Source: an uncultured Bacteroidota bacterium
GTDB lineage: Bacteria > Bacteroidota > Bacteroidia > JABEUT01
DNA: 64,000 bases
Reading direction: 5' to 3'
Assembly: GCA_903863935.1 (NCBI GenBank)
Contig: CAIPDV010000074.1
Span: 1-64,000, forward strand
Part shown: piece after piece, positions 1 through 64,000 of the stretch
Position numbering within the stretch: the first letter of the stretch is position 1
Layout: every line of letters begins with the position of its first letter
Made by a program: the position numbers and the translations under genes
Notes under the pieces: model-generated
The model's input: the letters and a program-made list of their open reading frames with translations, nothing else
Databases searched by the model: none
Told to the model about the DNA's origin: nothing

Positions 1-378
1 ATATAAAATTGAAACTGCCAATTAACTATGTATAACTATAGATTACTAATGAAAATACTATGTAATAAATATAAGGTCAACACAACTGTTATTTTTTAAC
101 GCATTGTAAATCATGCTTTTAAAAATATATTCTATAGTTAAATACTATAAAACATAGCTGTTTATAGCAAAAATAAGTATCCACTTTTTCATTTTGGCTA
201 TAAATATCCTTTTCTGTTTCCGGCACTTTTTCGTTCATTATAATATACCTCCTGCGCTTCATGCCTTCGTTAAAACTATGGCAGACAAAGAAAGCTTCGG
301 CGGTCAAAGCAAAAATAAACAAGGAAATGTATTTTCTGTAAAAGTAATTGACTTTCACATATCAAATTGATTATTTGT
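1..378. other. Gene-free, very AT-rich left edge
   Basis: I see no convincing gene here. A 79-codon reading frame on the minus strand (119-358) has no family signature. Part of its frame coincides with a decayed copy of the repeat found at 39.4-39.6 kb, so I do not call it a protein. A minus-strand TATTTTTG box (310-317) is the only promoter-like signal pointing left. Confidence 0.5.
8..200 (-). repeat. Decayed copy of the 39.4-39.6 kb small element
   Basis: Read on the minus strand, positions 200-150 match 39423-39470: both contain AAAATGAAAAAGTG followed by ATAC, a T-run and GCTATAAA. The far ends also match, with GTTATAC, then GTTAATTGG, then TTTAATTTTA-like sequence, at almost the same spacing (about 165-170 nt). 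The middle is poorly conserved. The reading frame starting MKKWILIFAI stops after 15 codons, so any protein is lost here. Homology rests on two matching ends at equal spacing in AT-rich DNA and is therefore tentative. Confidence 0.4.
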
Positions 379-386
379 TATTTTTG
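379..386 (+). promoter_or_regulatory. -7 box TATTTTTG before the GloVer-repeat gene
   Basis: This Bacteroidota-type -7 element lies 20 nt before ATG 407. It overlaps an in-frame GTG at 386, which argues against using that GTG as the start. Confidence 0.5.
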
Positions 387-406
387 TGAAGTATAAAACT
401 CAGGCT

Positions 407-1825
407 ATGAAGAAATTACGATTATTGGTTTGCGGGATATTATTCTTGGGTATTGGAGTCGGGAAGGGGCAGTATACGGTGTTGCATAATTTTAATGATA
501 CAAATGGAGCAACTCCAATGTATGGCCCTTTGCTTCTTTCGGGAAACGTATTGTATGGAATGACGTGGTTAGGTGGGGCAACTAATGTTGGTGTTGTTTT
601 TTCAATTCATATTGATGGAAGCGGATTTAAAGATCTGCTTGAATTTAATAATATTGATGGTAGATTACCCACCGGGGCTTTAATAATTTCAGGAAAAAAA
701 TTATTTGGAATGACAGCCGGTGGAGGCCCGAATGGCAATGTTTTTACAATTGATACGAATGGAGGCAATTATAAAAATATTTTAAATGTATCTGTGGCAC
801 GCGGCTTTGATCCATTTGGAACTTTAGCACTTTCGGGGAACAAGTTATTCGGGATGACAAGTATTGGAGGACTTTATAATGACGGTAACATATTTGCAGT
901 CGATACTGATGGCAGTGCGGCTAAGGATCTGTTTGATTTCAATAATTCGGATGGCGGAGGCCCTCACGGCGCTGTTACTATATACAAAAATAAGTTATAT
1001 GGAATGGCCGGAAGCGGTGGGGCAAAAAATAAAGGTGTAATTTTTTCGTTAGATTCCAATGGTAATAATTATAAAGTACTTCTGAATTTTAACGATACAA
1101 ATGGTGCATCGCCAGCAGGTTCATTAACTTTATCAGGGAAAAAATTATATGGAATGACCAAAGGCGGTGGGGTAAACGCTTGGGGGCTTATTTTTTCGAT
1201 TGATACAAATGGGCTGAACTATCATGATCTCTTTGATTTTAATTTAACAAACGGCGCAGGCCCATATGGTTCTTTAACTATTACTGACAGTATGTTATTT
1301 GGTATGTCTTGGTATGGGGCAGGACATGGCAGCGGTAACATTTTTTCTATTGATACAAACGGAAACTATTTTTCTGACTTATATGATTTTAATTCCGCTA
1401 CCGGGTGGCAACCAACAGGTGATATAACTAAATTGGGAAATGTGTTATATGGAATGACAAATACAGGAGGAACTTATGGCAAAGGAGTTGTTTTTAGATT
1501 CAAGGATACTTCCATGACTACTTCAATTCATCAGTTGTCATCAAGTTGTATGCGCATATATGTTTACCCCAACCCATCCTCTGGCATTTTCACTTTATCA
1601 CTCAGTAATCCCTCAGATATTGCGGGAGTGCAAACGAGGGTTGAAGTTTATAATGTTTTAGGAGAGAAAGTGCAGACCTCATCCCTTCCTTCTCCTTTGG
1701 GAGAAGGCGCCTCTTTTACCTATACCCTCAACATTTCCTCGGAACCCAACGGGGTTTATTTTTATAAAGTAGTTGCGGCGGATGGGACGATTTTGAATAC
1801 CGGGAAAATGGTAGTTGAGAAATAG
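407..1825 (+). CDS. Secreted GloVer-repeat protein with T9SS sorting domain
   Basis: A 472-residue secreted protein. It has an N-terminal signal peptide (MKKLRLLVCG...). About eight tandem repeats of some 45 residues follow, each with an LYGMT or LFGMT core, GG, then IFSIDTNG-like strands and a DFN motif. These match the choice-of-anchor/GloVer repeat family (TIGR03803-like), which is predicted to form a beta-propeller-like array. The C-terminus starts VYPNPSSGIFTL, the hallmark of a type A T9SS sorting domain, so export to the cell surface is likely. A palindromic repeat interrupts this domain in frame near residues 426-437 (SLPSPLGEG). The ligand is unknown. ATG 407 is chosen over GTG 386 because the promoter box overlaps the GTG. 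Confidence 0.8.
   Translation: MKKLRLLVCGILFLGIGVGKGQYTVLHNFNDTNGATPMYGPLLLSGNVLYGMTWLGGATNVGVVFSIHIDGSGFKDLLEFNNIDGRLPTGALIISGKKLFGMTAGGGPNGNVFTIDTNGGNYKNILNVSVARGFDPFGTLALSGNKLFGMTSIGGLYNDGNIFAVDTDGSAAKDLFDFNNSDGGGPHGAVTIYKNKLYGMAGSGGAKNKGVIFSLDSNGNNYKVLLNFNDTNGASPAGSLTLSGKKLYGMTKGGGVNAWGLIFSIDTNGLNYHDLFDFNLTNGAGPYGSLTITDSMLFGMSWYGAGHGSGNIFSIDTNGNYFSDLYDFNSATGWQPTGDITKLGNVLYGMTNTGGTYGKGVVFRFKDTSMTTSIHQLSSSCMRIYVYPNPSSGIFTLSLSNPSDIAGVQTRVEVYNVLGEKVQTSSLPSPLGEGASFTYTLNISSEPNGVYFYKVVAADGTILNTGKMVVEK
1681..1712. repeat. Palindromic repeat, CTCC/GGAG family, inside a gene
   Basis: Positions 1688-1707 read CCTTCTCCTTTGGGAGAAGG, a near-perfect palindrome. The element sits in frame in the T9SS sorting domain and adds a Ser-Leu-Pro-Ser-Pro-Leu-Gly-Glu-Gly stretch between two conserved beta strands. 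Confidence 0.55.
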
Positions 1826-1854
1826 AAACTGAAGTTATAATCAAACCAGTCAGG

Positions 1855-3279
1855 TTGAAAAAACAAGCTATAATACTCGTTGTTGGAATATGTGTTTCCT
1901 GGGCAGTTATGGCCCAGTCGGATTATGTGAATACCTCCGTTGTTCAGCCTGAGATTACTAAGGGTCACCGCCATCACCGGGCTTCGGCATACGATACCAA
2001 TGCTGTATATTTTAATAAATGGAAAATAAATATAATTGCAGATATTGGATATAGTAATATTGACCAATACTTGACAGGTTCCTATAACGTGCCTGGTATT
2101 TTGGGAAATATCAATCCAGCATATACTGACATAATTTCACCTACATTTAATTTTTCTGCCAGTTACGGTTTTACTGAAAAAAGTGCACTGGGCTTTAATT
2201 GCAGCTTTGCAAGGGAGTATATAAACCCGACACCTTCTTATTCGGGTATAGATGCCGGCAGTTTATCAATGTTTACAACTCGGTTACGCTACATGCATTG
2301 CATCCGTACTTGGAGGTTCTTATATTATGGAGTTGAATGGGGTATATCGTTTATACAAGGCAACTTGCAGGCCTCTATGTTAACTACTTATTTTCCTTCT
2401 CAGGAGATCTTATTAAAACCCTCGGCAGGTTGGTTTGCCGGTTTCCGTTATCCTTTAGCACCCAATCTTTGGATTCATTATGAGATACAGGAAGGAGTAC
2501 CTCTTGTTAGCAATATGGCCAGCTTTTATGTTGGTGAAGGTTTCGGATTGAATTATTGTTTTGATACGCGTAATAATTACCATAAACCCGTAAAAATAGA
2601 CCCTGCACTAGGCCCGGTAAAACTTGTAACCAATGAAGACAGGCTTGCCTATAAAGATTTCCGAATAAAAGATACTATTAAATATTTGAGCAAACATAAA
2701 AGGTCTGTTTATGATAGTTTAAACCCCTATTATAACAAGGGAAAATGGAGTGTGAGTGCAGATTTTGGGAATAGCAGCATAGAAGGAGCTATTTCCAGTA
2801 ATTACGGTACTTTGCATTCAAACTATAATCAAACGATATACCCTCCTTTTAGCTTAGCTGTTGATTATGGAGTAGGTCCCAAACATTCGTTTGGTTTGGA
2901 TGTATTATATGAACGAGTTAATTATTATGAACATTCGGGCTCTGCTTATTATTCGCAGGGGAGTGTTGCAGTTTTTCTGATGGAGGTTCGGTATGTGCAT
3001 TGTATGTGGTCTTGGAAGTACTTCTACTATGGAGCCAAAATGGGGTATGCCATATTAAACCCCCAGTGCAATACGAGCATCTTTTATGGAGGTTCTTCTG
3101 CTATACTACCGCAGATTACTATTAGTGCCGGGGCCTTTGTAGGTGTAAGGGTTCCGATAACTGAAGCATTTTCATTTCACGGGGAAACGGATTTTACCGG
3201 TCCGATAGCCTCGGTAGATATCGGTGTAAATTACCGTTTTAAAGCAAAAAGAGCAAGAAAGAATCAGGTAATTAACTAA
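1855..3279 (+). CDS. Outer-membrane beta-barrel protein, internally duplicated
   Basis: A 474-residue protein starting at TTG 1855, with signal peptide MKKQAIILVVGICVSWAVMA. The mature part consists of two homologous halves (about residues 50-245 and 295-465). Matching blocks are RLRYMHCIRTWRFLYYGVEW versus EVRYVHCMWSWKYFYYGAKM, and GFRYPLAPNLWIHYE versus GVRVPITEAFSFHGE. Alternating aromatic strands suggest outer-membrane beta-barrels. A basic, Lys/Asp-rich linker (about 250-295) joins the halves. It follows the GloVer-repeat gene by 29 nt and may be co-transcribed. It ends 4 nt inside the convergent lipoprotein gene. Function unknown. Confidence 0.65.
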   Translation: MKKQAIILVVGICVSWAVMAQSDYVNTSVVQPEITKGHRHHRASAYDTNAVYFNKWKINIIADIGYSNIDQYLTGSYNVPGILGNINPAYTDIISPTFNFSASYGFTEKSALGFNCSFAREYINPTPSYSGIDAGSLSMFTTRLRYMHCIRTWRFLYYGVEWGISFIQGNLQASMLTTYFPSQEILLKPSAGWFAGFRYPLAPNLWIHYEIQEGVPLVSNMASFYVGEGFGLNYCFDTRNNYHKPVKIDPALGPVKLVTNEDRLAYKDFRIKDTIKYLSKHKRSVYDSLNPYYNKGKWSVSADFGNSSIEGAISSNYGTLHSNYNQTIYPPFSLAVDYGVGPKHSFGLDVLYERVNYYEHSGSAYYSQGSVAVFLMEVRYVHCMWSWKYFYYGAKMGYAILNPQCNTSIFYGGSSAILPQITISAGAFVGVRVPITEAFSFHGETDFTGPIASVDIGVNYRFKAKRARKNQVIN

Positions 3280-3815
3280 TGACAGGCATAAACCGTAGGA
3301 GTGGTCAGCACATTGCTTTTATGACCTGCACGGTCGTAAATCCACACACCAAATTGCAGTTGATATGTATTATGTTGTGGCAATGTATAATTACCAAGGT
3401 ATTGTATTAAATTTTCCAGATTTATTTGAATGATTCCGTTAAGGGCCTTATTTGTTCCAGAAGGGGTAATATAAGGGATGCGGTAATTATAAGTAATAAC
3501 GCTATCGCCCGAAGTGGTAAGTACTTTTAAGGTATCATATTTCCCAGTAGTAGTATTATAAATAAGTGGAAGGATGTAAAAATCGCTTGGGGCACTTGGA
3601 TCGGCTTGCGGGTAGCCGATATCACCATCGCCATCAGTAAAGTTAACCCGTAAATAAGCGGAGTCGGTTTTAACACCCGAACAGAATGCCTGGAAATTAT
3701 TGTAGGTAATAGCAGGAATGATTGAATAGTTTTCCTTCTTCACGCATGACGAATAGAGAAGCCCTAATAAGCAGGCAATTGAAAGAACTCCTAAATATTT
3801 AACTGTTTTATTCAT
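3276..3815 (-). CDS. Lipoprotein of unknown function
   Basis: 179 residues. The N-terminus MNKTVKYLGVLSIACLLGLL leads into a lipobox ending YSSC, then VKKENYS, so it is a lipoprotein. The mature part has NFTDGDGDIGYPQ, an acidic calcium-loop-like motif common in small Bacteroidota lipoproteins, followed by beta-rich sequence ending in YDRAGHKSN. The frame is open up to 3860, but the internal ATG at 3815 is preferred: it sits directly before the signal peptide and just after a minus-strand -7 box. Its 3' end overlaps the barrel gene by 4 nt. Confidence 0.7.
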   Translation of the reverse strand: MNKTVKYLGVLSIACLLGLLYSSCVKKENYSIIPAITYNNFQAFCSGVKTDSAYLRVNFTDGDGDIGYPQADPSAPSDFYILPLIYNTTTGKYDTLKVLTTSGDSVITYNYRIPYITPSGTNKALNGIIQINLENLIQYLGNYTLPQHNTYQLQFGVWIYDRAGHKSNVLTTPTVYACH

Positions 3816-3822
3816 TCCATTG

Positions 3823-3830
3823 CAAATATA
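3823..3830 (-). promoter_or_regulatory. -7 box TATATTTG for the lipoprotein gene
   Basis: Eight nt upstream of ATG 3815 on the minus strand. Together with the plus-strand box at 3836-3843 it makes a very compact divergent promoter region. Confidence 0.55.
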
Positions 3831-3835
3831 GGTAT

Positions 3836-3843
3836 TATTTTTG
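3836..3843 (+). promoter_or_regulatory. -7 box TATTTTTG for the LuxE-like gene
   Basis: Only 8 nt separate the box from ATG 3852, so the mRNA leader must be almost absent. Confidence 0.5.
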
Positions 3844-3851
3844 AGCACCTT

Positions 3852-4868
3852 ATGAATCATAACGCGTTAAAGGATAAAATATTTGACCAACATTCCGAAG
3901 CAGGGTTTAATAAACTGGCTTTGGAGATGTTCCATTACCAGTTTGAAAACAACAAGGTGTATCATGAATATGTAAAGGCATTAGGCGTTGATGTATCCAG
4001 CATTTTAAAACTTACCGAAATACCATTTTTACCTATTCGGTTTTTTAAGTCGCATAAAGTGGTTTGTGGCGATGGTGATAGTTTTGATGTGGTTTTTAAA
4101 AGCAGCACTACCACAGGGGCTATTCCTTCCCAACATTTTGTAAAGGATATTGAACTATATAAAAAGAGCTTCCGCAAAGGGGTTGCTGATTTTTATGGCG
4201 ATGTAAGACAGTATTACATACTGGCACTTTTGCCGTCTTATTTGGAAAAGGGCGATTCATCATTGGTGTACATGGTAAATGACCTTATAAAGGACAGCCA
4301 TCATTCAGGCAGTGGCTTCTACATGCACAATTACCTTGAACTGGCAGATAAAATAAAGGAGAATGAAGCAAGCGGCCAAAAGACATTTCTGATTGGGGTT
4401 ACCTATGCTTTATTGAAATTAGCCGAGGAGTATCCAATAGAATTAAAGAATACCATTGTTATGGAAACCGGGGGAATGAAGGGAAGAAGGGAAGAGCTTA
4501 CCAGGCTTGAGGTACATGAAATTTTAACCAATGCTTTTAAAACAGATCTTATTCACTCGGAATATGGAATGACAGAGTTACTCTCACAAGCATATTCCAA
4601 AGGGAAAGGCATATTCGAGTGTGTTCCTTGGATGAAGGTTTTAATAAGGGATGTGTATGATCCGTTTAATATAGTAGAAAGTAGAAAGTGGAAAGTGGAA
4701 AGTTGGAAAGGGGCAATTAATATAATTGACCTGGCAAATATTCATTCCTGTTCGTTTATTGCAACCGATGATTTGGGGGTTCTGTATCAGAATAATGATT
4801 TTGAAGTAGTTGGAAGATTGGATAGCAGCGACTTACGGGGCTGTAATATAATGGCATCAGAACTATGA
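3852..4868 (+). CDS. LuxE-like acyl-protein synthetase
   Basis: A 338-residue protein of the LuxE/acyl-protein synthetase branch of the adenylate-forming superfamily. Members activate fatty acids or other carboxylates as acyl-AMP and pass them to a thiol. Visible motifs are the Ser/Thr/Gly-rich loop KSSTTTGAIPSQH near residue 80, METGGMKGRREELTR near 205, HSEYGMTELLSQAYS near 235, ATDDLG and GRLDSSDLRGCN near the end. In many Bacteroidota such proteins sit beside acyl-CoA reductase (LuxC-like) genes, but none is seen here. Residues 275-287 (ESRKWKVESWKG) are encoded by a heptad DNA repeat and look inserted between otherwise conserved blocks. The last codons and stop fall inside the left arm of the following hairpin. 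Confidence 0.75.
   Translation: MNHNALKDKIFDQHSEAGFNKLALEMFHYQFENNKVYHEYVKALGVDVSSILKLTEIPFLPIRFFKSHKVVCGDGDSFDVVFKSSTTTGAIPSQHFVKDIELYKKSFRKGVADFYGDVRQYYILALLPSYLEKGDSSLVYMVNDLIKDSHHSGSGFYMHNYLELADKIKENEASGQKTFLIGVTYALLKLAEEYPIELKNTIVMETGGMKGRREELTRLEVHEILTNAFKTDLIHSEYGMTELLSQAYSKGKGIFECVPWMKVLIRDVYDPFNIVESRKWKVESWKGAINIIDLANIHSCSFIATDDLGVLYQNNDFEVVGRLDSSDLRGCNIMASEL
4674..4710 (+). repeat. Heptad repeat run inside the LuxE-like gene
   Basis: Four units in register read GTAGAAA, GTAGAAA, GTGGAAA, GTGGAAA, then a drifted GTTGGAAAG. The run is translated in frame as the ESRKWKVESWKG segment. It resembles one arm of the heptad hairpins found between genes elsewhere in the window. Confidence 0.7.
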
Positions 4869-4947
4869 ACTATAAACTATGAACGATTATCCATGGAGTA
4901 TTTGTGGAGTTTTGGTCCATAGTTCATAGTTTATAGTTCATAGTTCT
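4859..4947. repeat. Heptad-stem hairpin before guaB, perfect 26-bp arms
   Basis: Left arm 4859-4884 and right arm 4922-4947 are perfect reverse complements over 26 nt, with a 37-nt loop. The arms are built of the heptads GAACTAT, GAACTAT, AAACTAT, GAAC. The left arm supplies the stop codon of the LuxE-like gene. The right arm ends 12 nt before the guaB -7 box. There is no T-tract, so it is not an ordinary terminator. Confidence 0.85.
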
Positions 4948-4958
4948 GTTCTTTTCGT

Positions 4959-4966
4959 TATATTTG
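4959..4966 (+). promoter_or_regulatory. -7 box TATATTTG for guaB
   Basis: Located 13 nt before the GTG start at 4980. No clear -33 TTTG at the ideal 19-nt spacing. Confidence 0.55.
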
Positions 4967-4979
4967 CAAAAGTTTTGAC

Positions 4980-6449
4980 GTGAAATCATTAGATGATAAA
5001 TTTACCGAAGAAGGTCTCACATACGATGACGTTCTTTTGGTTCCAGCCTATTCCGACGTACTTCCAAGAGAAACGAATATAGTTTCTTCCTTTACCCGGA
5101 ATATCTCCATTAATGTACCAATTTTAACCGCTGCCATGGACACGGTTACCGAATACAAAATGGCTATTGCAATTGCCGGACAGGGAGGCATTGGAGTGCT
5201 CCATAAAAACATGACTATAGCCCAGCAAGCAGAACAAGTGCGCAGGGTAAAGCGTTATGAGAGTGGAATGATTCAAGACCCTATAACTGTTTTAGAATCA
5301 GCTAAAGTAGGTGATGCACTTAAACTAATGCGTGATAATAAAATCGGAGGGATTCCGGTGGTTACTTCCAAGCACAGGTTGGTAGGGATTGTCACCAACC
5401 GCGACCTGCGTTTTGAGAAGGTGATGAGCCGCGAAATTAAGGAGGTGATGACCAAAGATCAGATTATTACTGCCAAAAAAGGAATTGATCTCAGCAAGGC
5501 CGAACAGATACTTCAGAAATATAAAATTGAAAAGCTCCCTGTAATAGATAATGATGGAAAACTTGTTGGTTTAATCACTTACAAGGACATCATGAAAATT
5601 CACCTTCACCCAAATGCCTGTAAAGATGAATTCGGTCGTTTAAGGGTGGCAGCAGCCGTAGGCGTTACTGCCGATATGCTCCAACGTGCCGAGGCACTCG
5701 TAAAAGCTGGTGTCGATGCAATTATAGTAGATACTGCACACGGACATTCCAAAAGGGTTATTGAAGAGGTTAAAAAGTTAAAAACCAAGTTCCCGAAACT
5801 GGATGTAATTGCAGGAAATGTAGCTACCGGAGAAGCCGCTGTGGCTTTAGCCAAAGCAGGTGTAGATGGTGTTAAGGTAGGTATCGGACCGGGTTCAATT
5901 TGTACAACACGTATTATAGCAGGTATTGGTGTTCCGCAGTTGACTGCGGTTTATAATGTAGCTAAGGCCTTGAAAAGTTATAAAATCCCAATTATTGCCG
6001 ATGGTGGCATCCGTTATACAGGCGATATTACCAAAGCTATTGCTGCAGGGGCATCTACAGTGATGATTGGCTCTTTATTTGCGGGGGTGGAAGAATCCCC
6101 TGGCGAGACTATCATTTACGAAGGAAGAAGATTTAAAACCTATCGTGGAATGGGCTCATTGGAGGCTATGCAACATGGCTCAAAGGACCGTTATTTCCAG
6201 GATGCTGAAGATGATATTAAAAAATTAGTTCCCGAAGGAATATCCGGACGGGTTCCATATAAAGGCACCATGGCCGAGGTGATTTACCAGTTAGTTGGTG
6301 GATTACGCGCAGGTATGGGCTATTGCGGAGCTAAAAACATTAAAGCATTGCAGCAGGCAAAATTCATACGTATATCTCCTGCAGGGGTTGCCGAAAGCCA
6401 TCCACACGATATCTTTATTACCAGCGAAGCTCCGAATTATAGCCGCTAA
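4980..6449 (+). CDS. guaB: Inosine-5'-monophosphate dehydrogenase
   Basis: Oxidises IMP to XMP with NAD+, the committed step of guanine nucleotide synthesis, in the cytosol. 489 residues, normal for the family. The TIM barrel opens with [21 protein letters not shown] pair occupies about residues 95-205. The catalytic loop GPGSICTTR carries the nucleophile Cys308. The flap region includes RYFQDAEDD and GVPYKG-like sequence, and [10 protein letters not shown] and GSLFAG bind phosphate. The start is GTG at 4980, directly followed by KSLDDKF as in relatives. It stands downstream of a heptad hairpin and 87 nt before trmH. Confidence 0.97.
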
Positions 6450-6450
6450 A

Positions 6451-6533
6451 ATCAATGATAAACGATGAAGTATGCACTTCTTCTTAGCATGTAAAATTGC
6501 TTTCAGGTTATCGTTCATAACTCATCGTTCATA
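6451..6533. repeat. Imperfect heptad hairpin between guaB and trmH
   Basis: Left arm 6457-6474 and right arm 6516-6533 pair at 14 of 18 positions. The right side shows heptads TCATAAC, TCATCGT, TCATAGT running into the trmH start codon. It is a weaker, drifted relative of the 4859-4947 hairpin. Confidence 0.5.
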
Positions 6534-6536
6534 GTT

Positions 6537-7202
6537 ATGAAAACTAAACTCATTCAATACCTCTCCGGCTTTGTAACTGAAGCCCGCCTTAAACGCTTTG
6601 AAGAAGTTCTTGTTAACCGTACCCGGCATATTGCCATCGGCCTCGAAAACATTTACCAGCCACACAATGCAAGTGCCGTGCTGCGTTCCTGCGATTGTTT
6701 CGGCATACAGGATGTTCACATTATTGAAAACACCAATAAGTACACCTACAACCCTGATATATCGCTGGGTTCAGAAAAATGGCTAACACTTAACCGCTAT
6801 AACGAAGGAGAAAAAAGTCTTGATACCTGCATAAATTCATTAAAAAGTAAAGGCTATACCATTGCAGTTACTTCATTACACAAGGACAGCTACAATATTG
6901 AAAACCTGCCTTTGAATAATAAAACCGCATTATTTTTTGGAACTGAAATGCGCGGAGCTACTACAGAATTGGAAAGCAAAGCTGACATGTTTGTAAAAAT
7001 CCCAATGCTTGGATTTACTGAAAGCTTTAACATATCCGTTGCAGCCGCTTTAAGCATGTATGCTATTTCCTCCCGGTTACGAAAGGAAGAAATACCCTGG
7101 CAATTAAGCGAAGCCGATAAGCAGGAACTACGCCTGCAATGGCTTAGAAACACAATACCTAAAGTAGAATTACTGGAAAAAGATTTTATGGGTAAAGAAT
7201 AA
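6537..7202 (+). CDS. trmH: tRNA (guanosine-18-2'-O)-methyltransferase TrmH-like
   Basis: A SPOUT-class methyltransferase predicted to 2'-O-methylate G18 in the tRNA D-loop using S-adenosylmethionine. 221 residues, close to TrmH. Motif 1 is NASAVLRSCDCFG near residue 45 (Asn and the catalytic Arg are present). Motif 2 is FFGTEMRGAT near 135. Motif 3 is IPMLGFTESFNISVAAALSM near 160, forming the trefoil knot. The C-terminal helix is basic and acidic mixed, as in TrmH. A related rRNA 2'-O-methyltransferase cannot be fully excluded, but length and N-terminus favour TrmH. Confidence 0.88.
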   Translation: MKTKLIQYLSGFVTEARLKRFEEVLVNRTRHIAIGLENIYQPHNASAVLRSCDCFGIQDVHIIENTNKYTYNPDISLGSEKWLTLNRYNEGEKSLDTCINSLKSKGYTIAVTSLHKDSYNIENLPLNNKTALFFGTEMRGATTELESKADMFVKIPMLGFTESFNISVAAALSMYAISSRLRKEEIPWQLSEADKQELRLQWLRNTIPKVELLEKDFMGKE

Positions 7203-7251
7203 TTGCCTATTAAAGTATGTGATAAAGACATTCGTAATTCATAATTCTTAT

Positions 7252-7259
7252 TACCTTTG
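7252..7259 (+). promoter_or_regulatory. -7 box TACCTTTG for the THX gene
   Basis: Located 23 nt before ATG 7283. It gives the ribosomal protein gene its own promoter despite the short gap after trmH. Confidence 0.55.
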
Positions 7260-7282
7260 GCACTCTTAAAAATAAAATAACA

Positions 7283-7591
7283 ATGGGAAAAGGAGACAAA
7301 AGGTCACGTAAAGGAAAAATATGGAGAGGGTCTTATGGCAAAAGCCGTCCTAAGAAAGATACCACCAAACCAAAATATGTTGCAAAGCCAAAAGCTAAAA
7401 AAGCACCTGCAGCACCAGTAGAAGAAACATTATTTGAAGTTCCTGCAATTGAAGGAGCTGAAAAAGCAGTAAAACCTAAAAAAGCGGCTGCTCCTAAAAA
7501 GCCAAAGGTTGAAGGAGAGAAAAAAGTTGCAAAGCCTAAGAAGAAAGCAGACGCTCCAGAATCTGCAACCGAAGAAAAGACAGAAGAGTAA
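7283..7591 (+). CDS. 30S ribosomal protein THX with long basic tail
   Basis: The N-terminal 25 residues, [20 protein letters not shown], match the small ribosomal subunit protein THX, which sits at the head of the 30S subunit. THX is normally a very short basic peptide. Here the protein runs to 102 residues, with a low-complexity tail of Lys, Ala, Pro and Glu (repeated KPKKAA-like motifs, then an acidic EEKTEE end). Similar extensions occur in Bacteroidota. The gene has its own -7 box and a strong terminator directly behind it. Confidence 0.88.
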
Positions 7592-7614
7592 TAATACTTC
7601 TCTTATATAAATTA

Positions 7615-7646
7615 AAAAGCCCCGCAAATGTTTGTGGGGCTTTTTA
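7615..7646. terminator. Bidirectional Rho-independent terminator
   Basis: An 11-bp stem (7618-7628 with 7631-7641, one G-U pair) with AGCCCCGCAAA as its left arm. It has A-runs on the left and a TTTTT run on the right, so it can stop both the THX gene and the convergent T9SS gene that ends at 7666. Confidence 0.9.
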
Positions 7647-7665
7647 TTTGGGACTGTTTATCTTT

Positions 7666-9558
7666 TTAATTTATTACTGTTTTAACAACCCTTTGGAAAT
7701 TCATTCTTCCAATCCTTACAAAGTATACACCTTTGGGAAGTGTGGTCACATCTATTTTAGTTTCGAACATATTCGCCGCTGGGGTTATATGTTGTGATGA
7801 CAGTTGCCTTCCGGAAACGTCAAACAAATCTACTGCAAGGCTATTATTTCCGGGTAATCCGGTGGCTTTTACATTCAAAAAGTTACCTGACTGATATACT
7901 TTAACATTAGTTTGGTCCTGGACATCATCAATTCCCAATCCTGTAGCCAGTTTAAACGAAAATATACGTGTATCCTGGTTCGTGTTGGAACTTGAACCAT
8001 ATTGATTTGTGCACCAAAATGTATAACCATCCGCAGGGTCAAGATCAAGTTGGGAATAATCGCCCCAACGTCCAAAGGTTCCGCTCAGCGTTACAGTTCC
8101 TAAAGCTGCTGTTTGTTCAGGAAAGGTCATTTGTCCCGCAGGGTCGGTTGAAAGCCTGCCGGTATAACGGATTCCCGGATAAAGGCTAACACTGTCAGCA
8201 ACGCAATATGCGAGTGCAATATTACCATTGTAATCCTGGCAGATAGCACCATTCCAGCGGCTCACTCCATCGTTAGGTCCATAAGTGCCCTGTTGATAAA
8301 GGCTCCAGACTTTGGTTGTGTCATTTTGCCTCAATTCATACCAGCGTATTCCCGCAACCATTCCACCAAGGTTTACAGTGTTACTCATTACAACAGAATT
8401 ATACCCTGTGAATTTTACATAGGGAACTCTGTAATTGAATGTACCATCCAGTGCATCTACGGCATGTGGCAGACCCGGTTGCGAAATATCGGTTGTATTA
8501 CCATTACTGAAATATGCGTTGAAAGTTGATACGGCAAAGGAATCAGCACGCGTTACAGTTAATGTTTTAGCCGTAGTATCAAATACCAGTTTGTCCATTA
8601 CAACCTTATTATCAAATCCTCCGGATGCTATGTTTTCAAAATAAACCAGGTATTCAGGGGTTCCGAAAGGAGGAAGAGCACTCGCATCGCAGTCCAGCGT
8701 TTTAGGAGATGCAAAAAGACTGTTATTTCCACCAACAAAGTTAGGATTAAGAGGTAAATTAGCAAGCACCATTCCTGCACTTGGGTCCCCCTTCAGCATT
8801 CTGTTCCTTTCAAGCACTGCAACTTGTTGTGGTACATTCGGGTTAAATGAACCAAATCCCTGGAAGGTGATATAATAGCCATCACTCCAAATAGAATACT
8901 TGGGATAATCTGGATCGGTATTTCCCATACTGAATTCCCATACGTAATAGGCTCCGGTCGGGTCGCTTGTTTTTGAAACAGCAACACAAAACTGGTAGGG
9001 GGTATTGGTTATCTGAAACTCAGAGATAAACCAACGGTGGGCAAACTTATCATATAAGGCAACCGGATCTCCATCTTGCGGATTTCCCGGCCATAAACCG
9101 CCAAGGTTAGCATTTGGAATTAAGCTGGCACCCGTCTTGGTAAAGATAGAATAGTTCACATTTATTACCTGCACATAGTCACTGTCACCTACAGCCCCAT
9201 TTGGGTCGCCCGGATCCCATACGGTGGTAGTGCCCTGAAAGTTTACGAGAGGTGCAATATTACCTACCCGCGTACCAGGTTGTGATTGCCGTACCGGATC
9301 AGAATAATCGTAGGTGGGTTTGAAATTCGCATCGTGGGGCCTTGCCTTTTTTCTAACCTTATCGGCGGCTTCCTCATTATGAGTCTTATCAACCGGAATA
9401 GCCGGATAGAGTTTAGCTAGTTCGCTTAAAGGTTTTGTTTCGTAAAATTTTGTGCAATGAACGTAAGTTGAACTGCTGCCTACGGGTACTATACTTTGGG
9501 CAGTTAAAATCATAGGTGCACAAAATGCTGCCAATGATAATAGGGTACTTGGTTTCAT
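7666..9558 (-). CDS. Large secreted protein with T9SS type A sorting domain
   Basis: 630 residues. The signal peptide MKPSTLLSLAAFCAPMILTA is followed by QS. The frame is open to 9612, but codon 1 there is TTG and the signal peptide begins at ATG 9558. The middle is beta-rich, with repeated VYFENIASGG- and WGDYSQLDLDP-type segments (WSDGYYITF, FGRWGDYSQLDLDPADG) typical of predicted propeller-like secreted proteins. The last 80 residues have VKVYQSGNFLNVKA, LFDVSGRQL and LPKGVYFVRI, the conserved strands of the T9SS C-terminal sorting domain. Enzymatic function is not apparent. Confidence 0.8.
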   Translation of the reverse strand: MKPSTLLSLAAFCAPMILTAQSIVPVGSSSTYVHCTKFYETKPLSELAKLYPAIPVDKTHNEEAADKVRKKARPHDANFKPTYDYSDPVRQSQPGTRVGNIAPLVNFQGTTTVWDPGDPNGAVGDSDYVQVINVNYSIFTKTGASLIPNANLGGLWPGNPQDGDPVALYDKFAHRWFISEFQITNTPYQFCVAVSKTSDPTGAYYVWEFSMGNTDPDYPKYSIWSDGYYITFQGFGSFNPNVPQQVAVLERNRMLKGDPSAGMVLANLPLNPNFVGGNNSLFASPKTLDCDASALPPFGTPEYLVYFENIASGGFDNKVVMDKLVFDTTAKTLTVTRADSFAVSTFNAYFSNGNTTDISQPGLPHAVDALDGTFNYRVPYVKFTGYNSVVMSNTVNLGGMVAGIRWYELRQNDTTKVWSLYQQGTYGPNDGVSRWNGAICQDYNGNIALAYCVADSVSLYPGIRYTGRLSTDPAGQMTFPEQTAALGTVTLSGTFGRWGDYSQLDLDPADGYTFWCTNQYGSSSNTNQDTRIFSFKLATGLGIDDVQDQTNVKVYQSGNFLNVKATGLPGNNSLAVDLFDVSGRQLSSQHITPAANMFETKIDVTTLPKGVYFVRIGRMNFQRVVKTVIN

Positions 9559-9656
9559 AGGAATGATTGGTGTTGGTATGTTGGTAACCGGAAAAAGTAC
9601 GTAATTCAGCAATACCGCTACATTGGTCAGCTTTAATCGCGCTATTCAGCAATATA

Positions 9657-10538
9657 TCAATACGGAGAAAACTCTACATCATGCTTAACTACCGGAACGA
9701 TACTCATTACTGGAATATCTGAGTTGTTAATAATTCCTTGTGCTGTTGAACCGATAAAGAGCGGAGTCATTTCCAATTCCTGTTGGGTCATTATCATGAT
9801 CAGATCTGCATCCACTTTATTTGAATAGTCCACAATTGCATGTGAAAGTGTTTCGTGTCCTTTAATTGCCTTTATCATTTCGGCACTGCATTTCACATCC
9901 GCTTTTTTAATAAAGTTCTTAACCTGTTCCATTTGCCTGGTAAGTCTGTTTACAACAAACTCATCCAGCGTGAACAATACTGATACCACACGGATAGTTG
10001 CGCCATACAATTTTCCAATTTCAATAGCACTGTTAACCTTTTCACGTGATTCTTTTGTAAGATCGATCGGGAGAACAATATTCTTGCATCCTTCCCGTGG
10101 GTGCTTGCCTTTAATTGTAACAACAGGGCATTTTGCTTCTTTTACAACCCTAAGTGCATTCGAACCAATGAAACGTTTCTTTAACCCAACTGTACCATGG
10201 GTTCCCATAATGATCATCTTGGCATGAACCATATCGGCTACTTCAAGAATTTTATCGTAGATATGACCTTTTGCAATTAATGTATTTACTTTAATGCCGT
10301 GCTTTTTAGTTACATCTGCCCCTACTTCTTCAAGCTTGGCATTGATGTCCTTTTTCATTTGTTCCTCATCAACCGGTTTGTGAAAAAGTCTGTTCATAGA
10401 ACTGCCTTCATCAATTACGTATAGCAGTGTTAATTCAGCATTATAAAAGCGGGCCAGGTTATAAGATTGGTCAAGGGCAATTAATGCCTGGTCGGAAAAA
10501 TCAATTGGGATTAGAATTTGATTTACAGTTGAATTCAT
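9657..10538 (-). CDS. Tandem universal stress protein (UspA family)
   Basis: 293 residues with two Usp domains in tandem (about 1-145 and 150-280). The first carries the ATP-binding signature GTHGTVGLKKRFIGSNALRV, with Gly-x2-Gly-x9-Gly-Ser. The second has a degenerate version around FIGSTAQGIINNSDIPVM, lacking the first glycines. Two-domain Usp proteins are cytosolic nucleotide-binding proteins induced by starvation or stress; the exact target is unknown. It has its own -7 box and is separated from the upstream T9SS operon by a terminator. Confidence 0.9.
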   Translation of the reverse strand: MNSTVNQILIPIDFSDQALIALDQSYNLARFYNAELTLLYVIDEGSSMNRLFHKPVDEEQMKKDINAKLEEVGADVTKKHGIKVNTLIAKGHIYDKILEVADMVHAKMIIMGTHGTVGLKKRFIGSNALRVVKEAKCPVVTIKGKHPREGCKNIVLPIDLTKESREKVNSAIEIGKLYGATIRVVSVLFTLDEFVVNRLTRQMEQVKNFIKKADVKCSAEMIKAIKGHETLSHAIVDYSNKVDADLIMIMTQQELEMTPLFIGSTAQGIINNSDIPVMSIVPVVKHDVEFSPY

Positions 10539-10581
10539 ATAAAACGTTTCAGTTTAGATTGTTTAAGTTAGTATTACCTCG

Positions 10582-10589
10582 CAAAAATA
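10582..10589 (-). promoter_or_regulatory. -7 box TATTTTTG for the Usp gene
   Basis: Lies between the terminator of the upstream operon (10592-10629) and ATG 10538. Confidence 0.5.
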
Positions 10590-10591
10590 GT

Positions 10592-10629
10592 AAAATACCG
10601 CTAAAAGTCGAAACCCTTAGCGGTATTTT
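10592..10629 (-). terminator. Terminator of the PKD/T9SS operon
   Basis: Perfect 13-bp arms, AAAATACCGCTAA at 10592-10604 and its complement at 10617-10629, with a 12-nt loop. It starts 2 nt after the stop codon of the 10632 gene. The stem ends are A/T only, giving a short U-run. Confidence 0.8.
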
Positions 10630-10631
10630 GA

Positions 10632-13600
10632 TTAGCGAATCAACGCAACATTACCTTTTTTGGTAAGTGTTTTACCTCCGGTTGTTATACCTGTTACATA
10701 GTAAACATAAGTACCCGGATTCATTGGCTGGCCTGCATTGTTGAAGGTTCCGTCCCATCCTGTTTTCAGGTCTTTGCTTTCGAATACTTTATTTCCCCAA
10801 CGGTCATATACAATGAAATCGAAACTATTATTTGTAAGACATTCGCTTCTTACATACAATACAATGTTTTGCTTATTCGGATTTCCAGGAGAGAAGGCAT
10901 TCGGAACAAACAGACCACAGTTAGGAATAACATCTACGGTTACAGTATCACTCACATAGCAACCATTAGCATCTTTAATGGTAACTGTATAGGTTGTAGT
11001 TACAGAAGGAGTTGCATTAATAGAAGGACAAGTATCGCAAGCTAATCCTGTTGATGGTGCCCAAACGTATGAACTGCCACCACCTGCCAGTAAAGTAACA
11101 CTTGCACCTTCCGGTATTGATGTGGCTGAACTTACCGATCCTGTTGTATTAAGCACACCTACCGAGACCGTATTGGTATCCTTACAACCATCCAATGCGG
11201 TACCAGTTACAGTATAGGTTTGGTTAGCGGTTACCACTGCTTTCACAATGGAATCGGTATTATTAACCAAGCCTGTGTTTGGTAACCATATATAGGTATG
11301 CGCACCTGAAGCCTTCAGTGTTGTTGTATCACCGAAGCATACTGTTGTATCCTGTTTAACAAGCACTTTTGGTGACGCAAGAACAGTCAATCTAACCGTA
11401 TCATTAAGCGAACATCCCTGGTTGGAAACCTTTACCCAATAGGCAGTATCTCTAACTGGAGCCACTGTGATAGATGTTTTATTAGAACCAGTACTCCATT
11501 TATAAGAAGTACCACCTGAAACCTTAAGTGTATCTACCACACCGGCACAGAATGTGTTTGAAGGGCTTGAAACAATAACAGGAACAGGAGGCTTAATTAC
11601 ATGTACAGTCCATGTTTGATTACGGGAGTAACATGGATTGATAGCAAGCACAGTAAACGTAAATACTCCAACAGAATCAAACCGGATCTTAAGAACATTA
11701 TTTGAAGTATCAGCATGAACCTTAGGTGGAAGACTCCAGATGTAGTTCGTGTTATTTGCAAATGGAATCGAATACTGTCCGGTATCACCAAGACATAAAT
11801 AGGTTGGGCCGGTTTTATTAATATTCGGTTCACCTATTACTATAATGGTATCCGATAAAGTAGCCATATTTCCAAGACAACCATTATTATTCTCCTGGCA
11901 GGTTACTATCAAGGTATCGCCGGTAGAATTATAGAATGACAGATATGGATAGGTCCAGTTATTAAATGGTTGCCTTCCATGTGTTTTATCAGTTACCCAC
12001 CATGAATAAGTCGAATTATATGGAGGGTTACCATCATTCGGATTAGCATTCACATTGATGTTAGAACCGGTACAATATGGTCCGGTTGACGATACGGTTA
12101 AATACATGCTATCAGCAGGCTCTCCAATGGTAAGGTGAACCAAAGTTCCCAACGAACTGTCAGAGAAACTAGAACTGTCAGCTATTACCCTTATGTAATA
12201 AACTCCCGGGTTAATACCGTTTGCAAATAGCGTATCAGGACATGGTACGTGGATATACATTTTTCCTGAAGTAGTATCATATACTGCACCCAGTAAACCT
12301 GTATTAATTGCTCCGAAACTTGGAGGATAGTTCACAAACTGAATCAGCTGAACCTCGAACTTATTTCCTTTGGCATATTTGGCAATCGAGTCGTATTTAT
12401 GAATATCATAAATAATTGAATCGTGCCAACCCTTAGGTTCTTTTCTGCATGATTCAAGACAGGCCTGAAGCGTTTGGCTTGTATTGGAATCTGTAACGAT
12501 ATCACAATGCTGTATACAGAATGGCCCCCACATGGTAGATGGCCTGTTTCCGGTATTGCAAACCACCCGCACATAATAACGGCATCCGGCAGGAACAGTA
12601 TACGGTATGGTACTTACGATATCTCCCGGAGGGTAAGGGTAAGCAACATTACTTACAAGATGACCAATAGTATCAATCGTGGCAGTATTTCCTATTGAGT
12701 CAATCAACTGGCAGAAATAGACATTATAGATATCATAAATTCCAACTGAAAAGAAAGGAACATCGATTACGCTACCTGCACAGACTGCATTCGTATCAAG
12801 CGTTGCAGGAGGCTGAAGGGTTGTGATTGTTCCAGGGCAGGTATCAAATGGGAAGCAAACAGAATCAGTAAAAGAAAGGTAAGGATAAACAGTCCTTACC
12901 AATTTAAATTTATAACAATGTCCTACTGTTGTAAAACTGTTTGGATAGGTTAAATACCAGTAGTTGTTAATGTCGTTATAGTAAGACGGTCCTACATACC
13001 CATACCATGCATACAAACCAGGGAACTGGCCATTACCATTGGACATATATACATCCCAGATGGCATCGCAGGTACTGTCACTCAACGTTGCACCGAAATA
13101 CACATACTCACTTCCACCTAAGCAGCTATCATCTAAAATAGTCTGGAAGGTACATTTAATAGGGTGGTTAATACTATCGTAGGTTGCATAAATTGAAATA
13201 TCATCAAGACCCAATGCAGAGGTATCTTTTCCTGAACCATTGTTATTCTTCCATAAGAATCCGAAACGAAGGTCTTCAACGTTATCGTATGCTGAGCTTG
13301 GAGCTGGTGTAGCATATTGCCATTTATAGCGATATCTTAAGGTATCTCCGGTAGGTGTCCATGCACCGCCGTTTATGCTATATACCAGCACCCCGTATGC
13401 TGTTGGTGAACCCTGGCAGAGATAGAAAAAGTTAAGGTGTATATTGGTTAATGATTTGGTACAAACCCCCGTTGTCATGTGTGCAAAAGCGTAGGATGAA
13501 TCCTTCGGATTGTATGCGTCATTCACTTTGGTAGAAGCACTGTCAAAAATATGCAAATACTTGCCATAAGGGGCATACGAAATAGTACCGCCAAAGGTAC

Positions 13601-13820
13601 TGTCTTCATTCAAGGTATTCGGAACCCCTACTCCACCGGTATATATTTTATTTACAATCCACTTGTTATTGCCAAAAGTCTTTTTGGCTTTAACAGAGTC
13701 ATTAATGGTGAATGTATTGGTAGAGCCTTCAAAATTTTCGAAGTAAAGTTGATGCTGGCAATGCGCAGCAACCGAAATCACCATCGAAATTACGAAAAGC
13801 TGAATGTATTTTATTTTCAT
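10632..13820 (-). CDS. Giant PKD-like protein with T9SS type B sorting domain
   Basis: 1062 residues. Signal peptide MKIKYIQLFVISMVISVAAHC. An N-terminal concanavalin/jelly-roll-like region (LYFENFEG near 25, LGLDDISIYATYD near 205) resembles secreted adhesin modules. Several Ig/PKD-like repeats follow (YKWSTG, YIWLPNTGL, YVWAPSTGLACDTCPSI), with pairs of cysteines. The C-terminus VPNAFSPGNPNKQN, FIVYDRWGNKVFES, GWDGTFNNAGQPMNPGTYVY is the gliding-motility-associated (type B, CHU_C) sorting domain. It is likely exported by T9SS and held at the surface. It begins 18 nt after the similar 13839 gene, so the two form an operon. Confidence 0.9.
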   Translation of the reverse strand: MKIKYIQLFVISMVISVAAHCQHQLYFENFEGSTNTFTINDSVKAKKTFGNNKWIVNKIYTGGVGVPNTLNEDSTFGGTISYAPYGKYLHIFDSASTKVNDAYNPKDSSYAFAHMTTGVCTKSLTNIHLNFFYLCQGSPTAYGVLVYSINGGAWTPTGDTLRYRYKWQYATPAPSSAYDNVEDLRFGFLWKNNNGSGKDTSALGLDDISIYATYDSINHPIKCTFQTILDDSCLGGSEYVYFGATLSDSTCDAIWDVYMSNGNGQFPGLYAWYGYVGPSYYNDINNYWYLTYPNSFTTVGHCYKFKLVRTVYPYLSFTDSVCFPFDTCPGTITTLQPPATLDTNAVCAGSVIDVPFFSVGIYDIYNVYFCQLIDSIGNTATIDTIGHLVSNVAYPYPPGDIVSTIPYTVPAGCRYYVRVVCNTGNRPSTMWGPFCIQHCDIVTDSNTSQTLQACLESCRKEPKGWHDSIIYDIHKYDSIAKYAKGNKFEVQLIQFVNYPPSFGAINTGLLGAVYDTTSGKMYIHVPCPDTLFANGINPGVYYIRVIADSSSFSDSSLGTLVHLTIGEPADSMYLTVSSTGPYCTGSNINVNANPNDGNPPYNSTYSWWVTDKTHGRQPFNNWTYPYLSFYNSTGDTLIVTCQENNNGCLGNMATLSDTIIVIGEPNINKTGPTYLCLGDTGQYSIPFANNTNYIWSLPPKVHADTSNNVLKIRFDSVGVFTFTVLAINPCYSRNQTWTVHVIKPPVPVIVSSPSNTFCAGVVDTLKVSGGTSYKWSTGSNKTSITVAPVRDTAYWVKVSNQGCSLNDTVRLTVLASPKVLVKQDTTVCFGDTTTLKASGAHTYIWLPNTGLVNNTDSIVKAVVTANQTYTVTGTALDGCKDTNTVSVGVLNTTGSVSSATSIPEGASVTLLAGGGSSYVWAPSTGLACDTCPSINATPSVTTTYTVTIKDANGCYVSDTVTVDVIPNCGLFVPNAFSPGNPNKQNIVLYVRSECLTNNSFDFIVYDRWGNKVFESKDLKTGWDGTFNNAGQPMNPGTYVYYVTGITTGGKTLTKKGNVALIR

Positions 13821-13838
13821 GACAAAGGGATTTGTTTT

Positions 13839-16202
13839 TTATTTAATAATTTGAAAATATCCGTCGAATTTTTTTGCGTTTGGCAATACTAATACATAGT
13901 AGTAAACACCATCCACCTGACCGCCGCCATTCCAGTCGTTCTTATAGTTACTGGAAGTGTAAACTTGTTTACCCCAACGGTCGTAAATAGTTAATTTTGC
14001 ATTGTTATAGTACTGTAATCCATTGATCACAAAGAGATCATTTACGTTATCTCCGTTAGGGGTTATTACGTTCGGAATAATAATGTTCTCATCAAGCACT
14101 ATAATAGTGAACGGAATAATTTTTGAACAGCCTTCAGAGTCCGTTACATTTACGAAGTACGTGGTAGTAATGGTTGGGGTTGCCACTGGGTTTGGACAGG
14201 TAGCACAACTTAATCCGGTAACCGGAGTCCAGTTATAAGTTCCGCCGCCGGTAGCTGTAAGGGTTTCAGATTTTCCAAGATCCAATGTATCAATACCAGT
14301 AATGGTAGCATTCGGATATGGATTGATAACACCCTTTGCTGTTATGGTATCGGATAAACAACCATTGGCATTACCTATTATTTTATAGGTTACTTTCATA
14401 GGTAAGGTTGTTGATGTATCCGCAGTTGCATCTGAAATTGACAGCCCACTGCCGGAAGCATTATCACTACCTATCCAATTGTATGTAGTACCGGGAACAC
14501 AGGAGGTCATATTCAAAGTAACGGGCAAACCACTGCAAACAATAGAATCAACCGGTTTTGCTGAAATAACCGGCTTAGGTTTTAATGTTACCTGTTGTGC
14601 TTTCAAATTCTTAACTGTATCCCCGCAGGCATCAACCACGGTTGGTGGAGGTACTGTAATAGTAGTATCGGGGCTTAAACAAGTAAACGGACAATTTGCT
14701 CCCGGAATTTTAAGTTTCATTAAGGCTTTACCCGTAGAGGCGCAGCCTGAATATGCACCCACAATAGTATCTCTTACCGCCCAAGGGTGTGATACAGTAT
14801 ACGGTGGAACACCATCCAGCATGGTTGCATCCATGGTTAAAGTACAGTTATTTGAACATTGTGAAGATGGTATGTAAGACAAACTATTAACAGAATCAGT
14901 ATACCCGGCTACATAAGCAGAGAAAAAATATTGGAAGCCTGCATATTTACTCACCGAATACCAAATTGTTGAGCTGTCGCAACCAAACCCACCACGAAGA
15001 CGGGATAAGTGTGCTGCCAGGTAAAATGATTGAGGAGAACAAGAAGGTTTGTAGCAGCATGTCATAGGGTTATGAAGATCTTCATAAGGCTTTAAATAAC
15101 ATATCCCTCCAGTATCTACAATACATCCGAGAGTATCTGTCTTGGCGCATGGTGTACTTAAATAAAATACTCCATCACTTAAAGGTGTTGGCTGGCCTAC
15201 TACATTTGATACATAGGCATAATCTATTGTGAAATATGTAATAGTGATTTTAGGTGGGATGGTAACTAAAATGCTATCGGTGTGAAAGTTCGGATACAAA
15301 CAAGAAACTGTAGCCCCACCAGTCCAGTGGCTGGTTGCACCTACTACCAATGGATCTAGGGTAACCGGATATTGTGCAATCTTTAGCCATTCGTTAGGAA
15401 TTGTAGTAGTAAGAATATTCTTGCCATCTTTTACTTCAACACTGTATGTTGCATAGCCGTAGTGTTTCTTTGCATCGTAACATTCGGCCGCCATAAATTT
15501 AGATAAGAGTTTGCCATTAGCTGAAAGCAAAAGGTAATCCCCATTCCATCCGGTGGAAGTCATTGTACCACTATTTACATCTCTGATTAAGTAGGCTCCG
15601 TGCGGAACTTCTACTTCTTCAGCAACGGAAATTCCTCCATCCAAAGGTTTATCGAATATGTAATCGGTCTTAATTCCATCGGTTACAAAAGTCAGATCTT
15701 TATGCACCCCTTCCGTTAAATCCATCTTTACCTCATTTTTATCCATAGAAGCAATATGCTGGTCAAGAGGCATACCGTTAACGGTGCAGTTTTTATTAAA
15801 AGTAATTTCAGCATCACCACCAAGGTTTATGCCTGTGCTTCTATCGGAATGAAAATAACATGGATTAGGTTGTTTGTCGGCTACCCAACCTCTCTTATCA
15901 CTGCGGAGTGTATTATCTAAAGGCACTAATCTGCCATTGGCATCTTTATAATTGATCATAATGGTACTATACTGGATAACAACCTTGCCGTTTTTACCTT
16001 TCCAGGTTGAACTATAAAGAGTTCTTTGGGAAGGATCCTCAATCATATCCTTCAATAAATCCTTACCATTTTCATTTACCGGAGCATTTGGAAACTGAAC
16101 AGAATGAATAAGCGGATTTGCACTTTGTGCCCTCAAAATGCCTCCGGAAAGCAGTAACAGAAAAGCTACAGTGCAAGTAACAAGGGAATACTTATGTTTC
16201 AT
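13839..16202 (-). CDS. Secreted PKD-like protein with T9SS type B sorting domain
   Basis: 787 residues. Signal peptide MKHKYSLVTCTVAFLLLLSGGILRA. The N-terminal 280 residues are beta-rich with PVNENGKDLL, WKGKNGKVVIQYS, YLIRDVNSGTM and WLKIAQYPVTLDPLV; relatives precede adhesin repeats in other Bacteroidota. A cysteine-rich middle region follows (residues about 290-540), then one or two PKD/Ig-like units (YNWTPVTGLSCATCPNPVAT). The type B sorting domain ends the protein (IIPNVITPNGDNVNDLF, IYDRWGKQVYTS, WNGGGQVDGVYYYVL). First gene of the operon with 10632. Ligand unknown. Confidence 0.88.
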   Translation of the reverse strand: MKHKYSLVTCTVAFLLLLSGGILRAQSANPLIHSVQFPNAPVNENGKDLLKDMIEDPSQRTLYSSTWKGKNGKVVIQYSTIMINYKDANGRLVPLDNTLRSDKRGWVADKQPNPCYFHSDRSTGINLGGDAEITFNKNCTVNGMPLDQHIASMDKNEVKMDLTEGVHKDLTFVTDGIKTDYIFDKPLDGGISVAEEVEVPHGAYLIRDVNSGTMTSTGWNGDYLLLSANGKLLSKFMAAECYDAKKHYGYATYSVEVKDGKNILTTTIPNEWLKIAQYPVTLDPLVVGATSHWTGGATVSCLYPNFHTDSILVTIPPKITITYFTIDYAYVSNVVGQPTPLSDGVFYLSTPCAKTDTLGCIVDTGGICYLKPYEDLHNPMTCCYKPSCSPQSFYLAAHLSRLRGGFGCDSSTIWYSVSKYAGFQYFFSAYVAGYTDSVNSLSYIPSSQCSNNCTLTMDATMLDGVPPYTVSHPWAVRDTIVGAYSGCASTGKALMKLKIPGANCPFTCLSPDTTITVPPPTVVDACGDTVKNLKAQQVTLKPKPVISAKPVDSIVCSGLPVTLNMTSCVPGTTYNWIGSDNASGSGLSISDATADTSTTLPMKVTYKIIGNANGCLSDTITAKGVINPYPNATITGIDTLDLGKSETLTATGGGTYNWTPVTGLSCATCPNPVATPTITTTYFVNVTDSEGCSKIIPFTIIVLDENIIIPNVITPNGDNVNDLFVINGLQYYNNAKLTIYDRWGKQVYTSSNYKNDWNGGGQVDGVYYYVLVLPNAKKFDGYFQIIK

Positions 16203-16244
16203 GTAATAATAATTGTCTATCTTATCTAGCTCTATTTAAACAGA

Positions 16245-16252
16245 CAAATATA
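16245..16252 (-). promoter_or_regulatory. -7 box TATATTTG of the PKD/T9SS operon
   Basis: Located 42 nt upstream of ATG 16202 in an otherwise gene-free 190-nt gap. Confidence 0.5.
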
Positions 16253-16392
16253 TAATAATTTGACCCAAAAAAGGCCAATAAACGATTATTTTAAACCATT
16301 TTTTATTCAGGTCTGGTTTTCTGATGGTTTAATTAACCTAAAATCTCTATCTCCCCTAAGAAATGACAAAGGAAATACCAGAGCAATAGTTC

Positions 16393-17142
16393 TTACTTAA
16401 AAAATTGCCCTATTTTACTTATTGGTTTAATAAAAAGGGTAAAAAACGAAGGCTTAATATTATTTATTTTCCAGGCCTTACGGTCCTCCAGATTATTCTT
16501 TATCCGGTTAAAGATGGATTTATTGCTTGCACCTCCAATTCTCATCTTCACAAGCACATCCGGAACATAGCCAACCTTAATGCGATGTTTATGTATCATT
16601 CGAAGCATAAATTCATAATCAGATGCCTGATGTAACGTTAAATTATAGTCTCCATATTTATTGATACATTCTTTTTTTATAAAAAACGTGGGATGCGGAG
16701 GCATCCAACCCTTTCGGAATAAACCTTCCCGGTATTGCCCGGCAACCCAATGACGGGTGACCTTTTCAGGGTTTGCGCGATCAACATACTGAAGGTCTCC
16801 ATATACACAATCAACTCCTGATTTTTCAAATACGTTGACTACTTTCGATATTATCTCACTACTCACATAAAAATCATCAGCATGCAAAACACCAATAATA
16901 TCTCCCGAAGCCATTTTAATTCCTTTGTTTATGGCATCGTAAATACCTTCGTCTTTTTTGGAAACAGACCTTGAAATAATATCTTTGTGTTTATCAATAA
17001 CAGCAAGGGTTCCATCTGTCGAGGCTCCATCTACAATAATATATTCTATAGATGGATAGTTCTGCAACTGCACTGAAAGAATAGTGCTTTCCAGCGTATC
17101 CGCATTATTATAGCAAACTGTTATGATGGAAACTTTTTGCAC
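16393..17142 (-). CDS. Family 2 glycosyltransferase
   Basis: 249 residues with the GT-A fold. The nucleotide-sugar-binding start is VSIITVCYNNADTLESTI, followed by YIIVDGASTDGT, the EGIYDAINKGI helix, and the metal-binding motif HADD near residue 90. WMPPHPTFF and HQASDYEFMLRM match the WcaA/PGL group of inverting transferases. These act at the cytosolic face of the membrane on lipid-linked surface polysaccharide. The C-terminal basic tail may bind membrane. Its start abuts the stop of the preceding glycosyltransferase with no gap, so it is the last gene of the asnB operon. Donor and acceptor sugars cannot be read from sequence. Confidence 0.9.
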   Translation of the reverse strand: MQKVSIITVCYNNADTLESTILSVQLQNYPSIEYIIVDGASTDGTLAVIDKHKDIISRSVSKKDEGIYDAINKGIKMASGDIIGVLHADDFYVSSEIISKVVNVFEKSGVDCVYGDLQYVDRANPEKVTRHWVAGQYREGLFRKGWMPPHPTFFIKKECINKYGDYNLTLHQASDYEFMLRMIHKHRIKVGYVPDVLVKMRIGGASNKSIFNRIKNNLEDRKAWKINNIKPSFFTLFIKPISKIGQFFK

Positions 17143-18282
17143 TTAATTAAAAATATCAATACTTTGTTTGAGTAAATCAGGATTATTAATAAAAGCTGCT
17201 GCAAACTTCCGCGTTCCTTCCGACCAGGTATTAAACTCCTCCTGATCCATAGAAACTACTTTATGTAAAACATCTTCAAATTTTTGCTGCTCTTCCAGCG
17301 GTAAATCAAACCCCGCTTTCAGCGGTTCAAGACCTATCCATGGGGTTCTGTCACTTATTATTGGCGGACATCCGCAAATCATGGCTTCCAGTATGGTATG
17401 CCCGAAATTTTCACCTTGGGTTGGCATCAATAAAAAATGCACGTCCTTCATAGCCTGCGGAAGGCTGTCTTTGCTAATAGGGCCAAAATATTCACATTCC
17501 ACATTCGAAGGCAAACGAGACAGGATTTCTTTGCACTTTTCCCAGTACGGATAATCATATACAGGTCCGTAAATATCGAACTTTACTTTCCCTTTCGCAT
17601 TTAATAGTACTTCAAGGGCATAGTGCAAATTTTTCTCCGGCGATACACGGGCCACATTTATCAGGTTTACCGAACCCACCTCTTTCCGTTTTTCTATTGT
17701 AACCGGTGACTCAATTTTACCCGGAAGATTAGGTGCAATTTTAATTTCAACTTTTTTACCAAACACCTGCCTTATATGATCTGCCTCGTGAAGCGAAGCC
17801 GCATGAAATTTCATATTCTTTATCATGCTGCTGTTCTTTATCCATAAAAGGAATGGCTTCTTTTTCCAGCTTTTTATTGCAATGGCTGTGGGGGCAAGCA
17901 TTCCTCGCGGAGCGAGAATAACTTTTTTACCCAATTTATTCAATATAAAAAGTGGCATAATGGTAAACCTTGGAGAATACATACTGTTGAGGTAAGCAAT
18001 ATCAAACTCTTCTTCGTTAATAAGCTTGCTCATGGCAGGATAACTCAACTTCTTTTCCGAGAAATAATATACCCGCATTCCATTGGGCAATATGTTCCAT
18101 TCATCACTTTTAACACCCCGGTAAGGAACGGTATCCGTGTAGTCCGTGTCCCTTGTAATTACGGAAAAATCGTAGAACTCCTGCAAGTGGTTGATCAGGT
18201 TAAACGATGATTGTATCGGGCCGCCCGCCATAAAGCCCGGGTAAAACCAATCGCTGAACAACAATATTTTCTTTTTAGGCAT
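17143..18282 (-). CDS. Family 4 glycosyltransferase (GT-B fold)
   Basis: 379 residues. The N-terminal Rossmann domain opens ILLFSDWFYPGFMAGGPIQS (Gly-rich acceptor loop). Then come APRGMLAP near residue 125, the C-domain start VNLINVARVSPEKNLHYAL, and LLMPTQGENFGHTILEAM, the E-x7-E nucleotide-sugar signature of GT4 retaining transferases. Related to WbnK/PimA-type enzymes of polysaccharide synthesis. It overlaps the 3' end of asnB by 8 nt and abuts the GT2 gene, which indicates translational coupling. Confidence 0.9.
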   Translation of the reverse strand: MPKKKILLFSDWFYPGFMAGGPIQSSFNLINHLQEFYDFSVITRDTDYTDTVPYRGVKSDEWNILPNGMRVYYFSEKKLSYPAMSKLINEEEFDIAYLNSMYSPRFTIMPLFILNKLGKKVILAPRGMLAPTAIAIKSWKKKPFLLWIKNSSMIKNMKFHAASLHEADHIRQVFGKKVEIKIAPNLPGKIESPVTIEKRKEVGSVNLINVARVSPEKNLHYALEVLLNAKGKVKFDIYGPVYDYPYWEKCKEILSRLPSNVECEYFGPISKDSLPQAMKDVHFLLMPTQGENFGHTILEAMICGCPPIISDRTPWIGLEPLKAGFDLPLEEQQKFEDVLHKVVSMDQEEFNTWSEGTRKFAAAFINNPDLLKQSIDIFN

Positions 18283-20158
18283 CTATCTTATTCTCTTTAA
18301 TCCAGTTTTCGAGAGCTACCAAATGCCATATTTTATACCATGGGCATTGCGGATTCCCTTTTAAAAAACCTGCCCACAAAGCTTGCAAATTATTTTTATT
18401 AAAAAAATCACGGTCTGAAAGACTGTTAATATTGGCCTCACAAAAAGCTTTCAAATCATTTTTCATCCATACATTCCAGGGAAAAGTAAATCCCATTTTC
18501 CTACGGTTAGTAATAGTTTCAGGCAATAAGCCCCTCATTGCATCTGTCAATAGCTTCTTGGGTGTATGCGGATATTTCACATCATCGGGTAAACCCAAAA
18601 CGTATTCAACCAACGTATAGTCAATAAACGGAACCCTAACCTCTAATGCATGCGCCATGCTCATTTGGTCCGTGTCTCTTAATAAAACATCAGGCAGGTA
18701 ATGGCTCAGTTCCATTATTGATATTTGCGAAAGAATTTCGTGTTTGGTTAATCCCGGTGACCTCACCCCTCTTTCTTCTGCAAGGAGAGGAATGAGCAAC
18801 TCCTTCATCTCTTTCTTTGTATAGGTTTCACGGGTTAACGGATACGTATTTTCCAATCCCCAGTTGCCACTGCCGGCCATTTCTAATAGCTTATTGGATG
18901 CGGGGGATGGCTTCATTTTACTCATTAAATAAAACGGAAGTGAGACGAAAGGGAATCCTCCAACCCATTTTATTTTTTCAAGTTTATGCAGCCTTTTAAA
19001 TAAGGGATAACCGGCAAAAAGTTCATCGCTGCCTAGCCCGGAGAGAGCCATTGTAATCCCCGCTTTTTTAGTGGCTTCCGAAACAATATATGTATTCATA
19101 CCATCTCCACTCGGGTGATCCATGGCTGACAGTGCTTCCGGGAGTTTATGCAGACAATCGGTTGCTTTCAGTTTTATATCGTGATGGTCGGTGTTGTATT
19201 GCTTAGCAATTTGAGTAGAATAAGGTGCTTCGCTGAAATCAGATTCATCAAAAGTTACTGAAAAGGTTTTCACTTTTTCATTCATCAGTTTAGACATTAC
19301 CGCGACTACCAAACTCGAATCTATTCCACCGGATAAAAATGCGCCAAATGGAACATCAGCAACCAATCTCCTTTCTACAGCAGCATAAATTAAATCTTTC
19401 ACATCCTTGCAAATTTCTTCATAGGATTTAACCGGTGACTGAACCGGAATATCCTGCAAAGCCCAGTATTTATGCTGTATTATAGGAGTAGTTGTTTCTC
19501 CGGCTTTAATAAGCGTATAATGCCCGGGTAACAACATTTTTACATTTTCAATTATAGTTGCCGGGGCATGTACGGTCTGGAATTTTACATATTCTGCAAC
19601 TGAACTTTTATCAAGCTTTTTGGGTACTCTATTGCTCTTTAACAATGCCCTTATTTCCGACGCAAAAAAAATATTCCCGTCACCTTGCCAATAATAGAGC
19701 GGCTTTATACCTAACCTGTCGCGGGCTATGAACAGTTCCTGTTTTTGAGTATCCCAAATAGCAAAGGCATACATGCCGTTTAAATACTTCATGCAGTCGG
19801 TTCCCCAACGCTGGTATGCCGCTATAATAACTTCGGTATCGGTTTGGGTTCTGAAATGGTAGGTTTGACTGGCATCACCAACCTTGGAGCGTTGCAGTTC
19901 CAGTTTCAGTGTTTTGTAATTATATAATTCACCGTTGTAAACAATCTGAAACCTGCCGTCACTCGAAACCATTGGTTGGTGGCCGTCTTTCGACAAATCT
20001 ATAATTGACAGACGGCGATGCCCCAAGGCAATTCCATCATCAATAAAAAAACCTTCGTCGTCAGGCCCACGATGAGACAGCGCATTATTCATCATGGAAA
20101 TACTTTTTTCCGCTGACTCTTTATCGCTTAGTCCAATAATTCCACAAATTCCGCACAT
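18275..20158 (-). CDS. asnB: Glutamine-hydrolysing asparagine synthase
   Basis: 627 residues. The N-terminal class II glutaminase begins MCGICGIIG, with the mature nucleophile Cys2, and has LSHRGPDDEG and VYNGELYNY. The C-terminal synthetase has the PP-loop GAFLSGGIDSSLV near residue 285 and the MALSGLGSDELFAGY block. Free enzyme makes asparagine from aspartate, but copies beside glycosyltransferases, as here, commonly amidate sugar or peptide parts of surface polysaccharide. Residues about 456-467 (AEERGVRSPG) are encoded by a palindromic DNA repeat and lie in a loop that varies between relatives. First gene of a three-gene operon. Confidence 0.93.
   Translation of the reverse strand: MCGICGIIGLSDKESAEKSISMMNNALSHRGPDDEGFFIDDGIALGHRRLSIIDLSKDGHQPMVSSDGRFQIVYNGELYNYKTLKLELQRSKVGDASQTYHFRTQTDTEVIIAAYQRWGTDCMKYLNGMYAFAIWDTQKQELFIARDRLGIKPLYYWQGDGNIFFASEIRALLKSNRVPKKLDKSSVAEYVKFQTVHAPATIIENVKMLLPGHYTLIKAGETTTPIIQHKYWALQDIPVQSPVKSYEEICKDVKDLIYAAVERRLVADVPFGAFLSGGIDSSLVVAVMSKLMNEKVKTFSVTFDESDFSEAPYSTQIAKQYNTDHHDIKLKATDCLHKLPEALSAMDHPSGDGMNTYIVSEATKKAGITMALSGLGSDELFAGYPLFKRLHKLEKIKWVGGFPFVSLPFYLMSKMKPSPASNKLLEMAGSGNWGLENTYPLTRETYTKKEMKELLIPLLAEERGVRSPGLTKHEILSQISIMELSHYLPDVLLRDTDQMSMAHALEVRVPFIDYTLVEYVLGLPDDVKYPHTPKKLLTDAMRGLLPETITNRRKMGFTFPWNVWMKNDLKAFCEANINSLSDRDFFNKNNLQALWAGFLKGNPQCPWYKIWHLVALENWIKENKIDA
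18759..18792. repeat. Palindromic repeat, CTCTCC family, inside asnB
   Basis: Reads on the minus strand as CCTCTCCTTGCAGAAGAAAG then AGGGGTGAGGTC. This is a recognisable, imperfect copy of the small CTCTCC...GGGGTGAGG repeat. It is translated in frame as LLAEERGVRSPG. Confidence 0.5.
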
Positions 20159-20162
20159 GGGA

Positions 20163-20170
20163 CAAAGATA
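20163..20170 (-). promoter_or_regulatory. -7 box TATCTTTG of the asnB operon
   Basis: Just 4 nt before ATG 20158, so the leader is almost absent. Confidence 0.55.
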
Positions 20171-20221
20171 GTTAATAATGAAAAGTTGAATTCTAACGCT
20201 GTTGCCTCTTATATATTCGAC

Positions 20222-20995
20222 CTATTCACCTTTAAAAATAGGCTTTCTTTTTTCCAGAAATGCTTTTACCCCTTCCTTGTGGTCGTGTGTCTTTGCGGCT
20301 GCATCCTGAAGTTCTTCCTCCATTTGCAACTGCTCCTTTAAATCATGATTCAATGATGCGTTCAACAATCGCTTGGTATATCCAATTCCCTTTGTAGGCA
20401 TGGTTGCAAGCATAGCAGCCATTTTTTCCGCTTCGGCCATCAGGCTTTCATCGGGAAATATTTTATAAATCATACCATATTCCATGGCTTGTTGCGCTGT
20501 CACTTTATCACCCAGCATCATTAAGGCAGATGCGCGTTGTAAGCCAATTAAACGTGGTAAAAAGAATGTTCCTGCGCTATCCGGTATCAATCCTATTTTA
20601 CTGAATGCTTGTATAAAACTTGCTGAGGTAGCTGCCAAAACAATATCGCAAGCAAAGGCAATGTTAGCTCCGGCTCCAGCCGCAACTCCATTAACAGCAC
20701 ATACAACAGGTTTTTCAATTTCCCGTAATTTTAAAATAATAGGGTTGTATTGTTCTCTAACAATCTGTTTAATTTCAACACCGGGTTCAATAGCGGCAGC
20801 CAGGTCCTGACCGGCCGAAAAGGCCCTCCCCTCCCCTGTTATCAACACACTGCGAACATGGCTGGTGGCAACACAATCATCCAATGCAGCCTGCATTTCC
20901 TTAGCCATATTCATGTTAAAGCTATTCAAAACTTCGGGGCGGTTCAGTACTATTTTGCCTACGCCGTTAGTAATAGAAAATAATATGTTGTTCAT
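20222..20995 (-). CDS. paaG: Enoyl-CoA hydratase/isomerase, PaaG-like
   Basis: 257 residues of the crotonase fold. Key blocks are GEGRAFSAGQDL (oxyanion-hole region), AVNGVAAGAGANIAFACDIV (second oxyanion-hole glycines) and FSKIGLIPDSAGTFFLPRLIG. The Asp in LIPDSAG matches the catalytic acid of PaaG, the 2-(1,2-epoxy-1,2-dihydrophenyl)acetyl-CoA isomerase that forms the oxepin ring in phenylacetate breakdown. Nearby paaC and paaD support this over a fatty-acid enoyl-CoA hydratase. ATG 20995 is chosen over the in-frame TTG at 21004, because a -7 box covers the TTG. Confidence 0.8.
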   Translation of the reverse strand: MNNILFSITNGVGKIVLNRPEVLNSFNMNMAKEMQAALDDCVATSHVRSVLITGEGRAFSAGQDLAAAIEPGVEIKQIVREQYNPIILKLREIEKPVVCAVNGVAAGAGANIAFACDIVLAATSASFIQAFSKIGLIPDSAGTFFLPRLIGLQRASALMMLGDKVTAQQAMEYGMIYKIFPDESLMAEAEKMAAMLATMPTKGIGYTKRLLNASLNHDLKEQLQMEEELQDAAAKTHDHKEGVKAFLEKRKPIFKGE

Positions 20996-21001
20996 AATGC
21001 C

Positions 21002-21009
21002 CAAAGATA
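21002..21009 (-). promoter_or_regulatory. -7 box TATCTTTG for the paaG-like gene
   Basis: Overlaps the upstream TTG candidate start and lies 6 nt before ATG 20995. It decides the start. Confidence 0.55.
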
Positions 21010-21275
21010 AATGTTTTGCCGTAAGGGAACATTTAAAATGTTGATATAGGTCATCTTATTTACAACTAACATTCAATTTATTTTTCACACTTCTTAAACG
21101 AAGAATTTAAAATTGAAATCCCTTAAAACCAAGCCAGTGCAAGAAAAGGCTTTATCTGTGATGAATTACATGATGAAACTCACACTTTAAACTGACCATA
21201 ATCATGCAATTAGGCCTAATAACCAACCAATTTGCAACAGTAAAGTCATACCAGTCACAAAAGTTATAAATTAAA

Positions 21276-23549
21276 ATGAAACCGATCCTTACCAAAATCC
21301 TGCTTCTTGAAGATAACCCTGTAGACGCACAATTAGTGGGAAATGAACTTGACAAAAGCAATCTTACCTACAATATGAAAGTAGTAACTAACAAGATTGA
21401 TTTTACAGCCGGGTTAATAGAATTCAAACCTGATATCATTATATCCGAATATAGCCTGCCCTCCTTCGATTCTAAGGAAGCATTAGCAATCGTAAAGATG
21501 CATTTAAAAAGAACGCCCTTTATTATTCTCACAAACACAAAATCGGAGAATTTTGCGGCTGAAGTAATAAAGGAAGGCGGCTATGATTATCTTCTCAAAG
21601 ATCATTTGATGCATTTGCGAATTGTGCTTACAAATGCGTTACAAAAAGCAAAAATAGAAAAGGAACAACATCACAGCCGGAGCAGTAAAAAATTATTGAT
21701 TCAAACCGAAACCTTTGCGCATGTTGGCGGATGGCAATTTGACTTTATAAAAGGTAAAGCCAATTGGTCAGATGAAACTTACCGCATGCTTGGGTATGAG
21801 CCCGGCGAAATTGAACCGGGGCTGCAAACTTTCCTGAAATGTGTACACCCCGATGATATAGAAAGGGTAAGAAAAACAATTTACGATGCAGAGCATACCA
21901 GCCCGTTTTCAAGAAAATTCGTGGCCCGGATTATAAACTCAAAAACAAAGGAAGTAAGACACCTGCAAACAGTTGTAATGTTTGAGTTCAATGAAGCGGG
22001 CGAAAAATTACGTGCACTTGGTTTTCATCATGACATAACTGTAGAAAAAGAAATTGAGGCACGTTTGATACGTAAACGTATTCATTTGCTTACCTCTCAA
22101 AGACTGGCGAATATTGGAAGCTGGGAAATTGATTTTTCCGATAATACTAATCCAGAGGCAAACCCAACCTACTGGTCGGACGAATTGTATAGGATATTCG
22201 GATTAGATTCTACCAAAAAGCCCCCGGAGTGGTCTGTCTTTATGGAGTTTGTTCATCCCGAAGACAAGGAACTGCTCTTATCCAAATTTACAGAAGCTAT
22301 CGAAAGCCGTAAAACATTCAATTTGGATTATAGGCTTGTTCTGCCAAACAATGTAACTAAAATAGTACATTCAAGGGGGGAGCTTATTATTAACAAACAA
22401 ACAGATAAGCTGCTAAAAGTTATAGGCACCACACAGGATATTACACAACGCAAAGAAGAAGAGGAAGCATTTAAAAAATCGGAAGCCAACCTGCGCACCA
22501 TTTTTGATAATACAACCACTTGTTTTCTTTTAATAAATTCGGAACTGAAAATAGTATCCCTTAATAAAGCTGCCACGGAAGGATTTAAATCATGGATCGG
22601 GAAACCGATTTTCACGGGTGATAATATTCTCGATTTTATAATGGAAGATAGAAAACAGCGGGCAGTTGGTATGTATAAACGTGTTTTTGAAGGTGAACAA
22701 TTTAAATTTGAAGATTCATTTAAAACGCACGATGGTGCTACCATTTGGTATTTCATGCAATTGTTACCTGTTTATGGTGAAAATAATAAGGTACTTAACA
22801 TGATTTTTTATATACGGGATATAACTGACCGTAAATTAGCCGAAATTGAAAGGGAAAAAATAACCACCCATTTAATTCAACGTAATAAAGACCTGCAGCA
22901 GTTCTCTTACATTGTATCGCATAACCTTCGTTTGCCGGTGGCTAACATTATGGGCCTTATTGAAGGCTTCGGTATCAACCAGCTTCCTACTGAAGAACAA
23001 AGAGATATAGCTTCAGCCATTTATGTTTCGGTAAGGGCACTTGATGATATTGTTCTTGATTTGAATAAGATTTTAGATACCCGCAATAAAAGATCTGAAG
23101 ATAAAACAAATCTGAAATTATCAGAAATAGTTCTAGATACGAAAGTCAATCTTGGCTTTGCAATAAAGAAAGAAAATGCCATTATTGAAACTGATTTTAC
23201 CGGATGTGATGAATTATTTGCAATGAAAAGTTATATCACCAGTATTTTTCACAACCTGATTTTAAACAGTATTCGATTCAGACAGCCATCACTAACTCCG
23301 TTCATCCTGATAAAGTGCCTGAAAAAAGATAATAAAACGGTACTCTCATTCACCGACAATGGCCTGGGAATAGATATGAATACAAAAGGAAAGGACCTGT
23401 TTGGTTTGTACAAACGGTTTCATCCGCATATTCCCGGAAAAGGCACAGGTTTATTTATGGTGAAGACCCAGGTAGAAGTAATGGGGGGTAAAATTTCAGC
23501 CACCAGCGAGGTGAACAAAGGAAGTACGTTCACAATTGAATTTGCATAA
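21276..23549 (+). CDS. Hybrid REC-PAS-histidine kinase with Glu in the receiver site
   Basis: 757 residues, no membrane segment, so a cytosolic sensor. Residues 1-125 form a receiver domain with acidic pair Glu12-Asp13, Thr86 and Lys108. The phosphoacceptor position in IIISEYSLPSF is Glu58 instead of Asp. Three PAS domains follow (about 140-265 with GWQFDFIKGKANWSDETYRM and a PAC tail, 270-400, 405-530). The kinase core has His549 in SYIVSHNLRLPVANI, the N-box HNLILNSIRF, DNGLGIDM and the G2 loop GKGTGLFMVKTQVE. This H-box type is common in Bacteroidota. The cognate output regulator is not adjacent. A decayed copy follows directly. Confidence 0.92.
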   Translation: MKPILTKILLLEDNPVDAQLVGNELDKSNLTYNMKVVTNKIDFTAGLIEFKPDIIISEYSLPSFDSKEALAIVKMHLKRTPFIILTNTKSENFAAEVIKEGGYDYLLKDHLMHLRIVLTNALQKAKIEKEQHHSRSSKKLLIQTETFAHVGGWQFDFIKGKANWSDETYRMLGYEPGEIEPGLQTFLKCVHPDDIERVRKTIYDAEHTSPFSRKFVARIINSKTKEVRHLQTVVMFEFNEAGEKLRALGFHHDITVEKEIEARLIRKRIHLLTSQRLANIGSWEIDFSDNTNPEANPTYWSDELYRIFGLDSTKKPPEWSVFMEFVHPEDKELLLSKFTEAIESRKTFNLDYRLVLPNNVTKIVHSRGELIINKQTDKLLKVIGTTQDITQRKEEEEAFKKSEANLRTIFDNTTTCFLLINSELKIVSLNKAATEGFKSWIGKPIFTGDNILDFIMEDRKQRAVGMYKRVFEGEQFKFEDSFKTHDGATIWYFMQLLPVYGENNKVLNMIFYIRDITDRKLAEIEREKITTHLIQRNKDLQQFSYIVSHNLRLPVANIMGLIEGFGINQLPTEEQRDIASAIYVSVRALDDIVLDLNKILDTRNKRSEDKTNLKLSEIVLDTKVNLGFAIKKENAIIETDFTGCDELFAMKSYITSIFHNLILNSIRFRQPSLTPFILIKCLKKDNKTVLSFTDNGLGIDMNTKGKDLFGLYKRFHPHIPGKGTGLFMVKTQVEVMGGKISATSEVNKGSTFTIEFA

Positions 23550-23742
23550 CAAATGCAATAACACTAAATGCTCTTAGTGATTGACTTTAAAATCATTTCT
23601 ACTAAAATATGGGAATGATATAACTTTTGTTTTGTATTTTATAACAAATATGCCAAGCGTTAAGCAGTATTTTGCATTTATACTATTTATTGTATAATTA
23701 AAACTATAAAATAACCCCTGAATAATTACCGGCTAACCCGTC

Positions 23743-23798
23743 AGTCTGCCCTCCCCGATTCTAAGGAAGCACTTGTAATCGTAAATAAGCAAACTGCC
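23743..23798 (+). pseudogene. Receiver-domain remnant before the second kinase
   Basis: This non-coding stretch matches the REC-coding part of the upstream kinase gene (from 21452): both read AG(T/C)CTGCCCTCC, then GATTCTAAGGAAGCA, then AATCGTAAA. One base is missing in the remnant (CCCTCCCCGATT versus CCCTCCTTCGATT). It shows that the second kinase gene once had the same N-terminal receiver. Confidence 0.85.
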
Positions 23799-23811
23799 AA
23801 ATTTTATTACA

Positions 23812-25280
23812 ATGAATAAAACGAACAGTGCAAGCACCAATCTGACAAAATCCGGTAATTATTTAGCTGAACTACGTTTTTCGGGCAATGAAATTGCCGT
23901 TCGGCTTAAAGAGAAAGAAAATAAGGAGGCAGCATTAATACAGGCTAATAAAAAGCTTAAGGAGAATGAAGAAAAGTACCGTTTGCTGGTAGAAAGGGCA
24001 AAGGACTATGCTATTTTTTTGGTTGACCTCACCGGACATATAAAAACTTGGAACGCAGGAGCGGAGCATATTAAAGGATATACTGCAAATGAAATAATAG
24101 GGAAGCACATTTCAATTTTTTACACGAAAGAATCTATAAAAAATAAAGAACCTGAATATAATTTAAAAACTGCTAAAGAAAAAGGCCGGTTTGAAGATAT
24201 TGGGTGGCGATTGCGAAAAGATGGAACAAAGTTTTGGGCCGATATTATATTTACCGCTTTAATAAAGGCGCACTTGACGGCCTTAGTAAAGAATTAGCGC
24301 AAACGCTTGAGGTTGGCAAAGACATGATAGGTATTATAGATCAACACAAAAAACAAAGAACCCTGGATATGTACCATCGGGTTTTTGAGGGTGAAAAATT
24401 TAAACTGGAAGATTATTATACCCTGCTGGATGGCAAGGTATTGTGGTTTGAAATGCAATTATTACCTGTAAAAGTGAATGCAGGTAAGATCAACCATATG
24501 ATTGTATACTTAAGCGATATAACGAAAAGAAAAATTGTTGAAATTGAAAAAGAAAAAATAACGGCCGATCTTTTAACACGGAATAAAGACCTGGAACAAT
24601 TTTCATACATTATATCCCATAACCTTCGTTTACCGATTGCTAATATTATTGGATTAATTGATAACCTCGCCATGAATAATTTTCAGGGAGACGAAAGGAA
24701 GGAAGCCATGTCGGCAATTCATATCTCGGCAAGAAGGCTGGATGATGTGGTAATGGATTTGAATAAAATATTGGACGTAAGAATTAAAGACAATGAACAA
24801 AAGCAAGTTTTAAAATTATCTGACATCTTGTATGATACTACAATAAATTTAGGGTTTATTATTAAAAAGGAAAATGCCTTAATCGAATCTGATTTTTCTC
24901 AAATCGATGAATTGTTTACTGTAAAAAGCTATCTATCAAGTATATTTTATAACCTGATGCTAAACAGTATTAAATACCGCAATGCCGCATTAACTCCTCA
25001 CATAATTATTAAAAGCGAAATAGAGGATAGTAAAATAGTGGTTACGTTTATTGATAACGGGCTTGGTATGGATATTCCTAAAAAAAGCGATGAATTATTC
25101 GGGCTTTATAAGCGGTTTCACCCTCAAATTAACGGGAAAGGAGTGGGGTTATATATGGTTAAATTACAAGTTGAATCATTAGGAGGAATTATTAGTGTAA
25201 CTAGCAAAGTAAACAAAGGGTCTACATTTACAATTGAATTTGAAAAAGCAGACATTACCGTGCGCTCTACAGGCACTTAA
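23812..25280 (+). pseudogene. Decayed tandem copy of the PAS-histidine kinase gene
   Basis: Two overlapping frames replace one gene. The first (23812-24297, ATG 23812) holds a PAS domain with EKYRLLVERAKDYAIFLVD, GHIKTWNAGAEHIKGYTANE and WRLRKDGTKFWADIIFTAL, then leaves frame and stops. The second, in another frame, resumes with FNKGALDGLSKE, so a one-base-type shift lies near 24255-24262. It then runs straight into MYHRVFEGEKFKLED, which in the parent is the second half of the third PAS, so about 50 residues are deleted. The kinase core is intact in the second frame (SYIISHNLRLPIANIIGL, YNLMLNSIKYR, DNGLGMD, GKGVGLYMVKLQ). A free kinase core could still be made, but I call it a pseudogene. 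Its end overlaps paaD by 14 nt. Confidence 0.8.
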
Positions 25281-25752
25281 AGTAATCGAAAGGTTCTTTG
25301 CAATCGCTGCATGTATAGAGGGCTTTGCAGGGTGTAGAACCAAAAAAACTTTTCATTTCGGTATTGGTTGAATGGCAACGCGGACAATGCACCACTTTGG
25401 GTTTGTCACTTAACCGGCTTTTATCAGAGGTTGATTCTTCCGGCGGGGCAATACCGTAATCTTTCAGCTTTGTTCTTCCTGCTTCAGTTATCCAGTCGGT
25501 TGTCCATGCAGGGGAAAGAATGGTTTTGATAGTAAAGTTTGCAACCCCTTTTTCAATTAGCTTATTACGTATATCTTCCTCAATTATATGGGTAGCAGGG
25601 CATCCGGTATAGGTTGGTGTAATAGTTACCAAAGTACCCTCCGAATTTACCTCAACAGTCCTTACAATCCCCAAATCGAGAACATTTACAACCGGTATTT
25701 CCGGATCCGGAACTTCTTGTAAAAAACCTACTATTTCTTCTTTGCTATTCAT
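25267..25752 (-). CDS. paaD: Phenylacetyl-CoA epoxidase subunit PaaD
   Basis: 161 residues. The N-terminal MIP18/DUF59-like domain has VPDPEIPVVNVLDLGIVR and ITPTYTGCPATHIIEEDI. ILSPAWTTDWITEAGRTKLKDYGIAPP follows (quoted as SPAWTTDWITEAGRTKL here). The C-terminus has paired CPRC and CSDC knuckles as in PaaD. PaaD belongs to the PaaABCDE multicomponent epoxidase that oxidises phenylacetyl-CoA and is thought to help Fe-S or metal assembly. It follows paaC by 108 nt with a palindromic element between them. Its 3' end runs convergently 14 nt into the kinase pseudogene. Confidence 0.93.
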   Translation of the reverse strand: MNSKEEIVGFLQEVPDPEIPVVNVLDLGIVRTVEVNSEGTLVTITPTYTGCPATHIIEEDIRNKLIEKGVANFTIKTILSPAWTTDWITEAGRTKLKDYGIAPPEESTSDKSRLSDKPKVVHCPRCHSTNTEMKSFFGSTPCKALYTCSDCKEPFDYFKCL

Positions 25753-25760
25753 TAATTTTC

Positions 25761-25830
25761 CGTCATTGCGAAGTTTTGCGAAAGCAATCTTACCTGTTTA
25801 AAGAGATTGCTTCGTTCCTCGCAATGACGA
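25761..25830. repeat. CATTGCGAGG-type palindromic element between paaC and paaD
   Basis: Left half starts CGTCATTGCGAAG and ends AAGCAATCT. Right half (25803-25830) is its complement, ending CCTCGCAATGACG. The loop is about 12 nt. It is the same family as 39657-39770 and the nadE insertion. It sits in the only gap inside the paaCD pair and could act on the mRNA. Confidence 0.85.
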
Positions 25831-25860
25831 TGCCTCTTTTACTTTTCACTTTCTACTTAT

Positions 25861-26625
25861 TTACCACTTTGTACCCGGATATGCTCTTGGTAAATATTGC
25901 AATTCAGCCAGGATAAACCCTAAATGTTCGCCATGTTTCCCTTGCCTGCCGCCTTTCATCATAAATCCATCAGCAGGAAGCTTTAAAGTTGCTTCTTCTA
26001 ATACACTCTTTACCGTTTCCAGCCATTTGCTTTTTATAGTAGTTATAGCAGGAACTATCTTCTCATCAACCAATAACTTATCGCCAGGAAGGGTAAGGAA
26101 TAGGTCATCTACAAACATCCAGATGTTGTTTAAAGCATCCTGAACCTTCATATGGCTTTCTTCCGTACCATCACCCATACGCAATACCCAGTCTTTAGAA
26201 TGACGTAAATGGTAGGTAACTTCCTTTATTGCTTTTTCGGCTATTGAACGGATCCTTTCATCGGAACTCGTTAATAACGCTTCCTGTAGGTGGTAATTGA
26301 AGACTGTAAATAAAAACTGTCTCATCATGGTAAAGGCAAAGTCACCATTTGGTTGCTCGCAAATAAGTGAGTTCTTATAGTCCATCACATCCCTTAAATA
26401 GGCCAAATCATCTTCCGTACGGCCTTTTCCTTCTATTTCTCCTGCATAAGTAAGGTATAGTCGGGCTTCGCCCAGTAAATCAAGGGCTATGTTGGTCATT
26501 GCAATATCCTCTTCCAAAATTGGTCCGTGTCCGCACCATTCCGAAATGCGGTGCCCTAAAACCAAGGTAGTATCACCTAACCAAAGCAGGTAATCAATGA
26601 GTGCATTTTTCAAATTATCGTTCAT
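25861..26625 (-). CDS. paaC: Phenylacetyl-CoA epoxidase subunit PaaC
   Basis: 254 residues, all-helical ferritin-like fold. Diagnostic blocks are LLWLGDTTLVLGHRISEWCG (family-typical start), AMTNIALDLLGEARLYLTYA, MRQFLFTVF, YHLRHSKDWVLRMGDGTEES and GGRQGKHGEHLGFILAELQ. PaaC is the structural, non-catalytic partner of PaaA in the epoxidase core. paaA and paaB would normally stand directly upstream, but here a promoter box and a Dph6-like gene do. They must be encoded elsewhere if the pathway works. Confidence 0.95.
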   Translation of the reverse strand: MNDNLKNALIDYLLWLGDTTLVLGHRISEWCGHGPILEEDIAMTNIALDLLGEARLYLTYAGEIEGKGRTEDDLAYLRDVMDYKNSLICEQPNGDFAFTMMRQFLFTVFNYHLQEALLTSSDERIRSIAEKAIKEVTYHLRHSKDWVLRMGDGTEESHMKVQDALNNIWMFVDDLFLTLPGDKLLVDEKIVPAITTIKSKWLETVKSVLEEATLKLPADGFMMKGGRQGKHGEHLGFILAELQYLPRAYPGTKW

Positions 26626-26671
26626 ACTATTAATCCAATTTTAAAGAGAATATTATTCCTGTTTCTACCTG

Positions 26672-26679
26672 CAAAGTTA
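26672..26679 (-). promoter_or_regulatory. -7 box TAACTTTG for paaC-paaD
   Basis: Forty-six nt upstream of ATG 26625 on the minus strand. It gives paaCD a promoter separate from the Dph6-like gene. Confidence 0.45.
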
Positions 26680-26694
26680 TTATATAAAGTTCAC

Positions 26695-27495
26695 CTATTC
26701 ATGACTAAACTCACAAAACCAAAAACCCAGTGTTTTACCCTGCATTTTTTGGTCGGAAGAAGTCTTAATTTCAAGGGGCTTATAAACCTTCTCTCCAACC
26801 CTAACTTTTAACGGTTTTTTAAAGATGGGACCTTCATAACAAAAGGTATGAAATTCCCCGTTCTCACCACAAGGGTCTACCCCTATCGGGAGATTACTTA
26901 AAAAACTTAAATCAAATAATATTCCTGCTTCTTTATCAGTTAAATATGCATCATTAATACAGCATAGCCTGGTCTTGAATCCTAGTTCAATAAACTCATG
27001 TGCAAGTTGAATAGTATTTTGTTTCCAAAGCGGGTAAAGTCCTTTCATTCCAACCTTCGCCAGATTGGCATCCCGGTATGCCCTTAAATCTTCTAAAAAT
27101 ATGTCACCAAAAATAACATATTCAATTCCCTGTTTTTTTTGTTCCAGAAGAAAAGATTCCATGTTCTTTTCATACTCTTCATTACTTCCTTCCTTTACAT
27201 ACATTTTAAGAAGTGGAAGACCTATACTTTCAGCTTGGATTTCTATCAACTCTTCTTTTATCCCATGCATGGATACCCGCCTGAAATTTTCATTAATGGT
27301 GGTGAACAATGCAGTAACTTCAAATTGATTTTCCTGTAATACTTTATACAAGGCAAAGGACGAGTCTTTACCCCCACTCCAGCAAAATAAGGCTTTGGGT
27401 TTTACCCGCTCACCCAAAGATTGGGTAGGAGTAAATTCAGTACTTTTGTAGTATGACTCGCCTGAAGATTTTTTGTCTTTTCTTTCTACTTCCAT
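26695..27495 (-). CDS. Dph6-like ATP pyrophosphatase (DUF71)
   Basis: About 266 residues. The PP-loop is CWSGGKDSSFALYKV. Other conserved blocks are VSMHGIKEELIEIQAESIGLP, YVIFGDIFLEDLRAYRD, and GVDPCGENGEFHTFCYEGP, which is diagnostic for the Dph6/DUF71 family. The eukaryotic member amidates diphthine; bacteria lack diphthamide, so the bacterial substrate is unknown. The start is uncertain. The frame stays open to TTG 27546, with ATGs at 27504 and 27495, yet relatives begin about four residues before ALFCWSGG. The ATG 27495 start would overlap the divergent 27453 gene by 43 nt. Residues before KPKALF may not be translated. Confidence 0.85.
   Translation of the reverse strand: MEVERKDKKSSGESYYKSTEFTPTQSLGERVKPKALFCWSGGKDSSFALYKVLQENQFEVTALFTTINENFRRVSMHGIKEELIEIQAESIGLPLLKMYVKEGSNEEYEKNMESFLLEQKKQGIEYVIFGDIFLEDLRAYRDANLAKVGMKGLYPLWKQNTIQLAHEFIELGFKTRLCCINDAYLTDKEAGILFDLSFLSNLPIGVDPCGENGEFHTFCYEGPIFKKPLKVRVGEKVYKPLEIKTSSDQKMQGKTLGFWFCEFSHE
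27438..27445 (+). promoter_or_regulatory. -7 box TACTTTTG for the DUF3298-like gene
   Basis: Lies 7 nt before ATG 27453 and inside the 5' end of the divergent Dph6-like frame. Confidence 0.45.
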
Positions 27496-28226
27496 TTTTT
27501 GCATTTTCTCAAAGTGCCCACCTGAATGAATCTTTCGGGCAGGCAATTATAAAGAATATTTATCCGGTTGTTAAACATAAGCACAAAACAGATACCATAA
27601 AATCGGTTTGTTACCCAATTATTACTGTTAATTCGGCCTTTGTTAACTGGCGCATAAATGCATACATAAGAGGTGTATTATTTGGTGTTCGTGACCCGGA
27701 CACGATTACAACACCTCAATACCTTATAAATAATGTTCACAGCCATTACAGTAACTTTAAAATGAGCTATACTACCAACTATAACAAGAATGGCTTTCTT
27801 TCCCTTACCATTACTACCGTTCCGGCGGGGACAGAAATAAAATCACCCATCTATTTAAATTTTGATTTAACCACGGGCAATCTTGTTACTATTAACGACA
27901 TGCTTAATACCAAAAACGACAGTATTTCATTCCGGCAGGCAGTAATTCCACCCATAACCGACAGTGTGAGGTTATTTGAAATTTCGGTTGACAAAACCAA
28001 TTCCAAATACAGTGAAATAATTGAGGGGTTGAATGCAGGCCTTGCGGACTTCCTGCGAAACTACCCCTCTTATTATATTTTAACTGAAAAAGAACTTATT
28101 GTTTACTTCAATTGCAGGCTACCCGATTCTATTATGCATTACTTTCATCTTTACAAAATGGCTTTCAGGTATAAAGCCTTGCGCAATGTTTTAAAGCCTG
28201 AGCTCATTAAGCGTTTGCTGCAATAA
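27453..28226 (+). CDS. Secreted DUF3298/DUF4163-like protein
   Basis: 257 residues. Signal peptide MTRLKIFCLFFLLPFFAFS is followed by QSAHLN. The mature part alternates short strands. YLNFDLTTGNLVTINDML near residue 130 and LTEKELIVYFNCRLPDS near 210 correspond to the two halves of the DUF4163/DUF3298 (RsiV-type) fold, where strands are followed by a 'FDL-TG-x-x-t-l-D-ml' turn. RsiV-type domains bind lysozyme in firmicutes; no such role can be inferred here. Expected location is periplasmic. Its 5' end overlaps the divergent Dph6-like frame. Confidence 0.65.
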   Translation: MTRLKIFCLFFLLPFFAFSQSAHLNESFGQAIIKNIYPVVKHKHKTDTIKSVCYPIITVNSAFVNWRINAYIRGVLFGVRDPDTITTPQYLINNVHSHYSNFKMSYTTNYNKNGFLSLTITTVPAGTEIKSPIYLNFDLTTGNLVTINDMLNTKNDSISFRQAVIPPITDSVRLFEISVDKTNSKYSEIIEGLNAGLADFLRNYPSYYILTEKELIVYFNCRLPDSIMHYFHLYKMAFRYKALRNVLKPELIKRLLQ

Positions 28227-28235
28227 TTCTTTCTG

Positions 28236-29579
28236 CTAGTATTCATAAATTATAACCATTCCATGTGCACCATTTCCCCCTTTGGTTGCAATAGCACTGG
28301 TTTGCTGAACTGCTACAGCACCACCTCCTCCGGCACCGGGAGATAAGGCATTAATTCCAGGATAGTTTACATTATCCCGGGTATATTGTTGCGGGCCACC
28401 ATTTCCATATATGGATGAACCACCTTCTCCTGCAAAAACCACATCCGATCCGGTTTGCGAAACAATGGCATTACCACCGTTAGCACCCGGCATATTAATT
28501 GTACCTCCACTGGCATATCCACCTTTACCACCTAATAAATTTACACTGGTTGAAGCTACCTGTGTCGATTTCCCGCCGGAACCGCCATTTGCCGTAAATG
28601 TAGAACCGGGCAAAGTTGTTACTACGGTTGTATTACCGCCTCCGCTTGCCACGCTGTTATTACATCCGGCTGCACCGGTACCTCCGGCACCAACTGTAAT
28701 AGTAATAGTTGTTGAACCTGTAACATTTTGCAAATAACCTTCGCAATAGCCACCGGCTCCGCCTCCGCTTCCGGCTTCATCGGTACTGTAGCATGAATTG
28801 CCAAGTCCTCCACCTGCTCCGCCTCCGCCAACAGCCTTCACCAATATCCAGGTAGTTCCTGCGGCAAGGGTTGGAGTTGAAACACCCGCTGTAGTGTCAT
28901 AAATTATACCTTTCAGTACGGTTGGCGGGGTTGTCCAGCTCATAGTACCCGCTGTAGTGCTTGCCAATAATTGTCCGTTTACGGACGGAGCTGCTGTAGG
29001 CAATGTAAGGTTATATGCAGCAGAAGTTGCTCCGGCTGAAATACCAATTGCGTTTGCACTTCCACTGTTGTAAAATTGTAATGTACCGGTAGAGGTACTT
29101 GCTGCACCCAATTGAAACAACCCTGTACCGGTAAACGACAAATTAAATCCGCCTGAGGTAATAGCTGTATTTGCTAATAAAGCACCTCCTAATTGAACAT
29201 TTGAACTGTTTAAAGTCAATCCATTATTTGCACCTGTAACGGTAGATGCACTTCCGGAAACTGCCACCCAAGCGGTTCCGCTCCAGTAGTAATATCCCAC
29301 TCCACTACCTACTGCGGCATTGGTATTATATACCATCATACCTTTATCACCTGTTGTAGCAGCATTTGCAATTGGCGGTTTGAATGATGACAGGGATGTT
29401 AAACTTACATTGGGTATGATCAACCCTAAGTTGTTCGAGTTTCCGGTGTTAAGATCTAAAATAGCATTAACACTGGGGATTGCACCTGTGGTGCTGATTC
29501 CTACATTTTGAGAGTTGGCTTGGTGACAGACCCCGATTCCAAATAATGTAATAATAGTTAGTACGCGTGTAGTTTTCAT
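28236..29579 (-). CDS. Secreted glycine-rich tail-fibre-like protein, one repeat unit
   Basis: 447 residues. Signal peptide MKTTRVLTIITLFGIGVCHQ is followed by ANSQNVGI. The N-terminal module (AILDLNTGN, LGLIIPNVSL, GMMVYNT, YYYWSGTAW) is the trimmed version of a module found in many Bacteroidota surface proteins. It is followed by one about 107-residue repeat (NNGLTLNSSNVQLGG to TMSW). The C-terminal 200 residues are more than a third glycine, ending GGNGAHGMVIIYEY. Comparable glycine-rich ends occur in phage tail-fibre receptor-binding tips, where glycine strands pack in polyglycine-II helices. No T9SS sorting domain. Function unknown; adhesion is a guess. Confidence 0.7.
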   Translation of the reverse strand: MKTTRVLTIITLFGIGVCHQANSQNVGISTTGAIPSVNAILDLNTGNSNNLGLIIPNVSLTSLSSFKPPIANAATTGDKGMMVYNTNAAVGSGVGYYYWSGTAWVAVSGSASTVTGANNGLTLNSSNVQLGGALLANTAITSGGFNLSFTGTGLFQLGAASTSTGTLQFYNSGSANAIGISAGATSAAYNLTLPTAAPSVNGQLLASTTAGTMSWTTPPTVLKGIIYDTTAGVSTPTLAAGTTWILVKAVGGGGAGGGLGNSCYSTDEAGSGGGAGGYCEGYLQNVTGSTTITITVGAGGTGAAGCNNSVASGGGNTTVVTTLPGSTFTANGGSGGKSTQVASTSVNLLGGKGGYASGGTINMPGANGGNAIVSQTGSDVVFAGEGGSSIYGNGGPQQYTRDNVNYPGINALSPGAGGGGAVAVQQTSAIATKGGNGAHGMVIIYEY

Positions 29580-29810
29580 TGCTTCCTTTAATTTTATGGT
29601 TTATAAATTCTTGTATTTGATATAATAAATAACGAGTTTATCATTCAATACAAAGACATTCTACTTTTTATAAATCAAATTGTTACGATTCTGATAAAAG
29701 TCATCTTTTACAGGTAAGATAGCTCAGTGAGCAAACTCACAATTAGCAAGGAGTTAAGCTTATCCGGAACTATTTATCTATGTAACGCAAGACATCACGC
29801 AAAACAAAAA

Positions 29811-29835
29811 AGCCGGGCTTTATCAGCTCCGGCTT
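29811..29835 (-). terminator. Terminator after the four-repeat glycine-rich gene
   Basis: AAGCCGG (29810-29816) pairs with CCGGCTT (29829-29835). On the minus strand a U-rich run (complement of 29802-29810) follows the hairpin. It ends the 29874-32201 transcript. Confidence 0.75.
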
Positions 29836-29873
29836 ACTATTGCTAGCTATTATAGAATAGCTTAAAAATATTT

Positions 29874-32201
29874 TTATTGGTATTCGTAAATAATAACAAG
29901 TCCATTCCCACCATTTCCACCTGAGGCAGCATCATTATTTACTGATTGGGCAACCACAGCTCCACCGCCACCAGCTCCCGGAGCAGTTGCTGATACTCCA
30001 TTTATTGCTAAATGATCACGTGTGTAAATCGAACTTCCGCCACTACCAAACGATGAATTGGCTCCGCAACCGGCAAAGTCACCATCGGTACCCGTTGTTG
30101 ATACACTGCACCATCCTCCGGTTGCTCCGGTAATGTTCAGATTACCTCCGGCAGCCGTTCCTCCTGCTCCACCGGTAAATGCACCGGCTACACCTGTTTC
30201 ATAGGATATTCCTCCTCCGCCTCCATTAGCTGTAAATACAGTATTTGGGCCAGTTACTGTTACTATTGTATTTCCACCATTTACTACACCGCAATTAGCA
30301 ACCCCTACACCTCCGGCCCCAATATTAATCTGGTAGGTAGAACCCGGACCTAAGCCGGAAACAAATCCTTCGCAATAACCACCTGCTCCACCACCGCTAC
30401 CGCAAATATTAGCTGCGGTACCACAACCGGCAGTGTGTTTTACACCTCCGCCAGCACCACCACCGCCCAATGCTCTAACTAATATAGATGTTGTTCCGGC
30501 AGCAAAACTTACAGTTCCGGTAGTACTGTTAACATAAATAATTCCAATTAGGATACCAGGGCCACCAGCAGGAATAGTTGCCCAGCTTAAGGTTCCGCCT
30601 ACTGAACTGGCAAGCACTTGGCCGTTAGATGCAGGTGGAGTAACAGGTAAGGATAATGTATAGGTAGTTGTTGTAGCAGCAGCTTTTAAACCAACCCCTA
30701 AAGCACTGGCTCCATTAAAGAAATCAAGCTCTCCTGTTGATGCGCTTGCAGCTCCTAATTGAAGTGCTCCGCCGCCGGTCAACCCTAAATTAAAACCTCC
30801 CGATAAAATATTTGTATTAGCAAGTAATGGATTGGCACCACCTAATTGTGTATTTCCACCAACAACTGTTAAACCGTTATTGGCAGACCCTCCACCTGCC
30901 GCAGCTGCCCAGCTAAGAACACCAGCACCATTATTTGTTAAAACAGTGTTTGCTGCACCTTGCGCTAAAGGTAATGTCAGTCCGTATGAAGTAGTAGTTG
31001 TTCCTGCTTTTATATCTACTGTATTAGCATTTGTAGCATTGTTAAACTCCATAGTACCTGTAGAAGCGGCCCCTACACCCAACTGGAATTTTCCGGTTCC
31101 TGCAATAGCAAGGTTAAATCCTGCATTGGTTATAGTTGTATTTCCTAATAAAGCATTTGCTCCACCCAATTGTACGTTTCCACCCACAACAGTTAACCCA
31201 TTGTTGGCAGTTGCTCCCGCAGGTGCAGTCCAGCTTAATGCGCCCGCACCATTGTTGGTAAGTACTGTATTAGCAGCACCTTGTGCCAGTGGCAAGGTCA
31301 TATTATAAGAATTGGTAGTATTACCCGCTGTAATTCCAACCTGATTTGCACTAGCATTGTTAAAAAAATCAAGTTCTCCTGTTGAAGTACTTGCTTGTCC
31401 TAACTGAAAATTTCCAGTTCCGGTGAAGGCAAGGTTAAATCCGCCTGAAATAATATTTGTATTGCCGAGTAAAGCATTTGCACCACCCAACTGCACATTA
31501 CCACCCACAACTGTTAAACCATTATTGGCTGTTGCTCCCGCAGCCGCAGCCCAACTTAATGCACCGGCACCATTATTGGTTAATACTGTATTTGCTGCAC
31601 CTTGAGCCAATGGAAGTGTTAATGCATATGAGTTTGTAGTTACTCCTGCAGATATTGATACGTTCCGGAAATTGCTGGAGTTTAAGAATTGCAACGTTCC
31701 GGTAGAGTTACTTGCCTGGCCTAACTGAAATATTCCTGTACCTGTAAAGGCAAGGTTATTACCTCCAGATATAATAGAAGTATTACCTAATAAAGGGTTT
31801 GCACCACCCAGTTCAACAAGGGTTCCGTTCATGGTTAAACCATTTTGTGCGCCTGTAACTCCGGCTGCACCACCTAAACTTACCCAGGTGGCACCATTCC
31901 AATAGTAGTATCCGATAGGTTGGTTAGCATTGCTGCTGTTATATACCAACATTCCCCGGTCACCAAAAGTAGCGGCGTTGGCAATTGGCGGGTTAAAAGT
32001 TGCCAGTGAAGCACCAAGGGTTACGTTAGGAACTATAAGCCCCAGATTACGACCTGCGTTTCCTGTATTTAAATCTAATATGGCATTTACACTTGGAATT
32101 GACCCTGAAGTATTAATACCGACATTCTGGGAATAAGCCATGTTACACAGGCTAAACCCTAAAAATGTTACAACTGTAAGTAGCGTATTTTTTTTCCTCA
32201 T
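29874..32201 (-). CDS. Secreted glycine-rich protein with four tandem repeats
   Basis: 775 residues, paralog of the 28236 product. Signal peptide MRKKNTLLTVVTFLGFSLC. N-terminal module AILDLNTGNAGRNLGLIVPN and YYYWNGATW. Four tandem repeats of about 107 residues (roughly 130-555) follow. Each runs NNGLT(V)xGGNVQLGGAN, LLGNTxI, GGFNLAFTGTGxFQLG, TSY-LTLPLAQGAANTVL, NNGAGALSWAA. The second and third differ at few positions. The C-terminus is glycine-rich (GGGGAGG, AGGVGVANCG) and ends GGNGLVIIYEYQ like its neighbour. No sorting domain. The DNA repeats are about 321 bp long and similar enough to recombine. It is probably a surface or secreted fibre-like protein. Confidence 0.72.
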   Translation of the reverse strand: MRKKNTLLTVVTFLGFSLCNMAYSQNVGINTSGSIPSVNAILDLNTGNAGRNLGLIVPNVTLGASLATFNPPIANAATFGDRGMLVYNSSNANQPIGYYYWNGATWVSLGGAAGVTGAQNGLTMNGTLVELGGANPLLGNTSIISGGNNLAFTGTGIFQLGQASNSTGTLQFLNSSNFRNVSISAGVTTNSYALTLPLAQGAANTVLTNNGAGALSWAAAAGATANNGLTVVGGNVQLGGANALLGNTNIISGGFNLAFTGTGNFQLGQASTSTGELDFFNNASANQVGITAGNTTNSYNMTLPLAQGAANTVLTNNGAGALSWTAPAGATANNGLTVVGGNVQLGGANALLGNTTITNAGFNLAIAGTGKFQLGVGAASTGTMEFNNATNANTVDIKAGTTTTSYGLTLPLAQGAANTVLTNNGAGVLSWAAAAGGGSANNGLTVVGGNTQLGGANPLLANTNILSGGFNLGLTGGGALQLGAASASTGELDFFNGASALGVGLKAAATTTTYTLSLPVTPPASNGQVLASSVGGTLSWATIPAGGPGILIGIIYVNSTTGTVSFAAGTTSILVRALGGGGAGGGVKHTAGCGTAANICGSGGGAGGYCEGFVSGLGPGSTYQINIGAGGVGVANCGVVNGGNTIVTVTGPNTVFTANGGGGGISYETGVAGAFTGGAGGTAAGGNLNITGATGGWCSVSTTGTDGDFAGCGANSSFGSGGSSIYTRDHLAINGVSATAPGAGGGGAVVAQSVNNDAASGGNGGNGLVIIYEYQ
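30830..32080 (-). repeat. Four direct repeats of about 321 bp in the fibre-like gene
   Basis: Corresponding GGTGGTGC-type landmarks recur at about 30835, 31159, 31480 and 31801, roughly 321-324 bp apart. They code for the 107-residue repeats of the 29874 product. The ends are approximate. Confidence 0.75.
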
Positions 32202-32241
32202 CTTAAATATTTAGGGTATAGTATTCAGTGATATCCGGCAA

Positions 32242-32249
32242 CAAACATA
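32242..32249 (-). promoter_or_regulatory. -7 box TATGTTTG for the four-repeat gene
   Basis: Forty nt upstream of ATG 32201. Confidence 0.45.
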
Positions 32250-32431
32250 GTGCTAAAAGTCACACTTCACGTTAAATTTATGATGTTTTACTATTAAGAA
32301 CTAATTAAAGTTACGTTTATTGTTCTAATAAATGACATTTGTCATGTTTTTCCATGCAAGTCCCTGCAAAAAATCACCATGAAACAGCCCAATAATGGCT
32401 TAAAAGGATATAAAAAATAGCTGATTAAAGA

Positions 32432-34084
32432 TCAGTATACAATGGTTATACTACCATTACCTGCGTGATTATTATTGGTGATAGTAACGCCTGTCGCACT
32501 TGGATCAGTGTATGAAGATCCGCCACCACCACCGCCTGCACAACCACCGCTGCCGCCATAATAACCTGCACCGCCGCCGCCGCCACCGCCATAAAAACAA
32601 GTAGTATTAGCAGTTGAGGCTGTAGTCATTCCACCATTACCACCAAGCCCTAAAGCTCCTGCTGTTCCGGTTATTCCGGTAGGCGAACACCCTCCCGGAC
32701 TATAAAGTACTGCTGCGCCGCCAGCTATTGCAGTTCCTCCGAGGCCACGTTCCGCAACCGGACTGGCAGTGCCAATAAGGCCCACATTTCCGCCACCGCC
32801 ACCATTTTCATTGGCATTATCTTCACGGCCTGCACCACCCCCGCCGGCGGCTACAAATATTCTGTTTGCCAAAGCAGTTCCACCCATGCGTATGCTGGAT
32901 GCAGCACCGCCACCACCACCTGCACCCCAGGTGGTGGTAACAGAACCGTACCCATTACCGCCTGACTCATCTCCGGCATTTCCACCTGCGCCGCCTATTC
33001 CGGCTACTGAAGCAGATGAAGCATTTGTTCCCTGGGCCCCCACATATAAATCCAGTAAAGTGCCCGGAACAACAGCATAAGTTGCTACAATTTTAGCTCC
33101 CTTCCCTCCGGTTCCACCCACCGCAGTGCGGTACCCTTTTCCTCCGCGGGCTCCATACATGGTTATTGATATGGATGAAATGCCGCAAGGCACAACCCAT
33201 GAATAGTGGCCCGGAACGGTTTCCGTTAATGTTCCGTGATTTACGGTTGTTGTAACAATTAAAGTGGTTTTAGGGGAACTAATACCACATGCATTACTAT
33301 CATATACACTTATGGTATAGGTTGCGGCTGTTGAGCCAAAATCAACTGAAATGGAGTTTGAACCCTGTCCGGAAGTACAAATAGTTCCTGCAACCAATGG
33401 CAATATTGACCAGGTGTATGATAATGCGCCTGCAACTACCGGCACTGAATAATTATTGCCTGTTGCACACACTTGTAAAGCGGTTGGGCCTGTTATCGGG
33501 GTTGCGCTTGTTAATAAAGGACTGATTGTAATATTTAAAGTAGCAGCACTGGTTCCGCAATTGTTTGAAGTGATAAGGCTGATAGTTCCAGAATTTGCTC
33601 CCCATGTTACAGTAATGGTGGCAGTTCCTTGCCCTGCTGTAATTGTTGCCCCTGCCGGAACGGTCCAAACATACGATGTTGGTGGAGACCCTGAAACAAG
33701 TGAAGCCGTGTAAATTTGCGAACTTCCCTGGCAAGGGGTTGCATTTCCCGTAATAGACATAACAGGAGCTCCAAGACAAGTACAGTGCAGGATTTGCCAT
33801 GCAGCCCCGGTGTAAAAATAAAAACACAGATCGGTTGTACTGTATACCAATAAAGATGTTGCAGGTGCCGCAATTGCCAACATTTCGGCATGTGTCATCC
33901 GTGGAATAAGAAAACCTTTATTTGTTGAAGATATATCAAGCAAGGCTGAGGAATTTGGCAAGGCTCCGGTATTGTTAATAGCAACATTCTGCCCATTCAA
34001 AACACCTGACGAAATATAAATAAGAAGCAGTAAAAAAATAAATTTTACTTTATTTATTAACCGTATTATTTTATTCTGAATCAT
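32432..34084 (-). CDS. Secreted PKD plus ALK/LTK-like glycine-rich domain protein
   Basis: 550 residues, last gene of a three-gene operon. A hydrophobic export signal (KFIFLLLLIYISSGVLN) precedes GQNVAI. The N-terminal module (LLDISSTNKGFLIPRMTHAE, LLVYSTTDLCFYFYTG) is followed by two PKD-like domains (YVWTVPAGATITAGQGTATI; YTWSILPLVAG), then a glycine-rich domain. That domain contains VPCGISSISITMYGARGG, GGGGAASSIRMGG, VAAGGGGAGRED and GYYGGSGGCAGGGGGGSSYTD, the layout of Pfam's ALK/LTK glycine-rich family (PF12810), and ends GSITIVY. There is no T9SS domain. ATG 34084 is preferred because the longer frame begins at TTG 34123. Confidence 0.7.
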   Translation of the reverse strand: MIQNKIIRLINKVKFIFLLLLIYISSGVLNGQNVAINNTGALPNSSALLDISSTNKGFLIPRMTHAEMLAIAAPATSLLVYSTTDLCFYFYTGAAWQILHCTCLGAPVMSITGNATPCQGSSQIYTASLVSGSPPTSYVWTVPAGATITAGQGTATITVTWGANSGTISLITSNNCGTSAATLNITISPLLTSATPITGPTALQVCATGNNYSVPVVAGALSYTWSILPLVAGTICTSGQGSNSISVDFGSTAATYTISVYDSNACGISSPKTTLIVTTTVNHGTLTETVPGHYSWVVPCGISSISITMYGARGGKGYRTAVGGTGGKGAKIVATYAVVPGTLLDLYVGAQGTNASSASVAGIGGAGGNAGDESGGNGYGSVTTTWGAGGGGGAASSIRMGGTALANRIFVAAGGGGAGREDNANENGGGGGNVGLIGTASPVAERGLGGTAIAGGAAVLYSPGGCSPTGITGTAGALGLGGNGGMTTASTANTTCFYGGGGGGGAGYYGGSGGCAGGGGGGSSYTDPSATGVTITNNNHAGNGSITIVY

Positions 34085-34116
34085 CCTATTATATACTAAT
34101 CTTATTTTTTCTGTAG

Positions 34117-35505
34117 TTACCAATTAATAATAACCTTTCCATTTCCGGCCCATGCTCCTTGCGTATTGGTAGTAACTGTAGTAAGCCCACCGGTATAATT
34201 GCTTCCGCCGCCGCCGCCGCAATTATATCCAGCACCGCCGCCATAATATCCGCCGCCGCCGCCGCCTGCATTTTTAGCAGTAGCGCAGCCACTTCCGCCA
34301 ATACCTAAAACACCGCTTCCGGCAGTACATGTGCCTACTCCACCGGTACCACCACTGCCACCTGTTCCGCCACCGCCGCTTCCTGCACCACCTTGAATGT
34401 TATTGGCAAATCCGGCACCGGCAATGGCTGCACCGCCTGGCCCTCCTTTTTCATAGTTTCCTGTAGTATGAAGACATCCGCCACCGCCGCCGCCACCTGC
34501 AACAACCACGCGGTTAGCAAGCGCAATTCCACCCACCCTAACATCGGATGCTCCACCTCCACCGGCACCACTGAATGATGAGTGGATATAAAACCCATTT
34601 CCTCCTCCATTATAACCACCCTGTCCGGGGATAGCCATAACACCATAAAATCCTTGTCCGCCAACATAAATATTTAAAACGGTTCCGCCAACAACAGTAA
34701 GTGTTCCTACAACGGAACCTCCGTTGCCTCCTCCATCTAAAACAGGATTATTGTGATATCCACCTGTGCCACCCTGGGCTCCGTCGGCGGTAATAGTAAC
34801 TATTGTAACACAAGGCGGAACTGTCCATGACTGTAATCCATCGGTATAATTGAATGTAAGTGTACCATGCTGAAGTGAAATAGTTAAAGCCAGTGTATCA
34901 TTGGGACTGGCTCCACAATTATTGGTTGCGGAAACACTGATATTACCCGGGTTTGCACCTATGGTAACAGTTATAGATGTTGTACCTTGTCCGGCAGTTA
35001 TTACTGACCCCGCAGGCACTCCCCATGAATAGGAAGAAGCATTCGCAACGGCTGCAATTGAATAAACCAAACTCGAACCCTGGCACACCACCTGCAAGCC
35101 GGTTATAAGTCCCGGAGTTGCCGGAGCTGAAGCACAGGCGCAATACAAAGGCTGCCATGCAGCAAGAGGAGGCCCGGTATAATAATAAATGCAATTGTTA
35201 TCTGTATTAAAAATCATCAGTGATGTATCGGGAGTTGCAATTGCGTTCATCTGCACGGTTGTCATCCGTGGGATCAATAATCCACGGGTGGTAGAACTAA
35301 GGTCAAGTAAGGCCGACCCATTTGGTAATGCCCCTGTGCTGTCAATACAAATACCTTGCGAATAGCTCATATTGTCAAAGCATAGTAAAAACACAATTAC
35401 GCAAATAAATTTAGAAACTGTTTTCCATATAAAATCAATAGAATCCCACTTCGCGGCGCAAAGTTTTTCCATTTTTATTGATTTTATACTTCTGTTCATT
35501 ACCAT
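34117..35505 (-). CDS. Secreted PKD plus ALK/LTK-like glycine-rich domain protein
   Basis: 462 residues, middle gene of the operon. An internal signal (FICVIVFLLCFDNMSYS) precedes QGICIDSTG. N-terminal module LLDLSSTTRGLLIPRMTTVQ and SLMIFNTDNNCIYYYTG. One PKD-like domain (SYSWGVPAGSVITAGQGTTS). The glycine-rich domain has VPPCVTIVTITADGAQGGTG, GGGGASDVRVGGIALANRVV, AGGGGGGGCLHTTGN and GGGGGYYGGGAGYNCGGGGG, ending GKVIINW. Two starts are possible, ATG 35505 or ATG 35499; the latter forms a TAATG overlap with the upstream stop, so translation is coupled. Confidence 0.72.
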   Translation of the reverse strand: MVMNRSIKSIKMEKLCAAKWDSIDFIWKTVSKFICVIVFLLCFDNMSYSQGICIDSTGALPNGSALLDLSSTTRGLLIPRMTTVQMNAIATPDTSLMIFNTDNNCIYYYTGPPLAAWQPLYCACASAPATPGLITGLQVVCQGSSLVYSIAAVANASSYSWGVPAGSVITAGQGTTSITVTIGANPGNISVSATNNCGASPNDTLALTISLQHGTLTFNYTDGLQSWTVPPCVTIVTITADGAQGGTGGYHNNPVLDGGGNGGSVVGTLTVVGGTVLNIYVGGQGFYGVMAIPGQGGYNGGGNGFYIHSSFSGAGGGGASDVRVGGIALANRVVVAGGGGGGGCLHTTGNYEKGGPGGAAIAGAGFANNIQGGAGSGGGGTGGSGGTGGVGTCTAGSGVLGIGGSGCATAKNAGGGGGGYYGGGAGYNCGGGGGSNYTGGLTTVTTNTQGAWAGNGKVIINW

Positions 35506-36947
35506 GTTATTGTTGCTGTTCCATTACCCGTATTTGAACCTGCCGTCACTGAAATAGTTGTTACACCCGGTCCACCGGTATAAGAATAGCCACCACCTCC
35601 ACCACCGCCGCAACCGCCACTTCCGCCATAGTAGCCACCGCCACCACCGCCACCGCCGCCCCATTCACACGTTATTTTCGACATCCCCCCATTGCCTCCA
35701 TTGCCGAATCCTCCGGCAGTGCTGGCAAACGCATTAGGGGTGCAGGCACCTGTATTTAATACTACTGAGGCTCCCCCAGCTGCAATCGTTCCGGCATTTC
35801 CTCTTTCATTCACATTACGTCCTGCTCCATTGGTTGCCGGTTGTCCGCCATCGCCACCAACTCCATAGGTGTTACCATATAATTCAGTATTATAATCGGC
35901 ACCTCCACCACCGCCGCCACCGGCCACTATCACACGGTTCTGCACATCCGTTCCGCCAACACGGATACTTGAAGCACCACCACCACCACCGCCGGCACCC
36001 CATCCGGGCAGATTATACCATGGCGTATTATTGGTGTCGCCATATCCGGCTCCTCCGCCTTCATCATTATTAAAACCACCAATACCTCCGGCACCGCCAT
36101 CGCAACTGGAAGTTGATATGGCACCTTTCTGGCCTAAATAAATATTCAATATTTCAGCAGGATTCACTGTTAAAGTCGCATTTACCAAAGCTCCCTTACC
36201 ACCTGCTGCTGCCTGCGAAAAAGCATAGGCAGCATTTCCGCCTGCCCCTGTAATGGCAATTGTTACCGAGGATATACAAGCCGGCACTGTCCAGGTTTGC
36301 AATCCACCGGTATATGCAAATGATATGGTGCCATGCGAACCATTGGTGAGATTGACAGGCAAAATGCGAACCCCACTGCTGCCACAACTATTGGATGCAA
36401 TTACGGTTACATTACCTGAGGTACTTCCCCAGGTAACGGTTATAGAAGTTGTGCCCTGACCTGCCGTTATAGTTGCCCCAAAAGGCACAGTCCAGTTATA
36501 AAGTGATGCTCCGGCAACAGCAGCAATGGTGTATGTTATTCCGGCAGAACAGGCTAAGGGTGCAGGATTGCTGGGAGTAATGGCTCCCGGTGTAGCAGGT
36601 ACTCCATTACATACACAGGATATTTGCAGCCAGGCCGCGCCAATATAAATTTCGAAGCAATTAGTAGTGGTATTATAAATGATGAGTGATTGAGCCGGAG
36701 CATGAATGGCATTCATTTGTGCGGTTGACATACGCGGAACAAGAAATCCTTTGCTATCCGACTTTACATCAAGAATAGAAGAAGGATCGGGTGCAACTCC
36801 AGTAGTACTAATACCTATACCACCTTGTCCGAAAACATTAACAGCAGCTAACAAGAATAAAAAAACGCATAAATGCGACCTTAAGCTATTACATGCTTTT
36901 AGTATTCTCTGAAGGGGAAAATAAGGGTGGTAATTTTTTATAATCAT
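35499..36947 (-). CDS. Secreted PKD plus ALK/LTK-like glycine-rich domain protein
   Basis: 482 residues, first gene of the operon. A hydrophobic segment (CVFLFLLAAVNVFG) precedes QGGIGISTTG. N-terminal module ILDVKSDSKGFLVPRMSTAQ and LIIYNTTTNCFEIYIG. One PKD-like domain (YNWTVPFGATITAGQGTTS, SNSCGSSG). The glycine-rich domain has VPACISSVTIAITGAGGN, GGGGASSIRVGGTDVQNRVI, AGGGGGGGADYNTELYG, and GYYGGSGGCGGGGGGGYSYT, ending GTATITW. The N-terminus before the signal is unusually long and basic, so an internal start may be used. Surface or extracellular location is expected; partner unknown. Confidence 0.72.
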   Translation of the reverse strand: MIIKNYHPYFPLQRILKACNSLRSHLCVFLFLLAAVNVFGQGGIGISTTGVAPDPSSILDVKSDSKGFLVPRMSTAQMNAIHAPAQSLIIYNTTTNCFEIYIGAAWLQISCVCNGVPATPGAITPSNPAPLACSAGITYTIAAVAGASLYNWTVPFGATITAGQGTTSITVTWGSTSGNVTVIASNSCGSSGVRILPVNLTNGSHGTISFAYTGGLQTWTVPACISSVTIAITGAGGNAAYAFSQAAAGGKGALVNATLTVNPAEILNIYLGQKGAISTSSCDGGAGGIGGFNNDEGGGAGYGDTNNTPWYNLPGWGAGGGGGGASSIRVGGTDVQNRVIVAGGGGGGGADYNTELYGNTYGVGGDGGQPATNGAGRNVNERGNAGTIAAGGASVVLNTGACTPNAFASTAGGFGNGGNGGMSKITCEWGGGGGGGGGYYGGSGGCGGGGGGGYSYTGGPGVTTISVTAGSNTGNGTATITW

Positions 36948-37139
36948 TTATACCAAACCTTTAATCTTTGAACATTAAGGCAATTATAGCTATAAAATTG
37001 TTATGTGGTTAAAAAACAGGTTAAACTAGCACAAAAATGTCGTTTTTCAAATCCCGAAACTGACCTATATCATGAAATGGCCTTAAAATTTAAATTTAGG
37101 TTCACCTTCCGGTTTGCCACAGATATAAGTTCGATTTAT

Positions 37140-37147
37140 TACCTTTG
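37140..37147 (+). promoter_or_regulatory. -7 box TACCTTTG for comA
   Basis: Twenty-one nt before ATG 37169. A TTTG at 37113-37116 is a possible -33 box at a slightly long 23-nt spacing. Confidence 0.5.
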
Positions 37148-37168
37148 TTGCGAACTAATAGGTAAAAG

Positions 37169-37951
37169 ATGAGGAATTTTAAACTTCCGGGATTACCGGA
37201 AAGAACCGAAAAACCACGCGAAAGCGGCATTACCATGGTAATGGATAAAGGCTTGTCGCTCAGGCAGACATTAGACCTTGTGAGTGTTTGCGGCGAGTAT
37301 ACCGACATTGTGAAACTTGGTTTCGGCACTTCCCTTTTAACCAAAGACTTAAACAAAAAACTGGGATTATATGACGAAGCAGGTATTAAAACCTATTTCG
37401 GCGGAACCCTTTTTGAGTCGTTTATTGTGCGGGATATGTTCGACGATTACCGTAAACTGCTTACTAAACTCAAAATGGAATATGTGGAGGTTTCGGATGG
37501 TTCGTTACAAATGGAACATTCCGTTAAACTAAACTATATTAAAGAATTAGCCAAGGATTTTACCGTGCTTTCAGAAGTAGGCTCAAAAGAAGCGGGAGTT
37601 ATCATCCATCCTAACCTTTGGATATCGATGATGGACAAAGAACTGCAAGCCGGTGCATGGAAGGTAATAGCCGAATCGCGCGAAAGCGGAACCGTTGGTA
37701 TTTACCGCCCGAATGGTAATGCACACGTTACACTGATAAATAAAATATTGAATAAGATACCTAAGGATAGTATTCTTTGGGAAGCCCCTAAAAAATCGCA
37801 ACAGGCTTACTTTATAAGTTTGCTTGGCGCGAATGTAAACCTGGGTAACATTGCAACAGATGATGTTATTCCGCTGGAAACCCTAAGGCTTGGCTTGCGT
37901 GGTGACACCTTTAAGCAGTTTATGCCTAAGCAGGAAAAAGGGAAAAGTTAA
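37169..37951 (+). CDS. comA: Phosphosulfolactate synthase
   Basis: 260 residues, TIM-barrel ComA family. It adds sulfite to phosphoenolpyruvate to give (2R)-phospho-3-sulfolactate. Family blocks are GITMVMDKGLSLRQTLDLV, YTDIVKLGFGTSLLT, GIKTYFGGTLFESF, YVEVSDGSL, VLSEVGSKE, LWEAPKKSQQAYFI and LRLGLRGDTF. In methanogens this begins coenzyme M synthesis. Bacteroidota do not make coenzyme M, so sulfolactate or a sulfonate downstream product is more likely. No comB- or comC-like gene is adjacent. Confidence 0.92.
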   Translation: MRNFKLPGLPERTEKPRESGITMVMDKGLSLRQTLDLVSVCGEYTDIVKLGFGTSLLTKDLNKKLGLYDEAGIKTYFGGTLFESFIVRDMFDDYRKLLTKLKMEYVEVSDGSLQMEHSVKLNYIKELAKDFTVLSEVGSKEAGVIIHPNLWISMMDKELQAGAWKVIAESRESGTVGIYRPNGNAHVTLINKILNKIPKDSILWEAPKKSQQAYFISLLGANVNLGNIATDDVIPLETLRLGLRGDTFKQFMPKQEKGKS

Positions 37952-37962
37952 GTTAGCCCTTA

Positions 37963-38022
37963 CCCCAAACCCCTGAAGGGGTTTTAAATAGCACTATTCA
38001 AAGCCCTTTCAGAGGATTGGGG
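37963..38022. repeat. CCCCAAACCCCT-type palindromic element after comA
   Basis: Left half starts CCCCAAACCCCTGAAGGGG. Right half ends AGAGGATTGGGG. It is a drifted copy of the 60-bp element that lies in frame in nadE (46741-46800), sharing the TTTAAATAG...TCAAAGCC centre. It starts 11 nt after the comA stop. Confidence 0.85.
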
Positions 38023-38221
38023 CGAATCCAAATGCGGGTTTAATACGAGCAATTCCCCTAGCCGGTTACATTTTTAGCCACTATTTTATATTCCTTTCAA
38101 AAAAGCCTCAAAAATGGCTGTTGGTGGCCTGACTCATATCATTGGATAGGGTAGATTTTAGGTGGTAATTTGCTAATGAACCCTCTAACCAATTACTAAC
38201 ATATTTAAAACTACACCAACC

Positions 38222-38608
38222 ATGATTCACGGAGACAAAGGAGTATATCCTGATTGGATGCTTGAACAAAACATTATCGACCGCATTTTAGGCGATATTA
38301 AAGAACGCGGAGGACGGCTCTCCTACCACTTCCTAATTAATCCGGAAAACAACGACCATAAAAAGAAAAGGATACAGCATATCCTCTCGAAAATGAGCCA
38401 GGAACACCTCATAAGGGCAGAACAGGATTTTATTGAACTGGATGAAGAAGGGGCAAGTGCACTGCAAACAGGCTATGAAAAATACATGCGTGCAAAACGC
38501 TGGGCTTTGCTTATGCGAAAAGTTAAAACTACTTCTAAAATCGTATCTTATGTGGCCGGAGCTGGTATTATCGGGTTAACGATTTACAGGATTTTGGAGG
38601 TGTATTGA
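38222..38608 (+). CDS. Small tail-anchored protein, winged-helix-like
   Basis: 128 residues, not recognised. The first 90 residues are helical and charged, and by helix-turn pattern could be a winged helix (NIIDRILGDIKERGGRLSYH, KRIQHILSKMSQEHLIRAEQ). A single hydrophobic segment near the C-terminus (IVSYVAGAGIIGLTIYRIL) suggests a tail-anchored cytosolic protein. There is no signal peptide. It stands alone between a palindromic element and a convergent lipoprotein gene, so its context gives no function. Confidence 0.6.
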   Translation: MIHGDKGVYPDWMLEQNIIDRILGDIKERGGRLSYHFLINPENNDHKKKRIQHILSKMSQEHLIRAEQDFIELDEEGASALQTGYEKYMRAKRWALLMRKVKTTSKIVSYVAGAGIIGLTIYRILEVY

Positions 38609-38670
38609 ATGAGCCATGCATAGCAAATGAACCTCAGTATTACATTAGTAAGTTGTTAATTTATATCGCA

Positions 38671-39246
38671 TTACTTCCGGTGTTTCTTTCTATATTCCAG
38701 TACCATTTTCTTGTCATCTCTTGTCTCATCAATTAGCGCATATTTACCAACATAACAAATCTCCATTTCATCAAGCACCTTAATTACATTAGCATATTTT
38801 GTATCTAAACCTGTTTTAATAACTACATAAAGAGCTAATTTACTTTCTTCTGTTCTTTCGACAAATCTTTTAAACGTACTGTCTGCAATAATGTGATTGG
38901 CTAACTGCTCTTCGAGTGGTTTAATATGACTTATGACCCATTGGTTATAGTGATTTACCACTTTATGTAATCCAGTATCGGAATAATTAGTTTCCATTAT
39001 GTTATTGTTATCAGGATTAAGATTCAGCTCACCTTTATAAAAATAAATTTCACCATTTTCATCTAACAATAGACTTAATGAGGCGGTATCCCTGAGTTTA
39101 CAACCTTCAGTTGATTTAACCGGAGGAGAAAGTTGAATTGGCTCTGGCTGAATGAATTTTTTGCTTATTTCATTACATGAAATCAAGTAAATTAAAATAG
39201 AAGGTAATGCCCACCTTAATATTTTCAACTTGTTATTTTTATACAA
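38671..39246 (-). CDS. ExbD-like periplasmic domain on a lipoprotein
   Basis: 191 residues. The C-terminal 130 residues match the periplasmic domain of Bacteroidota ExbD/TolR: LSLLLDENGEIYFYKGEL, NYSDTGLHKVV, LYVVIKTGLDTKYANVIKVL, DEMEICYVGKYALIDE. True ExbD is anchored by one N-terminal helix carrying an essential Asp. Here that helix is replaced by WALPSILIYLISC, a lipobox-like signal ending in Cys, without the Asp. No exbB or tonB is next to it. The start is TTG 39246 or TTG 39228; no ATG is available. It is probably an ExbD-derived lipoprotein with a changed role. Confidence 0.6.
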   Translation of the reverse strand: MYKNNKLKILRWALPSILIYLISCNEISKKFIQPEPIQLSPPVKSTEGCKLRDTASLSLLLDENGEIYFYKGELNLNPDNNNIMETNYSDTGLHKVVNHYNQWVISHIKPLEEQLANHIIADSTFKRFVERTEESKLALYVVIKTGLDTKYANVIKVLDEMEICYVGKYALIDETRDDKKMVLEYRKKHRK

Positions 39247-39349
39247 TATTAACTCTTTTTGTTATTCGTTATTACCCCCAACTTTATTTTCACTTTTTAA
39301 ACAGTTATAACGCTGTTCAAAAATAATTGCCAGTGGGGCTCCGACCTTC
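39247..39349. other. Gene-free stretch before the small ORF
   Basis: Start of a 532-nt gap between the ExbD-like gene and gltX. Beyond the promoter at 39350-39380, the small ORF and the palindromic element, I see nothing in it. Confidence 0.5.
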
Positions 39350-39380
39350 TTTGAAAAACACAACTTGTGATTTATCTTTG
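39350..39380 (+). promoter_or_regulatory. Complete Bacteroidota promoter TTTG-N19-TATCTTTG
   Basis: TTTG at 39350-39353 and TATCTTTG at 39373-39380 stand exactly 19 nt apart, the consensus spacing. It is the best-formed promoter I found in the window, and it points at no annotated large gene. Confidence 0.75.
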
Positions 39381-39422
39381 CTGTATGTATTCAACCCAAC
39401 TTTTAACAAGCACCAAAGTTTA

Positions 39423-39622
39423 TAACAAAAATGAAAAAGTGTATACATCTTTTTGCTATAAAAAACTGTTTTCGACTGTTATTAACAACGTTTTTAAGAA
39501 AATTAGTATTGAATATCAGGCAAATAACTTTTTACACACTCCAGTTTTGCCTTGTTATTTCGCTTGTTATTGCTCCTGTTACGGTCTTGTTATACCTTGT
39601 TAATTGGTAAATTTAATTTTAT
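39423..39622 (+). repeat. Intact copy of the small element also found at 8-200
   Basis: See the entry at 8-200 for the matches. This copy is open over 59 codons, while the other is interrupted. Confidence 0.4.
39431..39610 (+). CDS. Candidate 59-residue basic membrane peptide
   Basis: ATG 39431 opens a 59-codon frame: MKKCIHLFAIKNCF, a basic middle (LRKLVLNIRQ), then a hydrophobic segment (LQFCLVISLVIAPVTVLLYL) ending VNW. It lies 51 nt behind the window's only perfect promoter. It ends 46 nt before a palindromic element that separates it from gltX. A second frame (ATG 39385, 73 codons) overlaps it, and the DNA cannot decide between them. A non-coding RNA of about 250 nt is also possible. 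A decayed copy lies at 8-200. Confidence 0.4.
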   Translation: MKKCIHLFAIKNCFRLLLTTFLRKLVLNIRQITFYTLQFCLVISLVIAPVTVLLYLVNW

Positions 39623-39656
39623 AACGAAAATAAAAATTTGTATATTAATAAACAAA

Positions 39657-39770
39657 CGTCATTGCGAGGCTTTACGAAGCAATCTCTCCCCAATTGCGGC
39701 ATCCGAATTTTATGAGATTGCCCGCCCGGATGAACCGTTCGGACGGGCTTCGCAATGCCTCGCAATGACG
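39657..39770. repeat. Compound CATTGCGAGG-type palindromic element after gltX
   Basis: Starts CGTCATTGCGAGGCTTTACG and ends CCTCGCAATGACG. Between them lies a nested hairpin, GCCCGCCCGGATGAACCG then TTCGGACGGGC. At 114 bp it is longer than the 25.8 kb copy. It ends 8 nt before the gltX stop and may serve as a 3' end for both convergent transcripts. Confidence 0.85.
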
Positions 39771-39778
39771 AATTACAA

Positions 39779-41344
39779 TTATTTCAGTTTTTCCAATGCG
39801 GTGGATATGCGTTTTACCACCTCATCTTTTCCGAGTAATTCTATAGTCTCGAATAAAGCAGGGCCCGCAGCCATGCCTGTTATAAGCACTCTGAAAAGCT
39901 GCATCACCGAACCGGGAGCAACGCCATTGGCTTCGGCAGTCTTTTTAAAGAGGGCTTCTATATTGGTGTGGGTAAACTCAATATCGCCTGAAAGTTCACT
40001 ATTCAGTTTCCCGAAAAAGTCTTTGGTGGTAGGATTCCAACGCTTTTGTATTACGGCCTCATCATACGTATCGGGTGCTATAAAGAAGAATGATCCGATA
40101 CTCCAAAACTCATTAACAAAGTGGGCTTTTTCTTTTATGAGGTGGCAGACTCCCTCAACGTAATTGCCCCTGCCCCACTCCTTACTCTCCCCTTTAAGGG
40201 AGAGCGTATCTTTTCCTATGTGGGAACTTATCTCCTTTTCGAACATTGTTGCAAGGTCAGCATTACTAGCCTTTCGAAGGTATTGCTGATTGAACCATTT
40301 GGCTTTGTCGGGGTCGAACTTAGCACCCGATTTATTTACCTTTTCTAATGAGAAAGCTTCAATCAATTCTTCTTTAGTAAATAACTCCTGGTTATTGCCA
40401 GGATGCCAACCCAATAGGGCAAGCAGGTTAACTACTGCATCGGGGAAATAGCCTCGTTCACGGTATCCCGAAGACTTTTCTCCGGTTGCCGGGTCTTGCC
40501 AATCCAGCGGAAATACAGGGAATCCGAGGCGGTCGCCGTCGCGTTTGCTTAGTTTGCCATTGCCATCGGGGCGTAACAACAAAGGCAAATGGGCAAATTG
40601 AGGCATCACACTTTCCCAATTCAAATAACGGTATAGCAGCACGTGCAAAGGTGCTGAAGGAAGCCACTCCTCCCCTCTTATCACATGGCTTATGTTCATC
40701 AGATAGTCATCAACCACGTTAGCCAAGTGGTAGGTAGGCATCCCATCCGATTTAAAAAGGACTTTATCATCCAGCGAACTGGTGTGCACCACCACCCAAC
40801 CCCTTATTATATCATGAAAGCGCACTTCTTCGTTACGGGGAATCTTAATCCGTATTACATAAGGCTCTCCGGCTTCCAGTTTCTTTTTGGTTTCATCTTC
40901 CGAAAGAGTCAGCGAATTCTTCATCGAACTCCTCGAAATGGCGTTATACTGCGGAGCCGCTACCTTGGCTGCCTCCAGTCGTTTACGCATGGCCTCCAGT
41001 TCCTCGGTAGTATCAAAAGCATAGTAGGCATTGCCACTATCTACAAGCCTTTGGGCAAACTCGTGATACATCAGTTTGCGCTCCGATTGGCGGTAAGGAG
41101 CATGAGGGCCGCCATTAACTACACCTTCAGTTGCACTGATACCAAGCCATTCAAGGGCACTGGCAATATATTCCTCAGCACCGGGCACAAAACGGTTCTG
41201 GTCGGTATCTTCAATCCGCAAAATGAATGTTCCGTTATGTTTTTTTGCAAAAAGGTAGTTATATAAAGCCGTGCGAACCCCGCCTATATGCAAGGGGCCT
41301 GTAGGGCTTGGGGCGAATCGTACTCGTACTGGTCTGTCAGCCAT
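39779..41344 (-). CDS. gltX: Glutamate-tRNA ligase
   Basis: 521 residues. Class I synthetase that charges tRNA(Glu), cytosolic. The HIGH-type motif is FAPSPTGPLHIGG near residue 12. LRIEDTDQNR follows, and the KMSKS-type loop is NGKLSKRDGDRLG near 260. The C-terminal anticodon-binding helices hold MQLFRVLITGMAAGPALFE. Residues about 381-394 (LSLKGESKEWGRGN) are encoded by a CTCTCC-family palindromic repeat and interrupt the anticodon-binding region just after KEISSHIGK. The frame is kept. The -7 box TATCTTTG lies 20 nt upstream of ATG 41344. Confidence 0.95.
   Translation of the reverse strand: MADRPVRVRFAPSPTGPLHIGGVRTALYNYLFAKKHNGTFILRIEDTDQNRFVPGAEEYIASALEWLGISATEGVVNGGPHAPYRQSERKLMYHEFAQRLVDSGNAYYAFDTTEELEAMRKRLEAAKVAAPQYNAISRSSMKNSLTLSEDETKKKLEAGEPYVIRIKIPRNEEVRFHDIIRGWVVVHTSSLDDKVLFKSDGMPTYHLANVVDDYLMNISHVIRGEEWLPSAPLHVLLYRYLNWESVMPQFAHLPLLLRPDGNGKLSKRDGDRLGFPVFPLDWQDPATGEKSSGYRERGYFPDAVVNLLALLGWHPGNNQELFTKEELIEAFSLEKVNKSGAKFDPDKAKWFNQQYLRKASNADLATMFEKEISSHIGKDTLSLKGESKEWGRGNYVEGVCHLIKEKAHFVNEFWSIGSFFFIAPDTYDEAVIQKRWNPTTKDFFGKLNSELSGDIEFTHTNIEALFKKTAEANGVAPGSVMQLFRVLITGMAAGPALFETIELLGKDEVVKRISTALEKLK
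40163..40205. repeat. Palindromic repeat, CTCTCC family, inside gltX
   Basis: Contains CTCTCCCCTTTAAGGGAGAG (40184-40204 region) preceded by CCCCTGCCCCACTCC. This is the typical body of the small repeat. It is translated in frame on the minus strand as LSLKGESKEWGRGN. Confidence 0.65.
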
Positions 41345-41364
41345 TTATCAATAGTTTTGGGCGG

Positions 41365-41372
41365 CAAAGATA
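41365..41372 (-). promoter_or_regulatory. -7 box TATCTTTG for gltX
   Basis: Twenty nt before ATG 41344. The left arm of the heptad hairpin starts 9 nt further out. Confidence 0.55.
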
Positions 41373-41380
41373 GGGGAATT

Positions 41381-41470
41381 AGTGGTCAGTTATCAGTAGT
41401 CAGTGGTCAGATTAAATTTGCATAGTATTAATGTATTCGCCTGACAACTGACCACTGACTACTGACCACT
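41381..41470. repeat. Heptad-stem hairpin between gltX and rbfA
   Basis: Arms 41381-41410 and 41441-41470 pair at 26 of 30 positions around a 30-nt loop. The arms are made of AGTGGTC, AGTTATC, AGTAGTC, AGTGGTC heptads. It lies in the shared promoter space of two divergent genes. Confidence 0.8.
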
Positions 41471-41483
41471 TGCATTTAATTTG

Positions 41484-41491
41484 TAGTTTTG
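41484..41491 (+). promoter_or_regulatory. -7 box TAGTTTTG for rbfA
   Basis: Eight nt before ATG 41500. It rules out the upstream in-frame codons from 41470. Confidence 0.5.
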
Positions 41492-41499
41492 CGCTTCAA

Positions 41500-41838
41500 A
41501 TGAAACCAATAAGACAAAGTAAAGTAGCCCGACTTCTGCAAAAAGAAATGGGTGAGATTTTCGGAAGAGAAATGAAGGACTTGCTGCCCGGAACTTTGCT
41601 TACTGTAACAGGTGCTGAAGTAAGCCCAGACCTATCGATAGCAAAGATATTTTTTACGGTACTCGGGAAAATAAAACCCGCCGAAGCACAAGAAATACTG
41701 ATGACTCACAAATCGCATATACGTAATGAACTTTCAAAAAGAGTGAAGCACCAAATGCGTATAGTACCCGATTTGAGGTTTCATATTGATGATTCGTATG
41801 ATGCAGTGGCTAGGATTGAAGAACTGCTAAAAAAATAG
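41500..41838 (+). CDS. rbfA: Ribosome-binding factor A
   Basis: 112 residues, KH-like fold, binds the free 30S subunit and helps 16S rRNA 5' end maturation and cold adaptation. Start MKPIRQSKVARLLQKEMGEI. Conserved VTGAEVSPDLSIAKIFFTVL and the helix LRFHIDDSYDAVARIEELL. ATG 41500 is chosen because the -7 box sits between it and the upstream frame opening. rbfA followed by a LolC/E-type permease is common in Bacteroidota; here a methyltransferase gene stands between. Confidence 0.93.
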   Translation: MKPIRQSKVARLLQKEMGEIFGREMKDLLPGTLLTVTGAEVSPDLSIAKIFFTVLGKIKPAEAQEILMTHKSHIRNELSKRVKHQMRIVPDLRFHIDDSYDAVARIEELLKK

Positions 41839-41884
41839 TAATTATACCTTTACAAACTTTTAAACTTTTAAACTTTCTACTCTT

Positions 41885-42691
41885 TTGGAATACGACCCGA
41901 TTAAAAATAAGTTAGGTGGCTTTTTTAATAAATCCCCATTTTTAAGAAAGACATTTTATAGTCTACTGGACTTGCTGCTACTACGTACCTGGCATATTCA
42001 TAAACAGATTAATATTTGGGAAAAGACAGCTCCAAAAGATGCCAAAATATTAGATGCAGGCATGGGCTTTGGGCAATATTCTTTTTGGATGGCAAGCAAA
42101 CACCCTAACTGGAGCATTTTCGGTGTGGATGTAAAACATGAACAGATTGCAGATTGCACCAAATTCTTCGGAGAGGTAGGATTAAAAAACGCCAAGTTTG
42201 AATATGCTGACCTTACAGCTTTCACACATCCAGATACGTATGACTTCGCTTTATCAGTAGACGTTATGGAGCATATCCTGGAAGATGTTCAGGTATTTAA
42301 AAACATTTACGCATCACTACATAAAGGTGGAATGTTGCTTATCTCCACCCCATCAGACCAAGGTGGTTCTGATGTGGAAGAAGGCAGCGGAGAATCCTTT
42401 ATTGGTGAACACGTCCGCAATGGTTATAACATCAACGAAATTCAGGATAAACTTAAAACCGCAGGATTCTCGAAGATAGAAGCCAAATATTCGTATGGTA
42501 AACCCGGACATATTTCTTGGGTGTTGTCAATGAAATATCCAATGAAGATGTTATCAGCCAGCAAAGCATTGCTAATCATTTTACCCTTCTACTACCTTAT
42601 TACTTTCCCTTTTGCGCTTGTGCTTAACGCTATGGACAGGGATGGCAACCACACTACCGGCACGGGGTTGATAGTGAAAGCGTGGAAATAG
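41885..42691 (+). CDS. SAM-dependent methyltransferase, class I
   Basis: 268 residues starting at TTG 41885. Rossmann-fold motif I is ILDAGMGFGQYSFWMA near residue 55, then FGVDVKHEQ (acidic motif II), DFALSVDVMEHI (motif IV) and LLISTPSD. This is the Methyltransf_11/25 group. A hydrophobic stretch near the end (LLIILPFYYLITFPFALVL) suggests membrane association. The substrate is unknown. Separated from rbfA by 46 nt holding an 8-nt AAACTTTT repeat; an operon is plausible. Confidence 0.8.
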   Translation: MEYDPIKNKLGGFFNKSPFLRKTFYSLLDLLLLRTWHIHKQINIWEKTAPKDAKILDAGMGFGQYSFWMASKHPNWSIFGVDVKHEQIADCTKFFGEVGLKNAKFEYADLTAFTHPDTYDFALSVDVMEHILEDVQVFKNIYASLHKGGMLLISTPSDQGGSDVEEGSGESFIGEHVRNGYNINEIQDKLKTAGFSKIEAKYSYGKPGHISWVLSMKYPMKMLSASKALLIILPFYYLITFPFALVLNAMDRDGNHTTGTGLIVKAWK

Positions 42692-42763
42692 AGTTATGAG
42701 TTATAAGTTATGAGTTATGAACCCTACAATTTGGAAATAACTTATAACTCATAACTTATAACT
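42692..42763. repeat. Heptad-stem hairpin before the permease gene
   Basis: Left units AGTTATG, AGTTATA, AGTTATG, AGTTATG (42692-42719). The right arm 42737-42763 is the complement of AGTTATA/AGTTATG units. Best pairing is 21 of 22 between 42699-42720 and the right arm. The left arm starts directly after the methyltransferase stop codon. Confidence 0.85.
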
Positions 42764-42767
42764 ATTG

Positions 42768-42775
42768 TATTTTTG
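42768..42775 (+). promoter_or_regulatory. -7 box TATTTTTG for the permease gene
   Basis: Five nt before ATG 42781 and 4 nt after the hairpin. Confidence 0.5.
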
Positions 42776-42780
42776 CATCA

Positions 42781-44004
42781 ATGAATCTTTCCCTTTTCAT
42801 AGCGCGGCGTTATCTTGTTTCTAAAAAATCGCATAATGCCATCAACATTATATCGGGAGTGGCATTGGGCGGGATTGCGGTTATTACCATGGCGCTTATC
42901 GTGGTGCTGTCAACCTTTAATGGGATATCCGACCTGGTTAAATCCCTCTACAATTCTGCCGGAGGCGATATTGAAATAACCGTACTAAAGGGTAAAACAT
43001 TTCTACCTACAGGCCCGGTATTTGATTCAATCAGGCACTTAAAAGGTGTGAAATACTTTGATGAAACCATGCAGGATAAGGCATTGCTAAAGTATGGCGA
43101 CCGCCAATGTTTGGCATTTATTAAGGGTGTTGGCAATGACTTCGCACCCATGACCCGCTTTGATACGCTTATACGAGCTGGTAAATACTTCCTTAAAAAT
43201 GGAGAGGTTTACTGTGGTGAGTTTGGCCGTGGAGTAGCTGAAGAACTTGGAATTAATTCCGCTGATGAGAACTTTTATTCCGTTTCCTGTTATGCCCCAA
43301 AACGCGGCCTGGATAATGGATCCATAAACCCTGAAGATGCCATAACCCAAACCCACCTATACAGGAGTGGAGTATTCTCTATCAACGATGACTTTGATAG
43401 CCGCTATGTAATTGTATCGGTAGATTTTGCCAGAGAGCTATTTAATTATTCCGACAGATCGGTAACATCTATTGAGATTGGCCTTCGAGATCAGAAGAAT
43501 TCGGCGCAGGTTCAGGAGCAGATAAAAAGCATATTGGGCAACCAGTATGCGGTGAAAGACCGTTTCGAACAAAACGAATTATTATTCAAAACATTGAAAT
43601 CGGAAAAACTGTGGACGTTTATCATCCTCGCCTTTATATTGATAATAGCGACTTTCAACATAGTTGGCTCGCTTTCGATGTTGATCATTGATAAACAAAA
43701 AGACATTGCCATACTTCACAACATGGGTGCGGAAATGAAGTCTGTTCAGAAAATATTTATGTACGAAGGAATTTTAATTACAGTACTGGGTGCAGCCATA
43801 GGCCTGATTCTCGGAACCATTATTTGTTTAATACAAATAAAGTTTAAAATAGTACCTATGAACGACGGCTTTGTGGTGGATGCCTATCCTGTTGCACTTC
43901 AACTAACCGATTACATAAGCATTTTAGCTTGTGTATTTATTATAGGGTTTTTAGCCTCATGGTACCCTGTAAGGGTTTTTACAGCAAAGAAAATTGCTGC
44001 GTAA
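42781..44004 (+). CDS. LolC/LolE-type ABC transporter permease
   Basis: 407 residues of the FtsX/MacB permease family. N-terminal helix region FIARRYLVSKKSHNAINIIS and GVALGGIAVITMALIVVLS. A large periplasmic domain lies at about 50-270. Three helices follow (FIILAFILIIATFNIVGSLS, GILITVLGAAIGLILGTIIC, YISILACVFIIGFLASWYPV), with the coupling motif DKQKDIAILHNMGA. Such permeases extract lipoproteins from the inner membrane for outer-membrane sorting, working with a LolD ATPase. No ATPase gene is adjacent. Confidence 0.88.
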   Translation: MNLSLFIARRYLVSKKSHNAINIISGVALGGIAVITMALIVVLSTFNGISDLVKSLYNSAGGDIEITVLKGKTFLPTGPVFDSIRHLKGVKYFDETMQDKALLKYGDRQCLAFIKGVGNDFAPMTRFDTLIRAGKYFLKNGEVYCGEFGRGVAEELGINSADENFYSVSCYAPKRGLDNGSINPEDAITQTHLYRSGVFSINDDFDSRYVIVSVDFARELFNYSDRSVTSIEIGLRDQKNSAQVQEQIKSILGNQYAVKDRFEQNELLFKTLKSEKLWTFIILAFILIIATFNIVGSLSMLIIDKQKDIAILHNMGAEMKSVQKIFMYEGILITVLGAAIGLILGTIICLIQIKFKIVPMNDGFVVDAYPVALQLTDYISILACVFIIGFLASWYPVRVFTAKKIAA

Positions 44005-44006
44005 TC

Positions 44007-44408
44007 TTACCCATACAAGGTAAAATACCCTGCCAGGTTATGCTTCTCTTCCATATCCATGGCTATTTGTATGGCGGCGGCAAAATAGAGGTAATCCTTT
44101 AGTCCGTGGTGTTCCAGCCAAAGTTCAGCCTTGCCGTCTTCATTCAGCATATTAGCCACAGCAGCCAGTTCCGGGTGTTTTTCCTGCATCAGGATATTCA
44201 CTGCGCTTTTATTGCCATGAACTGCATCTACAAAAATGGCAAGCGTCTTTTCGTTCTTTATAAGCCAGTTCATAGCATCAGGGCTGCCTACCAGGGCTGA
44301 GCCTACGGCAGCAAACTCGGGGGCTTCCTCCCGCACACGTTTGAAAAGATTTTTATCTCCTTTAAGAGCAAGCGTTAGTAGTCGTATTTTCTCTATTGAA
44401 TAAACCAT
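44007..44408 (-). CDS. Conserved helical protein of unknown function
   Basis: 133 residues, not recognised. It is all helical with a repeated core: APEFAAVGSALVGSPDAMNW and HPELAAVANMLNEDGKAELW align with each other, suggesting two HEAT-like or duplicated units. KNEKTLAIFVDAVHGNKSAV lies between them. There is no signal peptide or membrane helix, so it should be cytosolic. Convergent with the permease, 2 nt apart. It is divergent from the PorT-like gene, sharing a compact two-way promoter. Confidence 0.6.
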   Translation of the reverse strand: MVYSIEKIRLLTLALKGDKNLFKRVREEAPEFAAVGSALVGSPDAMNWLIKNEKTLAIFVDAVHGNKSAVNILMQEKHPELAAVANMLNEDGKAELWLEHHGLKDYLYFAAAIQIAMDMEEKHNLAGYFTLYG

Positions 44409-44412
44409 TTGC

Positions 44413-44420
44413 TAAATTTG
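44413..44420 (+). promoter_or_regulatory. -7 box TAAATTTG for the PorT-like gene
   Basis: On the plus strand, 46 nt before ATG 44467. It is separated by only 5 nt from the opposite-strand box at 44426-44433. Confidence 0.45.
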
Positions 44421-44425
44421 CGCTC

Positions 44426-44433
44426 CAAAGTTA
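44426..44433 (-). promoter_or_regulatory. -7 box TAACTTTG for the 44007 gene
   Basis: Seventeen nt before ATG 44408 on the minus strand. The two promoters point toward each other's coding side and overlap. Confidence 0.45.
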
Positions 44434-44466
44434 ATAACAGGAATCATAACATTCGTAATTCAGCAT

Positions 44467-45210
44467 ATGAAATTTAAAGCAATATTGGTTTTTACGCTAC
44501 TTTCTTTTTCTTTAGTAGCCCAGAATGGCTCCTATGGTCCTCCTCCCCCACCCGATGAGGCGAACTCCCCGGATATTTGGGGTGCACGCTATTTCCATTT
44601 TGGGTTGAACTTTACCCCGGGTATTTATTGGCTAACATCCAATACCTCCAATAATACCACCAATGGAGCTTCCTTCGGATATGGCTATGGTGCTAATCTT
44701 GAATTCTATTTCACACGTAACTACGGATTCTTAACTGGCTTTGAGGTAACTCAGATTGGAGCAAAGTATACTAACACAACAGCCTTGAATACATTTATTG
44801 ATTCGATTGTAAAACATGATGAAACAGTTCAATACCTCCAAATACCTTTTGAATTAAAATTGAAAACTGTTCCTTTCAAAAACATGCGTTACTATGGGCT
44901 AGTAGGCCTTAATTTTGGCTTCAGGTTAAAAGCCACAGATAATTATTTCAGTGAGAATTACAATTCTGTTTCTATGGCACCTACCCCATATTATAATGAA
45001 GTGTCGGGAAATAATGCAAATATATCTTCCCAAACCGATTTTTTCCGAGTATCCCTGATAATTGGTGCAGGAGTTGAGTATTCCATTGCCGGAAGCACTG
45101 CATTGCAAGCCTCCATTACTTATAATAACTGCTTTACAAACCTGAATAACACCAGCAGCAATGCTGTTAATGTGAAAGGTATTGAATTAATGCTTGGAAT
45201 ACTTTTCTAA
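44467..45210 (+). CDS. PorT-like outer-membrane beta-barrel protein
   Basis: 247 residues. Signal peptide MKFKAILVFTLLSFSLVA precedes QNGSYG. A proline-rich PPPPPDE follows. The rest is an eight-stranded-barrel pattern with YLQIPFELKLKTVPF, a motif shared by PorT and the OMP_b-brl_2 group, then VSLIIGAGVEYSIAGSTALQ and a final strand IELMLGILF. PorT takes part in T9SS secretion, but many family members do not. The sequence alone does not justify the name. Confidence 0.65.
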   Translation: MKFKAILVFTLLSFSLVAQNGSYGPPPPPDEANSPDIWGARYFHFGLNFTPGIYWLTSNTSNNTTNGASFGYGYGANLEFYFTRNYGFLTGFEVTQIGAKYTNTTALNTFIDSIVKHDETVQYLQIPFELKLKTVPFKNMRYYGLVGLNFGFRLKATDNYFSENYNSVSMAPTPYYNEVSGNNANISSQTDFFRVSLIIGAGVEYSIAGSTALQASITYNNCFTNLNNTSSNAVNVKGIELMLGILF

Positions 45211-45221
45211 ATAAAGAAATT

Positions 45222-45245
45222 CACCCCTACCCCTAAAGGGATTTT
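45222..45245. repeat. Half copy of the CCCC-type palindrome before nadE
   Basis: CACCCCTACCCCTAAAGGG then ATTTTAAG corresponds to the left half of the 46741-46800 element. It ends just before the nadE start codon. Confidence 0.55.
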
Positions 45246-45249
45246 AAGA

Positions 45250-47112
45250 ATGAAAATAGCACTTATACAACTTAATTATACAGTTGGCAATATTGAAGGG
45301 AATGTTGCCAAAATAAAAAATGGTATTAAGCTGGCAAAGGCTAAAGGTGCAGATCTGGCTGTGTTTGCAGAGTTGGCAATATGTGGTTATCCGCCTAAAG
45401 ATTTACTTCTTCAAGATGGGTTTGTCGAAAAGTGCGAAAAAGCCGCCGCTAACATAGCAAAGGATTGTAAGGGCATTGCTGCCATTATTGGCGGGCCCTC
45501 CAAAAACAAGGCCAAGAGCGGCAGACAAGTTTTCAACTCAGCATTTTTTATGGCGGATGGAAAAGTGAAGACAATTATTCACAAAACGCTTTTGCCGTTC
45601 TACGATGTATTTGATGAATATCGTTACTTTGAGCCCGCTAAAGAAAATAAATTTATTACCTATAAGGGAACAAAAATTGGTATTACAATCTGTGAAGACA
45701 TTTGGAACCAATTACCTGATAAAACGGGCCACTGTACCCACAACCGTTTTCCGCTGAAGGAAATGAATGCAGGAAAAACGGATTGCATAATCAACATCTC
45801 TGCTTCGCCGTTTTCCTACACCCATTGGGAAGAGAGGCGCAGAGTGGCTTGCGCCGTTGCTAAAGATTTTAACACCCCGTTATTCTATGTGAATAATATA
45901 GGAACCAACACCGATTTAACCTTCGATGGTGATTCCTTCGTCGTGGATAAAAAGGGAAATGTTATTACCGAGCTTGCCCGATTTGAAGAAGACTTACAGG
46001 TGTTTGATCTGGAGAAAAAGAAAGTTACTTGTACTGACAGAGATTGCTTCGTTCCTCGCAATGACGGTAGGAGCCCGACTGGCATTAATCCGTCATTGCG
46101 AGGCTCTGCGAAGCAATCTCTGTCCCACGTTGCCATTAATAGGGAGCGATTTGTTCCTCACAATAACGTATGGTATTCATCCAAGTCCAACGACGAAAGA
46201 AGAATAACCGAGTCTGTTTATAAAGCACTGGTAATGGGCATTCACGACTTCTTTCACAAAAGCAATATTAAAAAAGCAGTACTGGGCTTAAGTGGTGGAA
46301 TAGACTCTGCTCTTGTGTTGGTTCTGGCAATTGCAGCCCTTGGTAAGGAGAATGTAACCTGTGTTATACTACCCTCCAAATTCACCTCCGACGAAACGAT
46401 GAAGGATGCTATGCAGCTTCTTAAAAACACAGGTGTTGCATGTGAAAACATATCTATTGAGGGTGGAGTAAAAGCCATGAATGAGGCCTTGGCTGATACT
46501 TTTAAGGGATTAAAACCTGACATTACGGAAGAGAACATACAGGCGCGTTTGCGAGGATTACTTATTATGGCGGTAGCCAATAAAACCGGGGCTTTAATGC
46601 TGAATACATCCAACAAAAGTGAATTGGCAACAGGCTACGGAACACTTTACGGGGATATGGGCGGAGCACTTGCTGTTATTGGTGATCTGTATAAAACCCA
46701 AGTCTTCCGCCTAGCTGAATATGTGAATGAAATAACTACCCCCCAAACCCCTAAAGGGGCTTTAAATAGTGCCACTCAAAGCCCCTTTAGGGGTTTGGGG
46801 CAATACCCGGACGGTATTATTCCAAAAAACATACTTACTAAGCCACCAACCGCTGAACTGAAGCCTAATCAAAAGGATTCTGACAGCCTGCCTGAGTACG
46901 AAATACTTGATAAAATACTTATTCAATATATTGAGGAGCACAAATCAGTTGATAAAATAAAACTGAAAGGCGCAGATAAAAAACTAATTCACAGGGTTGT
47001 GAGCCTTATAAATAAAGCTGAATTCAAACGTCATCAGTTTGCACCAATTCTGCGTATATCCCCAAAAGCTTTTGGCATAGGCCGAAGGATGCCAATCGTT
47101 GGTAAATTATAG
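45250..47112 (+). CDS. nadE: Glutamine-dependent NAD+ synthetase with two repeat-derived inserts
   Basis: 620 residues. Makes NAD+ from deamido-NAD+, with glutamine-derived ammonia. The N-terminal nitrilase-fold glutaminase has ELAICGYPPKD (Glu), LLPFYDVFDEYRYF (Lys region) and TICEDIW with nucleophile Cys148. The C-terminal synthetase has PP-loop GLSGGIDSAL (residues 348-353 carry SGGIDS) and NTSNKSELATGYGTLYGDMGG. Relatives of this short type are usually near 540-580 residues. The excess comes from two in-frame palindromic repeats. Residues 262-308 lie in the linker between domains. Residues 498-517 lie just before the KPPTAELKPNQKDSDSLP block. The catalytic residues are intact, so the enzyme is probably active. 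Confidence 0.95.
   Translation: MKIALIQLNYTVGNIEGNVAKIKNGIKLAKAKGADLAVFAELAICGYPPKDLLLQDGFVEKCEKAAANIAKDCKGIAAIIGGPSKNKAKSGRQVFNSAFFMADGKVKTIIHKTLLPFYDVFDEYRYFEPAKENKFITYKGTKIGITICEDIWNQLPDKTGHCTHNRFPLKEMNAGKTDCIINISASPFSYTHWEERRRVACAVAKDFNTPLFYVNNIGTNTDLTFDGDSFVVDKKGNVITELARFEEDLQVFDLEKKKVTCTDRDCFVPRNDGRSPTGINPSLRGSAKQSLSHVAINRERFVPHNNVWYSSKSNDERRITESVYKALVMGIHDFFHKSNIKKAVLGLSGGIDSALVLVLAIAALGKENVTCVILPSKFTSDETMKDAMQLLKNTGVACENISIEGGVKAMNEALADTFKGLKPDITEENIQARLRGLLIMAVANKTGALMLNTSNKSELATGYGTLYGDMGGALAVIGDLYKTQVFRLAEYVNEITTPQTPKGALNSATQSPFRGLGQYPDGIIPKNILTKPPTAELKPNQKDSDSLPEYEILDKILIQYIEEHKSVDKIKLKGADKKLIHRVVSLINKAEFKRHQFAPILRISPKAFGIGRRMPIVGKL
46035..46173. repeat. CATTGCGAGG-type palindromic cluster inside nadE
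   Basis: Half-elements at 46035-46066 and 46090-46124 are near-perfect complements (CCGTCATTGCGAGG and GAAGCAATCTCTGTC cores). A third, drifted half (46142-46173) repeats GCGATTTGTTCCTCACAATA. The whole cluster stays open and is translated as TDRDCFVPRNDG, SLRGSAKQSLS and RERFVPHNN, each related to the others. Confidence 0.85.
46741..46800. repeat. 60-bp CCCCAAACCCCT palindrome inside nadE
   Basis: Exactly 60 bp. Left side CCCCAAACCCCTAAAGGGG, right side CCCCTTTAGGGGTTTGGGG, centre TTTAAATAG/CACTCAAAG. Sixty bases are 20 codons, so the frame is preserved. The same element, drifted, follows comA at 37963-38022. Confidence 0.92.
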
Positions 47113-47130
47113 TTCCGGAGCTTTATTCAT

Positions 47131-47138
47131 TACATTTG
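47131..47138 (+). promoter_or_regulatory. -7 box TACATTTG for the 47157 lipoprotein gene
   Basis: Overlaps an in-frame TTG at 47136, which is therefore not the start; ATG 47157 is. Confidence 0.5.
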
Positions 47139-47156
47139 TTGCATAAATATGCTACA

Positions 47157-47765
47157 ATGAAAAAGACGCTCGTACCTACACTGATCTTACTTTTAACTAT
47201 TACCATCATAACAGCTTGCGGTAACAAGTCCGATTCCAAAGGCACTTCAAAACAAGCAAAATCTGGTTATGACTTTGACGCATCAAAGTATAAGTATAAT
47301 ACGCAACTAGAGCTGGTAAACGCTTTTATGCAAACCCTTGCAGCAAAAGACACAGCAACCCTGATTCAATATCTCATTAATGAAGAAGTTATTTCCTACG
47401 CTGCAACCATTATGGATAAAGAGGATACCATGCCTATTGAGAAAAAAGTTGAAAAAGCCACGAAAGAACTTAACAACAAAATGAAAGCTTGCTGGGGCAC
47501 TACCGTCAGAAATCTTGTAACCATGCTTAATGAAGCCACTATTGACCTTTCTAATTCAACTGTAACTGTTGATACTTCTTTATCCGAACCCTTCAAGGGG
47601 GTTCCATCAATCCTTCATAGCAAAGCAACGGTGCGCATTCTCAGTAAAGACCAGAAATATCATAAACTGGATATTTATTCATTACTACGTGTGAAAGGTA
47701 AATGGTTTATTCTAGGCCCTAAATGGAATTTGGATGGTAAGTCTGTTCCAAACCGGCCTCAGTAA
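47157..47765 (+). CDS. Lipoprotein of unknown function
   Basis: 202 residues. Signal MKKTLVPTLILLLTITIITAC gives a lipobox ending ITAC (quoted in part: LLLTITIITAC). Ser/Lys-rich linker GNKSDSKGTSKQAKSG. The mature domain has two helices with ELVNAFMQTLAAKDTATLIQ and KATKELNNKMKACWG, then strands ending KGKWFILGPKW. The pattern resembles NTF2-like or DUF4878-type lipoproteins, where a helix is followed by a curved sheet, but I cannot assign it firmly. Confidence 0.65.
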   Translation: MKKTLVPTLILLLTITIITACGNKSDSKGTSKQAKSGYDFDASKYKYNTQLELVNAFMQTLAAKDTATLIQYLINEEVISYAATIMDKEDTMPIEKKVEKATKELNNKMKACWGTTVRNLVTMLNEATIDLSNSTVTVDTSLSEPFKGVPSILHSKATVRILSKDQKYHKLDIYSLLRVKGKWFILGPKWNLDGKSVPNRPQ

Positions 47766-47876
47766 AACACATTTTCAGAACGTTAAAAACAATTCGTATT
47801 TATTGATAGGTCTTGTTTTTCTATCTTTACGCCGGGAATAATAAGTTGAATTAAACAAACGTTGGGCTTGGTAAAA

Positions 47877-48518
47877 ATGAAAATAAAAAATACGGTTCTG
47901 TTATTTTTTTTCTTTGCGCTGATTTATGCAAACAGCCCGCTAATCGCCCAATCTGTAACATTTACAGGTGAAGACACACCGCCCCCACCGCTTCATTTTA
48001 CCCTTAATGCAGGATATGGTTTGCCTAACTTAATCGGCAATTCAATTAAAGCCATGGGATATGGTTCTAATAACGGCAATTTCAACCCTGTTTATTTTGA
48101 GTTAGGATATAATTATTCAAGTAAAGGGCTGCTTTCCTTTTACGGTTCTTATTCACAAGCTAATACCGGAGATTTTTTTTGGGCAGATACTGCCAATACT
48201 ATTTATGGGTATAATTATTCTGTTTCGATAGTAACATTCGGATTATCTACCGAATACCACTTTGGTAACAATGAGCATTTCTTGCCTTATTTTGGTGCTA
48301 TGCTAGGCTATCGCTTCATTAATTTAAGTGCCTCCGGCGATTTGTCTCCGGTTGATGCTGCCACCGTTAATTTAAGTACTTTTAATTACCATGTTTATGC
48401 CGGACTTTCCTGGTATTTCCTCAAATGGATGGGCTTAGATATACGGGCAGGTTATGGAAATAGTTATTATGCCTCAATGGGTCTGTCTTTCCGCTTTCTG
48501 ATGAACAGAGACGAGTAG
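47877..48518 (+). CDS. Outer-membrane beta-barrel protein
   Basis: 213 residues. Signal peptide MKIKNTVLLFFFFALIYANS precedes PLIAQS. The mature chain alternates hydrophobic and polar residues with frequent Gly and Tyr (LNAGYGLPNLIG, FELGYNYSSKGLLSFYGSYS, AMLGYRFINLS, YAGLSWYFLKWMGLDIRAGY), ending in an aromatic terminal strand ASMGLSFRFL. This fits an eight-stranded OmpW/OMP_b-brl barrel. The longer frame starts at TTG 47862; ATG 47877 is preferred. Function unknown. Confidence 0.65.
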   Translation: MKIKNTVLLFFFFALIYANSPLIAQSVTFTGEDTPPPPLHFTLNAGYGLPNLIGNSIKAMGYGSNNGNFNPVYFELGYNYSSKGLLSFYGSYSQANTGDFFWADTANTIYGYNYSVSIVTFGLSTEYHFGNNEHFLPYFGAMLGYRFINLSASGDLSPVDAATVNLSTFNYHVYAGLSWYFLKWMGLDIRAGYGNSYYASMGLSFRFLMNRDE

Positions 48519-48586
48519 AAAAATAAATAAAATACAAAAAGTATTTTGTAAGCAGTCCATACCTAACATCTCAAAATTCTTTTTCC

Positions 48587-48594
48587 TATCTTTG
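48587..48594 (+). promoter_or_regulatory. -7 box TATCTTTG for the ferredoxin gene
   Basis: Twenty nt before ATG 48615. Confidence 0.5.
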
Positions 48595-48614
48595 TGCCCT
48601 TATCTAATTAAGCT

Positions 48615-48962
48615 ATGGCACTAAGAATAACAGACGAATGTATCAATTGCGGGGCTTGTGAACCCGAATGTCCGAATAATGCAATTTATGAAGGCGGCAA
48701 CGAATGGCGCTTTTCCGATGGAACTTCTGTTAAAGGAGTGTTCAAAGCCAAGAGCGGACTTACCGTTGATGCGAACGATGCACAATCCCCTGTGGAATTA
48801 GACCGTTATTACATTGTAGGCGACAAATGCACTGAGTGTGTAGGTTTCCATGATGAGCCACAATGTGCTTCAGTTTGCCCTGTAGATTGCTGCATAGTTG
48901 ACACTAACAACCAGGAATCGAAAGAAGATTTATTGGTTAAGAAAGGAACATTGCACGTGTAA
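48615..48962 (+). CDS. 2[4Fe-4S] ferredoxin
   Basis: 115 residues. The first cluster ligands are [12 protein letters not shown]; the second set is [21 protein letters not shown], with the wider spacing seen in the YfhL/bacterial 2[4Fe-4S] type. Between them lies an about 40-residue insertion ([20 protein letters not shown]) typical of the Bacteroidota form. It is a cytosolic electron carrier whose partner is unknown. The next gene follows by 22 nt. Confidence 0.92.
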
Positions 48963-48984
48963 TCCTTTATCTTTGAGGTCATAA

Positions 48985-49614
48985 ATGGCTTCAACAGATA
49001 CTATTTTTTCAGAAAAAGTAATTACCAGAATTTGGAAGTCTTGTAGTATTTCCGGAATGGTCATTTGTTTTTCATGGGTGCTTATAGCTTTTTCAGGTAT
49101 TCCCTATGAAGGCGAAACACCATTAGAATTCACACAGGGGTTTGTAGTTGATTCAACTGGCAACATTTATATACATACGGGAATTTATAGCAAAGTATTG
49201 GTATACAATAAAGATGGGGAATTTCAGCATAGTTGGCCTGCCGATGCAGACGGAAACCTGGATATTGAAATTACTCCCGAACAGAACATACTTATAACAA
49301 GTCAGAAAGGCAGCTATCAGGTTTGTTACAACCGCTCCGGAAAAGAGCTTTATACAAATAAGTTACCTGACGATTCGTATTACGAAAACCACAAAACAAC
49401 CCGAAAATTTGTAAACGGAAACACAAGTTATAAATTAGAAGGCTCATTTATACCAAGACTGGTAGAGACTTCATCACCAACTCAAAAAGTACTCGTTAGA
49501 CAGAAATGGTATTTTTATATTCTGAATTTTTATGTAGGATTTCTATTGATAGTATGCGGAGGAGGTATCTATTTTTATACAAAAAAAGGGCCAATCGGAA
49601 CTAATTTAAATTGA
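48985..49614 (+). CDS. Two-helix membrane protein with NHL-like extracytoplasmic part
   Basis: 209 residues. One hydrophobic helix near the start (GMVICFSWVLIAFSGI) and one near the end (YFYILNFYVGFLLIVCGGGI) enclose an extracytoplasmic region. That region has FVVDSTGNIYIHTGIYSKVL, VYNKDGEFQHSW and ITPEQNILITSQKGSY, the short strand-turn units of NHL/SMP-30-type propellers, but too few for a closed propeller. Function unknown. It lies 22 nt behind the ferredoxin gene and may be co-transcribed. Confidence 0.6.
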   Translation: MASTDTIFSEKVITRIWKSCSISGMVICFSWVLIAFSGIPYEGETPLEFTQGFVVDSTGNIYIHTGIYSKVLVYNKDGEFQHSWPADADGNLDIEITPEQNILITSQKGSYQVCYNRSGKELYTNKLPDDSYYENHKTTRKFVNGNTSYKLEGSFIPRLVETSSPTQKVLVRQKWYFYILNFYVGFLLIVCGGGIYFYTKKGPIGTNLN

Positions 49615-49651
49615 ATCTATAAAAACAGCTATTTGCCTGTCGGGCTCCGAC

Positions 49652-52123
49652 CTATTCCTGAAAATTATCAGGACTCAGATCTTTCAGTTTTTGTTCCAAC
49701 GACATCATGTCTTTTATTAATACCTCACGGGCTTTAGAGCCTTCGAAAGGGCCAATTATATTGGCAGATTGAAGCTGGTCAACAATACGTCCGGCACGAT
49801 TGTATCCTATTTTTAATCTTCTTTGCAATAGCGAAGCTGAACCTTGCTGTGTTTCCACAACGATACGTGCAGATTGGTCAAAAAGTGAATCTTTTTCATC
49901 AGCCGATATTTCGCCTCCACTGCTTTCTCCACCTTCTTCCACATATTCGGGCAGCGCAAATGCCGCCGAATAACCTTGCTGCGAGCCAATGAAGTCGGTA
50001 ATTGCTTCCACTTCGTTAGTGCCTACCAATGCACACTGCAATCGTATCAGGTCACTTCCATTTGAAATCAACATATCTCCTTTCCCTATCAATTGGTCGG
50101 CTCCGCCAGTATCCAATATTGTGCGGGAGTCAATCTTTGATGTAACCTTGAATGCAATACGGGCAGGGAAGTTAGCTTTAATAGTACCTGTAATGATATT
50201 TACCGAAGGTCTTTGTGTGGCAATAATTAAGTGAATACCTGTAGCCCGTGCAACCTGTGCCAATCGCTGCAATGGGGTTTCAACTTCTTTGCCTGCCGTC
50301 ATTATCAAATCGGCAAACTCATCAATAATCACTACAATATAAGGCAAAAATTTATGTCCGCTTTGCGGATTTAGCCTGCGTGCAACAAACTTTTCATTGT
50401 ATTCTTTTATGTTCCTTACTCCTGCATCTTTAAGCAGTTCAAGCCTCTGCTCCATCTCTATGCAAAGAGAGTTCAACGTATGTACCACTTTTTTTGTATC
50501 GGTAATAATTGCTTCTTCAGCATCCGGCAGTTTAGCCAGAAAATGTCGTTCAATTTTATTAAATAAAGATAACTCAACTCGTTTCGGATCAACTAACACT
50601 AACTTAACTTGAGAAGGATGCTTTTTATAAAGAATTGAAACTATTATGGCATTCAACCCAACTGACTTACCTTGTCCTGTAGCACCGGCCATAAGCAAGT
50701 GAGGCATTTTGGTAAGGTCTACCACATATGGTAAGTCTGATATTGTTTTGCCCAAAGCAAGCGGCAATTCCATATTCGACTTTTGAAACTGATCGGAATT
50801 AATAATGGTTTTTAAAGAGACTATGCCGGGATTACGGTTCGGCACTTCTATACCTACAGTACCCAAGCCCGGCATAGGCGCAATAATACGTATACCAAGC
50901 GCTGATAAACTAAGCGCGATATCATCCTCTAAGTTTTTAATCTTAGAAATTCGTGTACCGTCCTGCGGAACTATTTCATACAGCGTTACGGTTGGCCCCG
51001 GCGTAGCTTTAATCTTTTTAATTTCAATTCCGTAGTGCCTTAATGTTGATACGATCCTGTCTTTGTTCGCGGTCAATTCTTCCGCATCTATCACTACCTC
51101 ATCTTTACCATATTCAGGTAATAAATCGATTGGCGGAAATTTATAAGATGATAAATCGAGTGTTGGGTCATATGGGGAATCGGATATATTTTTCTCGGTA
51201 ATATCTTCCGTCACTTTCACCTCAGGTGCTTTCTCTATTGAAAATTCCACTCCTTCCGATTTTTTCGCTTCTTCTTTTTCTTTCTTCTTTTCAATTGTTG
51301 CGGGAACCTCAACAGCAAACTCAATGGTATTCGAAGGTTCTTCGGTTTTCAATTCAGGTTCTATTAACGTATTGGTAGGGGCTTCAACAGATTGCTGTTC
51401 CGCAAGAGGAACAATTTCTTCCTCTTTTTCATCCGGAATTTCTTCTTCTTCTACTGTTGGCTCCTTTACAGGAAATTTCAAAGTCATTAAATTATTAACT
51501 ACCAAAAAGACCAATGCCAAAAATGCAAGTGCAATAATGGTTCCGGAAGAGCCTATTTTATCTTTCAATTGGGGCGAAGTCATAATACCGACCTCACCTC
51601 CCATAAAATCATGATCGCCCGTTGGGAACAAAAACCCGAGACAAATTGAACACCATATCATTAGAAATAGAGTAATCCTGAAAGTCTTTCCAAATGGCAA
51701 TAAAGAACGTTGTGTAACCAATTTTACACCTATCAAAAAGAAGAGTAAAATAAAACCGAACGAGGCGACGCCAAACCACTCCTTAATAAAAACGAAAGAC
51801 AATAAGGCGCCAAACTTACCAAGCCAGTTTGCTGTTTTAACCTGATTAGAAAGAAATCCGTATATGCTGCCGCTAACTTCGGCGTCATCGGCCTGCCAAG
51901 TAAATAGAAACGATGAAAGTGCAATCAATAAACAAAGAGAGAACATTAAAAGAAACAACCCGGATAACTGAGCAACTTTCCACTTTTCCAAATTAGCTTT
52001 TATGCCGGCAACGTTAATTAAGGGCTTGGCAGATTTTGCCTTGGCCTTTTTGGCCGGGGCAGGTTTTACTTCCTCAATTTGGTTTTGAGTTTCTTCGACC
52101 GGCTTTTTGTAACGTTTGGGCAT
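49652..52123 (-). CDS. ftsK: DNA translocase FtsK/SpoIIIE
   Basis: 823 residues. Coordinates chromosome segregation with division by pumping DNA at the septum. The N-terminal membrane domain has four to five helices (LFLLMFSLCLLIALSSFLF; FGFILLFFLIGVKLV; LFLMIWCSICLGFLF; IIALAFLALVFLVVNNL). A Glu/Lys-rich linker (about 215-330) is shorter than in E. coli. The motor has Walker A GATGQGKSVG (about residues 479-488), Walker B VVIIDEFADLI, and IIATQRPSVN. The gamma winged helix SLLQRRLKIGYNRAGRIVDQ, which reads KOPS, is present. A -7 box TACTTTTG lies 24 nt upstream. Confidence 0.96.
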   Translation of the reverse strand: MPKRYKKPVEETQNQIEEVKPAPAKKAKAKSAKPLINVAGIKANLEKWKVAQLSGLFLLMFSLCLLIALSSFLFTWQADDAEVSGSIYGFLSNQVKTANWLGKFGALLSFVFIKEWFGVASFGFILLFFLIGVKLVTQRSLLPFGKTFRITLFLMIWCSICLGFLFPTGDHDFMGGEVGIMTSPQLKDKIGSSGTIIALAFLALVFLVVNNLMTLKFPVKEPTVEEEEIPDEKEEEIVPLAEQQSVEAPTNTLIEPELKTEEPSNTIEFAVEVPATIEKKKEKEEAKKSEGVEFSIEKAPEVKVTEDITEKNISDSPYDPTLDLSSYKFPPIDLLPEYGKDEVVIDAEELTANKDRIVSTLRHYGIEIKKIKATPGPTVTLYEIVPQDGTRISKIKNLEDDIALSLSALGIRIIAPMPGLGTVGIEVPNRNPGIVSLKTIINSDQFQKSNMELPLALGKTISDLPYVVDLTKMPHLLMAGATGQGKSVGLNAIIVSILYKKHPSQVKLVLVDPKRVELSLFNKIERHFLAKLPDAEEAIITDTKKVVHTLNSLCIEMEQRLELLKDAGVRNIKEYNEKFVARRLNPQSGHKFLPYIVVIIDEFADLIMTAGKEVETPLQRLAQVARATGIHLIIATQRPSVNIITGTIKANFPARIAFKVTSKIDSRTILDTGGADQLIGKGDMLISNGSDLIRLQCALVGTNEVEAITDFIGSQQGYSAAFALPEYVEEGGESSGGEISADEKDSLFDQSARIVVETQQGSASLLQRRLKIGYNRAGRIVDQLQSANIIGPFEGSKAREVLIKDMMSLEQKLKDLSPDNFQE

Positions 52124-52146
52124 TATATCGCTAATTATTAATCTAC

Positions 52147-52154
52147 CAAAAGTA
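52147..52154 (-). promoter_or_regulatory. -7 box TACTTTTG for ftsK
   Basis: Twenty-three nt before ATG 52123. Confidence 0.45.
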
Positions 52155-52319
52155 GAAAGGAATAGCCTGAGGGATTACGCTGCAATTATCTATTTATACA
52201 CTAAGCAGTGTGAAAAAGTAAAGTTTTCTTTTTCCACGTTCAAGGAAGTATTCATTCAGTTTCCTAAAATGGAAAAGCCACGAATAATCGGGGCTGCTTC
52301 CTTTTAACGAATAAAATAC

Positions 52320-53315
52320 TTATGCTGTTGTAACCGTACCGTGACCTGCTGCAAACCTTCTTCTTGACGTATATTTTGCAAGATAATATGCTAAAATAAC
52401 CATTACTAAAAGTGTTGCAACAATACCTGTAGTAAGAAACACCCAAGCATTTTTACCCATGGATTGCGCTAAATAACCATTTGCTTTTATTAATGGAATA
52501 TCCACATATGATTGTCCGGCGGTATTCACATTAACATTCATAAGGGAATAAGGTTCATATGATTTTCTGGAGAAAACCACATAATAATTTCCTTCAGGAA
52601 CACCTTTTGCCAAAATAATACCGTCCTTATCGGATGTAGCAGAAGCCACTAAATTGCTGCCGGAAAATACGTCCATTACAACTGAATCCATAAATAAAGT
52701 GGAGGATGCATCTTTACAGTGTGCAATTAAAACTCCTGTAGGAACATAAGCTACTTGTTGATCGGGTGAAGAGAGTGTGCTGAGTTTAGCTAATGTAATA
52801 CTGTCCTTAATGCTGCTTTCCAAACAATTTTTTAAATACTCTATACGGTCAACTGTACCGGCTGTTAAAATTTCACTACGAATTGAATCATTCAGTAATT
52901 GGTTAACAATACTCATTGAATCAAGATACGTTCCCGGATACAATTGAAATATGCTGGTATGAATCGCTATCTGTCTTTGTTCGTAATCAAAATTATAAGA
53001 TGGCGTATTACTCTGTATTGGAGTTGCATTACTTATGGTTTCATTCTGTATTGTCGGAGTATTATTCACTTCAGGAGCTGCCTGAGCATCAACAACCACA
53101 ATAGGTGTAAGCTTTTCTGGTTTTTTCTTTTTCTTAACAGCAACAACAGGTGCGTCACTATTTTCTGAATTTACTTTCTTATCTCTTTTTGCAGCATATA
53201 GCACATTTCCTTTAAGTTTTACTAATACGTGCTTATTCTTTCCTATACTTTCTCCGGAAACTAATACTCCTAAAATAACGATGGCTATTGGCGTTAACAG
53301 ATTGTGTTTTCTCAT
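52320..53315 (-). CDS. Membrane protein with carboxypeptidase-regulatory-like domain
   Basis: 331 residues. N-terminal signal/anchor MRKHNLLTPIAIVILGVLVSG, then a Lys-rich stretch (VKKKKKPEKL) and a Pro/Thr/Asn-rich linker. A helical region follows (residues 120-210; SMSIVNQLLNDSIRSEILTA). The VMDVFSGSNLVASATSDKDG and GNYYVVFSRKSYEPY strands form a CarboxypepD_reg-like beta sandwich. A C-terminal membrane helix (WVFLTTGIVATLLVMVILAY) precedes a basic tail. ATG 53315 is preferred to TTG 53375. Function unknown. Confidence 0.65.
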   Translation of the reverse strand: MRKHNLLTPIAIVILGVLVSGESIGKNKHVLVKLKGNVLYAAKRDKKVNSENSDAPVVAVKKKKKPEKLTPIVVVDAQAAPEVNNTPTIQNETISNATPIQSNTPSYNFDYEQRQIAIHTSIFQLYPGTYLDSMSIVNQLLNDSIRSEILTAGTVDRIEYLKNCLESSIKDSITLAKLSTLSSPDQQVAYVPTGVLIAHCKDASSTLFMDSVVMDVFSGSNLVASATSDKDGIILAKGVPEGNYYVVFSRKSYEPYSLMNVNVNTAGQSYVDIPLIKANGYLAQSMGKNAWVFLTTGIVATLLVMVILAYYLAKYTSRRRFAAGHGTVTTA

Positions 53316-53556
53316 TTGATTAATTTGAATTTGCGCTAATTTATCCTGAGTTAAGGCGGTAAACAAAGAAATCAAAGAGCCACTTATTCAACATGGAATG
53401 TTAATAACCCCACAATTAAAAAACCCGCAAACCGTTCAAAACACCTATTAATAAAAGGTTACAGGCGTATCAGAAGGAGATTTATTTCAGTATTGAATTT
53501 ATCTTATTTTGCAACTATTCAACATTCATTTGTGAATAACTACACACTAAAAAATC

Positions 53557-53615
53557 GATGAGCCATGAATGATATATCAGGATTTCTGTTCCCAATTCAA
53601 CATTCATGGCTCATC
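53557..53615. repeat. Hairpin with perfect 15-bp arms near the tonB 3' end
   Basis: GATGAGCCATGAATG at 53557-53571 is exactly complementary to 53601-53615. The arm can be read as heptads ATGAGCC, ATGAATG. It lies between the 53315 gene and the tonB stop at 53627, so it may also serve as the tonB 3' hairpin. Confidence 0.75.
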
Positions 53616-53626
53616 ATTTTATTTGG

Positions 53627-54442
53627 CTATCTCAATTTGAAATTTATCGGAATGGTAAACTGAATGCGCACCGGATGACCATCCTGTTTTGCCGGCGACC
53701 AGCTAGGCATTTCGGCCAGTACACGTAACGCTTCCCTGTTTAAATTAGGCCCGTTGGAAACGCCTCTTTTAAGAGTAACATTACTAATAGAACCATCCTT
53801 TTCAATAATAAACGAAGCGTACACAGTACCTTGCACCCCACGCTGGCTCTCATCTGCAGGGTAATTAATGTGGTTGTTGAGATATGAATTCAGATCGCCA
53901 TGCAGAAATTTCGGCATCGTACCTGCAACTAAAACAAACGTATCCCTGTGACTGATCGGAACAGGAGGCCCGGAAGTACCTCCGCCCGGTGGTATTACAG
54001 GACCAGGGGTTGGATTTGGAGGGCCCGAACCTGGCGTAACAGCCGGAGTCGGGTCAGATTTCTTAGTTGAAGTGTCCGGATGCTCAATCATCACAATAGT
54101 TGAACTGTTATCAGTTGAACTTGGCGGCGGCGGAGTAATATGCTGATGTGGCGGTGGTGGTGGCTTAACCGTAGAAGTTGGTGGAAGCACATAAGGGATA
54201 ACTTTTTCATCGTTATCGGGTGGTGGAGGCAGTGGCGGGCTGGTTTTCCGCATCACATACGGAATAATGGCACACAGTGCCATCAGGGAAATTGAAGAAA
54301 GCAGTGAGACTAATAGAGAATTTGAATAACGCTGACGGATATAGAAGGCTCCGTAGGCCTTGTGTCTTCCATCGAAGACTACTTCATTGCGGCTTGTGCT
54401 GGTAACATCTGCCCAGTTTCCGCCTGTTTTGTACCCATTCAT
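53627..54442 (-). CDS. tonB: TonB family energy transducer
   Basis: 271 residues. Bacteroidota-type N-terminus NEVVFDGRHKAYGAFYIRQ, then the single anchor helix SLLVSLLSSISLMALCAII. A long Pro-rich periplasmic spacer (about 70-175) follows, then the TonB C-terminal domain with INYPADESQRGVQGTVYASF, EKDGSISNVTLKRGVS and WSPAKQDGHPVRIQFTIPI. It passes proton-motive-force energy from ExbBD to outer-membrane TonB-dependent receptors. No exbB or exbD is adjacent. The gene symbol is used at family level. Confidence 0.88.
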   Translation of the reverse strand: MNGYKTGGNWADVTSTSRNEVVFDGRHKAYGAFYIRQRYSNSLLVSLLSSISLMALCAIIPYVMRKTSPPLPPPPDNDEKVIPYVLPPTSTVKPPPPPHQHITPPPPSSTDNSSTIVMIEHPDTSTKKSDPTPAVTPGSGPPNPTPGPVIPPGGGTSGPPVPISHRDTFVLVAGTMPKFLHGDLNSYLNNHINYPADESQRGVQGTVYASFIIEKDGSISNVTLKRGVSNGPNLNREALRVLAEMPSWSPAKQDGHPVRIQFTIPINFKLR

Positions 54443-54662
54443 AGTTTTGAATTTTAATGGTTAGAACTAGTGCGGTCGTTTTGTGCATATGTTATTCTTT
54501 TTTAGTATTAACTATATAGTATGTTTGTTTAGTATGTATTACGTAAAATATTTTTCAAAGTTTCCGGTGCCTGGATCCATTAATTTTGAAAATCCATATA
54601 TTATCAACTTGATTTGTTAATATGTGTTCAAATAAATAGTGGGTCATGAAACATTGTTTCTA

Positions 54663-54670
54663 TAAATTTG
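54663..54670 (+). promoter_or_regulatory. -7 box TAAATTTG for the small TonB-domain gene
   Basis: Four nt before ATG 54675. Confidence 0.45.
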
Positions 54671-54674
54671 CAAG

Positions 54675-55184
54675 ATGCGGAAGTTTAATGTGAATAGAAA
54701 AGGAAGAATACTCTATATATTGTTTTTATCTATTCCATTTTCTGCAACATTGAATAATTTAAATGCACAGGTAAAGCCTGCAACCACCACTCAGCAAAAG
54801 CCTGCTGCCGCAATTAAGCCTGCACCTGCAAAACAACAGGTAATTACTATTCAGCCTATTTTTCCGGGTGGTGACGATTCACTCCAGCGTTATTTATTTA
54901 TGCACATTCAGGCACCCGATTCCTTACAATTAAGGGATATTTCAGGCACCATATATTTTTCCTTTTATGTGGAAATGGACGGAAAAACCGATAAGATACG
55001 TATTGAAAGTGGCCCTCCTTCACCGGGTTGGGATTCAGCTGCCATAAGTTGTATACGGCAAATGCCATTATGGATACCCGGCAAGGTGAATGGCAAAGCT
55101 ACTGCTATGCGCTATTTTTTACCGGTATTTGTTCCACCGGGGCATCAGTTGTTTAATATGCAGGAAGGTTCAGACGGGAAATAA
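54675..55184 (+). CDS. Secreted TonB C-terminal-domain protein
   Basis: 169 residues. Basic N-terminus then a signal segment (ILYILFLSIPFSATLNNLNA). A short Ala/Lys/Pro/Gln-rich spacer follows. The TonB C-terminal domain has IQPIFPGGDDSLQRYLFMHI, SGTIYFSFYVEMDGKTDKIR and CIRQMPLWIPGKVNGKA. The N-terminal anchor helix of true TonB is replaced by a cleavable-looking signal, so this is a periplasmic TonB_C protein rather than a full energy transducer. Divergent from tonB, 232 nt away, so the pair may be related in function. Confidence 0.72.
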   Translation: MRKFNVNRKGRILYILFLSIPFSATLNNLNAQVKPATTTQQKPAAAIKPAPAKQQVITIQPIFPGGDDSLQRYLFMHIQAPDSLQLRDISGTIYFSFYVEMDGKTDKIRIESGPPSPGWDSAAISCIRQMPLWIPGKVNGKATAMRYFLPVFVPPGHQLFNMQEGSDGK

Positions 55185-55196
55185 AATGTAGTGGTT

Positions 55197-56375
55197 TTAA
55201 ATTGGCTCTGTAGCTTCCACCGCAAGCAGCTTCGCCAAATTGATAGCTTTTTCCTTTACCTTATCCACATCGCTGCCAATTTTATCATAGGTTAAAACTA
55301 CAGCCATTCTTCTGTAAGGCCTTGTGGTTGGCTTATTGAATATCCTCAGGTCGGTTTGTTTTTCTTTTAATATTTCCTCGGCACCGTAATAAATAGGAGC
55401 CCTTCCGTTTTCTTCAGCCAGCACTACAGCTGATGCCCCTACCCTTTCCAGTGTTATTTCGGGAATTGGGAGTCCGAGAATAGCCCTTGCATGTAATTCA
55501 AATTCATTCAGGTTTTGAGTTCCACCCAATGTTACCATACCCGTATCGTGTGGTCGAGGTGAAAGCTCAGAAAAATAAACACCATCATCTGCAAGAAAAA
55601 ACTCAACACCCCAAATACCCGCGCCCGTAAGTGCATGTGTCACCTTCTGAGCCATTACCTGCGCTTCCTCCAGGTTCTTGTCAGATATCTGGCACGGCTG
55701 CCAGCTTTCTCTGTAATCGCCCCGTTCCTGCCTATGGCCTATAGGGGGGCAGAAAAGGGTTTTACCGTTTTTCTGTGTTACCGTAAGCAAGGTAATTTCT
55801 GAATTGAACTTAATAAATTCTTCTACAATAACCTCTGCATAGTCACCCCTGCTCCCTTCCATAGCGTATTTCCAGGCTTTTTCAATATCGTCCTTCACCT
55901 TTACAACACTTTGTCCCTTACCACTGCTGCTCATTAATGGTTTAACTACGCAGGGTAAACCAATTTTATTCACCGCTTCGTTAAATTCATCCATATTTTT
56001 GGCATAGCTGTATTTGGCTGTCCTCAGACGCAAGACCTCTGCAGCAAGATTTCTTATTTCTTTACGGTTCATCGTATAGTTCGCAGCACTTGCACTGGGC
56101 ACAACCGTTATTCCGCTACGCTCGTATTCATAAAACCTTTCCGTGCGTATGGCTTCAATTTCCGGAACAATCAAATCGGGTTTATGCTTGGCAACCACCT
56201 GGTCTAATGCAAAACCATCGAGCATATTTATTACTTCAAACTCTTGTGCAACCTGCATAGCCGGTGCACCCGGATAATTATCCACAGCAATAACATATTG
56301 GCCCAATCTTTGTAAGGCTATTACCAATTCCCGTCCTAATTCCCCGGAGCCAAGCAGCAAAATTTTCTTCCTCAT
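55197..56375 (-). CDS. purT: Formate-dependent GAR transformylase
   Basis: 392 residues, ATP-grasp. Converts glycinamide ribonucleotide to formyl-GAR with formate and ATP, an alternative to folate-dependent PurN in purine synthesis. Start [20 protein letters not shown] (dinucleotide-like fold). [25 protein letters not shown] (ATP-grasp loop), [20 protein letters not shown] and [13 protein letters not shown] match PurT throughout. ATG 56375 gives the standard length. Convergent with the TonB_C gene, 12 nt apart. Confidence 0.96.
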
Positions 56376-56501
56376 TATCTCATTTATTTACCATGCCAAA
56401 ATAAGAAATTTAATGAATAAACGTCATGACGAAAAATGGTTGTTGTAATCAAAATTTAAGGCAATCTTTTCACTCCATTCATCATCTACCCAATAAATCA
56501 T

Positions 56502-56509
56502 TATATTTG
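56502..56509 (+). promoter_or_regulatory. -7 box TATATTTG for the VOC gene
   Basis: Twenty-five nt before ATG 56535. Confidence 0.5.
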
Positions 56510-56534
56510 TTAAACCTGTTAAACTAATTTACTA

Positions 56535-56942
56535 ATGAAACTGATTCCATACATTACCTATAATGGTAATTGCGAGGAGGCATTGAATTTTTATAAAGAT
56601 TCCATTGGAGGTGATATCATTTCGATTGGCCGTTATGAAGATTCGCCCATGCAGGTAAGTGATGAATACAAGAAAAAAATACTTCACGCCCGCATACAAA
56701 TTGGAGATTATTTACTAATGGCATCGGATGCTATGCCTGATATGGCACCACTTGTAGGAAACAACATTTCCCTTTCCATTGAATGGGATGATGCAGATAA
56801 AATGGAAACTGCATATACCAAACTGGCAGAAGGAGGTAAAACTACCATGCCTCTGGGCAATATGTTCTGGGGTGCACGCTTTGGTATGCTTACAGATAAG
56901 TATGGCATACATTGGATGTTCAATTGCGAAAAGAAGAAGTAA
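56535..56942 (+). CDS. VOC superfamily protein (PhnB/glyoxalase-like)
   Basis: 135 residues, paired beta-alpha-beta-beta-beta modules. IPYITYNGNCEEALNFYKDSI is the typical PhnB-type start. SDAMPDMAPLVGNNISLSIEW and GNMFWGARFGMLTDKYGIHW continue the pattern. PhnB-like proteins bind a metal through His/Glu positions, but several family positions are not clear here. Known members include antibiotic-resistance and glyoxalase relatives. Substrate unknown. Confidence 0.85.
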   Translation: MKLIPYITYNGNCEEALNFYKDSIGGDIISIGRYEDSPMQVSDEYKKKILHARIQIGDYLLMASDAMPDMAPLVGNNISLSIEWDDADKMETAYTKLAEGGKTTMPLGNMFWGARFGMLTDKYGIHWMFNCEKKK

Positions 56943-57064
56943 TAGTATCTCCCCTATTTAATCCTTCAGTTAGAATTCTTGACCAAATTACAAGCTAGAT
57001 GCTTCCTATTTCAGAAGATTATGCATAATATTGCATAGTATAATCTTTCCGTTATTTCATTCAA

Positions 57065-57997
57065 ATGATTGTAATTCATAACCGTAAAACTAAGCAAGCA
57101 CTATTTTTATTTGTTTGCATAGTGCTCTGCAATATCCTGAACGGGCAAAACCCTGTTGTTACCATTCCCGGAACACATATATCACTGGTATTACCCAAAG
57201 GATTCAGGATATCCGGGAATTTTAAAGGAATTGAAAAATCTAAAGATATTCATGTGAAAGTAATTGATCCGTATAACACTAATTACTTCAAATATGCACA
57301 GACCTTCACCCGCTTATCGCTGGAGAATGGTGGCAGCGAAGTTCAGGAATATAAAAAAATAAACATCTCCGGTTATCAGGCAAAATATGCGGCCCTTCAA
57401 AACAACGGAGGAGGAAAATCATTATACCTTGTTTTTGGCGATTCCACCTTTTCAGTGATGATGATTGCCAATTGCCCCGCCAATCATGATTCGGATGCGG
57501 CCCAATTAAAATCAGCACTTTTATCAACCTCCTATAGCAAAAGCTTAAAAGCAGATCCGTTTGCAGGAACATTTTTCAATATCGGTGATACTAACTCCAA
57601 TTATCGCTTTGCAAAATGCAAAAACGATTTTTATATTTTTTCAACCAAAGGGGTTATTAAAGATGAATATTCAGGGGAGTCTATTGTTTCCGTACTTCCG
57701 TTCACATCGGAATATACGGTAGGCGATGAAACCATAGCCAGGGCTATACTAAGTTCCTACGAACAATATGGAATTACAGATGCAAAAACGAAAAAAGAAT
57801 CGGAAATACAGATTGGTGACTTAAGTGCCCTGGAAGATGAAGTGAATGCTAAAATTGATAATAAGAAAGCAATGGTTTATAGATTAACTATTGTAAATGG
57901 CAAAAAAGCAATTCTGGTTTTAGGTATAGCAACATCCGATTTTGAAAAGAATATGGATGCATTCCGTAGTCTTGCTAAAACACTTACATTCAAATAA
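57065..57997 (+). CDS. Secreted protein of unknown function
   Basis: 310 residues. Basic start then a hydrophobic signal (ALFLFVCIVLCNILNG) and QNPVV. The body shows two similar alpha/beta halves: residues 35-160 include PGTHISLVLPKGFRISGNFK and SLYLVFGDSTFSVMMIANCP; residues 185-310 include NDFYIFSTKGVIKDEYS and IVNGKKAILVLGIATSDFEK. Each resembles a PsbP/Mog1-like or DUF-type periplasmic fold, where a sheet is backed by one helix. I cannot name the family. Expected in the periplasm or on the surface. Confidence 0.6.
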   Translation: MIVIHNRKTKQALFLFVCIVLCNILNGQNPVVTIPGTHISLVLPKGFRISGNFKGIEKSKDIHVKVIDPYNTNYFKYAQTFTRLSLENGGSEVQEYKKINISGYQAKYAALQNNGGGKSLYLVFGDSTFSVMMIANCPANHDSDAAQLKSALLSTSYSKSLKADPFAGTFFNIGDTNSNYRFAKCKNDFYIFSTKGVIKDEYSGESIVSVLPFTSEYTVGDETIARAILSSYEQYGITDAKTKKESEIQIGDLSALEDEVNAKIDNKKAMVYRLTIVNGKKAILVLGIATSDFEKNMDAFRSLAKTLTFK

Positions 57998-58004
57998 TTA
58001 CCTA

Positions 58005-58619
58005 CTACTTCTTTTTGAATACCAGGCTGTGGTAGTCAGGCTTTACAAGTTCTGTATATGTATCCTTATTATTATATAAATACATTATAAATGCATCTGC
58101 AGTGTTCTCTTTGTGCATGGCAAACATGGTGCAATATTTGTATTTCTGCCCAAATTCATCGCAAGGCTGAACGGTTACTTCGGCTGCCCAATCGGCATTA
58201 AACTCCTGATCAACAGTTCCATGGGGAATTTCATGAACTTCGGGCATTGTTTGCTGAATATTCAACTCTTTATCCTGTATCCTGTAAGAATAAATAAGCA
58301 ACAAGTTTGTATGGATCATATTGGGGTCAATCAATGGTTGCCCGGTATCGGCATGCGAGCCACTGTATTTCTTAATTAAATCTTGCAAAGGATAAACAAG
58401 GTACCGAATTTCAATTTTACTTACGGTATCAACTAAAGCGTATTGGTAATTCAGTTCATCGTTGGTAACCACTTTTGTTTCGGTTGTATTAGCCGGTCTG
58501 CTAAATTTTATAGCAGCTTGATCAACTACGGATAAAAACCCTGTGTCGTCAGTAGCTATTTTAAATGAATTAAAAAGCAGGAAACTCAGTACAATTGATA
58601 CCAGGCCAAATCTTTTCAT
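58005..58619 (-). CDS. Secreted protein of unknown function
   Basis: 204 residues. Signal segment MKRFGLVSIVLSFLLFNSFK. The mature part has KFSRPANTTETKVVTNDELN, then YALVDTVSKIEIRYLVYPL and CTMFAMHKENTADAFIMYLY, ending with a strand KPDYHSLVFKKK. It alternates strands like PsbP-like or DUF1795-type domains of the neighbouring 57065 product. Convergent with that gene, 7 nt apart. Function unknown; an own -7 box lies at 58657-58664. Confidence 0.6.
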   Translation of the reverse strand: MKRFGLVSIVLSFLLFNSFKIATDDTGFLSVVDQAAIKFSRPANTTETKVVTNDELNYQYALVDTVSKIEIRYLVYPLQDLIKKYSGSHADTGQPLIDPNMIHTNLLLIYSYRIQDKELNIQQTMPEVHEIPHGTVDQEFNADWAAEVTVQPCDEFGQKYKYCTMFAMHKENTADAFIMYLYNNKDTYTELVKPDYHSLVFKKK

Positions 58620-58656
58620 TCCTCGTTAGTTTTATTGTTAAACAGCACCTGAGGTA

Positions 58657-58664
58657 CAAAGATA
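58657..58664 (-). promoter_or_regulatory. -7 box TATCTTTG for the 58005 gene
   Basis: Thirty-seven nt before ATG 58619. Confidence 0.45.
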
Positions 58665-58716
58665 CTCTTATTGACGAAAGTTAAAATGAATACTGATTAC
58701 GATCCCGCGAAATAGG

Positions 58717-59025
58717 CTACCACATTGCCAATTGCACAAGTGCAAGGGTGGCAATCCTATGAATTTTTTTCAGGTTTTCTTCTGTTGCGTGAAGTTCGCC
58801 GCTTATAAAATGCTCCACTTCCTGCTCTGTGTGACCAAGCAATGAAAGGTATTTTCCGGCTTCGTTGTAAAATGCGTGCAATACTTTATTATCGGAGAAA
58901 AAAGCAGACTTAGGAGTAAATCCAATGCTGGTGTATAGTTCTGTTTGCAAATCTTTTCTAAGATTGGGAAGTATCTTAGTTATCTCTGTTTTTAAGTTAT
59001 CCGATATCTGGACAATCGTATCCAT
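58717..59025 (-). CDS. Small helical protein of unknown function
   Basis: 102 residues, not recognised. Amphipathic helices with ITKILPNLRKDLQTELYTSI, GKYLSLLGHTEQEVEHFISG and LKKIHRIATLALVQLAM. No signal peptide or membrane segment, so cytosolic. It could be a small regulatory or adaptor protein; nothing in the neighbourhood supports a specific role. Confidence 0.5.
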   Translation of the reverse strand: MDTIVQISDNLKTEITKILPNLRKDLQTELYTSIGFTPKSAFFSDNKVLHAFYNEAGKYLSLLGHTEQEVEHFISGELHATEENLKKIHRIATLALVQLAMW

Positions 59026-59256
59026 TCCAAAATTTTTACAATTTTATTTCAATTTCCCATGCTACCTTATGATATATATCAATAGTAAAATGGCAAAAAA
59101 TCACTTTTGAAACTAATCCATTGAATTTCAAAAGATAAATCTCAAAAAATAAATGTATTAATTCAAAAATATATTAAAATAATATAGAGTCCGGGTTTTC
59201 TTCAAAAGATGAAATTATCTTTTATTTCACCGCAGGAATCAATTTAGTATAGAGTT

Positions 59257-59991
59257 CTATTTTCTAAACGGTGAAACGTAGTCCTGCATTTTCTCAAATT
59301 GCTCATACTTGAACTTGATGGCCATCACAAGGTCATAATCTGTAGCGTTCTTAATAAAATCGTCGGGAAAATTGCAGTAGTCAATAAAATGCTCAAACTT
59401 TTCGCTACTCAGGTTAATTATATCATGCCGTATATAAATATGGAAAAGGTCTTTCAACACCTCTCTTCTTTTGTCTTCATTCTCTAATTGCGCAACTTTG
59501 CGTTTTGACTGCTCCAGTCGGCTAAAACGCTCATACAGAAACTCAATAGGCGACCCAATGGCATTAATATCCTGGTAAGAATCCGTATTACGGACATGCC
59601 CCAGGGTGCTACGTTCATCGTTTATTTCCCGTAAATTTTTGGTAGGGTACACTTTTACTTCAGAAAGGGTAGTTCTCATACTATCCAATACAATTCTAAC
59701 GGTAAATTCCTTTTTATTCCCTGAATCTTTAAAACAGATTTTCCTTACACTGAAACCGGAAGCACTAACAAGAATTGTATCGGTCCTTAATGATTTTAAG
59801 GTAAAGTGCCCATTGGGTTCAGCCATCATACCTGTTGAAGTACGTTGGTTAATAATCACAACCTGATAAAGGCCACTATTGCCGGCTGTGTTTACTGCAT
59901 TACCCTTAATAGTAATGTTATCAGTTTGCGCATTACCGGCAATTGAAAATACCAGCAATAACAAAAAAATATGAAAAGTCCTGTACTTCAA
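59257..59991 (-). CDS. Secreted carboxypeptidase-regulatory-like domain protein
   Basis: 244 residues. Start taken at TTG 59991, giving signal MKYRTFHIFLLLLVFSIAGNA then QTDNI. The upstream TTG at 60012 is covered by the -7 box 60010-60017. Residues 25-110 form a CarboxypepD_reg-like sandwich: IKGNAVNTAGNSGLYQVVII, GMMAEPNGHFTLKSLRTDTI, LVSASGFSVRKICF. The C-terminal 120 residues are charged and helical (FLYERFSRLEQSKRKVAQLE). This is the layout of secreted Bacteroidota proteins in which the sandwich precedes a domain of unknown function. Confidence 0.72.
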   Translation of the reverse strand: MKYRTFHIFLLLLVFSIAGNAQTDNITIKGNAVNTAGNSGLYQVVIINQRTSTGMMAEPNGHFTLKSLRTDTILVSASGFSVRKICFKDSGNKKEFTVRIVLDSMRTTLSEVKVYPTKNLREINDERSTLGHVRNTDSYQDINAIGSPIEFLYERFSRLEQSKRKVAQLENEDKRREVLKDLFHIYIRHDIINLSSEKFEHFIDYCNFPDDFIKNATDYDLVMAIKFKYEQFEKMQDYVSPFRK

Positions 59992-60009
59992 TTTTGTAAA
60001 AGAAAGGTG

Positions 60010-60017
60010 CAAATTTA
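60010..60017 (-). promoter_or_regulatory. -7 box TAAATTTG for the 59257 gene
   Basis: Overlaps the in-frame TTG at 60012 and so moves the start to 59991. Confidence 0.45.
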
Positions 60018-60088
60018 ACAGCTAATTTACCTAATCCTTGTTAAGAAACCTTAAATCGCTTACTTTAGCAGCTATATTGACGACGATA

Positions 60089-61315
60089 ATGCAAAGAACC
60101 TTCCTTGCCCTCACTCTATTTCTATCAACTTTATTAACTGCAAATGCGCAAACTGCAAAACTTAGTTGCAGTAATTTTAACGGAGGAGCATTTTATTATT
60201 ATACACCATCGGATACTATTGTTGTTTATCGCGGTTTAGAATATTGGATTTCAGCAGACGTGAGAGGGAATACCTGTATAGTTTCTAAAATTGCATGGAA
60301 AGATTCAGCCAACTTTGTAACACATTTAAATTATGTTTTGGATGAAGATAGAAACCGATTTCAAGATTCATCAAAAATCTACTTCGCTTCAACCTATTAT
60401 TCTGTTTATTCTGTTGATGAGAAGAGTATAACTTATAAAGTACGTTACTCTCAAAATGATACAAATTCTCATTTTATAACATTACATACTTTATACGATA
60501 GCATAGCCTGGCAATATCTTATTTATGCTGACTCCAACTTGTATAAAGACACAGCCGAAATTAAAAAACTGTATGGCAAACCGGAGGAAAAATATTATTG
60601 CAATATGCCTTATTTTATTAATCTTCAAACTGATTCATCCGAAACACAGTTTGTAAGTTTTATGATTTCTTTATTCCAAAAGGGAGATATAAAACCTGCT
60701 TTTGAATTTGCTGCACCCAACCTTAAAGCACACTCCCCCGCTGCAGTTATTGATGATTACAACCAATATGTGCAGCATTTATTTGGCAAACTACAATCCT
60801 ATACTGTTACCAGCATTAAAGATGGATTTCATATAAAAAAGAATGAGCGGGCGCATAATTATATCATTCATGGAACATTTGAAAAATTGAGCGGTAAAGC
60901 GAATGAAGCGGACCTTTGCATTACCACCAATTCGGCCAGTATTAATCCTTTGATCTCGGTGAATGTAGTGGTTGATAGTCTCAGCAAAATACCTTTCCTG
61001 AATGAGCTTTCAAACGGCTTTTGGGTTTTGCTCAAACAAAAGGAGTACCATAAAATATATGACTTGTCCGCCTTAAAAATGAAAGAAAAGATAGACTACA
61101 AACAAGTAGAAAAGATTTTCAAATACGTAGATTCATTAGGCCATATTGATGACTACAAACTTTTCTTCCAAAATTTCAACACTTCAGGTAACAGGGGGCA
61201 AATTGTGCTTAGTTTTAAAGCAGGTGCTCCCGACAAACCGCTCTTTATGAATCTTCTTTATATCTTTGAAAATGGTGAATATAAGCTGGCTGGAGTAAAT
61301 GCACCTAAAAAGTAA
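60089..61315 (+). CDS. Secreted protein with C-terminal DUF3887-like domain
   Basis: 408 residues. Signal peptide MQRTFLALTLFLSTLLTANA then QTAKLS; ATG 60089 is preferred to the upstream frame opening at 60038. The first 180 residues are beta-rich without a recognised family. The second half shows two NTF2-like or DUF3887-type units: FVSFMISLFQKGDIKPAFEF and LNELSNGFWVLLKQKEYHKI each begin one, followed by sheet strands (GQIVLSFKAGAPDKPLFMNL). Such domains usually occur in secreted enzymes or inhibitors. Function unknown. It precedes 61338 by 22 nt. Confidence 0.6.
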   Translation: MQRTFLALTLFLSTLLTANAQTAKLSCSNFNGGAFYYYTPSDTIVVYRGLEYWISADVRGNTCIVSKIAWKDSANFVTHLNYVLDEDRNRFQDSSKIYFASTYYSVYSVDEKSITYKVRYSQNDTNSHFITLHTLYDSIAWQYLIYADSNLYKDTAEIKKLYGKPEEKYYCNMPYFINLQTDSSETQFVSFMISLFQKGDIKPAFEFAAPNLKAHSPAAVIDDYNQYVQHLFGKLQSYTVTSIKDGFHIKKNERAHNYIIHGTFEKLSGKANEADLCITTNSASINPLISVNVVVDSLSKIPFLNELSNGFWVLLKQKEYHKIYDLSALKMKEKIDYKQVEKIFKYVDSLGHIDDYKLFFQNFNTSGNRGQIVLSFKAGAPDKPLFMNLLYIFENGEYKLAGVNAPKK

Positions 61316-61337
61316 TCCCCTGAACAAACCTTTATTT

Positions 61338-61811
61338 ATGAAAAAACAAGTTCTTTTTTTATGTGTTCTAATTACTTCCCTTTGTTCAGCTCAAACCTTA
61401 AAGGTAACCAAAGCTACCCGTCAGCAATGGTCTGGTGGGGTTGTTGGTCAGCATGGGGTTTATTACAATTTCGAATTTCAAACCAAATCAAAATCGGTAA
61501 TTCCCGACACAATTTGGGTGAATAATGCTTATTATGTTCCTGATTTTTCAGGTAAAAACAGGGCTTATATTAGAACAGTAGATTCAGTTACCCATATAAT
61601 TAAATATGCCGTTACTATAAATGAATCACACCACGATTTCAGGCGTGGGCCGGGTGTATCGGAAAAAGATACAGTAAAAGCTACAACAACAACGCCTGCT
61701 CATATAAGGCAGTTCAAAGGTGCTGCAATGGTTTCGTACCGTTTAAAACACAAACAACGTTTTTACATTCTGAAAACCTTTACAGATTTAAAACCCCTGA
61801 ATTATCCTTAA
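61338..61811 (+). CDS. Secreted protein of unknown function
   Basis: 157 residues. Signal peptide MKKQVLFLCVLITSLCSA then QTLKVT. The mature domain has WSGGVVGQHGVYYNFEFQTK, IPDTIWVNNAYYVP and VSYRLKHKQRFYILKTF. The beta-sandwich-like pattern is unassigned. ATG 61338 is preferred: the longer frame from 61299 overlaps the preceding gene and lacks a signal. Likely co-transcribed with the 60089 gene. Confidence 0.6.
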   Translation: MKKQVLFLCVLITSLCSAQTLKVTKATRQQWSGGVVGQHGVYYNFEFQTKSKSVIPDTIWVNNAYYVPDFSGKNRAYIRTVDSVTHIIKYAVTINESHHDFRRGPGVSEKDTVKATTTTPAHIRQFKGAAMVSYRLKHKQRFYILKTFTDLKPLNYP

Positions 61812-61861
61812 ACTTAACCTGTTTCAACTATTAAATAAACTACATTCAATTCCATTCATCC

Positions 61862-62419
61862 ATGAAAAAAATCAACCTGCTTTTTATTCCGGTTACTATT
61901 TCAATTCTACTTATTGCTGCATGTTCAAAGGATGGGGCTCAGGGACCTCAAGGAAACCCCGGCAGTAATGGTGCGCAGGGAAATGCCAATGTAAAAACCG
62001 CCTCAGACAGTACACATTCATCCTCTGATTGGACCTATTTACCGGGCATTGGTTGGTATGTTGATTTTATAGACCCTACCCTAAGCAGTTCATTTATTTC
62101 GAATGGTGGTTTCGCCGAAGTATTTTTAAGTACCGACAATCAAAAAGCATGGACACCACTTCCATCTACCTATTATGCAGATACGGTGCTTAATGCGCAA
62201 ATGACATATACCTATTACGCAAATACTGTACAGATCTTATTTACCTGGAACGATATGAAACAACACACCGACCCTGTAACAACTTTTGGCACACCCTGTT
62301 ATTTTAAAATTACTTGTGTAGCCGCAGCAGCCAATCATCCCCGGCAAGGCCAGATGATGCAAACAGCTAAGTATGAAGCACTATTAACCGTACCAAAAAC
62401 AAAACAGGCAAAAGAGTAA
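61862..62419 (+). CDS. Lipoprotein with short collagen-like Gly-X-Y tract
   Basis: 185 residues. Signal MKKINLLFIPVTISILLIAAC ends in a lipobox Cys (quoted in part: ILLIAACSKDG). Immediately after come Gly-X-Y triplets GAQGPQGNPGSNGAQGNA, a short collagen-like stalk. A globular beta domain follows (WTYLPGIGWYVDFIDP, GGFAEVFLSTDNQKAWTPL, VQILFTWNDM). Similar lipoproteins in Bacteroidota carry a stalk that raises a beta domain from the membrane. Function unknown. Confidence 0.75.
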   Translation: MKKINLLFIPVTISILLIAACSKDGAQGPQGNPGSNGAQGNANVKTASDSTHSSSDWTYLPGIGWYVDFIDPTLSSSFISNGGFAEVFLSTDNQKAWTPLPSTYYADTVLNAQMTYTYYANTVQILFTWNDMKQHTDPVTTFGTPCYFKITCVAAAANHPRQGQMMQTAKYEALLTVPKTKQAKE

Positions 62420-62511
62420 TTCTTCCCCCAACATTTAATGAGGTGCTTTCGTTATTAGTGTTAGAACAGAAAACTCTTTTTCTTAATTTTAAACTCTAAA
62501 ACTTTAACGCC

Positions 62512-64000
62512 ATGATTAAAACTTTACCCTTGGCAGCTTTGCTGCTAGTATTTGGAATTGCAAAAGCACAGCCATCAGCGTTTGTCCATCACGGACTTTC
62601 GGGTGGTGGTGCTCAATATGCACCCAGTATAAACCCAACTAACCCCGGAGAAATTTATGTCGCCTGCGATATGAGTGGACTCTACCATTCTGCCGATACC
62701 GGAGCTTCATGGAATGTAGTGGGGTTTCAACAGGTGAATGCAGGGCATCCTTCCATGGTGCAATTCACCAACAATCCGAACATTCGTTATTGCATAACTT
62801 TCGATAATAATACCAGCAACGGGTACGTTACCAAATCTACAGATGGAGGTATTACCTGGAACTTCACTACTGATGCCACAGGTGGAAACGGGGTTTGGCT
62901 TATGTATGCCAATCCGCAAAATGCAAACCAATTAGTTGTTACCGATTACTCCAACATGTATTTTTCCAATGATGGAGGATTAACATTTGGTTCTGCTTTT
63001 TATACTGACCATACCGGTGCAGGGGCCTATATTGCTGGCACTTTTTGGGATGGATCGAATATTTATATCTGTACAAATATCGGTTTGTTAGTCTCCACAA
63101 ACGGTGGCACTTCATGGACTGGCCCTAGCATGACAGGTATTCCGGGAACCGAAGGAATCCTATCCTGTGCAGGGGCTAAATCAGGAGGAACTACACGATT
63201 TTTCTGTATTACCCAAGCTTCTGCCGATATATACGTTGGAGAAACAGGCGATAATAATAATGGATATGCAAATGTGTATTCCATGGATTATGGTGTTACC
63301 AATTGGACTAAAAAAGAAACCGGAATTCTGGCAAATGACTTGCCGTTTTTTGTAAGTATGGCAGCCAATAATATTAATGTGGCTTATATAGCAGGTAACG
63401 ATAATACAACCCAATATCCGGAAGTTTTAAAAACAGTAAATGCAGGAGGAGCTTGGGTTCATGTTTTCAACACGGCTAACAACCTGAATATAGAAACGGG
63501 CTGGGAAGGTATTAGTGGTGATCAGAACTGGGGCTTCGACCAATATACTTTTGGGTTTAATGTTTGTGCTTCTGATTCAAACTGTGCTGTGCTCACTGGC
63601 GAAGGCTTTACCCATCTTACAACTGACGGAGGAAAAACATGGAAAGCTGCTTACGCTCCCAGAACCGACCTAAACCCCGCTAATGCAATAACACCGAAAG
63701 GAAAATACTATCACCCGAATGGAATTGAAGTAACTGCACACTGGGATTTAATGTGGTATGATTCATTGCATATGTTTTCAGGCTGTACTGACATAACTTC
63801 TTTACGAAGTGCTGATGGCGGTAATTCATGGGCAGATAATCCCGGGTTGGGCTATAACACAGTTTACAAATTCGTAAAAAACCCTTCCAATAATGTAATA
63901 TATGCGGCAACTTCCAGCATTCATGATATGTATGAAAGCACACGCTTGAAAGACAACATACTGGATGGAGGAACGGGAGAAGTGAAGTATTCAACGGATG
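62512..64000 (+). CDS. Secreted BNR/GH74-like propeller protein, cut by the window
   Basis: The frame is open from ATG 62512 to the right edge: 496 codons without a stop, 3' end missing. Signal peptide MIKTLPLAALLLVFGIAKA then QPSAFV. GGGAQYAPSINPTNPGEIYV and MSGLYHSADTGASWNVV open a beta-propeller. Asp-box motifs recur (STDGGITWNFT, SNDGGLTFG, TDGGKTWKA, SADGGNSWAD). This matches BNR/sortilin-type propellers and the GH74 xyloglucanase group. The known GH74 catalytic Asp pair cannot be confirmed. A T9SS sorting domain may lie beyond the edge. Confidence 0.8.
   Translation, partial: MIKTLPLAALLLVFGIAKAQPSAFVHHGLSGGGAQYAPSINPTNPGEIYVACDMSGLYHSADTGASWNVVGFQQVNAGHPSMVQFTNNPNIRYCITFDNNTSNGYVTKSTDGGITWNFTTDATGGNGVWLMYANPQNANQLVVTDYSNMYFSNDGGLTFGSAFYTDHTGAGAYIAGTFWDGSNIYICTNIGLLVSTNGGTSWTGPSMTGIPGTEGILSCAGAKSGGTTRFFCITQASADIYVGETGDNNNGYANVYSMDYGVTNWTKKETGILANDLPFFVSMAANNINVAYIAGNDNTTQYPEVLKTVNAGGAWVHVFNTANNLNIETGWEGISGDQNWGFDQYTFGFNVCASDSNCAVLTGEGFTHLTTDGGKTWKAAYAPRTDLNPANAITPKGKYYHPNGIEVTAHWDLMWYDSLHMFSGCTDITSLRSADGGNSWADNPGLGYNTVYKFVKNPSNNVIYAATSSIHDMYESTRLKDNILDGGTGEVKYSTD

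Follow-up and report, generated by a model that had tools for sequence, protein, structure and literature searches.

Palindromic repeats of two unrelated families in the reading frame of a Bacteroidota NAD+ synthetase gene

The nadE gene of an uncultured Bacteroidota bacterium contains, within its reading frame, DNA that recurs between genes of the same genome. The locus raises the question of whether these segments are inserted repeats tolerated by the enzyme, ordinary extensions of the protein, selected elements or products of faulty assembly. The analysis covered a stretch of 64,000 nucleotides (the window), the genome to which it belongs and a set of relatives. It is very probable that nadE has received two unrelated, non-autonomous palindrome insertions, with the frame kept, and that both are tolerated as translated loops resembling those of Rickettsia palindromic elements (RPE). 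This reading is based on the observed repeat families, their positions, the intact frames, the presence and absence in relatives and the lack of a second intact copy of the checked hosts; its limits are that the assemblies are MAGs, that the length of the linker carrying element A varies among close relatives and that the borders of this insertion are imprecise.

The nadE gene and its two inserts

The features of the window that are relevant to this question are listed below.

45250 to 47112, plus strand: nadE, glutamine-dependent NAD+ synthetase of 620 aa, host of both inserts, intact ORF
46039 to 46066, minus strand: first half-copy of element A, giving RDCFVPRND in the NadE protein, 100% identity to 25802-25829
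46091 to 46121, plus strand: second half-copy of element A, giving PSLRGSAKQSL in the NadE protein, 94% identity to 39657-39687
46141 to 46168, minus strand: third half-copy of element A, degenerate, within NRERFVPHNNV, agreeing with the first at 21 of 28 positions, a score reached by none of 20,000 shuffles
46741 to 46800, no strand: element B, coding for PQTPKGALNSATQSPFRGLG in NadE, 23-bp arms 100% complementary
45223 to 45241, plus strand: degenerate half of element B directly upstream of the nadE start, pattern match with at most four mismatches
25761 to 25829, no strand: element A, intergenic, two halves tail to tail, pattern matches
39657 to 39770, no strand: element A, two halves tail to tail, directly 3' of gltX, pattern matches
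37963 to 38022, no strand: element B, intergenic

NadE reaches 630 bits against NCBIfam PRK13981 (cut-off 479), and its best full-length matches in the PDB are glutamine-dependent NAD+ synthetases. An earlier note on this DNA had described three half-elements lying in frame between two domains with intact catalytic residues, and this description proved correct. All three half-copies of the CGTCATTGCGAGG...GAAGCAATCTC repeat, termed element A, are read in frame, and the ORF is intact over all 620 codons. E41, K112 and C148, the glutaminase triad, are invariant in the alignment, as are S348-G350, D352 and S353, that is, most of the SGGIDS motif, the ATP-binding loop of this enzyme family. The tblastn search with NadE revealed a single nadE in the genome, so the gene is not a pseudogene accompanied by a working copy elsewhere. 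Element B, which the earlier note had missed, is the stronger case.

Element A is located at the hinge, in the linker leading from the glutaminase domain to the synthetase domain, and element B in a loop of the synthetase domain preceding the conserved IPxNIxxKPPSAEL segment. In the AlphaFold2 model (45-sequence alignment, mean pLDDT 84), pLDDT is below 50 for most of residues 269-312 (A) and for residues 502-510 (B), and near or above 90 for most of the core blocks. Both inserts would form disordered loops in such a structure, and the fold and catalytic residues are expected to remain intact. Judging from the open frame, NadE is most likely translated with both inserts, which would probably be neutral for the enzyme.

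Sites matching CATTGCGAGG with up to one mismatch occur 10 times in the window versus 2.8 expected, a count reached in none of 100 shuffles. The genome contains 56 exact half-elements of the form CATTGCGAGG-N0-20-GAAGCAATC, and the reversed-pattern control gave none. Five of the six frames of an A half are open. Exact half-elements of A are present in 25 of the 395 genomes of a phylum sample, and its sequence was found in no relevant paper of the open-access literature searched. One genome of the same class (G050, complete, a single contig of 3.9 Mb) has 386 exact CGTCATTGCGAGG..GAAGCAATC half-elements and is a better system than the present MAG for the study of element A.

Element B is unrelated to element A. 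It is a near-perfect 60-bp palindrome with sharp ends and the consensus CCCCAAACCCCTAAAGGGGCTTTGAATAGYRCTATTCAAAGCCCCTTTAGGGGTTTGGGG. Its frames 1 and 2 contain stops, while frame 0 is stop-free and reads PQTPKGALNSAIQSPFRGLG; as the element is a palindrome, essentially the same peptide (PQTPKGALNSAxQSPFRGLG) results from either orientation. In 22 copies aligned with their flanks, the termini are CCCC/GGGG, the flanking sequences are unique and no target-site duplication is visible by eye; the length is divisible by three in 20 of the 22 full copies, the intergenic ones included. The exact B half-site is found in one of the 395 genomes of the phylum sample, namely the present one, and, when up to three mismatches are allowed, in 8 of the 10 genomes of its genus. 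Known RNA families gave only sub-threshold matches to the repeats, and the only paper found for a B-like string in the open-access literature searched concerns an unrelated E. coli promoter.

Copies in other genes and in related genomes

The earlier note had suggested looking for in-gene, in-frame copies elsewhere in the genome, and these were indeed found, in aroC for element A and in six genes for element B. The catalogue, drawn from 60 genome stretches surrounding pattern matches, comprises 46 clusters of A and 44 of B; it will lack the more degenerate copies, and gene boundaries follow ORFs and family matches, not a gene caller. Genes with an internal in-frame copy of element B are nadE, cysS, mtaB, a tandem ABC ATPase gene and two glycosyltransferase-like genes, one for a PMT-like membrane protein and one for a glycosyltransferase; bshC has half a B in frame. 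Those with element A are nadE and aroC. In the tblastn search, the peptide of NadE residues 496-520 also matched long open frames on other contigs of this genome, which drew attention to element B. NadE, MtaB, CysS, BshC and AroC score above the cut-offs of NCBIfam equivalogs across the insert, and no second intact copy of nadE, cysS, aroC or mtaB was found in the genome. Copies of element B also occur close to the beginning of GldB and of a PA0069-type radical SAM protein, two proteins whose start codons are uncertain.

Six of 17 B copies of about 60 bp are situated in genes; for the clusters of A the figure is 2 of about 46 (Fisher test, p ~0.004, the copies not being independent). The use of the single open frame by all internal B copies is expected from purifying selection and does not in itself indicate a benefit. 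Adaptation of element B to in-gene life, as a selfish repeat selected for being a harmless protein insertion, is rather unlikely; it is weakly suggested by the in-gene share of B, a length that is a multiple of three, a single open frame identical both ways and a constant Pro/Gly/Gln-rich disordered peptide.

Several minor observations were made at these and other loci. The bshC gene (L222:12832-14571) has a further in-frame repeat region, RVDPTPLVKQGVNPTPLVKQGVNPTPLVDPRV, which looks like an additional insertion, and the neighbouring rimO terminates in a half-B (PQTPKGA). At the end of one contig lies a cysS-like fragment (G000:C21:8663-8875; 64% identity over 67 residues, four TAA stops), either a pseudogene remnant or part of a foreign contig. 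Apparent N-terminal A insertions upstream of ORFs on contigs C62, C83, C121 and C60 were rejected, being probably 5' intergenic copies with a readable frame. Positions 28250-36950 of the window are a low-complexity, glycine-rich coding region in which direct repeats are spaced by ~321 bp (29085-31810); it is unrelated to the palindromes.

A gap of 40-50 residues at positions 262-308 of NadE had been anticipated in relatives. Among 29 aligned relatives this linker is short in nearly all, but it is longer (~15-30 aa) in the three closest. The closest of them (G005) has an in-frame half-element of its own in the nadE linker, CTTCATTGCGAGCAAAGCGAAACAATCTTA, which agrees with a GCGAGCGAAGCGAAGC-type variant at 25 of 30 positions, a score that none of 500 shuffles attained. 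Owing to the longer linkers and to this CGTC-type half-element, the gap opposite the A insert is clear, yet not perfectly sharp. The half-element of G005 implies that the site was hit before the split, or hit twice, and the A insertion at the linker may predate the species. In a nadE of another family (L048, genome G056), a palindrome of yet another kind, CCCTCCCCAAAGGGGAGGG, is present in the linker and reads LTLPKGEG. The interdomain linker of nadE looks like a recurrent landing site.

The B insert of nadE is missing in 29 of the 29 aligned relatives, which have a clean 24-residue gap and pass from an EYVNE-like straight to a GLIP-like stretch. The cysS insert is absent in seven same-genus relatives. 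The B insert of the ABC ATPase is common to G005, where the first half is intact and the second decayed, and to G002, where it is more decayed; the half-B of bshC is common to G002. The A insert of aroC is in frame also in G005 and G007 and absent in G006, G001 and G008, and its loop type differs by exactly three bases between the present genome and G005. The latter has an in-frame B copy of its own, inside a methyltransferase-like ORF. On comparison of these sequences, the inserts are of several ages, some being common to sister species and others private.

These data allow the alternative explanations to be weighed. If the linker and loop were ordinary lineage-specific protein extensions, their likeness to intergenic repeats would be due to chance or convergence. 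The varying length of the nadE linker in close relatives is in line with this, but such an origin is extremely improbable in view of the match of A to high-copy repeats (28-31 bp of DNA at 100% and 94% identity), of the 16 copies in which the 60-bp palindrome B recurs and of the same peptide in unrelated proteins, and it is refuted by the repeats at the DNA level. It is likewise highly improbable that nadE and the other hosts are pseudogenes or artefacts into which repeats were stitched by metagenome assembly. The assembly is fragmented (126 contigs) and repeats are where assemblies err; nevertheless, all the listed genes have intact frames, and the hosts keep their invariant residues and lack a second intact copy. 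Moreover, the independently assembled G005 and G002 have common inserts (aroC, ABC ATPase, bshC), each with its own decay, which makes both assembly artefacts and pseudogenes less plausible.

Some in-gene copies (aroC, ABC ATPase) are retained in several species and very stable hairpins are predicted within the mRNA (-53 kcal/mol for the B consensus and -52 kcal/mol for the first two A halves of nadE), as would be the case if coding-region hairpins were selected for regulating translation or mRNA stability, or if the inserts altered the enzyme. Such a function is quite unlikely: the host genes are functionally unrelated, the inserts vary between close relatives and decay where common (ABC ATPase in G005 and G002), and both NadE inserts are located in low-confidence loops. 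The insertion of two tolerated, non-autonomous palindromes in nadE is thus the preferred explanation.

Relation to known palindromic repeats

In a review (PMC2229807), the RPE of Ogata et al. (2000, 2002) are given as in-frame palindromes in conserved Rickettsia genes. According to this review, an RPE-bearing guanylate kinase (gmk) is translated and active, with a changed substrate affinity (PMC2229807), and represents the nearest experimental precedent for a translated insert. The GTAG- and CGTC-tagged REPs also form in-frame in-gene units in several phyla, including double insertions and clusters coding for 43-82 residues (PMC3733652).

The inserts described here resemble RPE as high-copy palindromes that lie in frame in conserved protein genes and are mostly tolerated (A in nadE and aroC; B in nadE, cysS, mtaB, the ABC ATPase and others). 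The differences relate to (i) the host, a Bacteroidota bacterium whose nearest named relatives are Bacteroidetes MAGs, instead of Rickettsia; (ii) size, classical RPEs having 105-146 bp and element B 60 bp, with a single stop-free frame common to both orientations; (iii) the presence of two unrelated families in one gene. The likeness to RPE proposed in the earlier note is supported in the mode of insertion. CGTC-type repeats are already on record in Bacteroidetes, and RPE-4 and RPE-6 belong to the CGTC-tagged superfamily (PMC3733652), which makes the host phylum less surprising than had been thought.

Element A is similar to the CGTC-tagged REPs in its CGTC-ATT start and AAT end, in its occurrence as singles and dimers, in Bacteroidetes and other phyla, in its intragenic in-frame units and in having no adjacent transposase gene. 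Its stem opens with the CGTC tag and a subsequent AT: of 131 CGTCATTGCGAGG-like sites (up to two mismatches; control, 36 sites), 66 are exact. The CGTC-tagged REPs have a stem of 8-9 bp and a loop of 4-5 nt (PMC3733652, Table 1), whereas an A half (RNAfold, -5.8 kcal/mol) has five contiguous stem pairs (ATTGC/GCAAT) followed by mismatches. Its tail is CTC instead of CCA, and its pairs are more often tail-to-tail (A+A-, ~22) than A-A+ (~9), in contrast to the CGTC families, which are mainly head-to-head and rarely tail-to-tail. As it departs from the CGTC families in stem length and dimer orientation, two of the features tested, element A is regarded as CGTC-like rather than as a proven member. 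A terminal GTAG or CGTC tag is absent from element B, which in this respect differs from both groups of tagged REPs.

The RPE/REP-type phenomenon is already known, whereas the B family, a 60-bp family without a description in the open-access literature searched, and the presence of two families in one essential enzyme appear to be new. The Rickettsia-style protein-coding palindrome is met here in Bacteroidota MAGs and not in an obligate intracellular alphaproteobacterium. The set of orthologues with and without inserts in one Bacteroidota genus (cysS, nadE, mtaB, aroC and the ABC ATPase) also appears to be new, and such pairs make it possible to test the neutrality of an insert for the host enzyme and the movement of elements without a transposase of their own. 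In annotation, the peptides SLRGSAKQS, RHCEERSNL and PQTPKGAL should be taken as marks of repeat DNA.

Spread of the elements and the Y1 transposases

Elements A and B would be non-autonomous palindromic repeats spreading through the genome, whose in-gene copies would survive only in a tolerant loop and a stop-free frame, and would then be inherited and decay. As in REP/RAYT systems, in which an IS200-like Y1 transposase is associated with its REPs, high-copy palindromes occur in a genome with Y1_Tnp proteins, seven in number, and other palindromes flank several of the Y1_Tnp genes; unlike in such systems, A and B flank none of them. Matches to B are absent from all seven Y1_Tnp loci and A from the flanks covered for six; near the Y1_Tnp gene on contig C121, two diverged A half-sites lie ~0.8-1.5 kb off without bordering it. 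A dedicated RAYT/Y1 transposase for A or B was thus rejected, none of the seven genes being bordered by either element. The CGTC repeats are likewise without a dedicated transposase according to Di Nocera et al. (PMC3733652). The likeliest route, considered here only tentatively, would be the movement of A and B in trans, by hairpin-recognising single-strand transposition through a Y1-type enzyme.

The palindromes CCACGACCTAAAGGTCGTGG, GCTCC..GGAGC and CCCTTCGGG were noted near the Y1_Tnp genes L237 (contig C46), L236 (C121) and L233 (C49), with which they probably form REP/transposase units. The first of them has a core, CCTAAAGG, in common with element B. In four clusters (C66:9062-9188, C80:101754-101867, C107:3060-3172 and C49:15857-15948), A halves are located directly beside or between B arms, and these composites look as if one palindrome had served as the target for another.
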